Assembly: GCF_004363305.1 (NCBI RefSeq)
Contig: NZ_SNZA01000005.1
Coordinates: 62,001-126,000, forward strand
DNA length: 64,000 nt
Direction of reading: 5' to 3'
DNA from: Marinomonas communis
Lineage (GTDB): Bacteria; Pseudomonadota; Gammaproteobacteria; Pseudomonadales; Marinomonadaceae
The notes beneath the pieces are model-generated. The model saw only the letters and a program-made list of their open reading frames with translations, made no database searches and was not told the DNA's origin. The first letter of the stretch is position 1. Each line of letters begins with the position of its first letter. Positions 1-64,000 of this stretch are shown here, one piece after another. The translations under genes and the position numbers were made by a program.

Positions 1-45
1 GCTCGGCTTTTTTGTTTCTATCGCCTGTGTTTCGTGTTTCTCTGA

Positions 46-909
46 CTACGTACTTCCCAACGAGTTGAATACTGGGCTGTCTAAGATAATACGCTCAAGT
101 CGTTTGGTTGCCTCGTTGATATTTGTTGCCGTATAAAGCGCCACTTCGGTTTCTGGAAGGGGAGGCAGTCCCTCATGAAGAATAATTAAGTCATCTTCTA
201 GTGTGTGAAGTGGAATGATACCAATGCCGATGCCCGCCCTAACTGCAGCGAGTACGCCAGCTCTACTTTGACTGGTAAAAGCAATACGATGAGAAATGCC
301 TGCGTCTTTTAAAAGTTCAGTGGCATGGAGGCGGTGGTTGCAGCCTTCATTGAAAACTGCAAGGGGGAGAGGTCGCTGCGATATTAAGTTATGATCTCTA
401 GACCCAACCCATACGAGGGCGTCTCGTCTTAGTCGTACACCTCCTTCACTATCTGCCATCATTTCTACTAAAGCAATATCAAGCAGCCCTTTCTCTAAAC
501 GTCTCAACAGAGTGTCAGGGCTATGGTCGCAAAATACTTCCAATTCGACTTCAGGGTAACTGAGAACAAATTCTTGAAGTAAGGGAGATAGTGTTCTACT
601 TGCATACTGGTCGTGGCTGCCTAGGCGAACAGCTCCATCAATGTCCATGTTTTGAAATGAGCCAACTATTTGGTCATGTAAATTCAGAAGCTGTTGTGCA
701 TGAGCTGTGAGTTGTATTCCTGATGGAGTCAATCTAACCCCATGTTGACCGCGTTCCATTAGAGTGCTCCCAACAAGCTCTTCTAAGCGGCTTAGCTGCA
801 TGCTTATGGTGGAGGGAGCCTTATGCAGGTGCTTTGACGCTTCTGTTAAGTTCAATGTTTTAGCGACCATTAAAAATGTTCGTAGAAGGTGAATCGGTAA
901 GTCGCGCAT
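46..909 (-). CDS. LysR family transcriptional regulator
   Basis: A 287-residue protein of usual LysR length. An N-terminal winged helix-turn-helix occupies about residues 5-65, with the typical pattern of an LRTF start, then EASKHLHKAPSTIS, then a LTPSG turn. The rest is a periplasmic-binding-protein-like effector domain. It starts at an ATG whose gene is divergent from an MFS transporter with a short shared intergenic region. In the LysR family this arrangement usually means the regulator controls the divergent gene in response to a substrate of the transporter. That role is inferred; the inducer cannot be read from the sequence. Confidence 0.9.
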   Translation of the reverse strand: MRDLPIHLLRTFLMVAKTLNLTEASKHLHKAPSTISMQLSRLEELVGSTLMERGQHGVRLTPSGIQLTAHAQQLLNLHDQIVGSFQNMDIDGAVRLGSHDQYASRTLSPLLQEFVLSYPEVELEVFCDHSPDTLLRRLEKGLLDIALVEMMADSEGGVRLRRDALVWVGSRDHNLISQRPLPLAVFNEGCNHRLHATELLKDAGISHRIAFTSQSRAGVLAAVRAGIGIGIIPLHTLEDDLIILHEGLPPLPETEVALYTATNINEATKRLERIILDSPVFNSLGST

Positions 910-1052
910 AAGTAATGTGTTTACTCTTTAGATTTCGATAAAGTCGAATGTAGAATTCAATATTATTCGATTTATTGAAGGTGTGCATTCCTCTAAATTC
1001 CTTTCATCAATTAAAAGTCAGCTTTGAAAAGTATTATTTGGTGGGGGTGAGT
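910..1052. promoter_or_regulatory. Divergent LysR / MFS control region
   Basis: This short AT-rich stretch separates the start codons of a LysR regulator (minus) and an MFS gene (plus), so it must hold both promoters and probably the LysR operator. Short interrupted AT-rich inverted patterns such as TTCGATAAAGTCGAA (about 936-950) are visible and would suit a LysR T-N11-A box. No operator can be assigned with certainty. Confidence 0.45.
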
Positions 1053-2258
1053 ATGGGGATGGCTGCGTTAATGGCGTTTAACCAAGTTGTAAGTCATGGC
1101 TTTGGTTTGTTTTTGTTTGTTGCGCTGGTACCAGAAATGCGGATGGATATGAGTATTGAGGCGTGGCATCTTGCTTTCATTGGTGCTGGTAGTCAGGTGT
1201 CGTATTTAATAGGCGCTGCACTCTTGGGAGTTTGGGGGCACAAGCTACCGTCAAATAAGTTGCTGCTTGTTAGTGGGTTAGTAACCGCTAGCATCCTTTT
1301 GAGCATGATATTTATCCATTCACCGATAGTGATGATATTTGGTCTTTGCCTTATGGCGATCAGTGCCGCTATTTGTTGGGGAGGCATTGTAGAAATAATT
1401 GCCGGATGCAGTCAGATGGGGGATAGGTCTACTCACCTTTCGATTGCGTCAAGCGGCACTGCATGGGGGTATGGTTTAAACGGATTGTTGCTTCTCACCG
1501 TTGTGCCTGCATTGGGGTGGCAGGCTGCATGGTTTGTGGCTGGAATGATCGCTGTAATGTGCCTGTTGATGACTTCAAAAGTTATCAAAATGAAGTGTGC
1601 AGAAGTCAATTCTCTGGTGTCTTTTGAGAGAATGGTGTCACTGCCAGTTGCTCTAAGTACAAAAGAACTATTGAAAGTGGTGCTCATTGAGCCTGTCGCT
1701 AGGTCAACATGTTTAATTCTATTCTTAGTCGGATTGGCGACGATGCCTTTCTCCACTTGGTTGAATGTCTATCTGGCAGAGCTTGCTGTGCCTGGCTCTC
1801 TAATGGGGTTGGCATGGCTTTCTGTTGGGCTATCTGGGATGGTGTCAGGGCTTATTATTGGGCGATTAGCTGATAGAAAGGGCAGTTCGACGACCTTGTT
1901 TTGCATTTTCTCTATCTTTTTTGTAAGTAGTGTTGCCTTTGTTTTGGATCCTGCTAAATGGGTTTTATTGGTTTCTGTAGCCTATGGCTTAATGTATTTT
2001 CCGGTTTGGGGAATCTTAGCTGGGTGGGTTAATCGAGCGTATTCATCTAAGGCTACCATGCAAATAAACGGTATTGGTATGATAACTTTTGGCGCAGGTG
2101 GTGTTTTAGGGAATGCGCTTGCAGGAGTGGTTCAGCAATATACTGGCAGTATCTCTATTTTGTTTGAAGGAATATGTGTTGTTGGTTTCGCGCTGGTTTT
2201 ATTTTCAATGTATTTATTACTCAGTGAATTCCTTCTGAGGCGTCATGTGGTTACGTGA
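1053..2258 (+). CDS. MFS transporter, YbfB/YjiJ-like
   Basis: A 401-residue, very hydrophobic protein with about twelve predicted membrane segments, usual for the major facilitator superfamily. The first segment carries a GFGLFLF pattern, which resembles the GFGRF signature of YbfB/YjiJ-type transporters. A cytoplasmic GRLADRKG loop near the start of the second half is the conserved MFS A-like motif. The frame extends upstream to a TTG at 975, but the G-rich ribosome-binding-like sequence GGGGGTGAG just before the ATG at 1053 favours this start. It is divergent from a LysR gene that probably regulates it. The substrate is unknown. Confidence 0.8.
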   Translation: MGMAALMAFNQVVSHGFGLFLFVALVPEMRMDMSIEAWHLAFIGAGSQVSYLIGAALLGVWGHKLPSNKLLLVSGLVTASILLSMIFIHSPIVMIFGLCLMAISAAICWGGIVEIIAGCSQMGDRSTHLSIASSGTAWGYGLNGLLLLTVVPALGWQAAWFVAGMIAVMCLLMTSKVIKMKCAEVNSLVSFERMVSLPVALSTKELLKVVLIEPVARSTCLILFLVGLATMPFSTWLNVYLAELAVPGSLMGLAWLSVGLSGMVSGLIIGRLADRKGSSTTLFCIFSIFFVSSVAFVLDPAKWVLLVSVAYGLMYFPVWGILAGWVNRAYSSKATMQINGIGMITFGAGGVLGNALAGVVQQYTGSISILFEGICVVGFALVLFSMYLLLSEFLLRRHVVT

Positions 2259-2308
2259 GTAACATTATTTATTAGATAGCTTCACACTATTCATTTGCCT
2301 CAATGCAT

Positions 2309-2333
2309 GCCCCGTTAATCGGGGCTTAAATTT
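2309..2333 (+). terminator. Rho-independent terminator after MFS gene
   Basis: A perfect 6-bp stem, GCCCCG/CGGGGC, around a TTAAT loop, is followed by TTAAATTTTC. It lies about 50 bases after the transporter stop codon. Confidence 0.7.
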
Positions 2334-2671
2334 TCTAAGTCTTTGTTACTTTTCTAGATTCTGAGCTACGCTTTATAGTCATGGCTACGTGTGGTCACAT
2401 TGATTTAATGATTTGCCGTTAAAGTTGTATCAAAAGCTGTGTATGCAGATGCAAATCATTTATAGTTCTTAAGTAACGGTGTTGCTTTTTGTAATGTTTG
2501 GCATAAAAGTCAATAAAATTAATGACTTAATTATTGTAAAGTTTCGTTAGTCGAGGATGAAATGAGTGCGTAAAAGTCTTAATCTTGTTATATGAGATTA
2601 TTGTCTTCGCGTCATTTGTTGGCTTTAGGTATGGAGCATAGTGCTCAAGGTTGAACGCTAAGGATTTTTTT
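2334..2671 (+). promoter_or_regulatory. Upstream region of chemotaxis operon with sigma-28-like -35
   Basis: This AT-rich non-coding stretch precedes the long chemotaxis operon and must contain its promoter. The octamer TAAAGTTT at 2537-2544 is an exact match to the FliA (sigma-28) -35 consensus, but the expected GCCGATAA at an 11-base spacing is poorly matched (about 4 of 8). The assignment is therefore tentative. No coding potential or repeat was recognised. A ribosome-binding site AAGGA (2660-2664) lies 7 bases before the ATG at 2672. Confidence 0.3.
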
Positions 2672-3820
2672 ATGCTGAAATTGTCTTTAACACAAGTTTT
2701 TGCTGTGGTTGTAGCGGCAATCCTTGCTACGTCTGGTTATTTTTGGCCTGCGTTTTTCGTTCTTGCCCTGTCAGGGTGCTTATTAGTGTTTCTTGCACGC
2801 CCTAAAGTCAGTTACGCTTCAAATGATGATTCGGATTCATCGCTTAATGTAGACCCCATTGCAGCTGAAAAAAATGAAGCCCAGAAGTTATTTCATGATG
2901 AGCTTGTTCCTATTCTTGGGGTCTGTAATGAAGACCTAGATAATGTATTAACAACACAGAAAAGTGCCATTGAGCTATTGAGCCAGTCTTTCGATGATAC
3001 CCACCGTTTGATCGGCGAGCAGACAGAATGCATTCACGCTCTTATTAACGACAATCATGATGGCTCTCGCTCTTACAGTGAAGTGATGCAGGATTTTGCA
3101 GATCAGACAGCTAAGACCTTAGATCGATTTATTAATACCACCGTCGAGATGTCCGCTGAGTCAATGGATCTTTTAAGTAAGGTGAGTGAGATCCATGAAG
3201 AGATGCCGGTCGTTACTAAAGCCCTAAAAGACATCGATGATATTGCGGAGCAAACCAACTTACTGGCTTTGAACGCTGCAATTGAGGCAGCAAGGGCTGG
3301 GGAAGCAGGGCGAGGCTTTGCAGTAGTTGCCGATGAGGTCAGAACATTATCAAATCGTTCCGCTGGTTTTAGTGTGGCGATTCAAACTCAACTGCAAAAG
3401 ATCCAAAATCAAGTTACGGAATTAACCAAATCGATGGAAAGCTTGGCTGCTCATGATGTGACCTACATCATGGAGTCGAAGCGCAACATGCAAAAAGTTC
3501 TAGCGCATATTGTTGAGAAAGCTGAGAGTGACGCAGAAGTTACTTCAAGGTTAGATGGTTTGGCTGGTTCAATTGAAAATGCAATTTTTGGTGCTACAAG
3601 AGGTCTTCAATTCGACGACATTAACCGTCAGAACGTCGAGTACACAATTGAGACGTTGAATTTCATTTCTGAGCATCTGGAAACGATCAAACATACTTCT
3701 TTTGAAGATTTAGAACATGTACTTAAAGATAGGCTTGAACAGATTAAAGTTCGTAGCCGAGAACGCCATAACCCTGTATCACAGCAGGATGTAGATAGCG
3801 GCGACATTGATTTATTTTAA
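2672..3820 (+). CDS. Short MCP-like membrane protein with CheZ-like DxxxQ motif
   Basis: A 382-residue protein. Two closely spaced N-terminal membrane segments (about residues 5-42) leave almost no periplasmic domain. A cytoplasmic helical region carries the MCP hairpin tip, [22 protein letters not shown] (from about residue 190). About 120 residues later comes LQFDDINRQ, with D316 and Q320 at the same spacing as the catalytic DLTGQ of CheZ. The last eight residues are DSGDIDLF, identical to the end of CheD in this operon. The flanking helices are shorter than and different from those of the two other receptors here. The start at ATG 2672 is preferred to TTG 2651 because of AAGGA at a good distance. 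It may be an adaptor or phosphatase rather than a sensory receptor; that is inferred. Confidence 0.75.
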
Positions 3821-3834
3821 GGATTAGGAAAAGT

Positions 3835-4116
3835 ATGTCTCAGTCACCAATCGTAATTAGTATTCCTGAACGCTTCGATTTTAGTACTCACAAGTGGTTT
3901 ACTGAAGCTTATGAAGCAGCGCTCACAAAGACCAACCAAGTGGTACTGGATTTCTCAAGTGTGAACTATGTTGATTCATCCGCACTTGGAATGATGGTTT
4001 TATTACGCCGCAAAATTAGCGCTGCGGGTGGTAAAGGATTTATCCGTAACGTGACAGGCACAGCGAAAGATATATTAGACATGGCAAATTTCAATGCACT
4101 GTTCGAGTACGAATAG
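3835..4116 (+). CDS. STAS-domain anti-sigma-factor-antagonist-like protein
   Basis: A 93-residue single STAS domain. It has the phosphorylation loop VDSSALG, in which S49 aligns with the phosphorylated serine of SpoIIAA/RsbV. Such proteins switch partners according to phosphorylation by an RsbW-like kinase and dephosphorylation by a PP2C phosphatase. Both enzyme types are present in the next gene, 12 bases downstream. A close functional precedent is Pseudomonas aeruginosa HsbA. Its position inside a chemotaxis operon suggests that the phosphorylated and unphosphorylated forms bind a chemotaxis, flagellar or c-di-GMP protein. The partner is not identifiable from sequence. Confidence 0.88.
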   Translation: MSQSPIVISIPERFDFSTHKWFTEAYEAALTKTNQVVLDFSSVNYVDSSALGMMVLLRRKISAAGGKGFIRNVTGTAKDILDMANFNALFEYE

Positions 4117-4128
4117 GGACAATAAGGG

Positions 4129-5793
4129 ATGCCGCAAGAGAATAAGGTTTTAATTCTTGAAGATGATACCAGTACCCGCTTAATCGTTTCTAAATCCCTT
4201 GCAGCACAAGGGATTGAAACCGTTATAGTTGGCACATTAGCAGAAGCTGAGGCAGAAGTTGAAAAACATAGCATTGCCTTGTTCTTATTAGATGTGCACT
4301 TGCCAGATGGTGATTCAACGGAACTTGTCCGTAAGCTAAGGATTAGTCACCCTTTGGTACCCGTGTTGGTGATGACCGGGGATTATGAGCAAAATCGAGT
4401 ATCTGAGTTTTTTGATCTTGGTGTTCGTGACTTTATACGTAAACCTGTTCATCCCATCCTTCTGGCTAGCCGAGTAAGAAGCTTTATACGAAATTATGCG
4501 ACGGAGCGTGCCCTTTTCGAAGCCAATGAGATGTATCAACGCATTGCGCATGAAAAGGAGCAAGAAGAAGAGCTCGCGCATTATGTTTATAACCACATTC
4601 TGGATGTGCATACTTCAAAGATAGATGGGCTGGACGTTGCGATTCGCTCTTCAGGGCGTTTTTGTGGAGACATGATTCTTTCTGCTAAAGCCCCCAATGG
4701 GAATCTAGTTGTGATGCTGGCAGATGCCACAGGTCATGGTATGGCTGCAGCGTTAACCATCTATCCGATGGCTTCAACATTTTCCGCTATGGTATCGAAA
4801 GGGCTATCGTTAGGTGCAATCCTTAAAGAATTAAGTACTAAACATAACCAATGTATTCCGCAAAACCGTTTTGTCGCTGCTATTTTAATTGAGCTATCAC
4901 CAGCAGAAAACTCTATAAGAGTATGGAACGGAGGCATGCCTTCGTTATTGATGTTTGGCAATGACGGTGAGTTTACGAAGGTAAGCTCGAAAAATTTAGC
5001 GATTGGTATTCTTCCTGATGAGCTTATCAGTACCAAAATGGAAGTTTTTGAGCTAGATAAAGTCCGCAAGATGGCAATGTTTAGTGATGGCTTAATTGAG
5101 AATAAAGCCATTGGAGGGCGGAATATTTCATTTGATGAGGCTTACGATATTATTGCTACTCATCTGGATGACCTTCAAGACCTACTAGGCAAAATGCATG
5201 ACTGCGAACAGTTTGTGAATGAGCTCAATGATCATGATGATATGACACTAGCTGTATTGGATCTTGAGCGCTTAAAAGAAGAACTAAAACAGGTTGAGCA
5301 AGAAGAAGATGTGCTTCCAGGGTCATTTGAGTTTGACTTTGTTTTGACAGGAGCCTCGTTGAATAACGATAAATTCGTGTTTGGTTTATCTGAACTTCTG
5401 GCGTCATATGGCTTTAACAAAGAATTCTGTCAAAAAGTATTCACTGTTGTCACCGAGTTGCTAGTGAATGCTGTAGATCATGGGATTTTTAATATCCCGT
5501 CTAACCTAAAAGAAGAAGATTTTATTGCTTACCTTTCGATGAGGGAAGAAAAGCAATCGACCATAGCCGCGTCGGATAAAGTCTCAATCCAAGTGAAGTG
5601 GCAAGAGCCAACGCAAACGCTGGAAATATTTTTATCCGACAGTGGTAATGGCTATGAGTTAAACAGTATAAATAATGATAACGAATTAGATGATCTAGCT
5701 TATGGGCGTGGTCTTAAGTTAATTACGTCTTTGAGTCATTCGTTTGATTATGATGAACACACCAATACGACCCATGTGACTTTAGAATATTAG
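4129..5793 (+). CDS. REC-PP2C-HATPase response regulator (HsbR-like switch protein)
   Basis: A 554-residue three-domain protein. An N-terminal receiver domain (about 5-120) has the acidic pair EDD and phospho-acceptor D55 in LLDVHLPDG. A SpoIIE-type PP2C phosphatase (about 165-380) shows GDM near its start, LADATGHGM and MFSDGLIE. A C-terminal RsbW-like HATPase_c domain (about 410-554) has an N-box TELLVNAVDHG, then DSGNG and GRGLKLI. The protein should therefore both phosphorylate and dephosphorylate the adjacent STAS protein under control of receiver phosphorylation. The most likely phosphodonor is the CheA encoded two genes downstream. P. aeruginosa HsbR has the same architecture. Confidence 0.88.
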   Translation: MPQENKVLILEDDTSTRLIVSKSLAAQGIETVIVGTLAEAEAEVEKHSIALFLLDVHLPDGDSTELVRKLRISHPLVPVLVMTGDYEQNRVSEFFDLGVRDFIRKPVHPILLASRVRSFIRNYATERALFEANEMYQRIAHEKEQEEELAHYVYNHILDVHTSKIDGLDVAIRSSGRFCGDMILSAKAPNGNLVVMLADATGHGMAAALTIYPMASTFSAMVSKGLSLGAILKELSTKHNQCIPQNRFVAAILIELSPAENSIRVWNGGMPSLLMFGNDGEFTKVSSKNLAIGILPDELISTKMEVFELDKVRKMAMFSDGLIENKAIGGRNISFDEAYDIIATHLDDLQDLLGKMHDCEQFVNELNDHDDMTLAVLDLERLKEELKQVEQEEDVLPGSFEFDFVLTGASLNNDKFVFGLSELLASYGFNKEFCQKVFTVVTELLVNAVDHGIFNIPSNLKEEDFIAYLSMREEKQSTIAASDKVSIQVKWQEPTQTLEIFLSDSGNGYELNSINNDNELDDLAYGRGLKLITSLSHSFDYDEHTNTTHVTLEY

Positions 5794-5801
5794 AGGATTT
5801 T

Positions 5802-6167
5802 ATGAGCAAGAAACTGCTTATTGTTGATGATTCACCGTCAGTACGCCAAATGGTTGAGATGACTTTAAAAGGGGCTGGGTATTCCGTTAAGGCTGCAAAG
5901 GATGGTCAAGAGGCTTTGAATTTCTGTAAAGCAGAGCGCTACGACTTTGTCCTAACGGATCAAAATATGCCTAATATGGATGGTATTACGCTGATTAAAT
6001 CTCTAAGAGCGATGCCTTCTTACGCGCGAACGCCTTTGATCGTATTAACGACAGAAGCTAGCGATATGATGAAGCAAAAAGGCAAAGCGGCCGGTGCTAC
6101 TGGATGGATGGTAAAACCGTTTGACCCGAAAAAACTGCTCGAAGTGGTTTCGAAAGTACTACGTTAA
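5802..6167 (+). CDS. cheY: Chemotaxis response regulator CheY
   Basis: A 121-residue single receiver domain. Acidic residues D9/D10 lie in IVDDSPSVRQ, the phospho-acceptor D53 in LTDQNMPNMDG, a conserved threonine in LTTEASD, and the lysine in WMVKPFDP. The length is that of free-standing CheY. It lies 8 bases after the REC-PP2C-HATPase gene and just before cheA, matching the cheY2-cheA2 order of the Pseudomonas che2 cluster. It probably takes phosphate from the CheA encoded next. Whether it acts on the flagellar motor or as a phosphate sink is not visible. Confidence 0.92.
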   Translation: MSKKLLIVDDSPSVRQMVEMTLKGAGYSVKAAKDGQEALNFCKAERYDFVLTDQNMPNMDGITLIKSLRAMPSYARTPLIVLTTEASDMMKQKGKAAGATGWMVKPFDPKKLLEVVSKVLR

Positions 6168-6202
6168 TCTGAGTCACTTACTACAGTCGTTCGGAGTGTA
6201 AG

Positions 6203-8419
6203 ATGGATAACCTAAGTCAGTTTAATGAAGCGTTCTTCGAAGAAGCTCAGGAGCATCTCGAAACGATGGAAACCATGTTGTTGGATTACGACGTGGACTA
6301 TCCTGATATAGAAGATCTGAACAGTGTGTTCCGTGCAGCCCATTCCATTAAAGGTGGTAGTGCTATCTTTGGCTTTACCGCAATGACTGGGCTGACGCAT
6401 GTCATGGAAAACATGCTGGACAGAGCGAGGAATGAAGAGCTATCGCTGACCAATGAGTTGATCACGGTTTTACTGGAAACCGTTGATGTGTTGAAGGATA
6501 TCTTGCACAGCTATCGTAACGATGAAGAGATCGACTGGGATGTAGTTGAAACAAACAAAGCGATATTAGAAAAAGAACTTGATCTCGCAATGAGTGGTCA
6601 AGCAGGAAACGATCAGGCTGAATTAGATTCAGATGTTCAACAGGCAGAGTCGGGCGGTAAAGAAGCTTCAGAAGCAGATGAAGGTTTCGGCTTTTTTGAC
6701 CAATCATATGATAGCGATGACGAGGATGGTTTTGGCTTCTTTGATGAAGACATAAGTGTCTCCGCATCAATTCACTCAGACGAGGACGATCAAGGATTTG
6801 GCTTTTTTGATGAGACTTTAGACTCATCCCCCGATGACAGTAATGACGGCTTTGGCTTTTTCGACGATGCACCGGCAGCACCGACGAAGGAGAAAAAAGC
6901 AGACGACGATGAAATAGAAGGTTTTGGTTTCTTTGAATCCGAGTCTGATGACGTCAATGATGGAGATGTTGCTTCCAAAGATTCTGACAGCAGTGCAGCA
7001 AAGAATCCTTCAGATGCTGGTGCTAAAGATGATGGCTTTGGTTTCTTCGATGAGTCGATGAAAGCTCGGCATGAGCAGGATAAGATCGACGACAAACAAG
7101 GCTATGGTCTTTATCCCAAAGAAAAAAATGAGCCTTCCAGTAAAGTAGCGACTGCACCCAGAACAACTAAGACTAAGCCAGCCACAAAACCAGCAGAAAC
7201 GAAAAGCTCTGAAGCCACTAGTATACGAGTTGAAACCGTTAAGATTGATAAATTAGTGAATCTTGTCGGTGAGCTCGTGATCACTCAGTCCATGTTAAAT
7301 TTGATCGGCAACGAAGTTCAGGAAAGTGTTGCTGAAAAAATGATGGGAGCTTTAGCTGAACTTGAGCGCAATACTCGAGAGATCCAAGAAGCAGTCATGT
7401 CAGTTCGAATGCTTCCTATATCATTTGTGTTCAACCGATTCCCTAGGTTGGTTCGAGACCTCTCAGTCAAAATGGAAAAGCAAATTGAGTTGGTGATTGA
7501 AGGTGCTAGTACTGAGATTGACAAAAACTTAGTCGAGAAAATCTCGGACCCGTTGACTCATCTTATTCGAAACAGTGTCGATCACGGCATCGAAAAGCCG
7601 GATGTACGCAAGGCCGCAGGTAAACTAGAAAAAGGAACAGTACGCCTATCTGCATTGCAGAAAGGTGGCGAAATCGTCATTTCAATATTAGATGATGGAG
7701 CAGGGCTGAATCGGGAACGAATTGTTGCGAAAGCCGAAGAAAAAGGCATCGAGCTTCCAGATCCACTAACTGATGAGGCGGTTTGGCAGTTGATTTTTGC
7801 ACCAGGCTTTTCAACAGCTGCAGAGGTTACCGATGTGTCTGGTCGTGGAGTTGGCATGGATGTGGTTCGTCGTAATATCGAGTCTCTTGGCGGTCGTGTT
7901 GAGATTAATTCTTCTGAAGGTGCGGGCACAGAGTTTGTCATTAGCTTACCTTTGACGCTGGCGATTCTAGATGGGATGTGTGTTGAAGCTGAACAGCAAA
8001 TATTTGTTGTTCCTTTGGTGAATATTGTGGAAAGCATTCAGCCGATGCCAGAACAAATTCGAGTTATCAAAGGCAGCAAGATTTTGTGGGCTCGCGAGGA
8101 GTATTGGCCTTTGGTTGATATTGGCCGTGTGCTTGGCGGTCGTGCGGAAAGCATCGATCAACTGGATTTATCTGAATCCATCATTGTGTTGGTTGAAACT
8201 GCCAAGAGCCGCTTTGGCCTTGTGGTCGATACTTTGGTTGGGCAACAACAAGTGGTTATTAAGAGTTTAGAGCGCCATTACCGTCGTGTAGATGGTGTTG
8301 CAGGGGCCACCATCATGGGTGACGGTGGCGTCGCACTTATTCTGGATGTCGATTCATTGATACAGTTTATTAGTTCAGATTTGGGAGGGGCATCTTATGC
8401 CGTCAGAGCAGCAGGGTAG
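6203..8419 (+). CDS. cheA: Chemotaxis histidine kinase CheA with GFGFF-repeat linker
   Basis: A 738-residue kinase. The P1 phosphotransfer domain (1 to about 125) has H47 in AAHSIKGGS. The P3 dimerisation domain lies near 345-405, the P4 ATPase near 410-590 (HLIRNSVDHGIE, DDGAG, GRGVGMDVV), and the P5 CheW-like domain is C-terminal. No canonical P2 CheY-binding domain is recognisable. In its place, residues 140-345 form an acidic low-complexity linker with the pentapeptide GFGFF at 161, 176, 198, 216, 240 and 278, and GYGLY at 300, mostly followed by Asp or Glu. The motifs may dock CheY, CheR or CheB; this is inference. The end overlaps cheW by 23 bases, so translation is probably coupled. 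Confidence 0.93.
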   Translation: MDNLSQFNEAFFEEAQEHLETMETMLLDYDVDYPDIEDLNSVFRAAHSIKGGSAIFGFTAMTGLTHVMENMLDRARNEELSLTNELITVLLETVDVLKDILHSYRNDEEIDWDVVETNKAILEKELDLAMSGQAGNDQAELDSDVQQAESGGKEASEADEGFGFFDQSYDSDDEDGFGFFDEDISVSASIHSDEDDQGFGFFDETLDSSPDDSNDGFGFFDDAPAAPTKEKKADDDEIEGFGFFESESDDVNDGDVASKDSDSSAAKNPSDAGAKDDGFGFFDESMKARHEQDKIDDKQGYGLYPKEKNEPSSKVATAPRTTKTKPATKPAETKSSEATSIRVETVKIDKLVNLVGELVITQSMLNLIGNEVQESVAEKMMGALAELERNTREIQEAVMSVRMLPISFVFNRFPRLVRDLSVKMEKQIELVIEGASTEIDKNLVEKISDPLTHLIRNSVDHGIEKPDVRKAAGKLEKGTVRLSALQKGGEIVISILDDGAGLNRERIVAKAEEKGIELPDPLTDEAVWQLIFAPGFSTAAEVTDVSGRGVGMDVVRRNIESLGGRVEINSSEGAGTEFVISLPLTLAILDGMCVEAEQQIFVVPLVNIVESIQPMPEQIRVIKGSKILWAREEYWPLVDIGRVLGGRAESIDQLDLSESIIVLVETAKSRFGLVVDTLVGQQQVVIKSLERHYRRVDGVAGATIMGDGGVALILDVDSLIQFISSDLGGASYAVRAAG
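6683..7114 (+). repeat. Seven-copy GFGFF/GYGLY motif array inside cheA
   Basis: Coding repeats begin at 6683, 6728, 6794, 6848, 6920, 7034 and 7100. Six encode GFGFF followed by D or E, and the last encodes GYGLY. Spacing is irregular (15 to 38 residues). Codons differ between copies (GGT/GGC/GGA, TTT/TTC), so this is a peptide-level repeat kept by selection and not a recent DNA duplication. Confidence 0.85.
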
Positions 8420-8879
8420 TGCTTCAACAATGCCAACAAGAGAGTTTTTAACATTTGTTCTAGGCGATGAAACATATGCTCTAGACATTATGACCGTTAA
8501 AGAAATTCGCGGTTATGAAGCAACGACGAAAATTGCTAACGCTCCTGAGTTTATAAAAGGGGTGATAAACCTTCGTGGTGATATTGTTCCGATTATTGAT
8601 CTACGTATTAAATTTGGAATTGGAGAGCCCACTTACAATGAGTGGACCATTGTCATCATGTTGAATATCCACGAGCGCATCGTAGGGATCGTGGTAGATG
8701 GTGTTTCGGATGTGATGAATCTCGAAGATGAAGAAGTAAAACCAGCCCCAGAGTTTGGTGTTGCGTTTGATAGTAAATATTTACATGGCTTAGCGACACT
8801 TGAAGATCACATGGTCATCATCGTGGATATCGAGGCGCTTATCTCCAGTGATGAATTAGGATTGTTTGAAACTGCCTAG
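8397..8879 (+). CDS. cheW: Chemotaxis adaptor CheW
   Basis: A 160-residue CheW-domain protein linking CheA to receptors. It shows the family pattern FVLGDETYALDIMTVKEI, then IKGVINLRGDIVPIIDLR and a C-terminal IVDIEAL segment. The start ATG lies inside the end of cheA. A strong ribosome-binding site, GGGAGGGG, sits 6 bases upstream within the cheA reading frame, which makes the 23-base overlap real. The gene follows cheA and precedes two receptor genes, as expected for a self-contained signalling array. Confidence 0.94.
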   Translation: MPSEQQGSASTMPTREFLTFVLGDETYALDIMTVKEIRGYEATTKIANAPEFIKGVINLRGDIVPIIDLRIKFGIGEPTYNEWTIVIMLNIHERIVGIVVDGVSDVMNLEDEEVKPAPEFGVAFDSKYLHGLATLEDHMVIIVDIEALISSDELGLFETA

Positions 8880-8977
8880 TCAGCAACAGATGTTGCAACT
8901 TGGTATTTATCACCATCAACCCTTGCTATGCAAAACGTTGTGGTGTCATACAAACTTAGGTAGGAAGGTTGAATATT

Positions 8978-10867
8978 ATGTTTAAAGGCTTATTTGCAAA
9001 ACCACTAGAAGATGGACAAGTAATCGTTTCTCAGCAAGAGTTGACTAATTTGCGTGGTCAAATTGAGGCGCTTTCAAAGTCACAGGCGGTTATCGAATTT
9101 GATTTGAAGGGTAACATCCTTTTTGCTAATGATAACTTCTTGAATGCAGTGGGTTATCCATTAGATGAAATTGTAGGTAAGCATCATTCTATTTTTGTTG
9201 ATGACACCATTCGTAACAGTAATGAGTACCGCGAGTTCTGGATGAAACTAGCGCGCGGTGAGTTTCAGGCGGGTGAGTACCCACGGATTACTAAACAAGG
9301 TAAGCGAATTTGGATAGAAGCTAGCTATAATCCTATTTTTGATGAAAATGGAAAGCCTTTCAAAGTTGTAAAATTTGCCTCTGATATTACCGCCAAGAAA
9401 AACCAGTCTGCTGATTATGCGAGTCAATTAGACGCGATTTCTAACGCACAGGCTGTTATCTCCTTTAATCTAGAAGGGGTTATTTATGATGCCAACAGTA
9501 ATTTCTTGAACGCCCTAGGTTATTCGATTGATGAGGTTCGAGGTAAGCACCATAGCATGTTTGTGGATGCCGATTTTAGACAGTCTGAAGAGTATCGTGA
9601 TTTCTGGCGCAGATTGAAATCAGGTGATCATTTTGTTGGTCGCTTCCCTCGCGTAAGAAAAGACGGAAAAACAATTTGGATTCAAGCCAACTACAGTCCG
9701 ATTCGTGACGCCCTTGGTAATATCTACAAAGTGGTTAAATACGCTACTGATATCACTGCACAAGTAGAAGCTGAGCAACAATTGCAGCTTGCTGTTGAGC
9801 AAGTTAATGAAGCCATTGAAGCCGCAACGGCGAACGACTTAACTAAGCGAGTATCTTTAGACGGTAAAACAGGCTCTCTACTTGGCTTATGCCAAGGCGT
9901 TAACGGTCTGTTGGTAACCATGACGGATGTCATCACACAAATCAAAGGTGCCTCGGATGCGGTTTATGTCGGTGCTCGTGAGATTTCAAATGGTAATACG
10001 GATTTGTCACGTCGTACGGAGCAACAAGCTGCCAACCTTGAAGAAACAGCCTCTAGTATGGAGCAGTTGACCAGTACGGTACGCCAAAACTCTAACAATG
10101 CTAAACAAGCGACGAGTCTAGCTTCCAATGCTGTATCGGTTGCCAGCGATGGTGGTGAGTTGATTGAGCAAGTGGTAGTGACCATGGCTTCGATTAATGA
10201 GTCGTCGCAAAAAATCTCCGATATCATCGGTATGATTGATGGTATCGCTTTCCAAACAAATATCTTAGCTCTGAATGCCGCGGTTGAGGCTGCTCGAGCT
10301 GGGGAGCAGGGACGAGGCTTTGCTGTCGTTGCTTCGGAAGTGCGTACGCTAGCTCAACGCTCGGCTAATGCGGCCAAGGAAATCAAAGACTTAATCTCTG
10401 AATCTGGCGCTAAAATCTCGACTGGTAATGAGCTAGTGAATAAGTCTGGCGAGACCATGAAGGAAATCGTCGAAGCGATTAAGAAAGTAAACAGCATTAT
10501 GAATGACATTTCTTCTGCGTCTTCTGAGCAGGCATCTGGCTTAGATGAGATTGGCAAAGCTGTTTCGCAAATGGATGAGATGACACAACAAAATGCTGCC
10601 CTAGTGGAAGAAGCGGCTGCTGCATCGGAAAGCCTATTGAACCAAGCCGATCAGTTGGCGACCAATATGGGACAATTTGTGATTGATGAGAACAGTTCTC
10701 ACCAGATTTCTGCTCGTCCTGCCTTATCAGCGCCAAAGCGTGCTATTTCAGCACCAGCAAAACCTGCTACGACCGTTAAGAAACCTGCTATTGCCAAAAC
10801 ACCTTCGAAGTCTAAGCCTATTCCAAAGCCAACGGTTCAGGATGATGATGGTTGGGAAGAGTTCTAA
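8978..10867 (+). CDS. Soluble PAS-PAS chemoreceptor ending in GWEEF
   Basis: A 629-residue receptor with no evident membrane segment. Two tandem PAS domains (about 30-150 and 155-275) are clearly duplicated, each with a VGYPLDE/LGYSIDE plus GKHHS pattern. A HAMP-like stretch and an MCP signalling domain follow, with [24 protein letters not shown]. The tail is flexible and Pro/Lys-rich. It ends in GWEEF, which fits the CheR-docking pentapeptide pattern x-[HFYW]-x-x-[HFYW] and is the same peptide as on P. aeruginosa McpB/Aer2. PAS receptors of this Aer-like type often bind FAD or haem and sense redox state or oxygen; the cofactor is not determined here. ATG 8978 is preferred to TTG 8969 because AGGAAGG (8962-8968) is then 9 bases away. 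Confidence 0.9.
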
Positions 10868-10935
10868 CTCGTAAATCTTAGAGCCGTGTGTTGGCGAAAA
10901 ATAGTGCATGTAAATACTGAAAAGGATCATTGGGT

Positions 10936-12924
10936 GTGAACGCTAAGTTGTCAGTAAAGTTTATTTTATTGGTTTTGGTGACTCTATTTGCAGTAGGCCT
11001 TCCTACGTTAGCCTTACTACAGCTTGAACAGTCGCCATCAGCATCTGTATCTGGCCAAAAATTAGAGGAGCTTGCGTTAACATCGCAATTGATTTCTTCG
11101 CGTGTTGAAAGTGGCACCTTATCTATTTCAGAAGGTTTTTTACAGCAAAAAGCCATGCTGCAAAACTTAGTGTCAGATCAGACTATTGCGCAATCCAGTT
11201 TGAATGATCAGTACTTTGATGGTGGTTCGATTGCTATATGGGCTGCAGCCGCTGGTTTCTTGGCGGTGTTGTTGATTGTTTTGATTGCGGTGAGCATAAA
11301 AACCTCTTCTGCCCAACTTTCAACGATTGCACTGGCGATTTCGGCTAATCGTTTTGAAGACGTAGCCAAAGTAAGATCGGAAGGTGAGCTTGATGGTGTG
11401 GTGAGGGCGCTGAAAACTGCCGCAATTGAATTAGCGGATAAACAGCAGCAACTATCGGACGACAGTGCAGTATCTCAGCGCAGTTCCTTAGAATCACTTC
11501 GTATTGCCCAGGCTCTTAATGTGACGTCTACGAATGTGATGATTGCCGATGAGAATCGCACCATCGTGTACATGAACCGATCCGTTGAGAAAATGCTGCG
11601 TACTGTTGAGTCAGAACTGCAGAAAGTACTTCCTCAATTTAAGGTCGACAGCATTGTCGGGTCAAAAATGGATATCTTCCATAAGAACCCTAAACACCAA
11701 GCTGACTTACTCGCGGCGCTGGAAGCACGCCACCAAACTCAGATTCAAGTGGCGGGCATGTTTTTCCGATTAACTGCCAACCCGATGTTTGCTGAGGATG
11801 GAACTCGTATCGGTACGGTTGTTGAGTGGCTTGATCGAACTGCGGAAGTGTTATCCGAGAAAGAAATCAGTGAGATTGTCAGCCAAGCCGCGGCAGGTAA
11901 CTTTACCGTTCGAGCCAAAGAAGACAACAAGAAAGACTTCATGTTGTTTATGTCAAAATCTTTAAATGAGCTAATGTCTACTGCGGATCATGGTTTAGCA
12001 GATGTTTCTCGAGTGCTAATGGCGATGTCTGAAGGGGACCTTACTCAGAGAATAACAGAGGATTACCAGGGGCAGTTTGATAACCTTAAACGCTTTTGTA
12101 ATGAAACCTGCGAAAACTTGACTGACATGATTCGTGACATCCAAGAAGCAGCAGAAACAATCAATCATGCTGCCTCAGAAATTGCCCATGGTAATGCGGA
12201 TTTGTCTTCTCGAACAGAGAGCCAAGCGTCAAGTCTTGAGGAAACGGCTTCCAGTATGGATCAGATGACTGGTCATGTTCGACAAACCTCTGAAAACGCC
12301 CGTAGTGCAAGCTCACTTGCGAACGACGCTGCAAAAGTAGCTCTACAAGGCGGAGATCAAGTCAAACAAGTGGTTGTGACGATGTCTTCAATCAATGAGG
12401 CCTCTCGTGAAATCGCCGACATCATCAGTATCATCGATGGTATTGCTTTCCAAACCAATATTCTTGCTTTGAATGCTGCAGTGGAAGCTGCAAGAGCTGG
12501 GGAGCAAGGTAGAGGTTTTGCCGTGGTAGCATCAGAAGTACGCACGCTAGCACAGCGCTCTGCGAACGCAGCGAAAGACATTAAAGAGCTGATTTCCGAT
12601 TCTGTTTCCAAGGTGGAAGAAGGCAACCGTTTAGTGAATCAATCTGGTCAGATAATGGAACAGATTGAAGAAGCGATCAAACGAGTGAATGAGCTTATGT
12701 CGCAAGTGGCCTCAGCTTCCACTGAGCAAGCCACGGGGCTGGATGAGATTAATCAGGCTGTTGTTAAGATGGACGAAATGACTCAACAGAATGCTGCTTT
12801 GGTGGAAGAGGCAGCGGCGTCTGCCGATAGTATGCGCTCTCAAGCGTCCATACTGCAGCAGAACGTACAACGATTTAACATTAACGGGCGTGATGGTGAG
12901 CCGTTAATGTTGCCAAGAGCTTAA
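10936..12924 (+). CDS. Membrane PAS-containing methyl-accepting chemotaxis protein
   Basis: A receptor of about 662 residues. The first membrane segment is near residues 8-28, then about 70 periplasmic residues with no recognisable sensor fold, then a second membrane segment near 100-125. These are followed by a cytoplasmic PAS domain (about 190-300, with [11 protein letters not shown]), HAMP-like helices and an MCP domain. The MCP tip is identical to that of the preceding receptor over [24 protein letters not shown]-like sequence. The C-terminus (LMLPRA) has no docking pentapeptide, so methylation would depend on CheR brought in by the neighbouring receptor. The start is taken as GTG 10936, 9 bases after AAAGGA; TTG 10930 is the alternative. 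Confidence 0.88.
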
Positions 12925-12965
12925 ACGCTTTATAAATCCTTTTAGCGAGAGTCGATGGGGCGGTT

Positions 12966-13763
12966 ATGGACAGAGAGTTTGCATATACCGATGCGGATTT
13001 TAATAAAGTACGCGCAGAATTGCGGGCTTTGGCTGGTATTAACTTGGCAGATAGTAAAATATCTCTGGTATATAGTCGGCTCGCTCCCAGAGTACGAAAA
13101 TTAGGCCTTAATAGTGTTAAAAACTATTTAAGCTATTTAGAAACTCATCCAGATGAGCAAGAACATTTTATTAATGCTCTGACTACCAACCTGACTTCTT
13201 TCTTTCGTGAGCCACATCACTTTGAACTGTTGAAAGAGTTTATTCAGTCTGGGGAGCAATGCGAGCGTATATGGTGTGCGGCATCCAGTACGGGGGAAGA
13301 GCCTTACTCGATAGCTATGACTTTAGTGGAAGCATTTGGACGGTTCGATGTTACCAGCAAAATCGTCGCTTCAGATATTGACAGTAACGTTTTGAATAAA
13401 GCGAGCCAAGGGGTTTACCCAATCGAAAAGGTTGACCCGATCAGCAATAAGAAAAGCTTCTTTCTAAAAGGAAAGGCACACAATCAAGGCAGCGCAAAAG
13501 TAGTGCCTCAGCTCAGGAATTTAATCGAGTTTAGGCAGGTCAATTTGCTTGATAATCAATATCCAGTTCAGGAAGGAATGGATGTGATTTTTTGCCGCAA
13601 TGTGATGATTTATTTTGATAAAGAAACCCAGGTACAGATCCTTGAGAAGTTGCTACAAAAACTTCGTCCAGGCGGACTGTACATCGCGGGTCACTCGGAG
13701 AATTTTAATCACCTTGGTCATTTGATAACACCAGTTGGACGAACTGCTTACAGGAAAGTTTAG
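12966..13763 (+). CDS. cheR: Chemoreceptor methyltransferase CheR
   Basis: A 265-residue SAM-dependent glutamate methyltransferase. It has an N-terminal helical domain (LTTNLTSFFREPHHFE), the SAM-binding segment CAASSTGEEPYSIAMTL, and the family signature DVIFCRNVMIYFDKETQ followed by LRPGGLYIAGHSE. It methylates MCP glutamates. The gene lies directly behind a receptor pair, one of which ends in GWEEF. This suggests a pentapeptide-dependent CheR like P. aeruginosa CheR2. The order receptor-cheR-cheD-cheB is that of che2-type clusters. Confidence 0.94.
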   Translation: MDREFAYTDADFNKVRAELRALAGINLADSKISLVYSRLAPRVRKLGLNSVKNYLSYLETHPDEQEHFINALTTNLTSFFREPHHFELLKEFIQSGEQCERIWCAASSTGEEPYSIAMTLVEAFGRFDVTSKIVASDIDSNVLNKASQGVYPIEKVDPISNKKSFFLKGKAHNQGSAKVVPQLRNLIEFRQVNLLDNQYPVQEGMDVIFCRNVMIYFDKETQVQILEKLLQKLRPGGLYIAGHSENFNHLGHLITPVGRTAYRKV

Positions 13764-13774
13764 TAGGGGGATTT

Positions 13775-14389
13775 ATGGCATTACGAGAAGAAGCTCAAGA
13801 ACATCTTGCGACAAAGCAATATTTTGATCGCCAGTTTGATACGGATGCTATGAAAGTTCTGCCCGGTGAGTACTACGCCACCGCTGATGATATGATGATC
13901 ACAACCTTATTGGGGTCATGTGTTGCAGTTTGTTTGTATGATCCTATCTCTAAGGTGGGTGGGATGAATCACTTCTTATTGCCTGAAGGTGATCCTAATG
14001 ATCTGTTGTCAGCATCTGGTCGCTATGGTGTATACGCCATGGAAATGTTGATCAACCATTTGGTTAAGTTGGGTGGGCGTCGTGATCGATTTAGAGCTAA
14101 GATCTTTGGCGGCGGAGCAGTTATCCGCGGTATGGTACAGAATAATGTAGGCAAAAATAACGCCGAATTCATACAATCTTTTCTGCAGAATGAAGAGATC
14201 CCAGTGGATGCTTCCGATCTGTTAGACATCTACCCAAGACGTGTTAATTTTTTTCCTGTTTCAGGAAAAGCTATGATGAAAAAACTGAAGAATCATTACG
14301 ACAATGAGTTAATTGATAACGAACTACGCTACAAGAAAGCTGTGGTGGAGAGTAGTCAAACTGACTCAGGCGACATTGATCTCTTCTAA
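13775..14389 (+). CDS. cheD: Chemoreceptor glutamine deamidase CheD with DSGDIDLF tail
   Basis: A 204-residue CheD that deamidates receptor glutamines. Catalytic C49 lies in LLGSCVAVCLYD and H66 in GGMNHFLLPEG, followed by the FGGGAVI segment typical of the family. The C-terminal 15 or so residues form a flexible Ser/Thr-rich linker ending in DSGDIDLF. That octapeptide is the same as the last eight residues of the first protein of the operon, although the codons differ. It could be a docking peptide for a shared partner such as CheY. The gene lies 11 bases after cheR. Confidence 0.94.
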   Translation: MALREEAQEHLATKQYFDRQFDTDAMKVLPGEYYATADDMMITTLLGSCVAVCLYDPISKVGGMNHFLLPEGDPNDLLSASGRYGVYAMEMLINHLVKLGGRRDRFRAKIFGGGAVIRGMVQNNVGKNNAEFIQSFLQNEEIPVDASDLLDIYPRRVNFFPVSGKAMMKKLKNHYDNELIDNELRYKKAVVESSQTDSGDIDLF

Positions 14390-14406
14390 GTAAGGTGTAA
14401 ACTTGC

Positions 14407-15450
14407 ATGCGACATCAACCAATTAAAGTTTTAGTGGTCGATGACTCTGAAATAATTCGAAGGTTGTTAACGGAAGTTCTAAATGCAGACCCTGACATAT
14501 CGGTTGTTGGGGCTGCTCAAGATGCCTTTGAAGCCAAAAAACTTGTCAACCAACTATCTCCTGATGTGATCACGTTAGACGTAGAAATGCCGGAAGTAGA
14601 TGGCATTCGCTTTTTAGAAGTTCTTATGAAGGCTCGTCCAACTCCCGTCATCATGATCTCCACTCTGACACGCTCAAAAGCTGATATAACTCTGCGAGCT
14701 CTAGAGCTTGGTGCGGTTGATTATATTGCTAAACCTGTAGTTGATGATTTATCTATGTTCCATCGCTACTCAAGTACTGTCATTAATAAAGTCAAAATGG
14801 CCGCTCGCTCAAGAGTAGGCCACTCTCGCTCACCGATCAGAAGACCAGCTTTACCAGCTTCAAAAGCAAACCGTGTGCTCGCCATTGGTGCTTCTACTGG
14901 TGGTACTGAAGCCATTAATAGTGTTCTGCAACAGCTTCCTGCTCAGAACTTTGCGGTGGTTATGACCCAGCATATGCCTGCGGGGTTTACGACGACATTT
15001 GCGGATCGTTTGGATAGAACGACTGACTTTACTGTCATAGAAGCTCAAGGTGGAGAAAGAATTCGTCCAGGTTATGCATATCTTGCTCCGGGTGGTTTGC
15101 ATATGCGAGTAGTGCGCCGTGGTAACGACTTATTTACAGATGTATTCGATGGGGACAAGGTATGTGGTCATAGGCCTTCGGTCGATGTGCTATTTGACTC
15201 TATTGCATCAGAAGTAGGGAAATTTGCCTTAGCAGCCTTACTAACTGGTATGGGAAAAGATGGAGCTCAAGGATTAAGTAAAATACGCCAAACAGGAGCA
15301 TACACTGTGGCTCAGGATGAACAATCTTGTGTTGTGTATGGTATGCCAAGAGCCGCAGTAGAACTTAATGCGGTGGAGGCTATTGTGCCTTTGGAGGAGA
15401 TAGGCTCCAACTTAGTTGAGCATTTATCTGCTCGGCACAGTTCAAGTTAA
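14407..15450 (+). CDS. cheB: Chemotaxis methylesterase/deamidase CheB
   Basis: A 347-residue two-domain protein. An N-terminal receiver has phospho-acceptor D58 in VITLDVEMPEVDG. After a basic linker, the C-terminal methylesterase has the serine nucleophile in AIGASTGGTEA, the histidine in MTQHMPAGFT and the aspartate in TGMGKDGAQG. It removes methyl groups from receptors when phosphorylated by CheA. It is the last gene of the chemotaxis operon and is followed by a hairpin and an AT-rich gap. Confidence 0.95.
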   Translation: MRHQPIKVLVVDDSEIIRRLLTEVLNADPDISVVGAAQDAFEAKKLVNQLSPDVITLDVEMPEVDGIRFLEVLMKARPTPVIMISTLTRSKADITLRALELGAVDYIAKPVVDDLSMFHRYSSTVINKVKMAARSRVGHSRSPIRRPALPASKANRVLAIGASTGGTEAINSVLQQLPAQNFAVVMTQHMPAGFTTTFADRLDRTTDFTVIEAQGGERIRPGYAYLAPGGLHMRVVRRGNDLFTDVFDGDKVCGHRPSVDVLFDSIASEVGKFALAALLTGMGKDGAQGLSKIRQTGAYTVAQDEQSCVVYGMPRAAVELNAVEAIVPLEEIGSNLVEHLSARHSSS

Positions 15451-15478
15451 GTAATTGAATAGAAAATTTTATATGCAA

Positions 15479-15510
15479 AAAGCCTTTCATTAACGTGATG
15501 GGCTTTTGTG
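15479..15510 (+). terminator. Weak hairpin after cheB
   Basis: AGCCTTTCA and TGATGGGCT form an imperfect 9-bp stem (7 pairs) followed by TTTTGTGTTTTT. It is the likely end of the chemotaxis transcript but is less clean than other terminators in this window. The following stretch to 15740 is AT-rich and non-coding and presumably holds the promoter of the diguanylate cyclase. Confidence 0.45.
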
Positions 15511-15740
15511 TTTTTAACTCCTATACTCCTCTCGAATCCATAAGCTATATTTATAATTAGATTCTTAATATTTTTGTAGCTGTAATTTTATGTTTTCAAC
15601 GGCTTTTTTAATGTTATAAACCACTAGTTTAGTTAAAATAAAAAAGTCAAATTTATTGAGTGCTTGTTTAAATTGCATTTAAATTAATAAGTTGCGAAAT
15701 TTATAATTAGATGTAGTCGCTGTAAAATTGTGAGTTTGAG

Positions 15741-17324
15741 ATGCCGCTTTTTCGATACATTGTACGCACGGACTTACGTCGGCTAATATTGCTGTTAACA
15801 ATTGGCAGTGTATTAGTGACGTTAGGAAACAGTTACTTAGCCATTTACAATGTACAGCGTCAGCTTCTGATGGATAGTACATTAGAAGCGAATCAGAGAT
15901 ATGCAGCTAAAGTCGCCGAGTCTGCACAAATGTTGCTAACCTCTGCACAACACAGTGTTGCTTACAGTGCAGAGCTTCTAGCTCACCAATCCCCTAGTAC
16001 TTCTCCAGATGAAGAAGTGGCCCGCTTGGTAAAACAATCTGAAATTTTTAATTCGGCGATTGTTATAAATCACAAAGCTGAAGTGGTTTCTGTTTTCCCA
16101 GAAGGCACTGTTGAGAAAGGCTACGTGATTCCTGAAAATACTCGCCAGTCTTTTTATGAAAGAAAACCTTTAATCACCAGTCCATTTCATTCGATCTCAG
16201 GAAATACACTTATTAGTATTTCGCATCCAATATGGGGTGAAGATGGCCAGTACCTTGGTTATATTTCAGGAACGATTTATCTAAATAAAAATGGTTCTAT
16301 TTCTCGGCTCATGAAAGAACACTTTTTTACCGATGCTACGTATTTATATGTGGTTGACCAATATGGTGAATTGTTATTCCATGCAGACCCGAAAAGGGTT
16401 GGGCAAAATGTGTCACAAATGCCAATCGTACAGCAAGCTATGAGCTTAGCTGAGGGAAGTAAGGAAGCTAAGAATTCCCTGAATATTAATATGTTGGCTG
16501 GTTATGCTCCGGTCCCTGCTGCAAATTGGGGAGTAGTCGTGCAGCGACCTAAAGAGCTTGTAATGGGAGCGCTAAACAGTCAGATGCTGAATGTGCTTTG
16601 GCGCAGTTTGCCCATTGCGGCGTTAACGTTAATCATTATTTGGGTCATGGCATATTTAATTTCTAAGCCTTTGCGACAATTGGCGCGAAATGCTGGCAAT
16701 GTTAATGATGAAGATGTGCAGAATCACATTGTTTCAATCCGATCTTGGTACTTTGAAGCTTCGCAATTAAAAATAGCCGTGTTGAATGCTATTGGTCTGT
16801 TGAATGAAAAGATTCACAAGCTTGATGCCGACAGCAATACTGATCCGTTGACTCAGTTATATAATCGTCGAGGTATGCAGCGGTGGTTGGATGAATTTGA
16901 AGCCAAAGGGCAGCAATTCTCGGTGTTGGCACTTGATATCGACCACTTTAAAGCGGTTAATGATCGCTTTGGCCATGATGTGGGAGATCGAGTTATTCAG
17001 CAATTGGCTGCACTGATGACAGAGTTCTTGCGGGAACAGGATCTTGCTTGCCGGGTAGGTGGCGAAGAGTTTTTGATCTTTTTGCCTGATACAAAATGCG
17101 ACAGGGCGACCAATATTGCGAGATCTCTTTGTGAACATGTCGCCAGTACAAACATGCCAAAAGTTCAGCGTATAACCGTATCAATTGGCGTTGGCTGTAT
17201 CCATGCTGATGTGGATGCCCGTGCTATTGATTTGGCTATTAAGCAAGCGGATGCCGCTTTGTACGAAGCAAAAAACGCAGGGCGTAACTGTGTTCGAGCA
17301 AGCCAGTGTTCTTTGGATAGTTGA
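15741..17324 (+). CDS. dCache-type diguanylate cyclase
   Basis: A 527-residue membrane sensor that should make c-di-GMP. Membrane segments near residues 12-35 and 285-310 flank a periplasmic Cache-like domain of about 250 residues. The C-terminal GGDEF domain keeps GGEEF at 440-444 and the upstream substrate pattern LALDIDHFKAVNDRFGHDVGD. An allosteric inhibitory site RxxD is present at R431-D434, exactly five residues before GGEEF, so product inhibition is expected. It lies about 290 bases behind cheB in the same direction, with a probable terminator between. A functional link to the operon's partner-switch proteins is inferred by analogy with P. aeruginosa HsbD. Confidence 0.92.
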   Translation: MPLFRYIVRTDLRRLILLLTIGSVLVTLGNSYLAIYNVQRQLLMDSTLEANQRYAAKVAESAQMLLTSAQHSVAYSAELLAHQSPSTSPDEEVARLVKQSEIFNSAIVINHKAEVVSVFPEGTVEKGYVIPENTRQSFYERKPLITSPFHSISGNTLISISHPIWGEDGQYLGYISGTIYLNKNGSISRLMKEHFFTDATYLYVVDQYGELLFHADPKRVGQNVSQMPIVQQAMSLAEGSKEAKNSLNINMLAGYAPVPAANWGVVVQRPKELVMGALNSQMLNVLWRSLPIAALTLIIIWVMAYLISKPLRQLARNAGNVNDEDVQNHIVSIRSWYFEASQLKIAVLNAIGLLNEKIHKLDADSNTDPLTQLYNRRGMQRWLDEFEAKGQQFSVLALDIDHFKAVNDRFGHDVGDRVIQQLAALMTEFLREQDLACRVGGEEFLIFLPDTKCDRATNIARSLCEHVASTNMPKVQRITVSIGVGCIHADVDARAIDLAIKQADAALYEAKNAGRNCVRASQCSLDS

Positions 17325-17336
17325 GTGCATGTAAGG

Positions 17337-18128
17337 CTAGTTGAAATGCCTTGGTGGTGCGTGTCTCGGAAGATGAATAAGGTGTAGGCCGAGTTGCTTA
17401 GCCTGCTGCACGGCTAAGTGGCTAGGAGAGGCGAGGTGTGCGAGGCTTGCGACTTGAGTACGAGTCGCTTTCATAATTAATTCCGTACTGCAGCGGCTAC
17501 TCATCAAGATATGGCAATCTTTCAGGGCATGTTGAGCAATCATTGCCTTACCAATAAGCTTATCCAGTGCATTATGTCGACCAATGTCTTCAGCAAACGC
17601 TACAATTTTTCCAGATTTGTCCAGCAGCATGGCACCATGAATGGCTCCAGATGCCTGACCAATTACTTGATGCTCCGAGAAAGTTGCTTTAACGCTGAGC
17701 CATTTCTCATCAGATAAAGTAGGTATGGGGTGATAAGGTGTCAGCTTAGGGAACGCTTGCTCGACTGCTTCGATGCCACATAAACCGCAGCCGCTGGCTC
17801 CGCGTCTTTGTCGCATAATAGAGCGACTTCTTTGTAATGCTCGGTTTGTGAGTACTAAGTTTGCCAATATATGGTGTGGCGAACTGAGTGGGTCGCAGGC
17901 TTCAATAGAGCGAAATTCGATGTCTAATATTTCACTAGCTTGATTAATAAGGCCTTCAGAGAAGGCGAACCCCGTTACAAAAGCCTCTACATCAACGTCT
18001 GTGACCATGATTACTGCGTAATTTACATCGTTGATACTGATTGCGATGGGGGTTTCTTGAACCAGCTCCGTCTCATGCAAACCATGACTATCCATGTAGC
18101 TGTTCGTTACTGTGCCTAAAGACGCCAT
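17337..18128 (-). CDS. fdhD: Formate dehydrogenase accessory sulfurtransferase FdhD
   Basis: Homolog of FdhD, which passes sulfur from a cysteine desulfurase to the molybdenum cofactor of formate dehydrogenase. It has the paired-cysteine loop SGCGLCGIEAVEQA, the GQASGAIHGAMLL segment and the EDIGRHNALDKLIG signature. About 263 residues from ATG 18128, with AGGA just upstream; a GTG at 18200 would add 24 residues that do not resemble the family. It lies downstream of the nuclease gene on the same strand and converges with the diguanylate cyclase, only 12 bases away. No formate dehydrogenase structural gene is in this window. Confidence 0.9.
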   Translation of the reverse strand: MASLGTVTNSYMDSHGLHETELVQETPIAISINDVNYAVIMVTDVDVEAFVTGFAFSEGLINQASEILDIEFRSIEACDPLSSPHHILANLVLTNRALQRSRSIMRQRRGASGCGLCGIEAVEQAFPKLTPYHPIPTLSDEKWLSVKATFSEHQVIGQASGAIHGAMLLDKSGKIVAFAEDIGRHNALDKLIGKAMIAQHALKDCHILMSSRCSTELIMKATRTQVASLAHLASPSHLAVQQAKQLGLHLIHLPRHAPPRHFN

Positions 18129-18210
18129 AATCCTACTCACTGATGCCAGACTGATTTTATGATATTGAATCAGGTACCTTACCTGAAAGATACGACTCAC
18201 ACATGTCTAT

Positions 18211-19881
18211 TTAAGACTGCCAAGTGACTTTGGCAACATAACTTTCAATCTTTAGCTTTATCAGGGCTTCTAGCCATAGGTTTTGGCTGGTCTGAAGGCG
18301 GTCGTTCGGCGCTTTCACTTCGATAAAGCGGATGCTTTTTTCCTCTGTCATAAATTGGATTAAGTCAGGCATACCACGTTTATGTTGACGTAAATCCTGC
18401 TCCAAATAATCAAACATTCCTCTCAGTTGTTCACTCGAAATGTTGTCTAGCGCAAGGTTGATCAGCTCCTCTGTTAAGCTTGGCCAATGAATAAATGGGC
18501 ACTGGAGTGAATGTTTCTTGTGAAAATGACGACGAATAATTGCCTGATAGGAGCCATCAACAATGGTCGCTCTAAGTTTAGAAAGCTGATTGGCTCTCGC
18601 TTGGAAAAAGTCTTTGCTGTAAATATCCAGTGGCGCCGACTGAAAAGGGTGTAGAAACGCACCTTTAATAGGGGCATAGATGGCCTCCCAGAACAGAAGT
18701 GCCCACAAGCTTGGTATTAATCGATTCTCTACATAATATACAGGCGATGACGACGTGCTAAGAGTATGAGCGACGGCGTTCTCGACGCGATAGTCTGAAG
18801 CAGGCAGATGGAGTAATAATTCAGGAATCTCTATGGGCTTTGCTCTCTTTACCGGTAGGCCGAGCTTACGCTGTTGGCGGTGTAAGATGCGCTGTAAGTA
18901 AATGCTGGTTTCACTGTGCTGGATAGCCTTCAATGCGGACTGAGCGAGTTGGGTAATGCTTTCGGGGGAATCGTAGCGCTCCATAAGTCTAAGTTGGCGA
19001 ACCAGAGCTGTATTGCTTTGTGTCGCGTCATACAGCGAAACGGCGTCTTTTAAAAGGTTGTTCTTTTCGAAGAGTTGAGCAAGCTTAAAACATACTCTTT
19101 TCCGTTTGGCTTCCAGCCACCTATTGTGACAAGCAGACAGTAAAAGAGGATCTATTTCTAAGGTGTCGGCACCATTAAGCAATGTGTTTTCAGTATCGGC
19201 TTGTAGGTCATCGAAATGCAAGTATCGGTCAATGTCTGAACGGTTTGTGAATGCTCTGAGCTCTGGTTGATAGGAGATGGATTCGTATTTGATATGCCCA
19301 AGCTCTGTCACAATAAACTCAGACCAGTCTTGTGCTAAATTGCCAAAAAACATCAGTTGAATTCGCTTATAAAAACTCGGGTATCGTAAGCGAATCCAAT
19401 GGTCTGTATCTCCCCAGTCTTGTGCTGTCCTTGGTTTTTCCGCCCATTGAGAGCTTTTTAGACGCTGATACAGCGTATCTTTTCGTTCACTCTTTTTGGG
19501 CGGAACAGGGAAATGGCGATGACAAAACGTCCAGATAATTTCTTTGTTAAACTTTGAGTAGGCCTCGTCCAAAGAAATTAAGGGGGCCATCTCAATGAGC
19601 TTTAAGTCCTCAAGCAAGGCAACGGCCTGATTGGTGTTCTCAATTTCAGCGTATTGCAGAGTGCCTAGAGGGAACAGCTCCCCTTGACGCATAACCATTC
19701 GTACCAACAGTGCTTGGGCATCACGTGGAAGGTTTAAGATATCTTGTAGCTGTTGTATCTCTTCGGTACATAAGCAATCACAGTGATGCTTAAGTACCCA
19801 CTGCCAAACGGTTAGTGCATTTTCTAAATAGTAAAATGGATTGGACAGTGAAGCGGCTTGTATGAAGTCTGATTTTTGCAT
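18211..19881 (-). CDS. FAN1-like VRR-NUC structure-specific nuclease
   Basis: A 556-residue protein. Its C-terminal VRR-NUC domain carries the PD-(D/E)xK active-site pattern RGMPDLIQF, then FIEVKAPNDRL and a Q-W helix. The long N-terminal part (SAP-like and TPR-like helices) and the overall length match bacterial FAN1 proteins such as the structurally characterised P. aeruginosa FAN1, which cut 5' flaps and help unhook interstrand crosslinks. No UBZ finger is present, as usual in bacteria. It starts at ATG 19881, divergent from the M23 peptidase gene. The downstream fdhD may be cotranscribed; no functional tie is apparent. Confidence 0.82.
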   Translation of the reverse strand: MQKSDFIQAASLSNPFYYLENALTVWQWVLKHHCDCLCTEEIQQLQDILNLPRDAQALLVRMVMRQGELFPLGTLQYAEIENTNQAVALLEDLKLIEMAPLISLDEAYSKFNKEIIWTFCHRHFPVPPKKSERKDTLYQRLKSSQWAEKPRTAQDWGDTDHWIRLRYPSFYKRIQLMFFGNLAQDWSEFIVTELGHIKYESISYQPELRAFTNRSDIDRYLHFDDLQADTENTLLNGADTLEIDPLLLSACHNRWLEAKRKRVCFKLAQLFEKNNLLKDAVSLYDATQSNTALVRQLRLMERYDSPESITQLAQSALKAIQHSETSIYLQRILHRQQRKLGLPVKRAKPIEIPELLLHLPASDYRVENAVAHTLSTSSSPVYYVENRLIPSLWALLFWEAIYAPIKGAFLHPFQSAPLDIYSKDFFQARANQLSKLRATIVDGSYQAIIRRHFHKKHSLQCPFIHWPSLTEELINLALDNISSEQLRGMFDYLEQDLRQHKRGMPDLIQFMTEEKSIRFIEVKAPNDRLQTSQNLWLEALIKLKIESYVAKVTWQS

Positions 19882-20065
19882 ATCAAGAATGTGTAAGAGG
19901 CTGTATTTTATAGCATTAGTTGATTTTGCAGACTGTCATTTTTTCTGAGACTCAGGCAAGATGTGTCTGTCTTTTAATTATGTATCAATATAATGCTAAT
20001 CTTCTAAAGCATTATATCTCTCAAGATGGCAGCAGAGAGCTGCCCTGGAAAGAAGTTTACTCTCT

Positions 20066-21439
20066 ATGGTTCAACCAAACAAAAAACTGCGCTGGCTGCC
20101 TCGCGGTCCACGATTGTGGGCTCTCCTTATTGTTACGGTCTTTGTGTTGTTTTTGATGATTTACGAAGGCTCCGTTGAAGATGATCAACGGGCTGAAAAT
20201 TACCGAGCTCTTCCGAATAGTCGCATAGAGCTCACCCCGATTACGACACAAATTGCGACGGCACCACTTCCCCCTGATTTGAATGATCTTGCCCCGCCAA
20301 CTGGTATAGGGGAGCGTGAACAAGCACCATCTGTTGTCGATCAGGTAGCCCAATCAGCGCCTAAGCCCAGAGTTGTGGAGCACCAAATCAAATCAGGAGA
20401 CACTCTAGAAGGCATTTTTCAGCGCTACGGTTTTCCAATTAATACTCTTTATAGTGTGTTAGAAGCAGACCAAGAATACTTGGTACTTGAACCGCTTCAA
20501 GTAGGAGACAGTTTACGCTTTGAAACGAATGACAAAGATGAGCTGATTCGTATTTCCCGCAAAATTGACCCAAGTAAGACCATTGCATATGTGCAGCATG
20601 ACAACGGTGGCTTCGTTTATAAAGAAGAATTGAAGCCTATTTCATGGAGTCAATTTACTAAGCACGGCGCAGTAGAAGGGAGTTTTTATCTGTCCGCTAA
20701 GCGAGCTGGGTTGTCGGATGCGAACGTGATGACGATCAGTGACTTGTTAAAAGGGCGTTTAGACTTTCGTCGTGATATCCGTGCAGGAGACCCATTTGAT
20801 GTGGTACTTAAGCAAGGGGATGTAGACGGCGAAAAAGTTGGCAGTGAACAGGTCGAAGCGGTACGTATCAAGGTTCGAGGTCAATACTATCAAGCCTTCC
20901 TCAATAGCTCTGATGGCCGATTCTATGATGAGTCGGGGAACAGTTTAACACCGGCTTTGCGTCGTTGGCCTACGTCTGTGACTTACCGTGTTAGCTCTGG
21001 TTTCAACCCAAATCGAATGCACCCAGTCACAGGCCGTCCTTCGCCGCATAATGGTACAGACTTGGCTACGCCAAGTGGAACCAAGGTACTGGCAACAGGT
21101 GATGGAATTGTTACTCGTACAGCCAACCATCGTTACGCAGGTAAGTACATTGATATTGATAATATCGGTAAGTACAGTACGCGCTTTTTGCACTTGAGTA
21201 AGATCCTCGTTAAAAAAGGTCAACGAGTGAAACGTGGGCAAGTGATCGCATTATCTGGTTCCACTGGTCGAGTTACTGGGCCTCACTTGCATTACGAGCT
21301 GCATATCAATGGTCGTCCAGTTAACCCTATGAAAGCCAAGATTCCGACTATGCAGTCGATTCCTAAATCAGAGCGAGGGGAGTTTGATAAAGCCATCGCT
21401 AGCTGGACTGCAATGATGGATGCGAAAGACATATTGTAG
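20066..21439 (+). CDS. M23 family murein DD-endopeptidase with OapA/LysM-like region
   Basis: A 457-residue envelope protein. A single N-terminal membrane anchor (about residues 15-35) is followed by a Pro-rich linker, a LysM/OapA-like domain around VEHQIKSGDTLEGIFQRYG, a middle domain, and a C-terminal M23 zinc metallopeptidase. Metal ligands are visible in HPVTGRPSPHNGTDLATP (HxxxxxxxD) and GPHLHYEL (HxH). It is similar in layout to MepM/YebA-type endopeptidases that cut peptidoglycan crosslinks during growth. It is divergent from the FAN1-like gene and ends at a strong bidirectional terminator shared with rsgA. Confidence 0.9.
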   Translation: MVQPNKKLRWLPRGPRLWALLIVTVFVLFLMIYEGSVEDDQRAENYRALPNSRIELTPITTQIATAPLPPDLNDLAPPTGIGEREQAPSVVDQVAQSAPKPRVVEHQIKSGDTLEGIFQRYGFPINTLYSVLEADQEYLVLEPLQVGDSLRFETNDKDELIRISRKIDPSKTIAYVQHDNGGFVYKEELKPISWSQFTKHGAVEGSFYLSAKRAGLSDANVMTISDLLKGRLDFRRDIRAGDPFDVVLKQGDVDGEKVGSEQVEAVRIKVRGQYYQAFLNSSDGRFYDESGNSLTPALRRWPTSVTYRVSSGFNPNRMHPVTGRPSPHNGTDLATPSGTKVLATGDGIVTRTANHRYAGKYIDIDNIGKYSTRFLHLSKILVKKGQRVKRGQVIALSGSTGRVTGPHLHYELHINGRPVNPMKAKIPTMQSIPKSERGEFDKAIASWTAMMDAKDIL

Positions 21440-21446
21440 AACGCAT

Positions 21447-21475
21447 AAAAAAACCTGCCGCGGCAGGTTTTTTTG
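21447..21475. terminator. Bidirectional terminator between M23 peptidase and rsgA
   Basis: A perfect 20-base palindrome at 21451-21470 (AAACCTGCCG joined to CGGCAGGTTT) has an A run on its left and a T run on its right. It can terminate both the plus-strand peptidase and the minus-strand rsgA transcripts. Confidence 0.88.
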
Positions 21476-21487
21476 TGGAAGATAGTG

Positions 21488-22465
21488 CTACTCAGAAAGG
21501 CTGTGCTTTCTCGCTCTCGCTTCAGAGTGAGCACTTCGATGAAACTTATCGTGGGGTTTGGATTTTTGCCCCCCATCGTCATCTTGGAAGAAACTTGAGC
21601 GTTTAAACGCTTTCACTCGTTGTTCTTCAAGTTCACCTTGTTCAACGGCCTGCTTAACAGCACAGCCCGGTTCATTGGAGTGTGTGCAGTCATTAAAGCG
21701 GCATTTCTCCGCAAGCTTGGCGACTTTCTCAAGGCCAGAGACGGCGCTTAACGCTTCGTTAGCCTGCAACTCTCGTAGAGCTGGAGAATCCAGTAAAACC
21801 GCACCATTAGGAAGTCTAAATAAGGCATCTTGCTTGACTGAAAAGTGCGTTGTATCCGCCTCGACATCGATTAGGCTTCGTACTAAGCGAGACTTGCCTG
21901 ACCCCGGAGCCCCCAAAATGGCAACGGTCTTGCCCTTTTTAAAGAAACCTTTTAAAGCTTCTAGTGGTTCGTCAGATTTAGTGTTTACCGTCTCAATCAT
22001 CAGCAGAGGGTTTAATCGCTGAACTTGATCGCGTTTTTCTTCTACGCTGTCGCAAAGGTCTGCTTTGGTAAGGACCACAATGGCGTCTGCTTCCGCATCG
22101 TGAACCAGTTCTAAGTAACGTTTGATTAAGTCCAAATTAAATGACTCATCAAGAGCGCTGACAATTAAAACTGTGTCGATATTGGAAGCAATTAGATGTT
22201 GATCCTGATTGAAAAGCGCACTTCGGTCTAATTTTCGAACGAACTGGCTAGCCGCATCGACCACCACCCAATCCCCAATGGTCATGTTAGGCTGTGAGGT
22301 GTGTTTGGATAAAGAGATCAAGCCGTTTTCTGAAAGCAGAGCGTACTGTGAAGATTCTACTTGGCAAACACGTGCAATTTTGTGCAATTCTAGGTCATCC
22401 AATGACAACTGTTGCTGGAAGTAGGTTTGCCATCCTAGTTCAAACAAAGAGATAGATGCATCCAT
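21488..22465 (-). CDS. rsgA: Ribosome small-subunit-dependent GTPase RsgA
   Basis: A 325-residue circularly permuted GTPase that matures the 30S subunit. An N-terminal OB-fold is followed by the G4 motif (VVLTKADLC), then the P-loop AILGAPGSGKSRL, then the switch. The zinc-binding C-terminal domain shows the C-x6-C-x-H-x5-C-like spacing in CRFNDCTHSNEPGC. The gene is monocistronic by appearance, ending at the shared terminator with the peptidase gene. The start ATG at 22465 is unambiguous. Confidence 0.93.
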   Translation of the reverse strand: MDASISLFELGWQTYFQQQLSLDDLELHKIARVCQVESSQYALLSENGLISLSKHTSQPNMTIGDWVVVDAASQFVRKLDRSALFNQDQHLIASNIDTVLIVSALDESFNLDLIKRYLELVHDAEADAIVVLTKADLCDSVEEKRDQVQRLNPLLMIETVNTKSDEPLEALKGFFKKGKTVAILGAPGSGKSRLVRSLIDVEADTTHFSVKQDALFRLPNGAVLLDSPALRELQANEALSAVSGLEKVAKLAEKCRFNDCTHSNEPGCAVKQAVEQGELEEQRVKAFKRSSFFQDDDGGQKSKPHDKFHRSAHSEARARKHSLSE

Positions 22466-22786
22466 TAAGATAACTCCAGGTGCATAAACACCAACAAACG
22501 AGATAAAGAATAGCCACTAGAATGCAAAAGTAGCCGTTCCTGTGAACAATTGACTATGGTTAAAGAGTATCCAATAACAGCAAGTCAATCATATTCGAGA
22601 GTAGCACAGTGTTTAACCAGTACAAATGTCTTTTTTGAGTTTTGTGATTTTTCATAATGTGTAAGTTCGTGCATTAAAATAGGCATATTCTGTGCTTTGA
22701 TTTACGGGTATTGCCGTTATCGATAAGGTAAGTAGTTACGGATATAAATAATGATGCCTATAAGCATTTTCTAGGGAGTCATAAGT
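22466..22786. promoter_or_regulatory. Divergent intergenic region, rsgA / phosphatase-kinase fusion
   Basis: A non-coding, AT-rich 321-base stretch between two divergent genes. It should contain both promoters. The only element I can assign is the ribosome-binding sequence AGGGAG, 8 bases before the ATG at 22787. No repeat, hairpin or RNA gene was recognised. Confidence 0.4.
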
Positions 22787-24460
22787 ATGTTGCTACACAC
22801 AAATGTCTATCTGTTACTTGCGCTAGTCTTTGTCTTTTTAAGTATCAGTACGGCTGATGTCTATTTTCGAAGTGCTTGGGTGTGGGCTGCGGCTTCATTT
22901 TTTGCAGTCAGTCTTGCTTACCTGTTGAATAAACCTACCATTTTTCGCAAACGTGCAAATGGCACCATTCCAATAGCGATTCGTTGGCTACTGTGGCCTT
23001 TCCTTTGGATGACACAATGCTATAACGCGGTTGCCCGTCGACGTGACAAGGTGCCTGCAATCCAAGAAGTGGAGCCAGGGCTATTTTTAGCACGTCGCTT
23101 ATTTCCTTCGGACATACATTTTCTTCGTTATCACGATATCGGTGCAGTCTTAGATGTCACGGCAGAATTTGATTCCCTTAATTGGACTTTGTTGGGGGAA
23201 GAGATTGATTACTTGAATGTCCCTATTTTGGATCATTCAATCCCCACTGAAGCTCAAGTAGAGCGTGCTCTGAATTGGATTCATACTCACCGAAAAGATG
23301 GTCGTAGCGTAATTGTTCACTGCGCTCTGGGCAGAGGTCGTTCAGTATTTATGATGGCGGCTTACTTGCTTAGTCAACATCCAGATAAAACGCCCGCCAG
23401 TGTTCTGAAGCAGATCAAAGCTGTTAGGAAAAGTGTTCATCTAAATAGAAAGCAACTGCATGAACTGACAACATTGCATCACAAGCACACCTTAAAGGTG
23501 AAAAATAGCGCTTGGTTGATCGCAAATCCAGTTGCTGGAACACGCCAATGGGAACATAGCAAAGCGCAGATTCTTGAGTTATTAAGCCCTTACTATGATC
23601 TCAACATAAAGACCACTTCAGAGGAGCGGAATGGTAGTTTTTGGGCCAAACAAGCGGTTGCAGCAAAGCCTGACCTAATCATTGCCTGTGGTGGCGATGG
23701 AACCGTGGCGGAAGTTGCGCAAGAGTTAGTGAATACACGAATCAAACTGGGGATCATTCCTCTCGGCACAGCGAATGCATTGAGTTATGCGCTGTGTGGG
23801 ATTGGGGTCAAAATCAACCCGATTCAAACTGCCTGTATGGCATTAATTGAAGGGATTGAACGTCGCGTCGATACAGCCAAATGTAATGACGAGGTGATGC
23901 TCATGCTTTGTGGTGTTGGCTTTGAGCAGCAAATGATTGTCAAAGCTGATAGGAGTAAGAAAAATACCAGTGGTCAATTGGCTTATCTGCAAGGCCTCTC
24001 TGAAGCAATTAGTGCAAATGAGTCTACGACTTATCAAGTCTGTATTAATGATCATGAAACCATTGAAATTAATACGCCGAGTTTGACGATCGCCAATGCC
24101 GCGCCAGTGACTACATTGCTTGCACAGGGTAAAGGTGCGCCAGATATCTCTGATGGTGTGATGGATTTGACGTGGTTGTCCCCAGACAGAGCCCAATTAC
24201 TGAATTTATTGGAGCTTGTAGGACACGGCCTAACAAATCGGCTGGAGGATCATGTCTATGAAGGGGTCAACCATACCACTGCATATCGTGTGTCTTTGAA
24301 GTCCAGTAGTACGATGGAATATGTTTTGGATGGCGAGAATCGTAGCGCTGATCAAATTACGATAGAGATGATTCCAAAATCTCTTTCTGTGATGGTCCCT
24401 GCGAAACTTGAGAGTACGAAGAGCAAAGTTGAAGAGCGTTTGATGAAGCACTCTTCATAA
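22787..24460 (+). CDS. Dual-specificity phosphatase fused to diacylglycerol-kinase-type lipid kinase
   Basis: A 557-residue fusion. Two membrane segments (about 5-45) are followed by a cysteine phosphatase domain (about 90-230) with general acid D149 and the active-site loop HCALGRGRS (C179, R185). A DAGK_cat/YegS-like lipid kinase domain (about 240-545) follows, with the nucleotide loop CGGDGT at 302-306 and GTANALSYAL. Both halves look intact. One chain could thus remove phosphate from a lipid phosphate and phosphorylate another lipid at the inner membrane, but substrates are unknown. The monocistronic gene converges with a lipoprotein gene. Confidence 0.88.
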   Translation: MLLHTNVYLLLALVFVFLSISTADVYFRSAWVWAAASFFAVSLAYLLNKPTIFRKRANGTIPIAIRWLLWPFLWMTQCYNAVARRRDKVPAIQEVEPGLFLARRLFPSDIHFLRYHDIGAVLDVTAEFDSLNWTLLGEEIDYLNVPILDHSIPTEAQVERALNWIHTHRKDGRSVIVHCALGRGRSVFMMAAYLLSQHPDKTPASVLKQIKAVRKSVHLNRKQLHELTTLHHKHTLKVKNSAWLIANPVAGTRQWEHSKAQILELLSPYYDLNIKTTSEERNGSFWAKQAVAAKPDLIIACGGDGTVAEVAQELVNTRIKLGIIPLGTANALSYALCGIGVKINPIQTACMALIEGIERRVDTAKCNDEVMLMLCGVGFEQQMIVKADRSKKNTSGQLAYLQGLSEAISANESTTYQVCINDHETIEINTPSLTIANAAPVTTLLAQGKGAPDISDGVMDLTWLSPDRAQLLNLLELVGHGLTNRLEDHVYEGVNHTTAYRVSLKSSSTMEYVLDGENRSADQITIEMIPKSLSVMVPAKLESTKSKVEERLMKHSS

Positions 24461-24487
24461 ACACTCTTCACAAAGGAGATAGGTACG

Positions 24488-25252
24488 TTACTCGCTTTCT
24501 AATCGGAGCTTTAATGTACCTGAAACTTCACCTGCACCATCTGCAGTTGGTGCATCAAAATCCAGCTCATATTTACTTCGGGTGGGGGCAAATGTTCCGA
24601 TCAATTTCTGGTTGATAACGATCTGGTAGGACTCTGTAAACGTTACATTAAGAGGTTCTGACATAGCATTTTCGACCAGAAAGTTTTCTGTCAACTTTAC
24701 AATACGAGACTCACCACGAACCCATTTTCCAACGAGAGATGGTGCTTTGAAGGCGCGGTCTTTCGCCACTTCAACAGCGGATAAGTGTAGCTGCAGCACG
24801 TCACCTTTATTAGGGTGCTCACGACGTTGCTCTACACGCTGATCAAGTTCAACAATCTGCGCAGTCAGTTGTCCGGTATAATCTTTTAGCTCACTAACTT
24901 TACTTTTCAATAAAGCTGAGTCATCCGTGGAAGGGATGGACAATTCCTTTTTGTCGACTGAGTGACCAAGTCTTTTTTCTAACTCTTCTACATTTTGCTT
25001 CGCGAGTAGCTCAAGTCTTTTGTATTGAGCTAACAACTCATCATGAGATTCAGCGTTGTTCTCTTGAGAGGCTTCAATGTTGCTAACAACGGCTTCTTTA
25101 GCCGTTTGCTTTGGCGTTAGCGCTTCACTTGGCTCAGTCGTTTTCACTACCGGCTCTTGGGCAGGCGCTCTGTCTGACGTGGAAATAGTGGGTAAGGAAC
25201 ACGCTGCCAACAATAGTGGAAGAAAAAGAAAACCAGTGCGTAAGATCCTCAT
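24488..25252 (-). CDS. Hypothetical lipoprotein with coiled coil
   Basis: About 254 residues from ATG 25252. The N-terminus is a type II signal peptide with lipobox LLAAC, so C18 should be lipidated. Next come a low-complexity Pro/Thr/Glu region, a predicted coiled coil (about 70-150, rich in Glu, Leu and Lys), and a C-terminal beta-rich domain of about 100 residues. I do not recognise the family. A longer frame reaching 25291 would put the signal peptide internally and is unlikely. It lies between the phosphatase-kinase fusion (convergent) and the HIS6-like gene (same strand). Confidence 0.65.
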   Translation of the reverse strand: MRILRTGFLFLPLLLAACSLPTISTSDRAPAQEPVVKTTEPSEALTPKQTAKEAVVSNIEASQENNAESHDELLAQYKRLELLAKQNVEELEKRLGHSVDKKELSIPSTDDSALLKSKVSELKDYTGQLTAQIVELDQRVEQRREHPNKGDVLQLHLSAVEVAKDRAFKAPSLVGKWVRGESRIVKLTENFLVENAMSEPLNVTFTESYQIVINQKLIGTFAPTRSKYELDFDAPTADGAGEVSGTLKLRLESE

Positions 25253-25379
25253 GTTCAAAAAAATTCCTAAAGTGAATGAAATATGCGCCAAGTATGCGGT
25301 AATGGGGGAGTGATGTCGAGTCAGGGAATGCGCAACAAATCGAGGGATCTTAATGTTCCCTCGATTTGTTGCTTAGCGT

Positions 25380-26144
25380 TTATTGCTGCTGGTTCCAGCT
25401 AATGCAATCTTCTAAAGAGATGCCTTTGCCACCAAAGATATCTAATGCACTGCCAATGGTTAAATCCACTTCACCATTTGACAATTCATGCACTCTCTTA
25501 AGGTCGTTCAAGGATCGTGCTCCACCAGCATAGGTGACGTCGATAGGGCAGCCTTGACCTAACAAAGCTACTAACTTCTCATCAATGCCAGCTTGCAGGC
25601 CTTCAACGTCTGCCGCATGAATCAAGAACTCGTCACAGTGATTGGCAAGCTCAATTAAGTTTTCCAAATTGACTTCAGTTGAGGTCACTGTTTGCCAGCG
25701 GTCAGTTGCAATAAACCAACTGTCACCCACTTGACGGCAGCTTAAATCAAGTACCAAACGGTCGGTCCCTGTCTCACGCTTAATCTTGTCTAAGCGGTCC
25801 CATGAGAACTCTCCGTCTTGAAATAGATAAGATGTCACGATGACGTGAGATGCACCGGCTTTTAGATATTCAGCGGCATTTTTTACGGTCACACCACCGC
25901 CATATTGGAGGCCGTCAGGATAAGCTCGTAATGCGCTTAATGCTTCCAATTTGTTTTGTTTGTCTTTGCCCAGTGCAATAACGTGGCCACCGGTGAGGCC
26001 ATGTTCACGATATAGGTTGGCGTAATAGGCTGCATCATAGTCGCTAATGAAGTTTTCTTTTGCGCCAGTATCATTCAAGCTCCCGCCTACAATTTGCTTA
26101 ACTTTACCCTGATGTAGGTCGATGCATGGACGAAATAGTGTCAC
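25380..26144 (-). CDS. Eukaryotic-type HisA (HIS6-like) ribotide isomerase
   Basis: A 254-residue TIM barrel that should catalyse the ProFAR-to-PRFAR isomerisation in histidine biosynthesis. Its sequence follows the fungal/plant HIS6 pattern rather than bacterial HisA. Examples are RPCIDLHQGKVKQIVGG at the start, GGHVIALG, VIVTSYLF, RLVLDLSCR, WQTVTS, FLIHAADVEGL, then VTYAGGA and VDLTIGSALDIFGG, ending WNQQQ. Yeast His6 has near-equivalent strings at each of these places, recalled from memory. The start is GTG 26144 with GGAG six bases upstream. No other his gene is adjacent, which supports an isolated transferred gene. Confidence 0.87.
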   Translation of the reverse strand: MTLFRPCIDLHQGKVKQIVGGSLNDTGAKENFISDYDAAYYANLYREHGLTGGHVIALGKDKQNKLEALSALRAYPDGLQYGGGVTVKNAAEYLKAGASHVIVTSYLFQDGEFSWDRLDKIKRETGTDRLVLDLSCRQVGDSWFIATDRWQTVTSTEVNLENLIELANHCDEFLIHAADVEGLQAGIDEKLVALLGQGCPIDVTYAGGARSLNDLKRVHELSNGEVDLTIGSALDIFGGKGISLEDCISWNQQQ

Positions 26145-26275
26145 TGAAGGCTCCAGTATCCAATCAAAAAGGACAGTGATTGTAACGAACTTGTCAAAAG
26201 ATGCGAAGCAAGATTATGAAACCTGCGTCTGCTGTTACAATACACTGCTCACAAATAACCTCTCTAGAGAACCTT

Positions 26276-26689
26276 ATGTCGCTGAAAATCTCCAATACTG
26301 TTGAAATTCCTGATCATGAAATTGAGATGACGGCGATACGGGCGCAAGGGGCTGGCGGCCAAAATGTTAACAAGGTCTCCAGTGCCATACATCTACGCTT
26401 CGATATTTTGCAGTCGTCTTTGCCTGAGCGTATTAAAGAACCATTACTTGCTTTAAAAGACAGCCGTATTTCAAAAGACGGGGTCATTATTATTAAAGCG
26501 CAGCAGTTTCGCACTCAAGAAGCGAATCGTGAAGATGCCTTAAATCGTCTGCAAGGCTTAATTCTTGAGGCCATTCGTCCACAAAAAATGCGTCGCCCAA
26601 CTAAGCCAACCAAAAGCTCGCAGAGAAAACGTCTTGATAACAAAAAAGCACGAGGTGCTATCAAAAGTCAGCGACAGGCAAAGTGGTAA
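26276..26689 (+). CDS. arfB: Alternative ribosome-rescue factor ArfB (YaeJ)
   Basis: A 137-residue peptidyl-tRNA hydrolase that frees stalled ribosomes without a stop codon. The release-factor catalytic loop is visible as RAQGAGGQNVNKVSSA. The basic C-terminal tail (RPTKPTKSSQRKRLDNKKARG) is the part that enters the empty mRNA channel. The length fits the family. The frame extends upstream to 26201, but MSLKIS at 26276 is the family-like start. It is divergent from the HIS6-like gene. Confidence 0.92.
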   Translation: MSLKISNTVEIPDHEIEMTAIRAQGAGGQNVNKVSSAIHLRFDILQSSLPERIKEPLLALKDSRISKDGVIIIKAQQFRTQEANREDALNRLQGLILEAIRPQKMRRPTKPTKSSQRKRLDNKKARGAIKSQRQAKW

Positions 26690-27066
26690 ATCAAGGTTTT
26701 ATTATTAACAACTGATATAAGAAAAAATAGCTTATCTCTAATTGATATAAGCTTATTACTTTTTGTGTTGACTATCTTAGTTAATGAGACTCTAATGTAG
26801 CCCGCTGCGATGCACTGGGTGGCGTTGGCCGCTAGGTGTTGAAATTCTTATTGTAAAGAATGTGTAAGTTGGCTCTAAGTGAACTCATTAGTGACATTTA
26901 TTGATCTAACGCAATGACCCATAAGCGCAGCTAATAAATAATTCGCATGTATGCTAACCATACATTCAGTGAATGACTTGGCATTAGTTGGCGACCAAAA
27001 GAAATAAGAGCATTGAAGTGCCTAGGAAGCGCCGCCGTTTTCTTACGTTAGACATGGGTTAAGATC
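26690..27066 (+). promoter_or_regulatory. Intergenic region upstream of cydA
   Basis: A 377-base non-coding stretch. Near its start an inverted repeat AGCTTAT/ATAAGCT (26729-26753), followed by TATTACTTTTTG, may terminate arfB. The remainder presumably holds the cydAB promoter. Oxygen-responsive regulators (ArcA, FNR) control cyd operons in relatives, but the only FNR-like sequence (TTGAT-N4-CGCAA at 26901-26914) is a weak match. I see no convincing ArcA site or RNA element. Confidence 0.35.
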
Positions 27067-28644
27067 ATGATTAATGAAGCAGTTGTAGAGCTTTCGCGAT
27101 TACAGTTTGCGCTCACAGCCATGTACCACTTTTTGTTTGTACCTCTGACTTTAGGCCTCTCTTTCCTTCTCGCGATTATGGAGTCTGTGTACGTCATTAC
27201 TGGCAAACAGGTGTACAAAGACATGGTGCGCTTTTGGGGTAAGTTGTTCGGGATTAACTTCGCCCTAGGTGTTACAACCGGTTTGACTATGGAGTTCCAA
27301 TTCGGAACAAACTGGTCTTACTACTCTCATTACGTAGGCGATATCTTTGGTGCGCCATTGGCGATCGAAGGTTTGATGGCCTTCTTCCTAGAATCCACAT
27401 TGGTTGGTTTGTTCTTCTTCGGTTGGGATCGTTTAAGCAAAGTGAAGCACTTAATGGTGACTTGGCTGGTTGCACTAGGGTCTAACTTATCTGCATTGTG
27501 GATCTTGATTGCCAACGGTTGGATGCAAAACCCAGTCGGCTCTGAGTTTAATTACCAAACCATGCGTATGGAGTTGGTGGACTTCGGTGCTTTGTTATTT
27601 AACCCAGTGGCGCAGGTGAAATTTGTACACACTGTTTCAGCGGGTTATGTAACCGGTGCGATCTTCGTACTTGTTATTTCAAGCTACTACCTGCTTAAAA
27701 ACCGTGATCTAGCCTTTGCTCGTCGTTCTTTCGCCATCGCTTCAGCGTTCGGTTTAGCCGCTACTTTAAGCGTTATCATCCTAGGTGACGAATCAGGTTA
27801 CGAGCTAGGTGAAGTACAGCGAGTAAAACTGGCGGCGGTTGAAGCGGAATGGGAAACTCACGAGCCACCCGCACCGTTTACCGTGATTGGCTTCCCGAAT
27901 CAGGAACTTGAAGAAACAGAATATGCTTTGCGTATTCCTGGGCTGATGGGCTTGATTGCCACACGTTCTCTCGATGAAGAAGTGGTAGGTATCAAAGAGC
28001 TAAAAGAATACCACCGTCAGCGTATCATTAACGGTATTTACGCTAATCAGTTACTAGCTGAACTGCGTGCTGGTAACGAAGATCCGTTGCTTAAAGAGAA
28101 CTTTGATAAGGTGAAAGATGACTTAGGCTACGGTCTATTGGTGACAGCTTTCACTGAAGATCTTGATAACGTCACACCAGAGCAATTAGATATGGCGGTC
28201 GATTACTCGATCCCTAAAGTGGCGCCGTTATTCTGGTCATTCCGCATCATGGTGGCAGCAGGCTTCCTGATGTTGGTGACTTTCGCTGTAGCTTTCTACC
28301 AAAATGCCCGTCGCCGTATTGGTCAGAACCGTTTATTCCTCAAAGCCATCATGTTCACGCTACCACTACCATGGATTGCCTGTGAAACCGGTTGGTTTGT
28401 CGCTGAGTACGGTCGTCAGCCTTGGGCCATTGGTGAAGTACTGCCTGTTCACGTGGCGGTATCGAATCTAACAACAGGCCAGATTTGGTTGTCACTAGGT
28501 CTTATGACTGCTTTATACACTGTGTTCTTGATTGCAGAAATGTACTTGATGATCCGCTTTGCGAAACAAGGTCCTTCAAGTCTGCACACTGGCCGCTATG
28601 CGCTAGAGAAAGAAACAGACCAGCTTAAAGCGCAGGAGGTTTAA
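27067..28644 (+). CDS. cydA: Cytochrome bd ubiquinol oxidase subunit I
   Basis: A 525-residue membrane protein, close in length to E. coli CydA (522), so it has the long Q-loop. H21 in [11 protein letters not shown] corresponds to the high-spin haem ligand near the N-terminus, and GRQPW lies in the conserved quinol-oxidising region. It binds haems b558, b595 and d with CydB and reduces oxygen to water with high affinity. It is first in a cydA-cydB-cydX-cydD-cydC run, with cydB starting 1 base after its stop. Confidence 0.96.
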
Positions 28645-28645
28645 G

Positions 28646-29782
28646 ATGGATTATGAAATGCTGAAAGTCATCTGGTGGGTATTGGTTGGCGTATTGCTGA
28701 TCGGTTTTGCCATCACTGACGGTTTTGATATGGGCGTAGGGTCGCTTTTGAACGTTATCTCTAAAGACGATTCAGAGCGCCGCATTATGATCAACTCGAT
28801 TGCCCCTCACTGGGATGGGAACCAGGTATGGTTTATCACAGCGGGTGGTGCTTTGTTCGCGGCTTGGCCTGTGGTGTACGCGACTTCGTTCTCAGGCTTT
28901 TACATGGCGATGATATTAACCTTGGCGGCTTTGTTCTTCCGTCCAATTGGTTTCGATTATCGTTCTAAACTTGAAGGCACTAAGTGGCGTAAAAACTGGG
29001 ACTGGGGCATTGGCTTTGGTTCGGCTGTTCCGCCAATTATCTTTGGTGTGGCGTTTGGTAACCTGCTACAAGGGGTGCCATTCCAGTTTGATGAATACCT
29101 TCGTGTGACGTACACAGGCTCATTCTTTGCACTGCTTAACCCATTTGCGATTCTATGTGGTCTAGTGAGCTTGCTAATGCTGGTGACACAAGGTGGCGCT
29201 TGGTTGCTACTAAAAACTGAGGGCAACCTGTTTGCTAAAGTTCGTAAAGCAACCATGGTGTCAGGTGTACTAACGGCTGTGTTGTTTGCGTTAGCAGGCG
29301 TTTGGTTAGCCTACGGCATCGATGGCTACGTGATCACAAGTGAGTTCGATGGTAACTCTGCTATGACGCCATTGATGAAAACAGCTGAGGTTCAAGCGGG
29401 CGCTTGGTTGGCTAACTACAGTGTTTTCCCTGCCTTAATCTTAGCGCCGATTGTTGGCATTGCCGGTATGTTGCTAGCGGGTCTGATGGGCGCAGCGGGT
29501 CGTGGTGGTATGGCGTTCCTACTATCATCACTGGGTATTGCTGGCATCATCATGACTGCGGGTGGCTCTATGTTCCCATTCCTAATGCCGTCTTCTACTT
29601 TCCCAAGTATGAGTCTGACTATGTGGGATGCGACATCAAGTGAAACGACTATGATGATCATGTTTGTCGTGGCGTGTATCTTTGTCCCAATCGTGTTGTC
29701 TTACACTGTTTGGAGTTACTTCGTGATGTTTGGTCGTCTCTCTAAAGAGCACATCGCTAAAAACTCACATTCACTTTACTAA
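28646..29782 (+). CDS. cydB: Cytochrome bd ubiquinol oxidase subunit II
   Basis: A 378-residue membrane protein, matching the 379 of E. coli CydB. It starts MDYEMLKVIWWVLVGVLLIGFAI-like and carries the conserved DGFDMGVG segment. The second half repeats the fold, with conserved SMFPFLMPSS. It forms the heterodimer with CydA. A ribosome-binding site (AGGAGG) lies inside the end of cydA, so translation of the two subunits is coupled. Confidence 0.96.
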   Translation: MDYEMLKVIWWVLVGVLLIGFAITDGFDMGVGSLLNVISKDDSERRIMINSIAPHWDGNQVWFITAGGALFAAWPVVYATSFSGFYMAMILTLAALFFRPIGFDYRSKLEGTKWRKNWDWGIGFGSAVPPIIFGVAFGNLLQGVPFQFDEYLRVTYTGSFFALLNPFAILCGLVSLLMLVTQGGAWLLLKTEGNLFAKVRKATMVSGVLTAVLFALAGVWLAYGIDGYVITSEFDGNSAMTPLMKTAEVQAGAWLANYSVFPALILAPIVGIAGMLLAGLMGAAGRGGMAFLLSSLGIAGIIMTAGGSMFPFLMPSSTFPSMSLTMWDATSSETTMMIMFVVACIFVPIVLSYTVWSYFVMFGRLSKEHIAKNSHSLY

Positions 29783-29825
29783 GATGCAATGGGGTAGGGA
29801 ACCTGCCCCGCTATAAGGAGACATT

Positions 29826-29942
29826 ATGTGGTATTTTGCTTGGGTGTTGGGTGTGCTACTAGCGTGTTCATTCGGCATCATCAATGCTGTCTGGCTTGAG
29901 TTTTCTGGCTACGACGGTGAATCTCCAGACGATTCAATGTAA
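29826..29942 (+). CDS. cydX: Cytochrome bd small subunit CydX
   Basis: A 38-residue single-pass membrane protein. It begins MWYFAWVLG, continues with a hydrophobic helix (VLLACSFGIINAVWLE) and ends in an acidic tail. This is the CydX/YbgT signature, and the position directly after cydB is the standard one. A strong AAGGAG lies 5 bases before the ATG. CydX stabilises the haem d/b595 site of the oxidase. Confidence 0.93.
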   Translation: MWYFAWVLGVLLACSFGIINAVWLEFSGYDGESPDDSM

Positions 29943-29985
29943 TCAAACTAAGGTTCAAATGACCTTATGATGTAAGGCTTTCGCG

Positions 29986-31710
29986 ATGCGTAAACGACTA
30001 AAGACACCAGAGCAGCAGTTTCTATCTGAACTACAACAAGCAGAAAAGAAGCGCTTTCAGACTGTAAAATGGTTGGGCGTCTTAATTGCGTTGACGATCG
30101 TTGCGCAAGCCTTAGGTTTGGCAAAAGTCATCGCAGACTTGGTACTTGAGGGGAGCTTTCCCCTCAGTGCCGCATTGCTTGCAGGTGGCGCGTATCTTTT
30201 AAAAGTCGTGGTGCAATTTGTACGTGAACAACTATGTGCCAGTGCCAGCCGTAATATTCGTTTTTCACTTCGTAAACGCTTAATTAATCATTTAACGAAA
30301 CTTGGTCCTAATCGTCTGCAATTGGACGAAGATGCAGGGCTATCGACTCGCGTTTATGAACAAGTTGACGCACTTGATGACTATTACAGTCGTTATGTGC
30401 CACAAGTTTTCCTAGTCACTTTTATTCCTTTGACGATCATGTTGGCTGTGCTGCCCGTATCATGGATCGCCTTTTTTATCTTTGCGTTTACGGCGCCATT
30501 AGTGGTGTTCTTTATGATACTCGTTGGTCATAAAGCTGCGAACGCCAACCGTAAGCAGTTTAAGGTGTTATCGCTGCTATCGAATCAGTTTATGGATTTG
30601 AACCAAGGTATGGCGGAGTTGAAGCGTCTTGGTCAAACTCAAAGTGCTCGCGAGCGTTTGTCGCTGACAGCTTCTGAGTATCAGAAGACCACCATGGGGG
30701 TGTTGCGTTTGGCATTTCTGTCTACGGGAACACTAGAACTCTTTTCATCCGTAGCGATTGCCATGGTTGCTTTGTATTTAGGGCTTGGCTTGTTAGAGCA
30801 ACTGCCTTGGCAAACAGGTGTGTCGCCGGTCAGTTTATTTGCCGCATTTTATTTATTGTTACTTGCTCCAGAGTTTTATTTACCGCTTCGTCAGCTTGGC
30901 AATGACTACCATGCTAAGCAAAAAGCCGAGGCGGCGGCGACCGACATTCAAGCAATTCTTGATGTTGAATTGAATGCATCAAGTGAGCATAAGCAAGTAT
31001 CGGTACATGAAGTATCAGCACTTTCATTGACGCCTATGATTGAGCTAGTTGACTTACATTGGCAACAAAATGGTCGAACTCGATTGGCTAATATCTCGGC
31101 TGCTATACAGCAAGGTGAGCGGGTGTGGCTAAGAGGAGAATCTGGAGCAGGTAAGTCAAGCTTGATGTCTATTCTGCTTGGTTTTGAACAGCAATATCAA
31201 GGATCTATCTTGATTGAAGCTACGCCACTTTATCCGATGGATATGCAAGCTTGGCGTCATCGTTTGGCTTGGTTGCCGCAACAGCCGGAATGGGTGCAAG
31301 GCACGATTCGTCAAAACCTAGAGCTTGGACTTGGTCATTGTAGTGACGATGCATTACGCACGGCTTTGATTAAATCCCATTGCTGGGACTTTGTTGGCCA
31401 GCTGAGATTTGGTTGGGATACCCCGATCAGCGAAGCAGGAACAGGGTTATCTGGTGGACAAATGCAGCGTTTGTCTATCGCCCGAGCTCTGCTAAGTCAG
31501 GCGGATATTTGGTTATTAGATGAGCCTTGTTCTGGGCTCGATTCAGAAACGGCTGAGCAAGTTTTGAATACTCTCGACGAAGCGAGCTTCGGAAAAACCG
31601 TATTGATCATCAGTCATGATACGCATCCTGTTGTGTGGGCAAATCAGCAATGGGTAATGACAAAAGAAGGTGTGCATGTCGAAACGCAAACCCCAATCTC
31701 TTACGTTTAA
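29986..31710 (+). CDS. cydD: Thiol/haem-related ABC exporter subunit CydD
   Basis: A 574-residue half-transporter. An N-terminal six-helix membrane domain is followed by an ABC ATPase domain with Walker A GESGAGKSS, Q-loop, signature LSGGQMQR and Walker B WLLDEP. CydDC exports cysteine/glutathione to the periplasm and is needed for assembly of cytochrome bd. The gene lies 43 bases after cydX and overlaps cydC, so the assembly transporter is cotranscribed with its target oxidase, unlike in E. coli where it is elsewhere. Confidence 0.92.
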   Translation: MRKRLKTPEQQFLSELQQAEKKRFQTVKWLGVLIALTIVAQALGLAKVIADLVLEGSFPLSAALLAGGAYLLKVVVQFVREQLCASASRNIRFSLRKRLINHLTKLGPNRLQLDEDAGLSTRVYEQVDALDDYYSRYVPQVFLVTFIPLTIMLAVLPVSWIAFFIFAFTAPLVVFFMILVGHKAANANRKQFKVLSLLSNQFMDLNQGMAELKRLGQTQSARERLSLTASEYQKTTMGVLRLAFLSTGTLELFSSVAIAMVALYLGLGLLEQLPWQTGVSPVSLFAAFYLLLLAPEFYLPLRQLGNDYHAKQKAEAAATDIQAILDVELNASSEHKQVSVHEVSALSLTPMIELVDLHWQQNGRTRLANISAAIQQGERVWLRGESGAGKSSLMSILLGFEQQYQGSILIEATPLYPMDMQAWRHRLAWLPQQPEWVQGTIRQNLELGLGHCSDDALRTALIKSHCWDFVGQLRFGWDTPISEAGTGLSGGQMQRLSIARALLSQADIWLLDEPCSGLDSETAEQVLNTLDEASFGKTVLIISHDTHPVVWANQQWVMTKEGVHVETQTPISYV

Positions 31711-33343
31711 ATCATTGCTGCTAGAAAACCCTTTTGGGTTATTGGTGGCAATGTTAGTTGGCATTATTTCAAGCCTAGCGGCCGTTGCGTTGTTAGGGAT
31801 TTCTGGCTGGTTCCTCTCCGCAGCAGGTCTTGCTAGTGCAATGGGCGCAGCGCTGGTGTTTAACTTTTTCACACCGGGCGCATTGGTGCGTCTGATGGCC
31901 ATCCTGAGAACCGCTGGACGTTATGGTGAGCAAGTGTTTTCCCACGATCATTTACTAGGCTTATTACGTAGTCTGCGTTTATGGGTGTGGGATCAGAGGG
32001 TTAATACGCCACAGGCCAAAGTTAATAAACAAACCAAAGGCGACTTGTTACAGCGCCTAGTTGGCGACTTGGATCAAATTATTAAGTGGCCATTAGCGGT
32101 CGTTATGCCATGGGTATATGGCTTAATCGGGTGTCTTGGCTTGTTGGCGTTGGGAGCATTTGTCTCGCCTGTGCTGATGCTGCCCATTGCCGTTTATGGT
32201 GTGGTGCAGTTATGGCTGATGCCATGGTTAGCTAATAGAGCCGCGTTGTTATCTGTTTATACGATGCAGGCTTTATCTGTGCACCGTCGAAGCCGTTTTA
32301 TGTCGGTGTTTTCAGCTCTGATTACGTTAACCATTCGTGGTCATTGGCAACATTACAGTGAGCGCTTGGACAACTTAGATGAGCGTCAACGTAAGCTTCA
32401 AGCTCGTTTGCAGCGCAGTACGTCAATGACTAAATTGATCAGTCAATTAATGAGTTTTTTGTTAATTGGTAGTTTCTTCGTTTTATGTTTAGAGATCTCT
32501 GATCAAGGCATTAGTATTCAAGCTGAGGTGGAAGCCACATGGTTAGTGGCATTAGTGTTGGCAGCATTAGGCGTTAATGAGCTGATGCAACCCATTGCCA
32601 ATGCTGTGTTGGCTCAAGGCCAGTCTAAAGTAGGCCTTAAGCGATTGAATCAGCTCGCGATATCACGCGCGAAACATGAATTAGAGCATGTGCAAGTTCT
32701 ACCTTTTGCCAGCATTTCTCTACGCGAATTTAGCGGTCGATATGAGACATCTACCATTCATCTGCCGAAAGTGAATTTTGCTCTGGCTCGAGGTGGTTCA
32801 ATGCGCCTTGTTGGCGCGAGCGGCTCGGGTAAGAGTACATGTTTGGCGGCGATAGCGGGAGATTTGAGTTATGACGGTGAGGTTTGGTTGGATGACCAGC
32901 GACTGACCCATTTAGATGCGCCATCATGGCGTAATCAGCTAGCCTATCTATCGCAGCAGTCGGTTATTTTCCAGCAGAGCTTAAGAGCGAACTTGTGTCT
33001 TGGTAATGCGACAGCAACGGATGCAGAGTTGTATCAAGTACTTCATACCCTAGGTTTAAAAGAGTGGGCCGAAGCTTTACCAAACGGCCTTGATACGCTT
33101 TTAGGTGCGCAAGGGCGTGATATTTCCGGTGGCCAGGCTCGCCGCATATGCCTTGCAAGAGTGTTGCTGCGTGGCTCACCACTGCTGATACTAGATGAGC
33201 CCTTTGATGGCTTAGACAGCGTTAGTATTGAGCGAGTGTGTGAGGCCTTAACTCATGGTCCATATCGTCCTGATTTTCTGATTTACGTGAGCCATATTGA
33301 TACTGCCTTAGACCAGTATTCAAATTCGTGTTCCTTGAATTAA
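31676..33343 (+). CDS. cydC: Thiol/haem-related ABC exporter subunit CydC
   Basis: A 555-residue partner of CydD. The first membrane segments contain the family stretch ALLGISGWFLSAAGLA. The C-terminal ATPase has Walker A GASGSGKST, signature ISGGQARR and Walker B LLILDEPF. The start at ATG 31676 has AAGAAGG 5 bases upstream and overlaps the end of cydD by 35 bases; an in-frame GTG at 31670 is less likely. It is the last gene of the cyd run and is followed by a terminator. Confidence 0.92.
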   Translation: MSKRKPQSLTFKSLLLENPFGLLVAMLVGIISSLAAVALLGISGWFLSAAGLASAMGAALVFNFFTPGALVRLMAILRTAGRYGEQVFSHDHLLGLLRSLRLWVWDQRVNTPQAKVNKQTKGDLLQRLVGDLDQIIKWPLAVVMPWVYGLIGCLGLLALGAFVSPVLMLPIAVYGVVQLWLMPWLANRAALLSVYTMQALSVHRRSRFMSVFSALITLTIRGHWQHYSERLDNLDERQRKLQARLQRSTSMTKLISQLMSFLLIGSFFVLCLEISDQGISIQAEVEATWLVALVLAALGVNELMQPIANAVLAQGQSKVGLKRLNQLAISRAKHELEHVQVLPFASISLREFSGRYETSTIHLPKVNFALARGGSMRLVGASGSGKSTCLAAIAGDLSYDGEVWLDDQRLTHLDAPSWRNQLAYLSQQSVIFQQSLRANLCLGNATATDAELYQVLHTLGLKEWAEALPNGLDTLLGAQGRDISGGQARRICLARVLLRGSPLLILDEPFDGLDSVSIERVCEALTHGPYRPDFLIYVSHIDTALDQYSNSCSLN

Positions 33344-33387
33344 GGTCGGTTACGATTTCTTAATAGTTAATCGAGCTGCCAAAATGC

Positions 33388-33414
33388 AAAAAGCCCACTT
33401 CATGTGGGCTTTTA
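33388..33414. terminator. Terminator between cydC and the YdcH-like gene
   Basis: An AAAGCCCAC/GTGGGCTTT stem around TTCAT has A-rich left and T-rich right flanks. It can work in both directions between the two convergent genes. Confidence 0.85.
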
Positions 33415-33434
33415 GGTTGAATATCAACTTGTGC

Positions 33435-33695
33435 CTAAGCAGTTTCTTCCGCCGCTTTAGCTTTTCTAAGCATGTCATGCAGAGTGTCCTTTAAATGCAG
33501 ACGACGCTTCTTGAACTCTTCTTCTTCCATTGTGCTAGCTAGAACAATCTCTTTTTCGATGTTTTCAATTTCGTTTGTTAGGAAATGGTACTCATCAAAT
33601 AAACGACGGAAATGAGTGTCGTGGACCTTCAAGTCATGAATTTGCTCTTTGTACTCAGGGAACTCATTTAGCAAGCTGTGATTTTCGATAGGCAT
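33435..33695 (-). CDS. YdcH/DUF465 family small protein
   Basis: An 86-residue, entirely helical, charged protein. It has the DUF465 pattern HSLLNEFPEY near the start, HDTHFRRLFDEYHFL in the middle and a KKRRLHLKD segment, as in E. coli YdcH. The function of the family is unknown. It is monocistronic and convergent with cydC, with a ribosome-binding site (AAGGAGAA) before its start. Confidence 0.88.
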   Translation of the reverse strand: MPIENHSLLNEFPEYKEQIHDLKVHDTHFRRLFDEYHFLTNEIENIEKEIVLASTMEEEEFKKRRLHLKDTLHDMLRKAKAAEETA

Positions 33696-34029
33696 TGTTC
33701 TTCTCCTTGATTGTTCTCTTAATCTCTAACTCAAGAGTACGCTTCTTTTGACTCAGGTAAATTGATTTCGGTCATTTGTAGAATAAATGCATAATTTTGG
33801 CGTTTTCAGGAAACTCTTGCCTATTTGAACAATATTACACTGCCTGCTTAGCACAGCTTGATGTCAAGCGTGCGTCATTCAAAAGAGCAATGATCTGTTG
33901 GGTTGGAGAGCACCTGACTTCGTCGTAATAGGCGTAGGTTGGGTGAAGAGCAGATGCGCTATTGAATTAACGATAAGAATAAATACGCCAGTACGTATAA
34001 CGTTTAACTATCTTGCAGGTAATAAATTT
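33696..34029 (+). promoter_or_regulatory. Long leader upstream of the aminotransferase-dehydrogenase fusion
   Basis: A 334-base region between two divergent genes. The same frame is open from 33898, but the peptide before position 34030 does not resemble the family. This part is therefore probably an untranslated leader. The stretch 33895-34015 contains G-rich segments (GTTGGGTTGGAGAGC and GTTGGGTGAAGAGC) that repeat with variation, and AGG about 10 bases before the ATG. A cis-acting RNA is possible, but no known riboswitch core was found. Confidence 0.35.
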
Positions 34030-37005
34030 ATGACTTCAATTGAGCAACTTAAAGCCGCTCGCGAAAGCGCGCTTTCTCTCACTCAACATGGCGCTCCACA
34101 AGCAACAAGCAATCAGTTTTTTGGTGTTGGTCCAATCACCGACATGGCATTAAATGAAGTTGATGCTCGTCAACTTCGTTTTGAGTTCGACGCGTGGTTA
34201 GAAGAAAATTATCCAAAGCTGGATGACAAAGGGAATCGTATTGGCAGCTTTACAACGGCTGAAATCGGTCGTGGTATGCACCGTGGTTACCCTGCAGATA
34301 AAGTCCTAAACGACATGATGCGTGAAATTCACCGCTACTTTGGCTTCCCTAAAGCAAATAGCATGGCGGTTGGTCTGGGTGGCGGTCACAGTGGCTTCAC
34401 TGCCGCAGCGCTTCACCTAATGACGGCGAACGATCCTTCTCAAATCGTTTACGTTGATACACCAAAGCCTGAATCAGAAGAAGGCAAAGCGGGTGGTTTC
34501 TTCCGCCAATCATGGGGTACTCAGTTAACTGAACTTCAGCGTTACGCTGCGAACGGTGATGAAAACCGTATCCTTTTTGCTGAGGGCGAAGGCGCGATCC
34601 CAAGTGCTTCTTTCTTACTTGAGAAAGGCGTTAAACTATTCTTCGGTGTCGGTCACGAAACAACGGGGGCGACCACTTACACGGAACAAGAAATCCGCAA
34701 CCTTCTAGAATGGGTGGATGCTAACCCAGAAGAGCACCATGCGGTAATCGATGCGACGTCTCTTCTTGGTGCGATGCCATGGGCACAAGAGCTAGTAGAT
34801 GGTGTGTTGACGAAATGTAATATGTTCATGCCATTCCAAAAGGCCATCGGTGGTATCTCAGGTTACTTCATCGTATCGCTAACTAAGCCAGCGCTAGCTC
34901 GTATCAATGCGAACCAAAAAGATCCAGCATGGGCGATCCCACGTCAGCTGAAAATTGCCGTGCCACGCGATGCAAAAGCACCTCTATCAAGCGAAAAAAC
35001 AACGGATCTTGGTCCAATCTACGACGCTGAAAAAGATCAAATGCTGGGTGGTATCATCAACACATTCAGTACACTAGCGTTCGCAGAAACAACGTTCGCA
35101 GTGCTACGTAACGAGCGCATGATCGGTGATGTTTACACCCTAAACGCACGCTCGAAAGCAAACCGTGATCTTGTAAATCAGTGGATCGACAACAGCGAAC
35201 TGTTCGAACTAGGCGTATCTAACACTGATTCTCGTGGTGCTGCGGTAACACTTCTAAAAGTCACTGACAGCGATATCACTGATGCAGACGTTCACAACCG
35301 CATCATCGTGAAGTCTAAGCAAATGCTTGGTTACGAAGGTATCACTCACGTAGACGGTACGCATGAGAAAGGTCTGGACGTTGCACGTTACGTGAACGCA
35401 TTCCCAGGTTCTCCAGGTGACTACCGTGCTTGGATCGGTGGCATCCGTCCAAACGAAGATATTACTGCACTACTGGACAACATCCAGTACTGCTACCTAC
35501 GTGCGAAAATTGCGGTTCTTGAGGAACTACTCGCTGAGCAAGGCGAAACGGTTGAAAGTGCCGTATCTGCTTCTGCTGGCGCTGATGTTCGTCTTGACGA
35601 CGCTGACCGTGCTTACAAAGTACTGATCGCGGATCTCGTGGGTATGGTTTTCGATGCCGATGGACAAGCAGATTGTCGTGAAGTAGCAGCCTACATCAAA
35701 TCTCAAGGTGGTGAGTTCCACTTTGGTTCCGTTTCAGAAGCAGGCGACCTAGAAAAAGGTAAAGTACACTTCTTCTACCAGCCAAGCCTAAGCCGTGAAG
35801 ACGAGCTACTAGCTGAAACGGGCGAAGGTCAATACGACGCTGTGATCGCTGCGGCAACATTCTTCCCAGCTGAATCTAAATTCGAGCTAGGTGGCGTACG
35901 TATCGGTGCCGGTACTGGCAACATGGGGTCTGCTAGCTGGGGTGGCGGTAACGGTGAAGGTGGTGTTGCACCACTGATGAATACGCCAAGCTTCAACTCT
36001 CGTGCGACGGCACAAGCAGCCATGAAAGCGCTTCTTAAAGTGCTTCCAGATCTACAAGTCAGCGCAATGCACGATCGCGTGGTTGCGGGCGACTTTGACA
36101 CAGGTAAGAATCTAGCAGAGTTCCCAACAACGAAACTTGAAGGTAAGAAACTTGCGGTGGTTGGCTACGGCAACATCGGTCGTGAAGTAGCGAAACTAGG
36201 GGCAGCATTCGGCATGAACGTATCTGTATACGCTCGTCCAGCTCATCAGAAGTGGATCGAATCTGAAGGCTTCACTTACGCTGCTAGCATCGTTGAAGCG
36301 GCACAAGATGCTGACGTTCTTAGCCCACACACTGGTCTAGGTGCATTCAACGCTGAAACTGGCAAGTTTGCTAACTCTGACATCATCAACGCAGAAGTAT
36401 TCTCTGCAATGAACCAAGGTGCAGTACTCGTGAATTACGACCGCGGTGAAGTGGTTGACATCGAAGCGCTTGACGCGGCTCTAGCAAGCGGTCAAATCCG
36501 CTATGCTGCAATCGACGCTGACCTATTCAAAGATCCTGAAACGGGTGCTTTGTCTGGTCCAATGGTGCCATACCGCAACATCTACGAGAAACACGTCGGT
36601 AAGATGGAGCTTCTACCACACGCTGCAGCGGACACTGAGCATGTTTCTCGTGTAGAAGGTGCTAAGCAAGCCGTTGATCAGATTCTATCTGTGATCAAGT
36701 ACCGCAAAGTCGTGAACCTTAAAGGTGATCTACCAGCTGGTTACACAGATGGTGGTGCGAAGACAGTTAACGGTGTAGGCAAAGTGAACTCAAGTTCTGT
36801 TGCTAGCCTATCTGACGAGCAGATCAAACAACTTGCTGACAGCGCGACGCAATTAGCGGCATACTGGGGAGCAATCAACGCAACTCAAGACGCAGACAAA
36901 CGTGCGGCACTTGTGGCTGAATACACTGAAATGATGGTGTTGAACTCGAATATCTACGGTACGCTGCTAGCTCAGAACGGCCTTCAAGGTCCATTTGGCA
37001 AATAA
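34030..37005 (+). CDS. SerC-like aminotransferase fused to a 2-hydroxyacid dehydrogenase
   Basis: A 991-residue fusion. Residues 1 to about 500 are a fold-type I PLP enzyme resembling phosphoserine aminotransferase (class V), with a glycine-rich PLP loop GLGGGHSG and probable Schiff-base K271 in PFQKAIGG. Residues from about 530 to 915 are a D-isomer 2-hydroxyacid dehydrogenase, with the NAD loop GYGNIG at 712-717, catalytic R805 in NYDRGEVVD and H864 in LPHAAADT. A helical extension of about 70 residues ends the protein. Codon use is strongly biased, like argG here, so high expression is likely. With glycerate kinase next, conversion of an amino acid such as serine to hydroxypyruvate and glycerate is plausible. 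It could instead use phosphorylated intermediates. Confidence 0.8.
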   Translation: MTSIEQLKAARESALSLTQHGAPQATSNQFFGVGPITDMALNEVDARQLRFEFDAWLEENYPKLDDKGNRIGSFTTAEIGRGMHRGYPADKVLNDMMREIHRYFGFPKANSMAVGLGGGHSGFTAAALHLMTANDPSQIVYVDTPKPESEEGKAGGFFRQSWGTQLTELQRYAANGDENRILFAEGEGAIPSASFLLEKGVKLFFGVGHETTGATTYTEQEIRNLLEWVDANPEEHHAVIDATSLLGAMPWAQELVDGVLTKCNMFMPFQKAIGGISGYFIVSLTKPALARINANQKDPAWAIPRQLKIAVPRDAKAPLSSEKTTDLGPIYDAEKDQMLGGIINTFSTLAFAETTFAVLRNERMIGDVYTLNARSKANRDLVNQWIDNSELFELGVSNTDSRGAAVTLLKVTDSDITDADVHNRIIVKSKQMLGYEGITHVDGTHEKGLDVARYVNAFPGSPGDYRAWIGGIRPNEDITALLDNIQYCYLRAKIAVLEELLAEQGETVESAVSASAGADVRLDDADRAYKVLIADLVGMVFDADGQADCREVAAYIKSQGGEFHFGSVSEAGDLEKGKVHFFYQPSLSREDELLAETGEGQYDAVIAAATFFPAESKFELGGVRIGAGTGNMGSASWGGGNGEGGVAPLMNTPSFNSRATAQAAMKALLKVLPDLQVSAMHDRVVAGDFDTGKNLAEFPTTKLEGKKLAVVGYGNIGREVAKLGAAFGMNVSVYARPAHQKWIESEGFTYAASIVEAAQDADVLSPHTGLGAFNAETGKFANSDIINAEVFSAMNQGAVLVNYDRGEVVDIEALDAALASGQIRYAAIDADLFKDPETGALSGPMVPYRNIYEKHVGKMELLPHAAADTEHVSRVEGAKQAVDQILSVIKYRKVVNLKGDLPAGYTDGGAKTVNGVGKVNSSSVASLSDEQIKQLADSATQLAAYWGAINATQDADKRAALVAEYTEMMVLNSNIYGTLLAQNGLQGPFGK

Positions 37006-37037
37006 TAGTAGTATCTAGTTACACTTAGATATCTCAG

Positions 37038-37083
37038 AAGCCGCATCAACGCCGTGACGTAAGTCCTGTTGATGCGGCTTTTT
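37038..37083 (+). terminator. Terminator after the fusion gene
   Basis: The arms AAGCCGCATCAAC and GTTGATGCGGCTT, 13 bp each, enclose a 17-base loop and are followed by TTT. This separates, at least partly, the fusion gene from the co-oriented glycerate kinase gene. Confidence 0.8.
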
Positions 37084-37117
37084 GATAGGGGGCCATTAGA
37101 TACATAAGGGGGATAGA

Positions 37118-38248
37118 TTGAATTCAATGGAAAAAGAATCCGCCATTAAGATTTTTGATGCAGCGATTGATGCGGTAGCAGGCTTTAATGCAACGCAGCG
37201 TGCGGTTGCTGCATTTGATGGTTTTGTGCCAGATCAGATCATTGCAGTGGGTAAAGCGGCCAGTGGCATGTGTGCAGGCGCTTTAGCGGCACTTGGTAAT
37301 GATTGTCCTGCGTTTCTAGTTACCAAGTATGACCACACGGAACAAGCCATGTGGGATGCGAAAAATGTGACGGTGATTGAATCTGCGCACCCAGTGCCAG
37401 ATCAGCACTCGTTAGACGCTGGCTTACAGATGCTGGATACCGTTGAGTCTATGTCAGCAGGAAGCAAGCTACTGTTGTTGGTTTCTGGCGGTACCTCGGC
37501 GCTTTCTGAAGCCTTGCCTGAGGACGTCACACTAGAAGACTGGCAACAGCTAACGGATCAAATGTTGGCGGCAGGCTATAACATTGGCCAAATCAATGCT
37601 CGCCGTAAAGAAACGTCTTTGATTAAAGATGGTAAATTGCTGGCAAATTTTAAAGGCGCAGAAGTTCGCGTCTTAGCCATTTCTGACGTTGAAGGCGACA
37701 GTATCAGCACCATTGGTTCAGGGACCGGTGACACAAAACGCTGTCCGTCGACTGCAAGTATTGATTTGATTGCAACCAACGAAGTGGCTCGTATGGCTGC
37801 TGCGGATAAAGCGAAAGCGCTTGGCTTTACAGTCAAAGATAACCAAGAGTGTTTATACGACGACGTGGCCGTTTTGTCTGAACGCATTGGCCAATATATC
37901 GCGAAAGCAGAGCAGGGGGTTTATATCTACGGTGGTGAACCAACAGTGAAACTGCCTGAAAAACCTGGTAACGGTGGTCGTAACCAAGCGCTAGCACTAG
38001 GACTTGCTCAGCATATCGTAGGTCGTGATGATGTGTTGGTATTGGTGGCGGGTACCGATGGCAGTGATGGCCCAACAGATGCTGCGGGCGGCATTGTTGA
38101 TGGCTCAACGGCAGCGGATATTGAAGGGGCTCGTGATGCGCTAAAACGTGCTGATGCAGGAACATACTTGCGTGAGCATGGTGGCATCTTTATCACAGGC
38201 CCGACCAATACGAATGTAATGGATATTGTGATCGCGATTGTTCGCTAA
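37118..38248 (+). CDS. Glycerate 2-kinase (DUF4147/MOFRL family)
   Basis: A 376-residue kinase that phosphorylates D-glycerate to 2-phosphoglycerate. It has the family motifs VGKAASGMC, ESAHPVPD, LVSGGTSAL, and a C-terminal MOFRL domain with GEPTVKL, GGRNQALAL and GTDGSDGPTDAAGG. It is related to TtuD/GckA, not to GarK. The start TTG 37118 is favoured by AAGGGGGA 4-5 bases upstream; ATG 37127 is the alternative. It lies just behind the aminotransferase-dehydrogenase fusion, suggesting a route from amino acid to glycolysis through hydroxypyruvate and glycerate. Confidence 0.9.
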   Translation: MNSMEKESAIKIFDAAIDAVAGFNATQRAVAAFDGFVPDQIIAVGKAASGMCAGALAALGNDCPAFLVTKYDHTEQAMWDAKNVTVIESAHPVPDQHSLDAGLQMLDTVESMSAGSKLLLLVSGGTSALSEALPEDVTLEDWQQLTDQMLAAGYNIGQINARRKETSLIKDGKLLANFKGAEVRVLAISDVEGDSISTIGSGTGDTKRCPSTASIDLIATNEVARMAAADKAKALGFTVKDNQECLYDDVAVLSERIGQYIAKAEQGVYIYGGEPTVKLPEKPGNGGRNQALALGLAQHIVGRDDVLVLVAGTDGSDGPTDAAGGIVDGSTAADIEGARDALKRADAGTYLREHGGIFITGPTNTNVMDIVIAIVR

Positions 38249-38269
38249 TTAATAAAAGAAGACAGTCAT

Positions 38270-38307
38270 AAAAAAGCTCCAGTCCTATTAGGGCTGAAGC
38301 TTTTTTG
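38270..38307. terminator. Terminator between glycerate kinase and the DUF748 gene
   Basis: AAAAAAGCTCCAGTCC and GGGCTGAAGCTTTTTT form a long stem with one mismatch around TATTA. It is suited to stop both convergent transcripts. Confidence 0.85.
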
Positions 38308-38327
38308 CTCTATTAAAGAGTTGCTAA

Positions 38328-41300
38328 TTAGAATGTAAAGGTTACATGTGGCGCGGCATTATTGTCATCTTCGATAGAAGGTGAACATAAGAATACGCGA
38401 GAAGACTGAATGCCATTATCAACCAGATAGCGTTTTAAAGACTCGGCACGCTGATTGGCAAGCTCTAATAATTCCGCCTTTTCGTCTTCGGTTAAAGATT
38501 TGTAGGTCTTATCTTCACTAATGTCTTTTACGACTGATACACCACACGCTTTTAACTCTGCACCCTTACGATCTTTCATCAGTTTGATCATCTGATCTAA
38601 GAAGGCTTCTTGCTCCGGTGCAGTGATGTCCTCTTCTCCTAAAGCGTATTGCAACGGTTCTACGCGAAGACGTAGGGCTTGTTCGCCCGCAAACTGCACC
38701 AGCGAAATCACGTTGGCATAAGGGACAAAGGTTTGCATTAAGTAGGTACTTGAGGCTTTAAATAGTCCTTGTCTGATCGGTAACAAGAAGAAGTTCTGCC
38801 ACTGGAAGTTTGGGTTTTCTATATCACCTTTCATGGGCAGATCTAAGACAATGTTATTGTCGCTGTTCTTCAGTGCATTGACAGCCAAATCTAGTGGTAT
38901 TGCGCCAACTTGCAGTAGGGCATTGCTGTCTTTTTGTCCCCCCAGATCAAATTGTCGTAACACAATATGGGTATTACCGCTTAGCTCACCTTGATTGGCC
39001 GTAAGGTCTAAGTCCATATTAAGTTGCCCCGATTGAATCTGGTAGCCCAATGCGCTGGAAACGTAGGGTGAGACTGGCGGTAATTCGACTTCTCGAACCG
39101 TCGCTTTAGCCTGCATTGTCAGGCGCTCCGCCATCGGTTTAATGGAAGCGTTACTTTCGATGGTGGCATAGGCTCCATTTTTCGCTTTCAACTGAATAGT
39201 GGCGGCAGTGTCAGGGTCACGAGTATTGAGCTGATTAACGGTTAATTGCTCAATGTCTAAGACTCGACTCAGGGCAGGTGAAATACCTTTGTCAGAGAAA
39301 CTAAATTGAGAGCCTGGCGATAACTCGATGCGATCAACCACCACATAGAATGGAGAGCTTTCGCTGCTCGAACTGTCCGTTGCTAGTTTTTCTGCTGTTT
39401 CAGCTTCACTTGTTGTAGCTTGTGATTGCCAGCTTTTTGGCAGTACTAAGTTAGCTATTTCTCTAGACTCGGACAGCGCCACTCCAGAAATAAGCTTATC
39501 AAACAGCACACTGTCTACGTTGATACCATCTTTTTGGACTTGAACTCGTTTAATGGTCAATGTGTCAAACTTGCCCAGAGCTGGTAAGTTTTGTTCTGAG
39601 TTTGGTTGAGAAGCGATTAGTCCATCAAGCTGAATCTGATCAATAGAGGCTTTAGCGCCTTCAGTGTCGACGCTGATCGATGGGGCATTACTAGAGATGC
39701 CTTTCAGATTCAGTAGCGTGCCTTTGTCCGTCGCACTACTGGTCAGGTTCGCCATTTCAAGGGTATTTTTCTTTGCCTCAAGTTTCTCTAGGCCTTGGTC
39801 ATTTAGGCTCAGAAGAATCGACTCATTTACCAAGTTCAATTGATCCAGTAGTCCTGTCAGAACCTCATTTTGGGTGATGCCTAGCTGATTAAGAATGAGC
39901 TGATTCTGCTGAGCGTTGAGCTGCTGTTGGCCGTCTAATTGCTGCCACGCTAATTGGCTGTTTAATGAAATAGCATCGTAGCTAACGGACGTATTAGGTT
40001 GCTCATTTGGCAGGTTACGCAGCTCCAAATTTAATCCTTTGGAAGTCAGTTGTGTACCTGTTTTCACCGACAGGCCTTTATCAGACTGAGTGAATTCAGT
40101 GTTATTAAGTTGCAAATCAAGGTCTGCCAGAGCTGCATTGATATCAGGATTATCGAAAGCGAACGTACTTAACTGCACCGTTGTGTTGTTACTTTGAACA
40201 TTCAATTGTTGAGCAGACTGGGTGATCTTGGCTTTGTTAAGTGCTAAACCAATGGACTGCAGTTGACCTGATAGATTCGTGCCTGCCACTTTGGTGTTGT
40301 CTAAATCAAAGCGTAATTTATCAAGCGTCACTGTCTGGCTTTGTTCTTCTAAATCCACATTAACAGGAAGATCCAGAGCCAAAGAGGCTGCTTCTAGCTG
40401 CTCTCCTGTTGGTAACTTTCCTGTCAGTCCTTCAGCCGTTAAGGCCACTACCGTGGCAATATTGCCTTGAGAATTTGCCAAATCTAACTGCGTCGCAACA
40501 TCACTTAGTTGAAGTTCAGACTTCGTGATGTCGGCGCTGGTTTCACCAGAGCGCCATTTTGTTGAGCCTAGGGCGATAGTTGTATCACCATTGTGAACCG
40601 TCAGCTCGTCACCCGTCTTAGAAAGGTTTAACTCGTTTTTGAGGGCTAGGTTCTCTGTTTCTAATTGTTGATCGCCAAGTGTTACTTTCAAACCTTCAAT
40701 ATTGATCGAGCTGTTTGCTTGCGCATTGAGGCTTTGCGTTGTGTTCATCGACACGGTCACGTCGTTTAACTGAGTATCGAAGGTATTCCAAGCAATATTT
40801 TGATCGTTCTGCTGCAGACTGATATTTGAGCTGCCAACACTGATGCGAGGGGACTCAAAGGTCAATAGTGGCGCATCTTTAAAACGATAAGTGGTTTTAG
40901 TAGTGCCTTCCAATCGCAAGTCATTGGCTTGAACGGTGCCAATTTGATTTGGTAAAAAGTGCTTGAAATCAGTACTGGAGACGAGGATGTTCTCTAGATC
41001 TATCGATGCATCCAGCTTTTCTTTATCGGCTTGAATGTCGCCAGTTAAGTTAGCGATGGCATCATTCATGGAGGCGTTTAGCTCAAAAATACCTCGCCAT
41101 TGAGAGAGCTCATGGGACACTTCAGCGATACTTAGGTGGTTGATGGCAAAGGTGTCGGTCCCTTTCTCTGTGCTGAGCGAAACGGAAATGTCCTTTATGT
41201 CAGCATTTCGAACAAAAAAGGTTGGGACGATGGTTGCTTCTTTGCCTGACTCAGCTTCTTCATCGTCTGCGGTGTTAGCTTCGGATGGGGGAATCGTAAT

Positions 41301-41675
41301 GCCTGCAATGGTTAAGCTGTCTTCTAGTTGATTGACCTGAGTTTTGAATCCATTAATGGTCACATGGTTAACATGGAAGGCACCGAGGAAAAGTGGCCAA
41401 AAGTCTAGGCCTACACTTAAGTGCTCAAGGTGTAATGTTTCTTGCTCTTTTTGCTCAATGCTGACGTTGCTTAGATTAACTCCGATAGGAAACAGGTCAG
41501 GATTAATCTCATCAGCTGTCAATACCGCGTCATATTGCGCAAGGTAACGATTAGCCGCCCACTTGGTTAATACTGGGATTAATGACCAAATTAAAACCAA
41601 TGTAATCAATATGGCGCTAATGATTAAAGCAGCTTTTTTGTGCCATGTTTGCATTGTAATGGCCTTATTTGCCAT
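38328..41675 (-). CDS. DUF748/AsmA-like envelope protein
   Basis: A 1115-residue protein. One membrane anchor (about 12-35) is followed by a very long periplasmic region rich in beta-strand repeats (GLKVTLGDQQLETENLALKNEL-like units), as in the AsmA/TamB/YhdP superfamily. The last 350 residues include the DUF748 conserved part and an OmpA-like C-terminal stretch (KSLTEDEKAELLELANQRAESLKRYL). Members are thought to bridge the inner and outer membranes for lipid transport; the cargo of this protein is unknown. AAGGAG lies 6 bases before the ATG. It is monocistronic, and the downstream gene converges. Confidence 0.8.
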   Translation of the reverse strand: MANKAITMQTWHKKAALIISAILITLVLIWSLIPVLTKWAANRYLAQYDAVLTADEINPDLFPIGVNLSNVSIEQKEQETLHLEHLSVGLDFWPLFLGAFHVNHVTINGFKTQVNQLEDSLTIAGITIPPSEANTADDEEAESGKEATIVPTFFVRNADIKDISVSLSTEKGTDTFAINHLSIAEVSHELSQWRGIFELNASMNDAIANLTGDIQADKEKLDASIDLENILVSSTDFKHFLPNQIGTVQANDLRLEGTTKTTYRFKDAPLLTFESPRISVGSSNISLQQNDQNIAWNTFDTQLNDVTVSMNTTQSLNAQANSSINIEGLKVTLGDQQLETENLALKNELNLSKTGDELTVHNGDTTIALGSTKWRSGETSADITKSELQLSDVATQLDLANSQGNIATVVALTAEGLTGKLPTGEQLEAASLALDLPVNVDLEEQSQTVTLDKLRFDLDNTKVAGTNLSGQLQSIGLALNKAKITQSAQQLNVQSNNTTVQLSTFAFDNPDINAALADLDLQLNNTEFTQSDKGLSVKTGTQLTSKGLNLELRNLPNEQPNTSVSYDAISLNSQLAWQQLDGQQQLNAQQNQLILNQLGITQNEVLTGLLDQLNLVNESILLSLNDQGLEKLEAKKNTLEMANLTSSATDKGTLLNLKGISSNAPSISVDTEGAKASIDQIQLDGLIASQPNSEQNLPALGKFDTLTIKRVQVQKDGINVDSVLFDKLISGVALSESREIANLVLPKSWQSQATTSEAETAEKLATDSSSSESSPFYVVVDRIELSPGSQFSFSDKGISPALSRVLDIEQLTVNQLNTRDPDTAATIQLKAKNGAYATIESNASIKPMAERLTMQAKATVREVELPPVSPYVSSALGYQIQSGQLNMDLDLTANQGELSGNTHIVLRQFDLGGQKDSNALLQVGAIPLDLAVNALKNSDNNIVLDLPMKGDIENPNFQWQNFFLLPIRQGLFKASSTYLMQTFVPYANVISLVQFAGEQALRLRVEPLQYALGEEDITAPEQEAFLDQMIKLMKDRKGAELKACGVSVVKDISEDKTYKSLTEDEKAELLELANQRAESLKRYLVDNGIQSSRVFLCSPSIEDDNNAAPHVTFTF

Positions 41676-41785
41676 GAAGTTCTCCTTGCTGACAAGCTCA
41701 AGCGCGAAACGTCAATTATTTTACTGAGATAAAGAGAATAGTGTAAGACCAAGACTTCGTAAGTATTGTTCAGTAAAGAAGATGC

Positions 41786-42187
41786 TTACTCAGTAGAAGG
41801 GGGGGAAGATTCCGTATTGGATTCTTTACGCAATGGCATTCTTAGCAGATGAATGCTGACGGCAATGCCTATCACACATAAACCGACGGTGGCCCAGAAG
41901 CGCGCAACGATAAACATTGATAGAGTCATGCCGGCCCACATGAAAATAAGAGCGCGGTTACGGGCTTTTTTAGGAATCCCTTGATCTGATTGCCAATCAG
42001 AGACTATAGGGCCGAAATACTTATGCTGTATCAGCCATGCGTGAAAACGTTCAGAGGATTTTGAAAAGCACCATGCAGCAAGGAGCACCAAAGGTGTTGT
42101 TGGCAACAAAGGCAAGAAGATGCCAATGATGCCTGTGATGAGCGATAGCCACCCAAGGATGATCAATGCAAGTCGTTTACCAGTCAT
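41786..42187 (-). CDS. YbaN/DUF454 family inner membrane protein
   Basis: A 133-residue protein with about three to four membrane segments. It has the family pattern GIIGIFLPLLPTTPLVLLAAWCFSKSS near the start, then HAWLIQHKYFGP and IPKKARNRA. Function is unknown; the E. coli member is YbaN. It lies 80 bases after the RNase T gene on the same strand and may be cotranscribed. Confidence 0.88.
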   Translation of the reverse strand: MTGKRLALIILGWLSLITGIIGIFLPLLPTTPLVLLAAWCFSKSSERFHAWLIQHKYFGPIVSDWQSDQGIPKKARNRALIFMWAGMTLSMFIVARFWATVGLCVIGIAVSIHLLRMPLRKESNTESSPPSTE

Positions 42188-42267
42188 ATTGGGTCATCGC
42201 TACGTGTTCAAGTAAGTCCGTTATGACCTCTTACCTTGAAAAGTAAGAGCCAGTTTGTTTGGTGCGT

Positions 42268-42936
42268 TTAATTCGCTGCACCAAACAATGATTCCATGGT
42301 ATCGCCTTCAGTTTCAGTTACCAAGCTCCAACCACCGAGGCGTTTCCAGCGGTTGACGATTTCACAAAACAGTTCCGCTGTTTTTTCCGTGTCGTATGCA
42401 GCGGAGTGCGCTTGAGAGTTACTAAAACTAATGCCAGCAACTTGGCAAGCTTTCGCTAGTACAGTCTGACCAAAAGCCAAGCCTGACAAGCTTGCCGTAT
42501 CAAAGCTTGAGAAAGGGTGGAATGGGTTGCGTTTAATCTCGTTTCGCTCAATGGCAGCATTTAAAAAACCATGATCGAATGCCGAATTGTGACCAACCAA
42601 AATAGCTCGTTTACAGCCGGTTGATTTCAGCTCTTTACGTACCTTGCTAAACATCTGCGTTAGGGCATCTTTTTCAAGAATATCATCACGATCAGCGGCG
42701 AATGGATCAATACCTGTGAACTCTAGGGCTTCTTTTTCTAAATTAGCGCCTTCGAATGGTTTAATATGAAAGGACATGGTTTCATGGATATAAAGCTCGC
42801 CATTTTCGTCCATGCGCACAATGCTTGCAGCCAATTCTAATAAAGCATCGGTTTTTGCATTAAAGCCAGCCGTTTCTACGTCGATAACAATGGGTAGGAA
42901 GCCGCGGAATCGATCTTTGATTTCGTGATTAGACAA
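42268..42936 (-). CDS. rnt: Ribonuclease T
   Basis: A 222-residue DEDDh 3'-to-5' exonuclease that trims tRNA and other stable RNA ends. Exo I is [14 protein letters not shown], Exo II includes [12 protein letters not shown] and Exo III has [14 protein letters not shown] with the H-x4-D pair. The length equals the family norm (about 215). It is divergent from motY with a 97-base shared promoter region. Confidence 0.95.
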
Positions 42937-43033
42937 AAGAGAATCCTTAATTCTGCCGAATGCTCAGAAAATAAATGAGTAGTTTGGGGAAGATGATAAC
43001 ATACATGGCAAGTCGAGAACGAGAACTCATATC

Positions 43034-43942
43034 GTGATAGTCAAACCTTTACTGAAAACCGCATTGTTACTCTCGAGCTGTATTTTTGCTATGCAAAGCA
43101 GTGCGTTGACGCGTTACGAGTCAACGATTGAAGAGTCGAAATGGTCTCTGTCCGGCGACATTTTTGCTTGTACCTTAGAGCACCCGATTCCACATTTTGG
43201 TGTGGGGGAATTCATTAAAGAGGCGGGCGAACCTATGAAGTTTGTTCTGCAGCCCCACAATGAAAAGATGGGTCCGGGACAAGTGTACATTATTTCTCAA
43301 GCACCTAGCTGGGTGCCGGGTATTTCACCTGAAACATTAGAGGTCATGCCTTACCCAGGCTATGGTTTGACCGTTGAAGTTGGCGGGCAGGTCGCAGAAC
43401 AAATGCTAACCTCACTTGACCGCGGACGTCACCCGGTAGTGACAGGGTCGGCATGGGAGAATGGCCGAGAAAGTGTCGAGGTTGCACTCAGTAATATTAA
43501 TTTTAATCCCGCTTACGATGAGTTTCGACGCTGTATGGCAAGTCTATTGCCAGTCAATTTCGATCAGATCGCGCGTACAGCAGCGCTATTCCCATCAAAT
43601 GGCACAGAGTTGACTGAGCGAATTAAACGACGCCTCGATCTGGTGGCGATTTATGTGGCCGCGGATCCAACCATTGAGTACATCTACATTGACGGTCACA
43701 CGGACGTGGTTGGCTCCCGTCGTGATAACCGAGAGTTATCCAAAACACGGGCAGAAAAGGTAACGGCCTACCTGTTACAGAAAGGTATTCCGCCAGAGAA
43801 AATCGTTTCTCGTTACCACGGTGAGCGTTATCCTGCGGCCGATAATCGAACCAATGATGGGCGAGAACGTAACCGTCGTGTGACCATCCGACTTGAGCGA
43901 ACCAATAACAATGCTCAATCCTTGTCGGAGCCGAGTCAGTAA
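43034..43942 (+). CDS. motY: Sodium-type flagellar motor protein MotY
   Basis: A 302-residue periplasmic protein. It has an N-terminal signal peptide, a MotY-specific domain (ACTLEHPIPHFG, APSWVPGISPE) and a C-terminal OmpA-like peptidoglycan-binding domain (IDGHTDVVGSRRDNRELSKTRA, then GRERNRRVTI). MotY forms the T ring that anchors PomAB stators in polar sodium-driven flagella. This indicates motility and fits the chemotaxis operon at the left of the window. The start is GTG 43034. A strong terminator follows. Confidence 0.9.
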   Translation: MIVKPLLKTALLLSSCIFAMQSSALTRYESTIEESKWSLSGDIFACTLEHPIPHFGVGEFIKEAGEPMKFVLQPHNEKMGPGQVYIISQAPSWVPGISPETLEVMPYPGYGLTVEVGGQVAEQMLTSLDRGRHPVVTGSAWENGRESVEVALSNINFNPAYDEFRRCMASLLPVNFDQIARTAALFPSNGTELTERIKRRLDLVAIYVAADPTIEYIYIDGHTDVVGSRRDNRELSKTRAEKVTAYLLQKGIPPEKIVSRYHGERYPAADNRTNDGRERNRRVTIRLERTNNNAQSLSEPSQ

Positions 43943-43982
43943 GCGACCTTTAACAGGTAACAATCCGTTCTATTTTCCCCCG

Positions 43983-44012
43983 CGCCCCTTGCTATGCAAG
44001 GGGCGAAATTTT
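43983..44012 (+). terminator. Terminator after motY
   Basis: A perfect 10-bp stem, CGCCCCTTGC/GCAAGGGGCG, with a TAT loop is followed by AAATTTT, 40 bases after the motY stop. Confidence 0.8.
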
Positions 44013-44088
44013 ACACTAACCGCCTATTTTATTTAGTTGTGCAGTCTAATTTTGGGACTGTTCGAGTTCGTTGAGGAGAAAGAACATA

Positions 44089-45318
44089 ATGTCTGACGTG
44101 AAGAAGGTAGTGCTAGCCTACTCTGGCGGCCTAGACACTTCCGTAATCGTGAAGTGGCTTCAAGAAGAGTATCAGTGTGAAGTGGTAACTTTTACCGCTG
44201 ACTTGGGTCAGGGCGAAGAAGTGGAGCCAGCTCGCGCGAAAGCTCAAGCGTTAGGTGTAAAAGAAATCTTCATCGAAGACCTACGTGAAGAGTTCGTTCG
44301 TGACTTCGTATTCCCAATGTTCCGTGCGAACACTGTATACGAAGGTGAGTACCTACTAGGTACGTCTATCGCTCGTCCACTTATCGCTAAGCGTTTAATT
44401 GAAATCGCTAACGAAACAGGTGCGGATGCGATCTCTCACGGTGCGACAGGTAAAGGTAATGACCAAGTTCGTTTCGAACTAGGTGCTTACGCGCTGAAAC
44501 CAGGCGTTCAAGTTATCGCTCCATGGCGTGAGTGGGACCTAACGTCTCGTGAAACGCTAATGGCTTACTGTGAAAAGCACGACATCCCAGTTGACTTCTC
44601 TAAAGCTAAGAAGAAGTCTCCTTACTCAATGGATGCGAACCTTCTTCACATCTCTTACGAAGGTGATCTACTAGAAGATCCATGGACAAGCGCTGAAGAA
44701 GATATGTGGCGCTGGTCTGTATCTCCAGAGCAAGCGCCAGATGAAGCAACAATCATCGAGCTTGGCTTCGAAAAGGGTGATGCAGTTTCTATCAACGGCG
44801 AGAAAATGTCTCCAGCAACTATCCTTGAGACTTTGAACAAAATCGGTGGCGCAAACGGTATCGGTCGTGATGATCTAGTTGAAAACCGTTTCGTTGGTAT
44901 GAAGTCTCGTGGTTGTTACGAAACTCCAGGGGGGACAATCCTTCTGAAAGCACACCGTGCAATGGAGTCTATCACTCTAGACCGTGAAGCAGCTCACCTT
45001 AAAGATGAGATCATGCCGAAGTACGCTAAAGTGATCTACAACGGCTTCTGGTGGTCAGAAGAGCGCCGTATGCTGCAAGCATTGATCGACGCATCTCAAG
45101 AATTCGTAACAGGTACTGTTCGTCTTAAATTGTACAAAGGCAACGTAATTGTTGAAGGTCGTGAGTCTCCATACAGCCTATTCGACAGCACAATCGCTAC
45201 TTTTGAAGACGACGCTGGTGCTTATGATCAGAAAGATGCAGCTGGCTTCATCAAGCTAAATGCTCTACGTATGCGTATCGCAGCTCAAAAAGGTCGTACT
45301 TTTCTAGATCGCGACTAA
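44089..45318 (+). CDS. argG: Argininosuccinate synthase
   Basis: A 409-residue type I argininosuccinate synthase joining citrulline and aspartate with ATP. The N-terminal pyrophosphatase-type P-loop [10 protein letters not shown] is followed by [15 protein letters not shown] and SIDANL-like (here YSMDANLLH), all diagnostic. The codon use is strongly biased, in keeping with high expression. The ATG 44089 has GAGGAG 10 bases upstream; the frame's earlier start at 44071 overlaps the ribosome-binding site. It is monocistronic, with a strong terminator behind it. Confidence 0.97.
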
Positions 45319-45348
45319 ACCATTTCGCTGCGGCGAAAGTTGAAATAC

Positions 45349-45383
45349 GAAACGCCCGCTCCTCACAGAGCGGGCGTTTTTTT
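45349..45383 (+). terminator. Terminator after argG
   Basis: An AACGCCCGCTC/GAGCGGGCGTT stem (11 bp) around CTCACA is followed by a seven-T run. Confidence 0.92.
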
Positions 45384-45480
45384 ATGTGTCTTGATCTTTG
45401 TGTTCAGCAAGCTATTTTAATCAGAGCAGAAAAGTGTTCTTATTGACTGTTTGGTTAATAATATTAAAACAAGGTAGCCT

Positions 45481-46377
45481 ATGACCGTTTTTAACATCGG
45501 TTCGATTAATATCGACCACTTATACCAAGTGGATCATTTTGTTCGTCCAGGTGAGACTATGAGCTCATCCAGCTATCAACAAGTGCTGGGTGGCAAAGGC
45601 GCCAATCAATCCGTAGCGTTGGCGAAAGCAAAAGCAGATGTACAGCACATTGGTGCGCTAAACCGCTCTGATCAGCATATTCTTGCTCAGCTACAAGAGT
45701 ATGGCGTGAATACAGATCAAATTGCGCAATTGGACGAGGCGTCTGGTCACGCCATTATTCAGCTGACACCGAGTGCAGAAAACAGCATTATTTTGTACCC
45801 CGGTAGCAATCATCGTTTAACAGAGCAGCAAATTAAGTCTGCCCTGAATAATGCAACAAAAGATGACTGGGTGCTGCTTCAGAATGAAACCAACTTGGTC
45901 GCAGAAACGCTAGAGTGGGCGCAGCAAGCTGGTGTGAAGGTGGCTTTTAACCCTGCGCCAATGGATGCTGAGCTGACTCGCAGAGTGTTGTCATTCATTG
46001 ATTTACTAATCGTCAATGAAGTCGAAGCAATGGATCTTGCTGGTGTTGACACCATTGAAGAGGCTGCGCAAATACTTCCTGAGCAATATCCCGATCTTGC
46101 GGTGATGATGACTCTAGGCAAAGAAGGCGTGCGCTATTTCTCCAAGGCAGAGGATCTTCAAGTCAAAGCGTTTGTCGTTGAAGCGAAAGATACGACCGCT
46201 GCTGGAGATACTTTTATTGGTTTTTGTTTGGCGGAATTAGCAAGAGGTGCTTCTTACGAAGTAGCGATGCGCACTGCTTGCGCGGCATCAGCCATTGCAG
46301 TGACCCGAGTAGGTGCTGCACCTTCTATTCCAACGCTTGATGAAGTTACCGAATTTTTGGCAAATCAGTCTAAATAG
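45481..46377 (+). CDS. PfkB-family sugar kinase, probable ribokinase
   Basis: A 298-residue PfkB-family kinase. N-terminal NIGSINIDHLYQVDHFVRPGET and GGKGANQSVALAKA are the ribokinase substrate loop. The C-terminal signature DTTAAGDTFIGFCLAEL carries the catalytic aspartate. It is followed after 16 bases by a nucleoside hydrolase, so the likely job is phosphorylating ribose released from nucleosides. A nucleoside kinase activity cannot be excluded. Confidence 0.88.
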   Translation: MTVFNIGSINIDHLYQVDHFVRPGETMSSSSYQQVLGGKGANQSVALAKAKADVQHIGALNRSDQHILAQLQEYGVNTDQIAQLDEASGHAIIQLTPSAENSIILYPGSNHRLTEQQIKSALNNATKDDWVLLQNETNLVAETLEWAQQAGVKVAFNPAPMDAELTRRVLSFIDLLIVNEVEAMDLAGVDTIEEAAQILPEQYPDLAVMMTLGKEGVRYFSKAEDLQVKAFVVEAKDTTAAGDTFIGFCLAELARGASYEVAMRTACAASAIAVTRVGAAPSIPTLDEVTEFLANQSK

Positions 46378-46393
46378 ATTTAACGAGAGAACC

Positions 46394-47344
46394 ATGACAC
46401 GAAAAATTATTATTGATACGGATCCAGGCATCGATGATGCAATGGCGATCTTTTTTGCTTTTCAAGCAAAAGAACTAGAGGTTTTAGGTCTCACCACGAC
46501 GTATGGTAACGTGCCAGTTGAGATTGCAACGCAGAATGCCCTGACCTTAACAGAAATCGCCGGCGTCAATGTACCTGTGGCGGGCGGTGTGGCCGTGCCT
46601 TCGAAGATTACACCACGTCCTTTTCCTGATTTTGTTCATGGTGCGGATGGCTTTGGCAACATTGATTACCCAGCGCCAAAGACTAAAGCTCTAGAGCAAA
46701 GCGCTGCCGAATTTATCATCGAGCAAGTACGTAAATACCCAGGTGAGGTAACACTTGTCGCGCTTGGGCCTTTGGGCAACCTTGGCAAAGTGTTAGAGCT
46801 TGATCCTGAAATCGCAAACCTAGTTGATGAAGTGGTTCTGATGGGTGGCGCTGCTATTGAGTATGGTAACGTGTCACCCGTTGCGGAAGCTAACATCATC
46901 AACGAACCTCATGCTGCGGACGCGGTGTTCACGGCACCTTGGCAGGTTACTATGGTCGGCCTTGATGTGACCCACCAAGTATTGCTAGACAACTCAGTAC
47001 TTGAGCGTATCAAAGCGAAAAGCCCAGAACAGGGCAGTTTCTTATATGACTGTGCTCAGTTCTACATTAATTTCTACAGTGATCGTTTCGGTATCAACGG
47101 ATGTTACTTCCATGATGCGTCGACGATCGCTTACTTGCTAGACCCTAGTATTTTTGAAGTTGAGTTAGGGGCTGTACGGGTTGCTTGTGAAGGCATTGCT
47201 ATTGGGCAAACGATCTTCGCACCACAAGGTGTTTCTTACCCTGAACCGCATTGGAATGACGTGCCAATGACACAAGTCTGCATGGAAGTAGACGGTGAGC
47301 GGATGCTTAAACTGTATGAAGATGTGATGGTTGGTGCGCTTTAA
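46394..47344 (+). CDS. Inosine-uridine-type nucleoside hydrolase
   Basis: A 316-residue calcium-dependent N-ribohydrolase. The N-terminal metal motif IIIDTDPGIDDAMAI, then TTTYGNV, LVALGPLGNL and VVLMGGA are family hallmarks. A catalytic histidine probably lies in CYFHDASTIAYLLDP. It splits ribonucleosides to base and ribose; the adjacent kinase would then make ribose 5-phosphate. The frame opens earlier, at 46313 inside the kinase gene, but the ATG at 46394 matches the family start. Confidence 0.92.
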   Translation: MTRKIIIDTDPGIDDAMAIFFAFQAKELEVLGLTTTYGNVPVEIATQNALTLTEIAGVNVPVAGGVAVPSKITPRPFPDFVHGADGFGNIDYPAPKTKALEQSAAEFIIEQVRKYPGEVTLVALGPLGNLGKVLELDPEIANLVDEVVLMGGAAIEYGNVSPVAEANIINEPHAADAVFTAPWQVTMVGLDVTHQVLLDNSVLERIKAKSPEQGSFLYDCAQFYINFYSDRFGINGCYFHDASTIAYLLDPSIFEVELGAVRVACEGIAIGQTIFAPQGVSYPEPHWNDVPMTQVCMEVDGERMLKLYEDVMVGAL

Positions 47345-47364
47345 GCGTGGATTTGTGAAATGTT

Positions 47365-47391
47365 GAAAAGGCGCCTCGGCGCCTTTTTTAT
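47365..47391. terminator. Terminator between nucleoside hydrolase and the PilZ-like gene
   Basis: AAAAGGCGCC and GGCGCCTTTT form a perfect stem around TC, with a T run on the right and A run on the left. It serves the two convergent genes. Confidence 0.88.
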
Positions 47392-47397
47392 TTTTAA

Positions 47398-47769
47398 CTA
47401 TGAATGCGCTTTAACAAACTTATCGATGAAAGTTCGTTCTTGCTCTGAAATCCTATGAAAGCTCATCTTCACATAATGCTTGTCATGCTCATTCAGAATA
47501 TCTGCAGAGGGAATGCAGATAGCTTTGATAAGTAAGCGTTTGCCTTCTTGCATTGCATTTAGTTCAAGCTTTACTTTCTTTGATCCCTGTAAGCCGATGG
47601 GGGATTCTACTTCGATTAAGTCGTGAGAGATGTGTGTGCAGTGGATGTCTGCAACTTGGCCATTGGTTAGGAACATCTTTCCTGTCCAGAAGCAGCGTAC
47701 ATAAGGTGAAGAGTGCTGTTTAACCACGTTTTTATTATCCGTTAAATCGTCTAAAACTAAACTCGACAC
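47398..47769 (-). CDS. PilZ-like domain protein, degenerate c-di-GMP site
   Basis: A 123-residue protein with an all-beta PilZ-like pattern: VRCFWTGKMFLTNGQ, then an IEVESPIGLQGSKKVKLEL strand pair and YVKMSFHRIS at the end. The canonical RxxxR and (D/N)xSxxG motifs are not clearly present; CTHISHDLIEV stands where the second should be. Binding of c-di-GMP is therefore doubtful. It follows nth on the same strand by 54 bases. The assignment is moderate; it could be an unrelated small beta-barrel protein. Confidence 0.6.
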   Translation of the reverse strand: MSSLVLDDLTDNKNVVKQHSSPYVRCFWTGKMFLTNGQVADIHCTHISHDLIEVESPIGLQGSKKVKLELNAMQEGKRLLIKAICIPSADILNEHDKHYVKMSFHRISEQERTFIDKFVKAHS

Positions 47770-47823
47770 ATTATAGTGCTTTATGCTGATGTTGTAACAG
47801 TCTGTTACGTCAGTAGAAAGCTG

Positions 47824-48459
47824 CTAAGTAGAGGTTTTCTCTTTAAATTCACACAAGTCTTCTATTATGCAGGCATCACATTTTGGTTTACGTGCGGTGC
47901 AGATATAGCGGCCGTGAAGGATTAGCCAATGGTGAGCGTCCAGCAGGAACTCTTTTGGTACAAAGCGTAGCAGTTTGTCTTCTACTTCCAGTACGTTCTT
48001 ACCAGGGGCTATTTTCGTGCGGTTGGAAACGCGGAAAATGTGGGTGTCGACCGCCATAGCAATCTGACGAAAAGCCGTGTTCAGTACCACGTTAGCAGTC
48101 TTGCGACCAACGCCCGGAAGTGCTTCTAGCTCTTCGCGGGTTTGTGGAACTTCACTGTTGTGCTTTTCGATAAGGATTTTGCATGTCTTGATAGCGTTCT
48201 CAGCTTTGGCGTTAAATAAGCCGATAGTCTTGATGTATTCCTTTAGGCCATCGACTCCTAGTGCGTACATTTTCTCTGGGGTGTCTGCGATAGGGAAAAG
48301 GTGGCGTGTAGCTTTGTTCACGCTTACATCAGTGGCTTGTGCCGAGAATAAAACAGCGATCAGTAATTCAAAAGGGGAGCTGTATTCAAGCTCAGTGACA
48401 GGATTTGGGTTCTCTGCACGTAAACGTGTGAAGATTTCTTGTCGCTTGGCTTTGTTCAC
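47824..48459 (-). CDS. nth: Endonuclease III
   Basis: A 211-residue DNA glycosylase/AP lyase for oxidised pyrimidines. The helix-hairpin-helix LPGVGRKTANVV holds the catalytic lysine, VDTHIFRVSNR the aspartate, and the C-terminal C-x6-C-x2-C-x5-C (CTARKPKCDACIIEDLC) binds a 4Fe-4S cluster. The gene lies 22 bases after rnfE, the same rnf-nth order as in E. coli and many gammaproteobacteria. Confidence 0.97.
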   Translation of the reverse strand: MNKAKRQEIFTRLRAENPNPVTELEYSSPFELLIAVLFSAQATDVSVNKATRHLFPIADTPEKMYALGVDGLKEYIKTIGLFNAKAENAIKTCKILIEKHNSEVPQTREELEALPGVGRKTANVVLNTAFRQIAMAVDTHIFRVSNRTKIAPGKNVLEVEDKLLRFVPKEFLLDAHHWLILHGRYICTARKPKCDACIIEDLCEFKEKTST

Positions 48460-48481
48460 GGTTTCCCCTTTTATAAATGAT

Positions 48482-49237
48482 CTAGTCGGTTACACGAACA
48501 CGACGAGAAACTTTTTCTTGGCCTGCTTGTTCAGCAGCAATGCGTTTCTTCTCTTTCTCATCGTAGTAGTTCTTGATAGCAATCAGCAGCCCCAGTCCGA
48601 TAAACGCGCCTGGGGGTAAGATGGCAAACAACACATTCGGATAATCACTGAAAATCGTCAGCTTCCAACTGGTTGCCATATCACCAAATAACAAATGCAT
48701 ATCAGAGAATAGAGTCCCCTGACCAATCAGCTCACGCATACCGCCAAGTAACATTAAGACGATAGTAAAGCCCGCGCCCATATATAAACCATCTGCGATG
48801 GAAGGTAGTAAAGGGTTACGACTGGCAAACGCGTCGGCACGTCCTAGAATCGCACAGTTGGTCACGATCAATGGGATAAAGATACCTAGAATCTGGTAAA
48901 GCTCGTAAGTATAGGCCTGCATGATTAACTCTATACAGGTGGTGAACGAGGCGATAATCATAACGAAAGCTGGTAAACGTACTGCTTCCGAAACATAGTT
49001 ACGAATCAGAGAAACAACCATGTTAGAGCCAAGCAATACAACGGTGGTTGCCAGACCTAAGCCAATGGCATTGACCACAGTACTGGTAACCGCCAGCAAT
49101 GGACAAAGGCCGAGAAGCTGAACCAGGGCAGGGTTGTTCTTCCAAATGCCGTTGTAAAGAATTTCACGGTAATCTGGGCCCGTTGGTGCTGGGTTCTCAA
49201 CGGGAGTATCTGGGGCTAAAGAGTCTTGAGCGCTCAT
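48482..49237 (-). CDS. rnfE: Rnf/Rsx electron transport complex subunit E
   Basis: A 251-residue membrane subunit with about six helices, homologous to RnfA and NqrD. It has [24 protein letters not shown] and [17 protein letters not shown], the latter carrying one of the membrane-embedded iron ligating cysteines shared with RnfA. The N- and C-terminal extensions are hydrophilic. It lies 8 bases after rnfG and before nth. Confidence 0.95.
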
Positions 49238-49245
49238 AATCGATC

Positions 49246-49863
49246 CTAACGCGACAACAACGCGTCTTTGTTCTCATTAAAATAAAGTAACGTATTTTTC
49301 ACCGCACGAACGACCGCTCGTGGCGTGATGGTGGCGCCTGTAAACTGGTCGAATTCACCACCATCTTTTTTCACGTTCCATTGCTTTAAGCTTGTGTTCT
49401 CAAGGGACTTGTCACCAAACGATAAAATCCATTTGGACTTTTGCAAATCCACTTTATCACCAAGTCCAGGGGTTTCTTTGTGGCTAATAACACGAGAGCC
49501 TGTGACGACACCGTTACGATCCACTGCCACGAGCAGATCAAGGTTGCCGTTATAGCCACCTGGAGCAATGGTCTCGAAAATGATTGCGCTTACTTGCCCA
49601 TCTTTGCGAGCAATAAAGGCTTGCACAGGTTCCGCGGAACCTAGCAATGGGTCTGCATCGAGCATGATATTCGCTTCAGCAAGGTTATTATCATAACGAT
49701 CAGCCGGTAGGATCTCGTTAAACGCTGATAGCTGTGCTTGCACAATATTGTCTTCGATGGTGTGTTCAGTCAGCTGGTGTGTCACCGCAATGAGGCCCGC
49801 AGTCATGACTGCGAAGATGCCTAAGCCGATACTGTTTTTACGAATAGAGTGGATGATATTCAT
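49246..49863 (-). CDS. rnfG: Rnf complex FMN-bearing subunit G
   Basis: A 205-residue protein with one N-terminal membrane helix and a periplasmic FMN-binding domain. The FMN is attached through the threonine of the (S/T)GAT motif, seen here as [12 protein letters not shown]. The upstream ETPGLGDK segment is also conserved. It overlaps rnfD by 1 base and precedes rnfE. It carries electrons between RnfD and the rest of the complex on the periplasmic side. Confidence 0.94.
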
Positions 49864-50921
49864 TATTTCTCACCCCCAATCGTTAGGCCTTTCTTGGCTT
49901 TCTTATGACCGTAGGCACGAGGCTGTGTGTAGTAGTCAATCAATGGCGCAGCAAAGTTCATAAGCAGCACACCGAATGCGACACCGTCAGGGTAGCCGCC
50001 CCAAGTACGAATCACGTATACCAAAATACCAATGCCAGCACCGTATACCAATTTACCACGGTTACTGGTGCAAGAGCTCACTGGGTCAGTGGCAATAAAG
50101 AATGCGCCCAGCATCGCTGCGCCAGAGGTTAGGTGAAAGACTGGTGATGCTGCATTGCTAGGGTCAATGATATAGAAAAGACCAGAGATCAGCGCCAGAG
50201 ACGCCAACATCGCCACAGGCGTATGCCAAGTGATGATGCGCAGTGCAATCAGGGCTAGACCGCCAACAAGGTAAGCTAGGTTAACGAACATCCAGCTAGA
50301 TAGATTGGCATCTTGAAGGCCTGGAACGCTGGCAAAGGCTTCACTCGACATCAATCCTTCTTTGTGTTTGAAAGCATCCAGTGGCGTCGCCATGGTGTAG
50401 GAATCCACCGTTGGCAGTGTGCCAAAGATCGCCGCTAAGCTGTCGCCAAAGCTTGGTGTCGCGCCTGCTTGGATTAAGTCTGAAGCGCCAATCCACTGGG
50501 TCATCGGCACAGGAAAAGACACAAGACAGATCGCATAACCGACCATCGCTGGGTTAAATGGGTTATTGCCCAAGCCGCCGTAGACTTGTTTCGCGAAAAT
50601 CACTGAAAAGGCGACGGCAGTCACGGTTAGCCACCAAGGTACGGTAGGTGGTAACGCGAGTGCCAGAAGTACCGCAGTCAATAATGCACTGTAGTCCTTT
50701 AAGAAGAAACCAATCGGGCGATTACGCAGCTTTAAAATAAGCGCTTCACTGAGCAGCGCTGTGATCCCTGCGATCACAAGATTGATTAGGGTGCCATAAC
50801 CAAAAAGCCATGTTTGTACCAAAAGACCTGGTACAGTGGCCAATATCACCATTTGCATGACCCAGGATGTACGTTGGCCTGCACGATGTGTATGAGGTGA
50901 GGTGATACGCAATAATGCCAT
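49863..50921 (-). CDS. rnfD: Rnf complex membrane subunit D
   Basis: A 352-residue integral membrane protein, close to the E. coli length (352). It resembles NqrB, with many helices, [20 protein letters not shown], and an [20 protein letters not shown] segment in the region where a second covalent FMN is attached to threonine. The start ATG follows the rnfC stop directly without spacing, indicating translational coupling. Confidence 0.95.
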
Positions 50922-53900
50922 TTAACGATTCTCTTGCGTGTTAGTTAACTGTTCTAGTTTCGCTTCTTCTTCCTGCTGCTTTTGTTCGGCAGCGGAAAGT
51001 TCCTGTTGCAAAGATTCTGCAGAAGGATCCGCGTCTAGTTGACGTTTAAGTTTATTGACCTGTGCTTTTGCCAGTGCGGCCGCTACTTTTTGTTTCTTGA
51101 GACGCTCTTTAAATTCCGCATCGCCACTGCCATTGCTGTTCGCTTCAGCGGGTTTATTTGCGACTTGACCGCCGTTTTGTAGTGCTTGTTCAAGTTCTTC
51201 CGCGCGCGCTTTTGCTTTGCTGACTTGCTGCTCAAGACTGTCTTGGTCATCAGAGCCGAGTTCAACCGCTTTGGCTAACGCTTTTTCGGCTTTCTTAACC
51301 GCTGCTTTTGCGATGGCTGCATCGATTTTTAGTTTGCGAAGTGCATCTTCATCCACTGCGGGTGCTGCATTGTCAGCCGGAGCTGAATTGGCAACAGGTG
51401 CTGCCGTCGGTGCTTCAAGGGCTGCTAAGCGTGCTTCGGCGTCTTTTAGGTTCTTTTCAAACTCAACCACTTTGCCTTGCAGTTCACTGTTTTGCTCGTC
51501 TTCGGCTAACTGCTTTTGCAGTTTCTTCAGCTTGGTGCTGGCAAGGGCAACGTCGACTTTGGCCTTTTTGTACTCATCAGACATAGCGGGCTTCGCGGCC
51601 GGCGTGGCTTGAGCGGCTGGCGCGGTATCCAGACCGGCAAGTCGAGCTTCTGCTTCTTTAAGGGACTTTTCGAAGTCAGCCGCTTTGGCTTTTAACTCTG
51701 CGTTGTCAGGATCTTCTGTCAGCTGTTTCTGAACCTTTTTCAGTTTAGTGCTGGCGAGGGCAACATCGACCTTAGCTTTTTTGTACTCATCAGACATGGC
51801 CGGTTTCGCTGCTGGAGTGGCCGCTGCTGGTGCTGAATCAAGCTTGGCAAAGCGTGCTTCCGCTTCTTTCAGATCTTTTTCAAAGCCTTCTACCTTGGCT
51901 TTGATCTCAGCATTGTCAGGGTCTTCGGCCAATTGCTTCTGGGCTTTCTTAAGCTTGGTGCTGGCTAACGCCACATCGACTTTGGCTTTCTTGGCTTCAT
52001 CGCTGAGTGCAGGTCTCGCGGTTGCCGCAGGCGCTGCTTTGGCATTGCCGCCAAGCTTGTCGAACTTTTCTTCTGCTGCTTTCAAATCAGCTGCAAAGCC
52101 TGCAACTTTGTCTTTCAGCTCTTGGTTATCTGGGTCTTCCGCTAACTGTTTCTGAGCTTTTTTCAGCTTGGTGCTGGCCAATGCTACATCGACTTTGGCT
52201 TTCTTCGCTTCGTCACTTAGCGCTGGTGCCGCAGGCTTGCTAGCAGCGGGTGCTGGCGCTGCGGCAACTTTGGCTTCGAGATCCGCGATATCTTTCTTCA
52301 CAGCATCGACTTGCAGTTGCAAGGCCGAGATTTCTTCGGTGTGCTCTTTTTCTTGAGCTTCTAGCAGTGCTTTTTCCAGCTTCTTCAATTTAGCTTTGGT
52401 AATGGCTAAGTCGACTTTGGCTTTTTTCGCTGCATCGTCAGCAACTGGCGCTGCGGCAGCTGCCGCTTTCTCAGGCGCTGGCTTCGCTGGTTTTTTAGCG
52501 GCAGGTTTTGCTGCGCCTTGACGTGCTAAACGCTTCGCTTCTTTTTCAGCCGCTTCTGCTTCATGGCGTGCTTTACGTGCTTCAAAGCGTTGTTTAGCAA
52601 TGTCTGACTTCACTGCAGCTTCGCGGGCATCACGAATTTCGGCTTTTGTATGACGGTAGTATTGCACTAGAGGAATGCTACTAGGACAAACGTATGAACA
52701 GGCGCCACACTCGATACAATCAAATAAATTATAGTGCTCAGCTTTCTCGTGTTCTTGGCTCTTTGAGAACCAAAGTAATTGCTGAGGCAACAGACTTGCA
52801 GGGCAGGCTTGTTCACACATGCCGCATCGAATACAAGCTTGCTCAGGGTTGGGTGGTGGCAATTCTTTCTTGGTCGCCGCGAGTACACAGTTCGTGGTTT
52901 TTACCACCGGAACGTTCGCAGAATCGAGCGTAAAGCCCATCATGGGGCCACCCATGACTAAGCGGCTGAGTTTATTGTCCTCAATGTCCGCATAATCAAG
53001 TAAATGATCAATCGGCGTACCCAATAGTACTTCAACGTTTTGCGGTGCTTTTAGTGCATCTCCCGTTAAGGTTGTAAAGCGAGAAATCAGTGGGCGTCCG
53101 AACTGAATGGCTTCGTATACGCTGACACAGGTGCCGACGTTTTGACACAAAATACCGATATCCGCTGGGTATTGACCACTTGGGACTTCTTTATCAGTCA
53201 GCAGTTTAATTAACTGCTTCTCGCCACCGGAAGGGTACTTGGTGGGCACGACTGCAACTTGAATGCTGCTCTGGCGTTCACGAATGATCTGTTGCAGAGC
53301 AGCGATCGCTGTAGGCTTGTTATCTTCAATACCGATGACGACATTGTCTGCTTCCACAAGGTGTTGCAGGATCTCAATACCCAGGATCAACTCAAGCGTC
53401 TTTTCACGGATCAACATGTCGTCAGCGGTGATATATGGCTCACATTCCGCTGCGTTGATGATGAAGTGTGTCAATGGGTGCTTATGTGCACCTTGAAGCT
53501 TAACGTGGGTTGGGAAGCCAGCGCCCCCCATACCAATGATGCCTTTTTCTGCTAAGAAGGCTAGCACATCCGTTTTGCTGACGGATTGCCAATCATTTAA
53601 CGGCTCAAGCTCTGTCCACTCATCTGCGTTATCTGGCGTTAGAATGATACAGATATCACTTAAGCCCGATGGGTGTGCGACAGGACGTGACTCAATGGCT
53701 TGGATCGTTCCAGAAGTCGGCGCATGTAAAAAGCTCGACAGGAAGCCATTATTAATCGCAATTGCTTGGCCTTTTTTAACATGAGCACCTACTTCAACCA
53801 GTGGGCGAGAGGCTTGACCAATGTGTTGACCTAACGGCAGAACAAGCTCTTTGGGTAAGCTTGGCTTACCCAAAGGTAGTTGTAGTGATTGCACTTTGTT

Positions 53901-53951
53901 TTCAGGTGGGTGAATGCCGCCATGAAAAGAAAAGATCTGTGGAGATTGCAT
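50922..53951 (-). CDS. rnfC: Rnf complex NADH/flavin subunit C with expanded repeat tail
   Basis: A 1009-residue subunit, longer than E. coli RsxC (740). Residues 1 to about 450 are the conserved part, with the nucleotide-binding GIIGMGGAGFPTHVK and two 4Fe-4S motifs, CIRCGMCEQACP and CIECGACSYVCP. The remaining 550 or so residues are an Ala/Lys/Glu-rich helical tail made of about seven units beginning KKAKVDVALASTKLKK-like; four central units are almost identical. The core takes electrons from NADH or ferredoxin. The tail's role is unknown. It overlaps rnfB by 1 base. Confidence 0.95.
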   Translation of the reverse strand: MQSPQIFSFHGGIHPPENKVQSLQLPLGKPSLPKELVLPLGQHIGQASRPLVEVGAHVKKGQAIAINNGFLSSFLHAPTSGTIQAIESRPVAHPSGLSDICIILTPDNADEWTELEPLNDWQSVSKTDVLAFLAEKGIIGMGGAGFPTHVKLQGAHKHPLTHFIINAAECEPYITADDMLIREKTLELILGIEILQHLVEADNVVIGIEDNKPTAIAALQQIIRERQSSIQVAVVPTKYPSGGEKQLIKLLTDKEVPSGQYPADIGILCQNVGTCVSVYEAIQFGRPLISRFTTLTGDALKAPQNVEVLLGTPIDHLLDYADIEDNKLSRLVMGGPMMGFTLDSANVPVVKTTNCVLAATKKELPPPNPEQACIRCGMCEQACPASLLPQQLLWFSKSQEHEKAEHYNLFDCIECGACSYVCPSSIPLVQYYRHTKAEIRDAREAAVKSDIAKQRFEARKARHEAEAAEKEAKRLARQGAAKPAAKKPAKPAPEKAAAAAAPVADDAAKKAKVDLAITKAKLKKLEKALLEAQEKEHTEEISALQLQVDAVKKDIADLEAKVAAAPAPAASKPAAPALSDEAKKAKVDVALASTKLKKAQKQLAEDPDNQELKDKVAGFAADLKAAEEKFDKLGGNAKAAPAATARPALSDEAKKAKVDVALASTKLKKAQKQLAEDPDNAEIKAKVEGFEKDLKEAEARFAKLDSAPAAATPAAKPAMSDEYKKAKVDVALASTKLKKVQKQLTEDPDNAELKAKAADFEKSLKEAEARLAGLDTAPAAQATPAAKPAMSDEYKKAKVDVALASTKLKKLQKQLAEDEQNSELQGKVVEFEKNLKDAEARLAALEAPTAAPVANSAPADNAAPAVDEDALRKLKIDAAIAKAAVKKAEKALAKAVELGSDDQDSLEQQVSKAKARAEELEQALQNGGQVANKPAEANSNGSGDAEFKERLKKQKVAAALAKAQVNKLKRQLDADPSAESLQQELSAAEQKQQEEEAKLEQLTNTQENR
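50950..52450 (-). repeat. In-frame tandem repeat tail of rnfC
   Basis: About seven units of roughly 70 codons. The four central copies (about 51400-52230) are near-identical at peptide level over KKAKVDVALASTKLKK, QKQL, EDPDN and AEARF/AEARL, spaced about 210 bases, and similar in DNA. The outer copies are more diverged, which suggests growth by unequal recombination at the centre of the array. Confidence 0.88.
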
Positions 53952-54547
53952 TAGTGCAGTACCTCCGTTTGTCGATCAGTGGCAATAATTTGTGCGGATT
54001 GAACGCCTACACCTTGAGGCTTATCCCATGACCAAGTGCGTGATGTCACTCCAACTTCTACCATATCAATACAATCTACTGGACAAGGCTCGACACAAAG
54101 GTCACAGCCGGTACATTCGTCAGAAATGACGGTATGCATTTGTTTTGCGGCCCCTAAAATCGCGTCAATAGGACAGGCCTGAATACACTTAGTACAACCG
54201 ATACATTCATCTTCACGGATGACGGCCACTTTTTTAACTGGTTCTTCGGCTTCGCCGCCTTCAAGCGGGATCGCTTCAACATCTAAAAGGTCTGCAAGGG
54301 CCTGAACTGTGGCTTGGCCGCCAGGAGGGCAGCGGTTGATGGCTTCACCATTGGAAATAGCTTCCGCATATGGACGACAGCCTGGGTGGCCACATTGGCC
54401 ACATTGAGTTTGTGGCAAAATCGCATCAATTTGATCAACGATAGGATCACCTTCGACGTGAAAGCGAACGTTGGCATAACCCAAAATCGCGCCAAAGACG
54501 AGGGCAAGAGCGACTAGGATTCCGATAGCAAGTAATACTGTAAACAT
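53951..54547 (-). CDS. rnfB: Rnf complex iron-sulfur subunit B
   Basis: A 198-residue subunit with an N-terminal membrane helix. An Fe-S domain ([16 protein letters not shown]) is followed by two ferredoxin-type 4Fe-4S motifs, [12 protein letters not shown] and [12 protein letters not shown]. It exchanges electrons with ferredoxin on the cytoplasmic side. It lies 9 bases after rnfA and overlaps rnfC by 1 base. Confidence 0.96.
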
Positions 54548-54556
54548 ATTAGGCTC

Positions 54557-55138
54557 CTAGATTTGCACCAGACCAGTGAAGCCCATGAACGCCAAGGCCA
54601 TTAGACCCGCTGTGATCATACCAATGGCTGAGCCTTTAAAAACCACTGGCACATCTGCCACGTTGATGCGTTCACGCATGGCTGAGAACAGAACCAAAAC
54701 GAATGAGAAGCCGACCGCTGCACCAAATCCATAGAGGATTGATTCTACGAAGTCATTTTGCTTAGACGTGTTTTGCAGTGCGACACCCAGCACGGCACAG
54801 TTTGTTGTAATCAAAGGCAAGAAAATACCTAAGACACGGTATAGAAGAGGGCTGGTTTTATGGACCACCATCTCAGTGAATTGCACCACAACCGCGATAA
54901 CCAAAATGAAGGAAATCGTTTTTAAGTACTCTAAGCCAAACGGCTTCAGAATGAATTCGAACGTTAGGTAACTACATAAGCTCGAAAGTGTCAGTACGAA
55001 TGTGGTTGCCATGGCCATACCAATGGATGTTTCCAGCTTGCTAGAAACGCCCATGAACGGGCAGAGGCCAAGGAATTGTACCAATACGAAATTGTTTACC
55101 AGTATGGTACTGACGAGTATTAAGAGATATTCAGTCAT
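54557..55138 (-). CDS. rnfA: Rnf complex membrane subunit A
   Basis: A 193-residue, six-helix membrane protein, the same length as E. coli RsxA. It begins [32 protein letters not shown] and carries [10 protein letters not shown], the cysteine half-site for the iron centre shared with RnfE. The frame continues upstream to a GTG at 55153, but ATG 55138 gives the family's exact N-terminus. It is the first gene of rnfABCDGE-nth. Confidence 0.96.
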
Positions 55139-55309
55139 CTCGTGTCCAATCACTACAGTGGTGTCTAAAAGTAAAAAAGAACTGCTGACAAAACAGCATC
55201 AGCCAAGCGTAACTATACCAAGCTGCTTATAACTAACAAGACTAAAGCGCTGTGCATTTTAGTTTATTTTAGAATATGGATAGCACGTCGCAACCATAAA
55301 CTTTACTAA

Positions 55310-55353
55310 TGCTTAGTCAAAACAACGCCGCCTACATGACGTAGGCGGCGTTG
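55310..55353 (-). terminator. Terminator after metG
   Basis: A perfect 13-bp stem, CAACGCCGCCTAC/GTAGGCGGCGTTG (55323-55353), has a five-base loop. On the minus strand it is followed by TTTTGAC. It lies between metG and the rnf operon and separates their transcription. Confidence 0.8.
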
Positions 55354-55375
55354 CATGTACTGCGATGAGTTAGCC

Positions 55376-57424
55376 TTACATAACGCGTTGGCCAGGCTTC
55401 GCTCCATCATGTGGTTCAAGCAGATAAATTTCTTCACCGCCAGGGCCTGCTGCCAATACCATGCCTTCTGACAAGCCAAATTTCATTTTACGTGGCGCTA
55501 AGTTAGCAACCATGACCGTTAGTTTGCCTTCTAAATCTTCTGGCTTGTAAGCAGACTTAATGCCTGAGAAGACAGTGCGAGTTTCGCCGCCTAGATCTAG
55601 GGTTAGCTTTAATAGCTTGTTGGCTTTTTCAACGTGTTCAGCTTTGGCTATTTTCGCGATGCGTAAGTCAACTTTCGCAAATTCGTCAAAGTTGATTTCT
55701 GCTGCGATTGGCTCTTTGCTTAGCTCTGTTTCTTCAGCAGCAGTAGCTTGCTCTTTCGCTTGTGCTTCGGCTTCCGCCTCGGCTTTACCTTCTTCGATCA
55801 TAGCTTCGATCTGCGGTGCTTCAATGCGAGCCATCAATGCTTTGAACTTGTTGACTGATTTACCAAACAACAATTCGCCACGGTTGTCCCAAGTCAGTTC
55901 TTTGTTTAAGAAAGCTTCGGCATCAGCCACCATATTTGGCATCACTGGCTTCAAGTACGTTGCTAAGATGGCAAATAGATTCAGTGACACAGAACAGATT
56001 TCCTGTACTTGTGGCAAAGTTTCTTCGTTTTTCGCTTTCACCCATGGCTCTTCATCCGCGATATAGGTGTTGGCAATGTCTGCAAGGCGCATGATTTCAC
56101 GCATTGCTTTACCATATTCACGTGTTTCGTAAAGCTCAGCGATCAGATCACCTGCGTCAACGAACTCTTGAATCATGCTTTCTTGTGCAGGGTCTGCTTG
56201 CAGTTGGCCATCAAACTTCTTGTTGATAAAGCTTGCTGTACGGCTGGCAATGTTTACCACTTTGCCGACTACATCAGAGTTTACACGCTGTACGAAGTCA
56301 CCTAGGTTCAAATCGATATCATCGACACGAGAGTTCAGCTTCGCTGCGAAGTAGTAGCGTAGATACTGAGGGTCCAGGTGGTTTAGGTAAGTACGTGCCT
56401 TGATAAAAGTGCCACGAGACTTAGACATTTTCTCACCATCTACTGTTACATAGCCGTGCGCATTGACAGCCGTTGGTGTACGGTAGCCTGCACAATCCAG
56501 CATCGCAGGCCAGAATAGGGCGTGGAAGTTGATGATGTCTTTACCGATGAAGTGATAAAGCTCTGCTTTAGAGTCTTTGTTCCAGTATTCGTCGAATTCT
56601 AGGCCTTCTGTGCGGTCACAAAGGTTTTTAAAGCTAGCCATGTAGCCGATTGGTGCATCCAACCAAACGTAGAAGTACTTACCTGGTGCATCAGGAATTT
56701 CGAAACCGAAGTAAGGTGCATCACGGCTGATGTCCCACTCTTGTAGGCCAGAGTCTAGCCACTCTGCTAATTTGTTAGCAACTTGGTCTTGTAGCGTACC
56801 ACTGCGTGTCCACTCTTGTAGGAACTCTTGGAATTCTGGCAGTTTAAAGAAGTAGTGATCAGAAGACTTCTCAATCGGTGTTGCGCCAGAGTAAACCGAG
56901 CGTGGGTTGATCATCTCCATCGGTGTGTAGGTTGCAGAACACACTTCACAGTTGTCGCCGTACTGGTCTTCAGCTTTACACTTAGGGCAAGTACCCTTAA
57001 TGAAGCGATCCGCTAGGAACATTTCTTTTTCTGGGTCATAAGCCTGAGTAATTGAGCGAACTGAAATTTTGCCGTTATCGCGCAATGCTTTGTAGATTGA
57101 CTCAGACAGCTCACGGTTCTCTGGAGAGTGCGTTGAGTAGTAGTTATCGTAGCCAATGCCGAAGTCGTTAAAGTCAGCCATGTGTTCTTGGCGAACGCCA
57201 TCGATTAGTTGTTCTGATGTGATGCCGTTTTGCTCAGCTTTAATCATGATGGCAGTACCGTGTGCATCGTCAGCACATACCGCTGTACAAAGGTTGCCAC
57301 GTAGCTTTTGGAAGCGAACCCAAATATCCGTTTGAATGTGCTCCAGCATGTGACCTAAGTGAATAGAGCCGTTGGCGTAGGGAAGGGCACTGGTAACTAG
57401 AATTTTACGTTGCGGTTGAGCCAT
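55376..57424 (-). CDS. metG: Methionyl-tRNA synthetase
   Basis: A 682-residue class I synthetase of the E. coli type. It has the HIGH-equivalent HLGH in [15 protein letters not shown], a zinc-binding insert with CPKC and CEVC, the KMSKS loop ([11 protein letters not shown]) and a C-terminal tRNA-binding/dimerisation domain ([14 protein letters not shown]). Before that domain is an Ala/Glu-rich helical linker of about 35 residues. It is divergent from the mrp gene, an arrangement (metG-mrp) common in gammaproteobacteria. Confidence 0.97.
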
Positions 57425-57650
57425 TATGATTAAGCCTGCTGGATTGTAATTTTAACGAATAAACGACGCCTCAAACTGAATGAAGATAGGTGAGGCGGAT
57501 TGTCTCTTATAATCTGAACGCGACATTATAAGTGGACGCAGATAACGTGCAAGCTTAAGGCTTGCTTTTCCGCATTTTGCCCCTATAAATGGGCGCAATT
57601 ACATTGAATTTTTGATCTGATGCGATGTGCATCAGGTGTGAGGAGAAGTT
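57425..57650. promoter_or_regulatory. Divergent metG / mrp control region
   Basis: A 226-base non-coding stretch with promoters for both genes. A GAGGAG ribosome-binding site lies 6 bases before the mrp ATG. No riboswitch or repeat is recognised. Confidence 0.4.
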
Positions 57651-58490
57651 ATGTCTACCAACTCATCTCAACCTGTCGGTCTTGAGGGCGTCAAAAATAT
57701 TATCGCTGTCGCTTCTGGTAAAGGCGGTGTAGGTAAATCTACCACGACGGTTAACTTAGCATTAGCCATGGCTAAACTGGGCCACAAAGTGGGCATATTA
57801 GATGCGGATATTTATGGTCCAAGCCAAGGTTTGTTACTTGGCTTTGATGCACAAACGCGCCCGCAAGTTCGTGATGAAAAGTACTTTGTGCCGCCTGTTG
57901 CCCATGGCATAAAAGTCATGTCTATGGCGTTCCTAACGACTAGCGAAACACCTATGGCGTGGCGTGGACCGATGGCAACGGGTGCCTTGATGCAGATTCT
58001 GACGCAAACAGACTGGCAAGAATTGGATTACTTGTTCGTTGATATGCCGCCAGGCACAGGTGATATCCAGTTGACCATGTCGCAGAAAGTGCCAGTGACG
58101 GGATCCGTGATTGTGACGACACCACAGGACATTGCTCTGTTAGATGCTCGTCGTGGTATCGAGATGTTCCGCAAGGTGAATATTCCTGTGTTGGGTGTTG
58201 TGGAGAACATGTCGACGCATATTTGTTCAAATTGCGGCCATGCAGAAGCGATCTTTGGCGAAGAAGGTGGGAAACAGCTTGCAGAAGAATATGGCGTATC
58301 TGAACTGGGTAAACTGCCATTGAGCCTCTCGATTCGAAAATTGGCGGATTCTGGGGCGCCAACAGTATTAAGTGAGCCGGATTCGGACGAAGCGGCCATT
58401 TATCTGTCGATTGCTGAAAAGGTTGGTGCTACTCTTGCGTCCCGTTCTGAACATTTCACTATGCCTGAGATTGGCATGAGCGATGATTGA
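57651..58490 (+). CDS. apbC: Iron-sulfur cluster carrier ATPase Mrp/ApbC
   Basis: A 279-residue P-loop ATPase with the deviant Walker [26 protein letters not shown] and the C-terminal CSNCGH motif, whose CxxC binds a bridging 4Fe-4S cluster for transfer to apoproteins. The N-terminal MIP18-like (DUF59) domain found in E. coli Mrp is absent, so this is the short form. It is divergent from metG and is followed closely by dcd. Confidence 0.93.
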
Positions 58491-58498
58491 GGTACCCC

Positions 58499-59083
58499 AT
58501 GCGACTGTGTGACCGTGACATTATCCAAGCTTTAGATGATGGTGTCATTTCGATTGAACCGCGCCCTGATAACGCTGTTATCAGTGGTGTTTCTTGTGAT
58601 TTGCGCTTAGGCAATTCATTTCGCGTCTTTCAGGGGCATCCTGCGCCGTATTTAGACCTAAGTGGCCCGAAAGAAGACTTGAATGCCGCGATTGAATCCG
58701 TCATGAGTGAAGAGATTGTCGTTGAAGAAGACAAGCCGTTTTTCATTCATCCAGGAGAGTTGGTGCTAGGTGTCACACTTGAGTCGGTGACGTTGCCTGA
58801 CAACTTGGTTGGTTGGTTAGATGGTCGCTCTTCGCTAGCGCGTCTTGGTCTGATGGTTCACGTGACAGCCCATCGTATTGATCCAGGTTGGAGTGGTGCG
58901 ATTGTGTTGGAGTTTTTGAATGGCGGTAAGTTACCGATTGCATTGCGCCCAGGTATGACCATCGGCGCGATCAACTTCGAAACCATGTCTGGATCAGCGG
59001 ACCGACCTTACAACAAGCGTGATAATGCTAAGTATCGTGGTCAGCATTCTGCGGTAGGCAGCCGTATTAGTGGAGACCAATAA
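58499..59083 (+). CDS. dcd: dCTP deaminase
   Basis: A 194-residue trimeric enzyme making dUTP from dCTP. It starts [15 protein letters not shown], has [12 protein letters not shown], and the active-site stretch [27 protein letters not shown] with the catalytic glutamate in IVLEFLNGG. The E. coli protein (193 residues) is nearly collinear. The ATG 58499 is chosen for this reason; an in-frame TTG overlaps the mrp stop. It lies 8 bases behind mrp and is probably cotranscribed. Confidence 0.96.
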
Positions 59084-59244
59084 ACACAGGTTTTTCACTT
59101 TCATAACATAAAGTGCAAGAAAAGAAGAAGGTGTCGTTATCGTGCTGTTTTTAGGCGTTTATCGACATCATCTTTCGTGGTTTGAGCGCTACCTTCTCGG
59201 GTGCGATAAAAACAATAAAACCACACTTGTTACAGGAGTACTTT

Positions 59245-60441
59245 ATGTCTCAATCCTCCAACCGCGGCGTCGTCTACAAAGGCCCAGGAAAAGTCGCAGT
59301 CGAGTCCATCCCATTCCCAGATCTTGCTCTGGGCGATCGTAAATGTAATCACGGCGTCATTCTAAAAGTTCTTACCACCAATATTTGTGGCAGTGATCAG
59401 CACATGGTGCGTGGTCGTACCACTGCGCCTGAAGGTCTGGTATTAGGCCATGAAATCACCGGGATCATCCTTGAGAAAGGCGATGATGTTGAATTCCTAG
59501 AAGTTGGTGACATCGTATCGGTGCCTTTCAACATTGCTTGTGGTCGCTGTCGTAACTGTAAGGCAGGGATGACGGGGATTTGTCTTAATGTGAACCCTGC
59601 ACGTCCAGGGGCGGCTTACGGCTACGTTGATATGGGCGGTTGGGTTGGAGGTCAATCTGACTATGTGATGGTGCCATACGCAGACTTTAACTTGCTTAAA
59701 TTCCCTGACAAAGACCAAGCCAAAGAGAAAATTGCCGATCTGACATTACTATCAGATATCTTTCCAACGGGTTTCCACGGCTGTGTCACAGCAGGGGTGG
59801 GTCCAGGCTCTACCGTTTACATCGCAGGTGCAGGTCCAGTTGGTCTAGCGGCAGCGGTTTCTGCTCAGCTTCTTGGGGCTGCATGTGTCATCGTTGGTGA
59901 CATGATTGAAGATCGTCTGGCGCAAGCTCGTAGTTTCGGCTGTGAAACCATTGATTTGCGCCAAGAAGGTGATATGGAAGACAAGCTAGAAGTCATTCTT
60001 GGTGAGCGTGAAGTCGATTGTTTTGTTGATTGTGTCGGCTTTGAAGCGCACGGTTGTGGTTGTAACTCGCACAAAGAAGCGCCAGCTACGGTGTTAAACT
60101 CGGCGATGCAAATTACACGAGCGGGCGGCCAGATTGGTATCCCAGGTTTGTATGTGACGGATGACCCAGGTGCCGAAGATGAAGCGGCGAAAGTGGGCGC
60201 GTTAAGTATGCGCTTTGGTTTAGGCTGGGCTAAATCGCATTCCTTCCATACGGGGCAATGTCCAGTAATGAAATACCATCGCTCTCTAATGCAGGCGATT
60301 TTGTTTGATAAAGTAAAAATTGCCGACGCTGTTAACGTACAGATGATCACGTTAGATCAAGCGCCACAAGGTTACGCTGATTTTGATGGCGGTGCAGCGA
60401 AGAAATTTGTTATGGACCCTCATGGTGAGTTTGTTGTCTAG
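59245..60441 (+). CDS. fdhA: Glutathione-independent formaldehyde dehydrogenase
   Basis: A 398-residue zinc medium-chain dehydrogenase of the Pseudomonas putida FdhA/formaldehyde dismutase type, with the same length. Catalytic zinc ligands lie in NICGSDQHMV and LGHEITG. The structural zinc site is CGRCRNCKAGMTGIC. The NAD fold shows AGAGPVGLAAA. It oxidises free formaldehyde to formate without glutathione, with tightly bound NAD. AGGAG lies 6 bases before ATG 59245; the longer frame from 59182 has no family match. It is followed by a strong terminator. Confidence 0.93.
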   Translation: MSQSSNRGVVYKGPGKVAVESIPFPDLALGDRKCNHGVILKVLTTNICGSDQHMVRGRTTAPEGLVLGHEITGIILEKGDDVEFLEVGDIVSVPFNIACGRCRNCKAGMTGICLNVNPARPGAAYGYVDMGGWVGGQSDYVMVPYADFNLLKFPDKDQAKEKIADLTLLSDIFPTGFHGCVTAGVGPGSTVYIAGAGPVGLAAAVSAQLLGAACVIVGDMIEDRLAQARSFGCETIDLRQEGDMEDKLEVILGEREVDCFVDCVGFEAHGCGCNSHKEAPATVLNSAMQITRAGGQIGIPGLYVTDDPGAEDEAAKVGALSMRFGLGWAKSHSFHTGQCPVMKYHRSLMQAILFDKVKIADAVNVQMITLDQAPQGYADFDGGAAKKFVMDPHGEFVV

Positions 60442-60465
60442 CAGATAGCGCTTGCAATGCAGTGA

Positions 60466-60504
60466 AATGCCACGTCAGTTCGATGAGCTGACGTGGCATT
60501 TTTG
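60466..60504 (+). terminator. Terminator after fdhA
   Basis: A 13-bp perfect stem AATGCCACGTCAG/CTGACGTGGCATT with a 9-base loop is followed by TTTG. Confidence 0.88.
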
Positions 60505-60594
60505 TATTAGGCGATAAAAATCTTTTGCTACTATTGAAACATCGGTCAGGCATCGCTATGTAGCCGTAATGTTGTTTTGAAAAAGGAACAGTAC

Positions 60595-60924
60595 ATGAAT
60601 GTAGTGAATGGTTTTAATGCAGAATACCAAGACGAAGAGATAACTCTAGAGGATGTTGAGCGACTGGAAGGCGATGTCTTGCTTGAGTTTGGTACCCCAT
60701 GGTGTGGCTATTGTAAAAAAGCTCAGCCCCTATTGTCTGAGGTAATGGATGATTTCTTGGATGTGCAGCATGTTAAGGTTGTGGATGGTAAGGGGAAGCG
60801 TCTTGGCCGACATTATCAGGTCAAGCTTTGGCCAACCCTAATCGCCTTGCAAGATGGCAAAGAGGTCGGGCGAGTTGTACGCCCCGATTCCGAAGAAGAG
60901 ATTCGAAAATTATTAGACGTTTAG
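60595..60924 (+). CDS. Thioredoxin-like protein with CGYC active site
   Basis: A 109-residue thioredoxin fold. The redox site is PWCGYC (C37 and C40), and the cis-proline is in LWPTLIAL. The N-terminal extension of about 20 acidic residues differs from TrxA. AAGGAAC lies before the ATG. It is followed after 21 bases by a COG0523 metallochaperone GTPase, so the pair may handle a metal-thiol target together; this is inferred only from adjacency. Confidence 0.88.
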   Translation: MNVVNGFNAEYQDEEITLEDVERLEGDVLLEFGTPWCGYCKKAQPLLSEVMDDFLDVQHVKVVDGKGKRLGRHYQVKLWPTLIALQDGKEVGRVVRPDSEEEIRKLLDV

Positions 60925-60945
60925 TGCGTCAAACATGAGTAAAAC

Positions 60946-61956
<1,011 letters not shown>

Positions 61957-62129
61957 TTCATTCATTGCACGCCAATTTAGCTCTTTGAGTGTTGTTGTCA
62001 GTCATCTATGGCGCGTTTTGTTATTCAACTTGCTTTGAAATGTTATTGAGGGAAAAGCGCTTTTCGACAACGCTTAATGCATGTTGTTGAACAAACTTTC
62101 CGCATAAAAATAATATCGAGGTGAGTGTC

Positions 62130-63926
62130 ATGCCTGACTACAAAGCGCCCATACGCGACCTAAAATTTATTACTGACGAAGTGCTTGGAATCCATCAGCA
62201 CTATGCCTCTCTAGCGGGAGCTGAAGAGGCCACTCCAGACATGGTGGATGCCATTGTTGAGGAAGGCGCGAAATTCGCAGAACGTGTCTTAGCGCCTTTG
62301 AATCAAATCGGTGATCAGCAGGGATGTCATTTCGACAACGGTGTTGTCACAACCCCCGAAGGCTTTAAAGAAGCTTATCAACAGTACGTCGAAAGCGGCT
62401 GGCCATCTTTATCTCATCACACAGACGTTGGCGGTCAAGGTTTGCCAGAGTCTCTAGGGATGATGGTGACAGAGTTTGTCGCAACCGCTAACTGGGCTTG
62501 GAGTATGTACCCTGGCCTAAGTCATGGGGCGATGAACACGCTTGAACTGCACGGCACTGACGAACAAAAACAATCCTACCTTACCAAACTGGTTACTGGT
62601 GAATGGACAGGCACCATGTGTCTGACTGAGCCTCATTGTGGTACTGATCTTGGGATGCTGAAGACGAAAGCGACACCTAACGATGATGGTAGCTACAGTC
62701 TGTCAGGTACCAAGATCTTCATTTCAGCTGGTGAACACGATATGGCAGAAAATATTGTCCACATCGTATTGGCCCGTCTGCCAGATGCGCCTGCTGGCAC
62801 AAAAGGTATCTCCCTATTCATTGTGCCAAAATTCAATGTCACAGAGTCGGGTGAGGTGGGCGAACGCAATGCTGTGCATTGTGGTTCGATTGAACACAAG
62901 ATGGGGATCCACGGTAATGCGACCTGTGTCATGAACTTTGATGGCGCAAAAGGTTTCTTAATTGGGCCGCCAAATAAAGGTCTAAACTGTATGTTTACCT
63001 TTATGAATACCGCTCGTCTAGGAACAGCGTTACAAGGTTTGGCGCATACAGAGTGGGCTTACCAAAATTCATTGGCTTATGCCAAAGATCGTCTTCAAAT
63101 GCGCTCGCTGTCTGGTCCAAAAGCGCCAGATAAAGCGGCTGATCCAATTATTGTTCACCCAGATGTGCGTCGTATGCTGCTCACTCAAAAAGCCTTTGCT
63201 GAGGGCGGTCGAGCGATGATTCATTATTGTTCGATGCTAGTAGATAAGGTGAAAGCAGGTAGCGATGCTGAGAAAGAAGAAGCGGAAACGCTATTGTCTT
63301 TGCTGACACCAATTGCGAAAGCATTCTTGACGGAAACAGGCTTCGAATCCGCAAACCAAGGTCTGCAAGTTTTCGGTGGACATGGCTACATAGCTGATTG
63401 GGGGATGGAGCAAAACGTTCGTGATTGTCGAATTTCCATGCTGTATGAAGGTACGACAGGTATCCAAGCGCTTGATTTGTTAGGTCGTAAAGTGCTGATG
63501 ACTCAAGGTGCAACGCTCAAGGCATTCACTAAAATCATCCACAAATTCTGTAAAGCGAATGACGACAAAGCGCTCAAACATCTCGTTAAGCCACTCGCGG
63601 CCTTGAACAAAGAGTGGGGCGATCTCACCCTTAAAGTGGGTATGAAGGCCATGAAAAACCGCGAAGAGGTGGGTGCGGCATCAGTCGATTACTGTATGTA
63701 CTCAGGTTATGTCACGTTAGCTTACTTCTGGGCACGTATGGCACAAGTAGCGCAGCAGAAGCTTGCCGAAGGTACTACGGAAGAGGCTTTCTACAAAGCG
63801 AAATTACAAACAGCGAACTTCTATTTTGATCGTATTTTGCCGCGAACCAAAGCGCACGCAGAGATGATTCTAGCAGGGTCAGATAGCTTGATGTCGATGG
63901 ACGAAGAGCAATTCTTTTTACGCTAA
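62130..63926 (+). CDS. Acyl-CoA dehydrogenase, long FadE12/DmdC-like type
   Basis: A 598-residue flavoprotein, about 200 longer than classical acyl-CoA dehydrogenases. It has the substrate/FAD region GEWTGTMCLTEPHCGTDLGMLKTKA, SGTKIFISAGEHD, and a C-terminal region with FGGHGYIADWGMEQNVRDCRISMLYEGTTGIQ that holds the catalytic glutamate. A C-terminal extra helical domain is present. This subfamily includes medium/long-chain dehydrogenases and the DMSP enzyme DmdC (methylmercaptopropionyl-CoA), which sequence alone does not separate. ATG 62130 follows GAGG by 8 bases. It is probably cotranscribed with the truncated gene behind it. Confidence 0.9.
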   Translation: MPDYKAPIRDLKFITDEVLGIHQHYASLAGAEEATPDMVDAIVEEGAKFAERVLAPLNQIGDQQGCHFDNGVVTTPEGFKEAYQQYVESGWPSLSHHTDVGGQGLPESLGMMVTEFVATANWAWSMYPGLSHGAMNTLELHGTDEQKQSYLTKLVTGEWTGTMCLTEPHCGTDLGMLKTKATPNDDGSYSLSGTKIFISAGEHDMAENIVHIVLARLPDAPAGTKGISLFIVPKFNVTESGEVGERNAVHCGSIEHKMGIHGNATCVMNFDGAKGFLIGPPNKGLNCMFTFMNTARLGTALQGLAHTEWAYQNSLAYAKDRLQMRSLSGPKAPDKAADPIIVHPDVRRMLLTQKAFAEGGRAMIHYCSMLVDKVKAGSDAEKEEAETLLSLLTPIAKAFLTETGFESANQGLQVFGGHGYIADWGMEQNVRDCRISMLYEGTTGIQALDLLGRKVLMTQGATLKAFTKIIHKFCKANDDKALKHLVKPLAALNKEWGDLTLKVGMKAMKNREEVGAASVDYCMYSGYVTLAYFWARMAQVAQQKLAEGTTEEAFYKAKLQTANFYFDRILPRTKAHAEMILAGSDSLMSMDEEQFFLR

Positions 63927-63945
63927 TTAAGCGGAGGTAATGTTT

Positions 63946-64000
63946 ATGAGTAATGCAAAAGATATTTTCGATACCATGCTAACGCGCTTTGATCAGAGCG
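63946..64000 (+). CDS. Partial CDS at window edge, possibly SCP2-type protein
   Basis: Only the first 18 residues are inside the window (MSNAKDIFDTMLTRFDQS). GGAGG lies 8 bases before the ATG and the gene follows the acyl-CoA dehydrogenase by 19 bases. Similar N-termini occur in small SCP2 sterol-carrier-type proteins found beside acyl-CoA dehydrogenases, but this much sequence is too little to be confident. Confidence 0.45.
   Translation, partial: MSNAKDIFDTMLTRFDQS

Follow-up and report, generated by a model that had tools for sequence, protein, structure and literature searches.

In Escherichia coli, the P2 domain of the kinase CheA and peptides of FliM and CheZ bind the α4–β5–α5 face of the response regulator CheY, a face whose region we take to be residues 89–122. 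The N-terminus of FliM and the C-terminus of CheZ are the known CheY-binding peptides. To our knowledge, the way in which CheAs without P2 capture CheY is not settled in general. According to the consulted sections of PMC10782961, nearly 52% of the surveyed CheA sequences lack P2, and many P2 domains are found only by profile–profile search. For the F7 class of chemosensory systems, the excerpts of PMC7184735 describe stages 1–5, in the course of which the old F7 CheY has disappeared by stage 5 and one of F6 type has been adopted; Pseudomonas aeruginosa and Shewanella oneidensis are named as stage 2, and the C-terminal tail of Aer2-like receptors is called a fundamental feature. Such a tail, GWEEF, binds P. 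aeruginosa CheR2 (KD 0.52 μM) and CheB2 (93 μM), as given in the consulted part of PMC7698151.

Here we report a repeated aromatic motif in the linker between P1 and P3 of an F7 CheA from Marinomonas communis. The CheA motif is tied to one CheY clade and has no counterpart in CheAs read with other CheYs. A repeated linear motif that tracks CheY identity offers a concrete, testable answer to the question of CheY capture for one large group of CheAs. It also hints at a code by which bacteria having several chemosensory systems insulate their pathways, and extends by one step the published F7 history, which includes a CheY exchange on the way to E. coli (PMC7184735, in excerpt). We recognised no description of an FGFF motif or of FliM-like repeats in CheA in the open-access literature, subscription journals lying outside the scope, and the sections of PMC7184735 consulted make no mention of the motif array. 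The LID segment of Vibrio CheA was considered as a precedent and set aside, as the consulted part of PMC5706961 describes ParP binding and no repeats.

The chemosensory cluster and the CheA linker

The window, i.e., the whole stretch of DNA analysed, comprises 64,000 nucleotides (assembly GCF_004363305.1, contig NZ_SNZA01000005.1, positions 62,001–126,000). Its chemosensory genes are arranged in the order McpA-like receptor, phosphatase, CheY, CheA, CheW, Aer2-like receptor, a further receptor, CheR, CheD and CheB, which fits the description of F7 stage 2 systems in the excerpts of PMC7184735. The CheA core score, the tethered Aer2-like receptor and the gene order place the window in stage 2 as defined there, the stage assignment here and below being a reading of gene order. 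The features are as follows.

5802–6167, + strand: CheY, the proposed partner, in the CheY clade of motif-bearing CheAs (Gln adjoining the phospho-aspartate)
6203–8419, + strand: CheA (738 aa), F7 class, P1–P3–P4–P5 without recognisable P2 (open reading frame, Pfam, tree)
6587–7204, + strand: P1–P3 linker, residues 129–334 (27% D+E)
6683–6697, + strand: motif 1, GFGFF(D), in frame in CheA
6728–6742, + strand: motif 2, GFGFF(D), in frame in CheA
6794–6808, + strand: motif 3, GFGFF(D), in frame in CheA
6848–6862, + strand: motif 4, GFGFF(D), then DAPAAP, near the extended FGFFxDAPGAP of other lineages
6920–6934, + strand: motif 5, GFGFF(E), in frame in CheA
7034–7048, + strand: motif 6, GFGFF(D), in frame in CheA
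7100–7114, + strand: motif 7, GYGLY(P), in frame in CheA
8397–8879, + strand: CheW (Pfam)
8969–10867, + strand: PAS-PAS receptor ending in GWEEF, the CheR/CheB tether form (open reading frame, Pfam)
12966–13763, + strand: CheR (Pfam)
13775–14389, + strand: CheD (Pfam)
14407–15450, + strand: CheB (Pfam)

The first-pass annotation had described six GFGFF and one GYGLY in an acidic setting between P1 and P3 of a CheA without P2, with codons varying between copies and a GWEEF-ending receptor two genes downstream. All of this was borne out. The seven motifs are in frame in a linker of 27% Asp plus Glu, and the six GFGFF copies have six different codon spellings; thus the copies are not recent DNA duplicates. 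Pfam (E 0.001) assigned Hpt (residues 9–98), H-kinase_dim (339–401), HATPase_c and CheW domains to the window CheA, but neither a P2 or CheY-binding domain nor SHOCT, and NCBIfam left the linker unnamed. When six Marinomonas linkers were combined into a profile, it likewise matched neither of two profiles of P2 types (hhalign probability 0.03% and 0.11%). AlphaFold2 on the CheY–CheA read-through chain of a relative (L007; 8 rows) gave a mean pLDDT of 49.5 and a pTM of 0.28; in this model, whose confidence is too low to bear on docking either way, the linker has almost no secondary structure and no fold.

All seven motifs fit x-[HFYW]-x-x-[HFYW], as had been claimed. This loose pattern is weakly selective, reaching at least seven copies in 88 of 20,000 linker shuffles. 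The tighter [FYW]G[FLIMVYW][FYW] is observed seven times in the window linker, against a maximum of two among 20,000 shuffles of the 206 residues (none in 19,384, one in 610 and two in 6). It is therefore the tight motif, and not the tether pattern, that stands out. Among the 178 linker residues outside the motifs only one is aromatic. A genome-wide DNA pattern for [FY]G[FL]F[DE], which takes in neither GYGLY nor motifs lacking D/E, gave 23 matches, among which an acidic-linker setting was seen by eye solely for the six in CheA; four others lie in open frames of 269–744 residues in other contexts (L236, L238, L245 and L247). Genome-wide, no second protein was judged to hold a comparable motif that might mark an output of CheY.

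Two further features of the cluster deserve a record. A REC–SpoIIE phosphatase–HATPase protein (4129–5793; Pfam) adjoins it. This protein recalls CrsR, a regulator that belongs to the S. oneidensis che1 locus in the excerpt of PMC9855816, and is a possible output of the F7 system. Moreover, the McpA-like receptor (2651–3820) and CheD (13775–14389) share the C-terminal end SGDIDLF. Tails of this type (loose pattern, last 16 residues) occur in 53 of the 55 loci that encode an McpA-like protein, in 89 of 110 with CheD, and on both proteins in 47 of the 53 loci having the two. The sections of PMC7184735 consulted note the conserved McpA tail and make no mention of its sharing by CheD; the two tails are likely to have a common binding site, as we would predict.

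Distribution of the motif and of P2 among F7 CheAs

Conservation in close relatives had been set as one test of the initial claim. By score, 19 of the 48 genomes searched have an F7 CheA, and the motif is kept in 18/18 Marinomonas F7 CheAs that were read, at 4–7 copies each; the 19th (G004), split by stops, stands outside this count. The window CheA is 76–79% identical to those of four named relatives, all of them Marinomonas species. A search for plasmid-borne relatives matched 182 records, none covering 80% of the query.

The wider sample spanned 194 genomes of the order and 369 of the class, with F7 CheAs assigned by score (in the order sample, at least 371 bits versus at most 336 for the next CheAs listed). 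Taking 140 of 183 listed regions, together with the window and L004–L007, yielded 145 CheAs, of which 139 have a readable linker; the linker count excludes the remaining six, which gave no P1 match. Of the 139 linkers, 36 have the motif, with the core [FY]-G-[FLI]-F-[DE], and the other 103 have none. Three carriers have one copy, two have two, five have three, seven have four, eleven have five, four have six and four have seven, which makes 157 motifs, spaced at a median of 21 residues. The core is followed by D or E in 119 of the 157 and by N in nine. When Gly was not required, it was nevertheless kept in 157 of 159 aromatic-x-hydrophobic-aromatic words of the carrier linkers.

These figures bear on the idea that the aromatic clusters act as stickers without specificity, through which arrays would cohere or condense. 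Aromatic repeats spaced at such intervals in an acidic linker, with a single aromatic residue outside them in the window, are what stickers might look like. Yet the fixed order with its fixed Gly, the acidic residue that commonly follows, the existence of single-copy carriers and the tie to one CheY clade render this explanation very unlikely.

Several lineages outside Marinomonas (L111–L113, L183 and L187) have the longer form FGFFxDAPGAP or close to it. In one of them (L113), the receptor is close to the PDB entry for Aer2 of P. aeruginosa, 3vol_A (E 4.5e-112); hence Pseudomonas-type Che2 CheAs probably bear the motif, and by extension P. aeruginosa itself would be inferred to carry it. Two genomes, G119 (L115/L116) and G578 (L173/L174), encode two F7 CheAs each. 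In G119, three motifs accompany a P2-like segment in one CheA, and the other has just two motifs.

Most motif-free F7 CheAs contain a P2-like segment, of which there are two types. One bears a conserved GN[DE]P word and escaped Pfam in each of four proteins scanned (L117, L204, L200 and L213); the other matches the Pfam CheY-binding domain (E 1e-18 in L121, 1.5e-19 in L135). As the two types resemble each other weakly (hhalign 8.9%) and Pfam is silent, the P2 label for the GN[DE]P type rests on position and on the statement excerpted from PMC10782961 that many P2 domains need profile–profile search. In several stage 1-type F7 CheAs (L219, L227, L234, L171 and others), Arg-rich words such as ERRxxEDRR follow the P2-like segment, possibly as another linear motif.

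Among the 36 carriers, 26 show no P2-like segment, as judged by Pfam in three (the window, L109 and L111), by the profile in the six Marinomonas linkers and by eye in the rest. The other ten keep a diverged one (L114, L116, L176, L179, L180, L181, L183, L187, L189 and L217). The segments of L114/L116 and L179/L181 match the GN[DE]P type at 97% and those of L183/L187/L217 at 83.5% (hhalign), that of L180 matches the Pfam CheY-binding domain below the cut-off (E 0.00019), and those of L176/L189 match neither type well (2% and 10%). Two further CheAs, L131 and L138, have neither P2 nor motif. Thus, P2 is supplemented by the motif in some CheAs and replaced by it in others, and P2 loss alone is no predictor of the motif. 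By gene order, the carriers belong chiefly to stage 2 and the GN[DE]P majority to stage 1, and E. coli-like loci with a downstream CheY are stage 4–5; in the 15 loci where CheY was located downstream, the motif does not occur.

Candidate partners of the motif

The first-pass annotation had read the linker as a partner-docking array that mimics the receptor tether of CheR and CheB. The array part stands: the motif is multi-copy and conserved, and it probably docks a partner, CheY having been among the candidates named. The mimicry part is not supported. A tether is by definition the C-terminal end of a receptor, and the CheA motifs are internal. Both have aromatic residues three apart in acidic surroundings. 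However, position 2 is Trp in all 121 tether-form receptor tails of the loci, with Glu at position 3 in 90 and at position 4 in 104, and Phe at position 5 (one Tyr). In the 157 CheA motifs, by contrast, position 2 is Phe or Tyr (Trp, though allowed, was found 0 times), followed by Gly, and position 4 is F/L/I/V. The suggested co-occurrence with a pentapeptide receptor fared no better, tether tails being present in 32 of 36 motif loci and also in 76 of 103 motif-free loci (lower bounds, some regions stopping at contig ends).

We compared the trees of the possible partners by the fewest motif-state changes that each requires. The CheY tree needs 1 change (128 loci, 34 carriers), CheD 2 (107, 31), CheW 4 (132, 35), and CheR (113, 33), CheB (119, 31) and the CheA core (139, 36) 5 each; eleven of the 139 loci, including carriers L115 and L180, have no CheY found. 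For the 89 loci with all partners, CheY needs 1 change, CheW, CheR, CheD and CheA 3 each, and CheB 4. A FastTree of 117 CheYs, 31 of them from carriers, unites these 31 in a single clade (local support 99). AU tests on 38–45 chosen loci covered CheY, the CheA core, CheB, CheR and CheW. Holding the carriers as one clade is accepted for CheY (p-AU 0.748; the likelihood exceeds that of the free tree by 4.8, and the free search on this 43-row quick tree needed 2 changes, not 1), is rejected for the CheA core (p-AU 0.00148), and gives p-AU 7.65e-5 for CheB, 0.0358 for CheR and 0.054 for CheW. CheR tracks the CheA core (support 100) and CheB is compatible with the CheA-core grouping (p 0.33), which on the CheY tree has a p-AU of 0.114, no firm rejection. 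As the CheY clade arose once, the association amounts to one gain and few losses on the CheA tree rather than many replicates.

The CheA motif thus tracks CheY rather than CheR or CheB, unlike the receptor tether. That CheR or CheB is kept at the kinase by motifs imitating the receptor pentapeptide would agree with the fit of 7/7 to the loose pattern, with the GWEEF receptor encoded nearby and with the affinities of GWEEF for CheR2 and CheB2 excerpted from PMC7698151. Against it stand the residue at position 2, the partner trees and the tails in motif-free loci, by which it was ruled out as the best reading, and also the internal position of the motifs; we regard such imitation as highly improbable. 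Judged by its sequence, the CheA motif is distinct from the tether and clade-restricted. Binding to yet another component, be it CheW, the CheA core itself, CheD or an unlinked protein, draws more from the trees: CheW tracking the motif is not rejected, CheD needs only two changes on its largest set, and aromatic-acidic peptides could dock many folds. Nevertheless, 3–4 changes for CheW, 2–3 for CheD and 3–5 for the CheA core compare with one for CheY, and a single clade of carriers is rejected on the CheA core, which makes a component of this kind unlikely, though worth keeping in mind.

Residue 58 of CheY (E. coli numbering), beside the phospho-aspartate, is Gln in 34/34 carriers and in 0/94 others; a CheY was identified for 18 of the 19 motif-free members of CheA clade A, and in no case does it have Gln58. 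Ten of the 15 most class-specific CheY columns fall within residues 89–122, which make up 34 of 120 columns (hypergeometric p 0.0011; the cut-off of 15 was set post hoc, and the outliers L131 and L226 were left out of the comparison). In mean class divergence, residues 89–122 do not differ significantly from the rest (permutation p 0.085). We also considered electrostatic complementarity at the CheY face and rejected it, the net charge of residues 89–122 being alike between the classes (2.2 versus 2.1).

Taking these results together, we lean towards the view that the CheA linker holds multivalent CheY-docking motifs, an array that takes the place of P2 or adds to it. In the mechanism we propose, the linker would offer several docking sites along one flexible strip to the CheY whose gene lies immediately upstream. 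At each [FY]GFF[DE] motif the receiver domain of CheY would bind, most likely through its α4–β5–α5 face, so that unphosphorylated CheY might be kept near phosphorylated P1, and CheY-P would leave after phosphotransfer. In stage 2 F7 systems the strip would supplement a diverged P2-like segment (10/36) or stand without a visible one (26/36). It resembles P2, the CheY-binding domain (PF07194, PF09078), in its place between P1 and P3 and in the proposed job of concentrating CheY (possibly CheB). P2 is one globular domain, whereas the strip looks disordered and bears one to seven short motifs. The FliM N-terminal and CheZ C-terminal peptides are similar to the CheA motif as short acidic-hydrophobic peptides in disordered segments, but their sequence, DE[IF][DE]ALL, differs from [FY]GFF[DE], and the FliM/CheZ-type core [DE][IF][DE]xLL is absent from the F7 CheA.

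Repeats resembling FliM in a second, F6-type CheA

The same genome encodes an F6-type CheA.

G000:C3, about 422,700–425,200: F6-type CheA (L260), cut at its 3' end

Its P1–P3 linker contains the FliM-N-like repeats SDDEFESLLSALG, TEDEFDALLDQLHG, TEDEFEALLDQLHG and TEDEFEQLLDSLHG, and FliM of this genome starts with MAAQDLLSQDEIDALLHG. A DNA pattern for [DE][DE][FIL][DE][AS]LL has four matches in the whole genome, one in FliM and three in the F6-type CheA, and none in the F7 CheA. Repeats such as TEDEFDALLDQLHG occur three to four times in each of the 12 F6-type CheAs read (L260 and L027–L037 of the genus), and the 11 from L027–L037 have no FGFF motif. Pfam detected no P2 in the four F6-type CheAs scanned (L260, L027, L029 and L033). 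In the same four, SHOCT (PF09851), which resembles these repeats and not the FGFF motif, scored above the cut-off in L027 (27.7 versus 27 bits) and below it in L260, L029 and L033. The F6 repeats could therefore be an oligomerising or other short domain, and this competitor to the FliM parallel slightly lowers our confidence in both the CheY-docking and the two-code readings.

The F6-type CheA may mimic the flagellar switch to hold CheY. As a tentative extension, which we rate below the docking proposal itself, the two CheAs of one cell might use different codes, with FGFF[DE] repeats for the F7 CheY and FliM-mimicking repeats for the F6 CheY; the motif would insulate the pathways, its copy number would tune CheY loading, and short-motif arrays would have replaced or supplemented P2. 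The F6-type repeats are like the F7 motif in lying in several copies within the P1–P3 linker, a parallel that makes CheY-docking motif arrays plausible as a common design.
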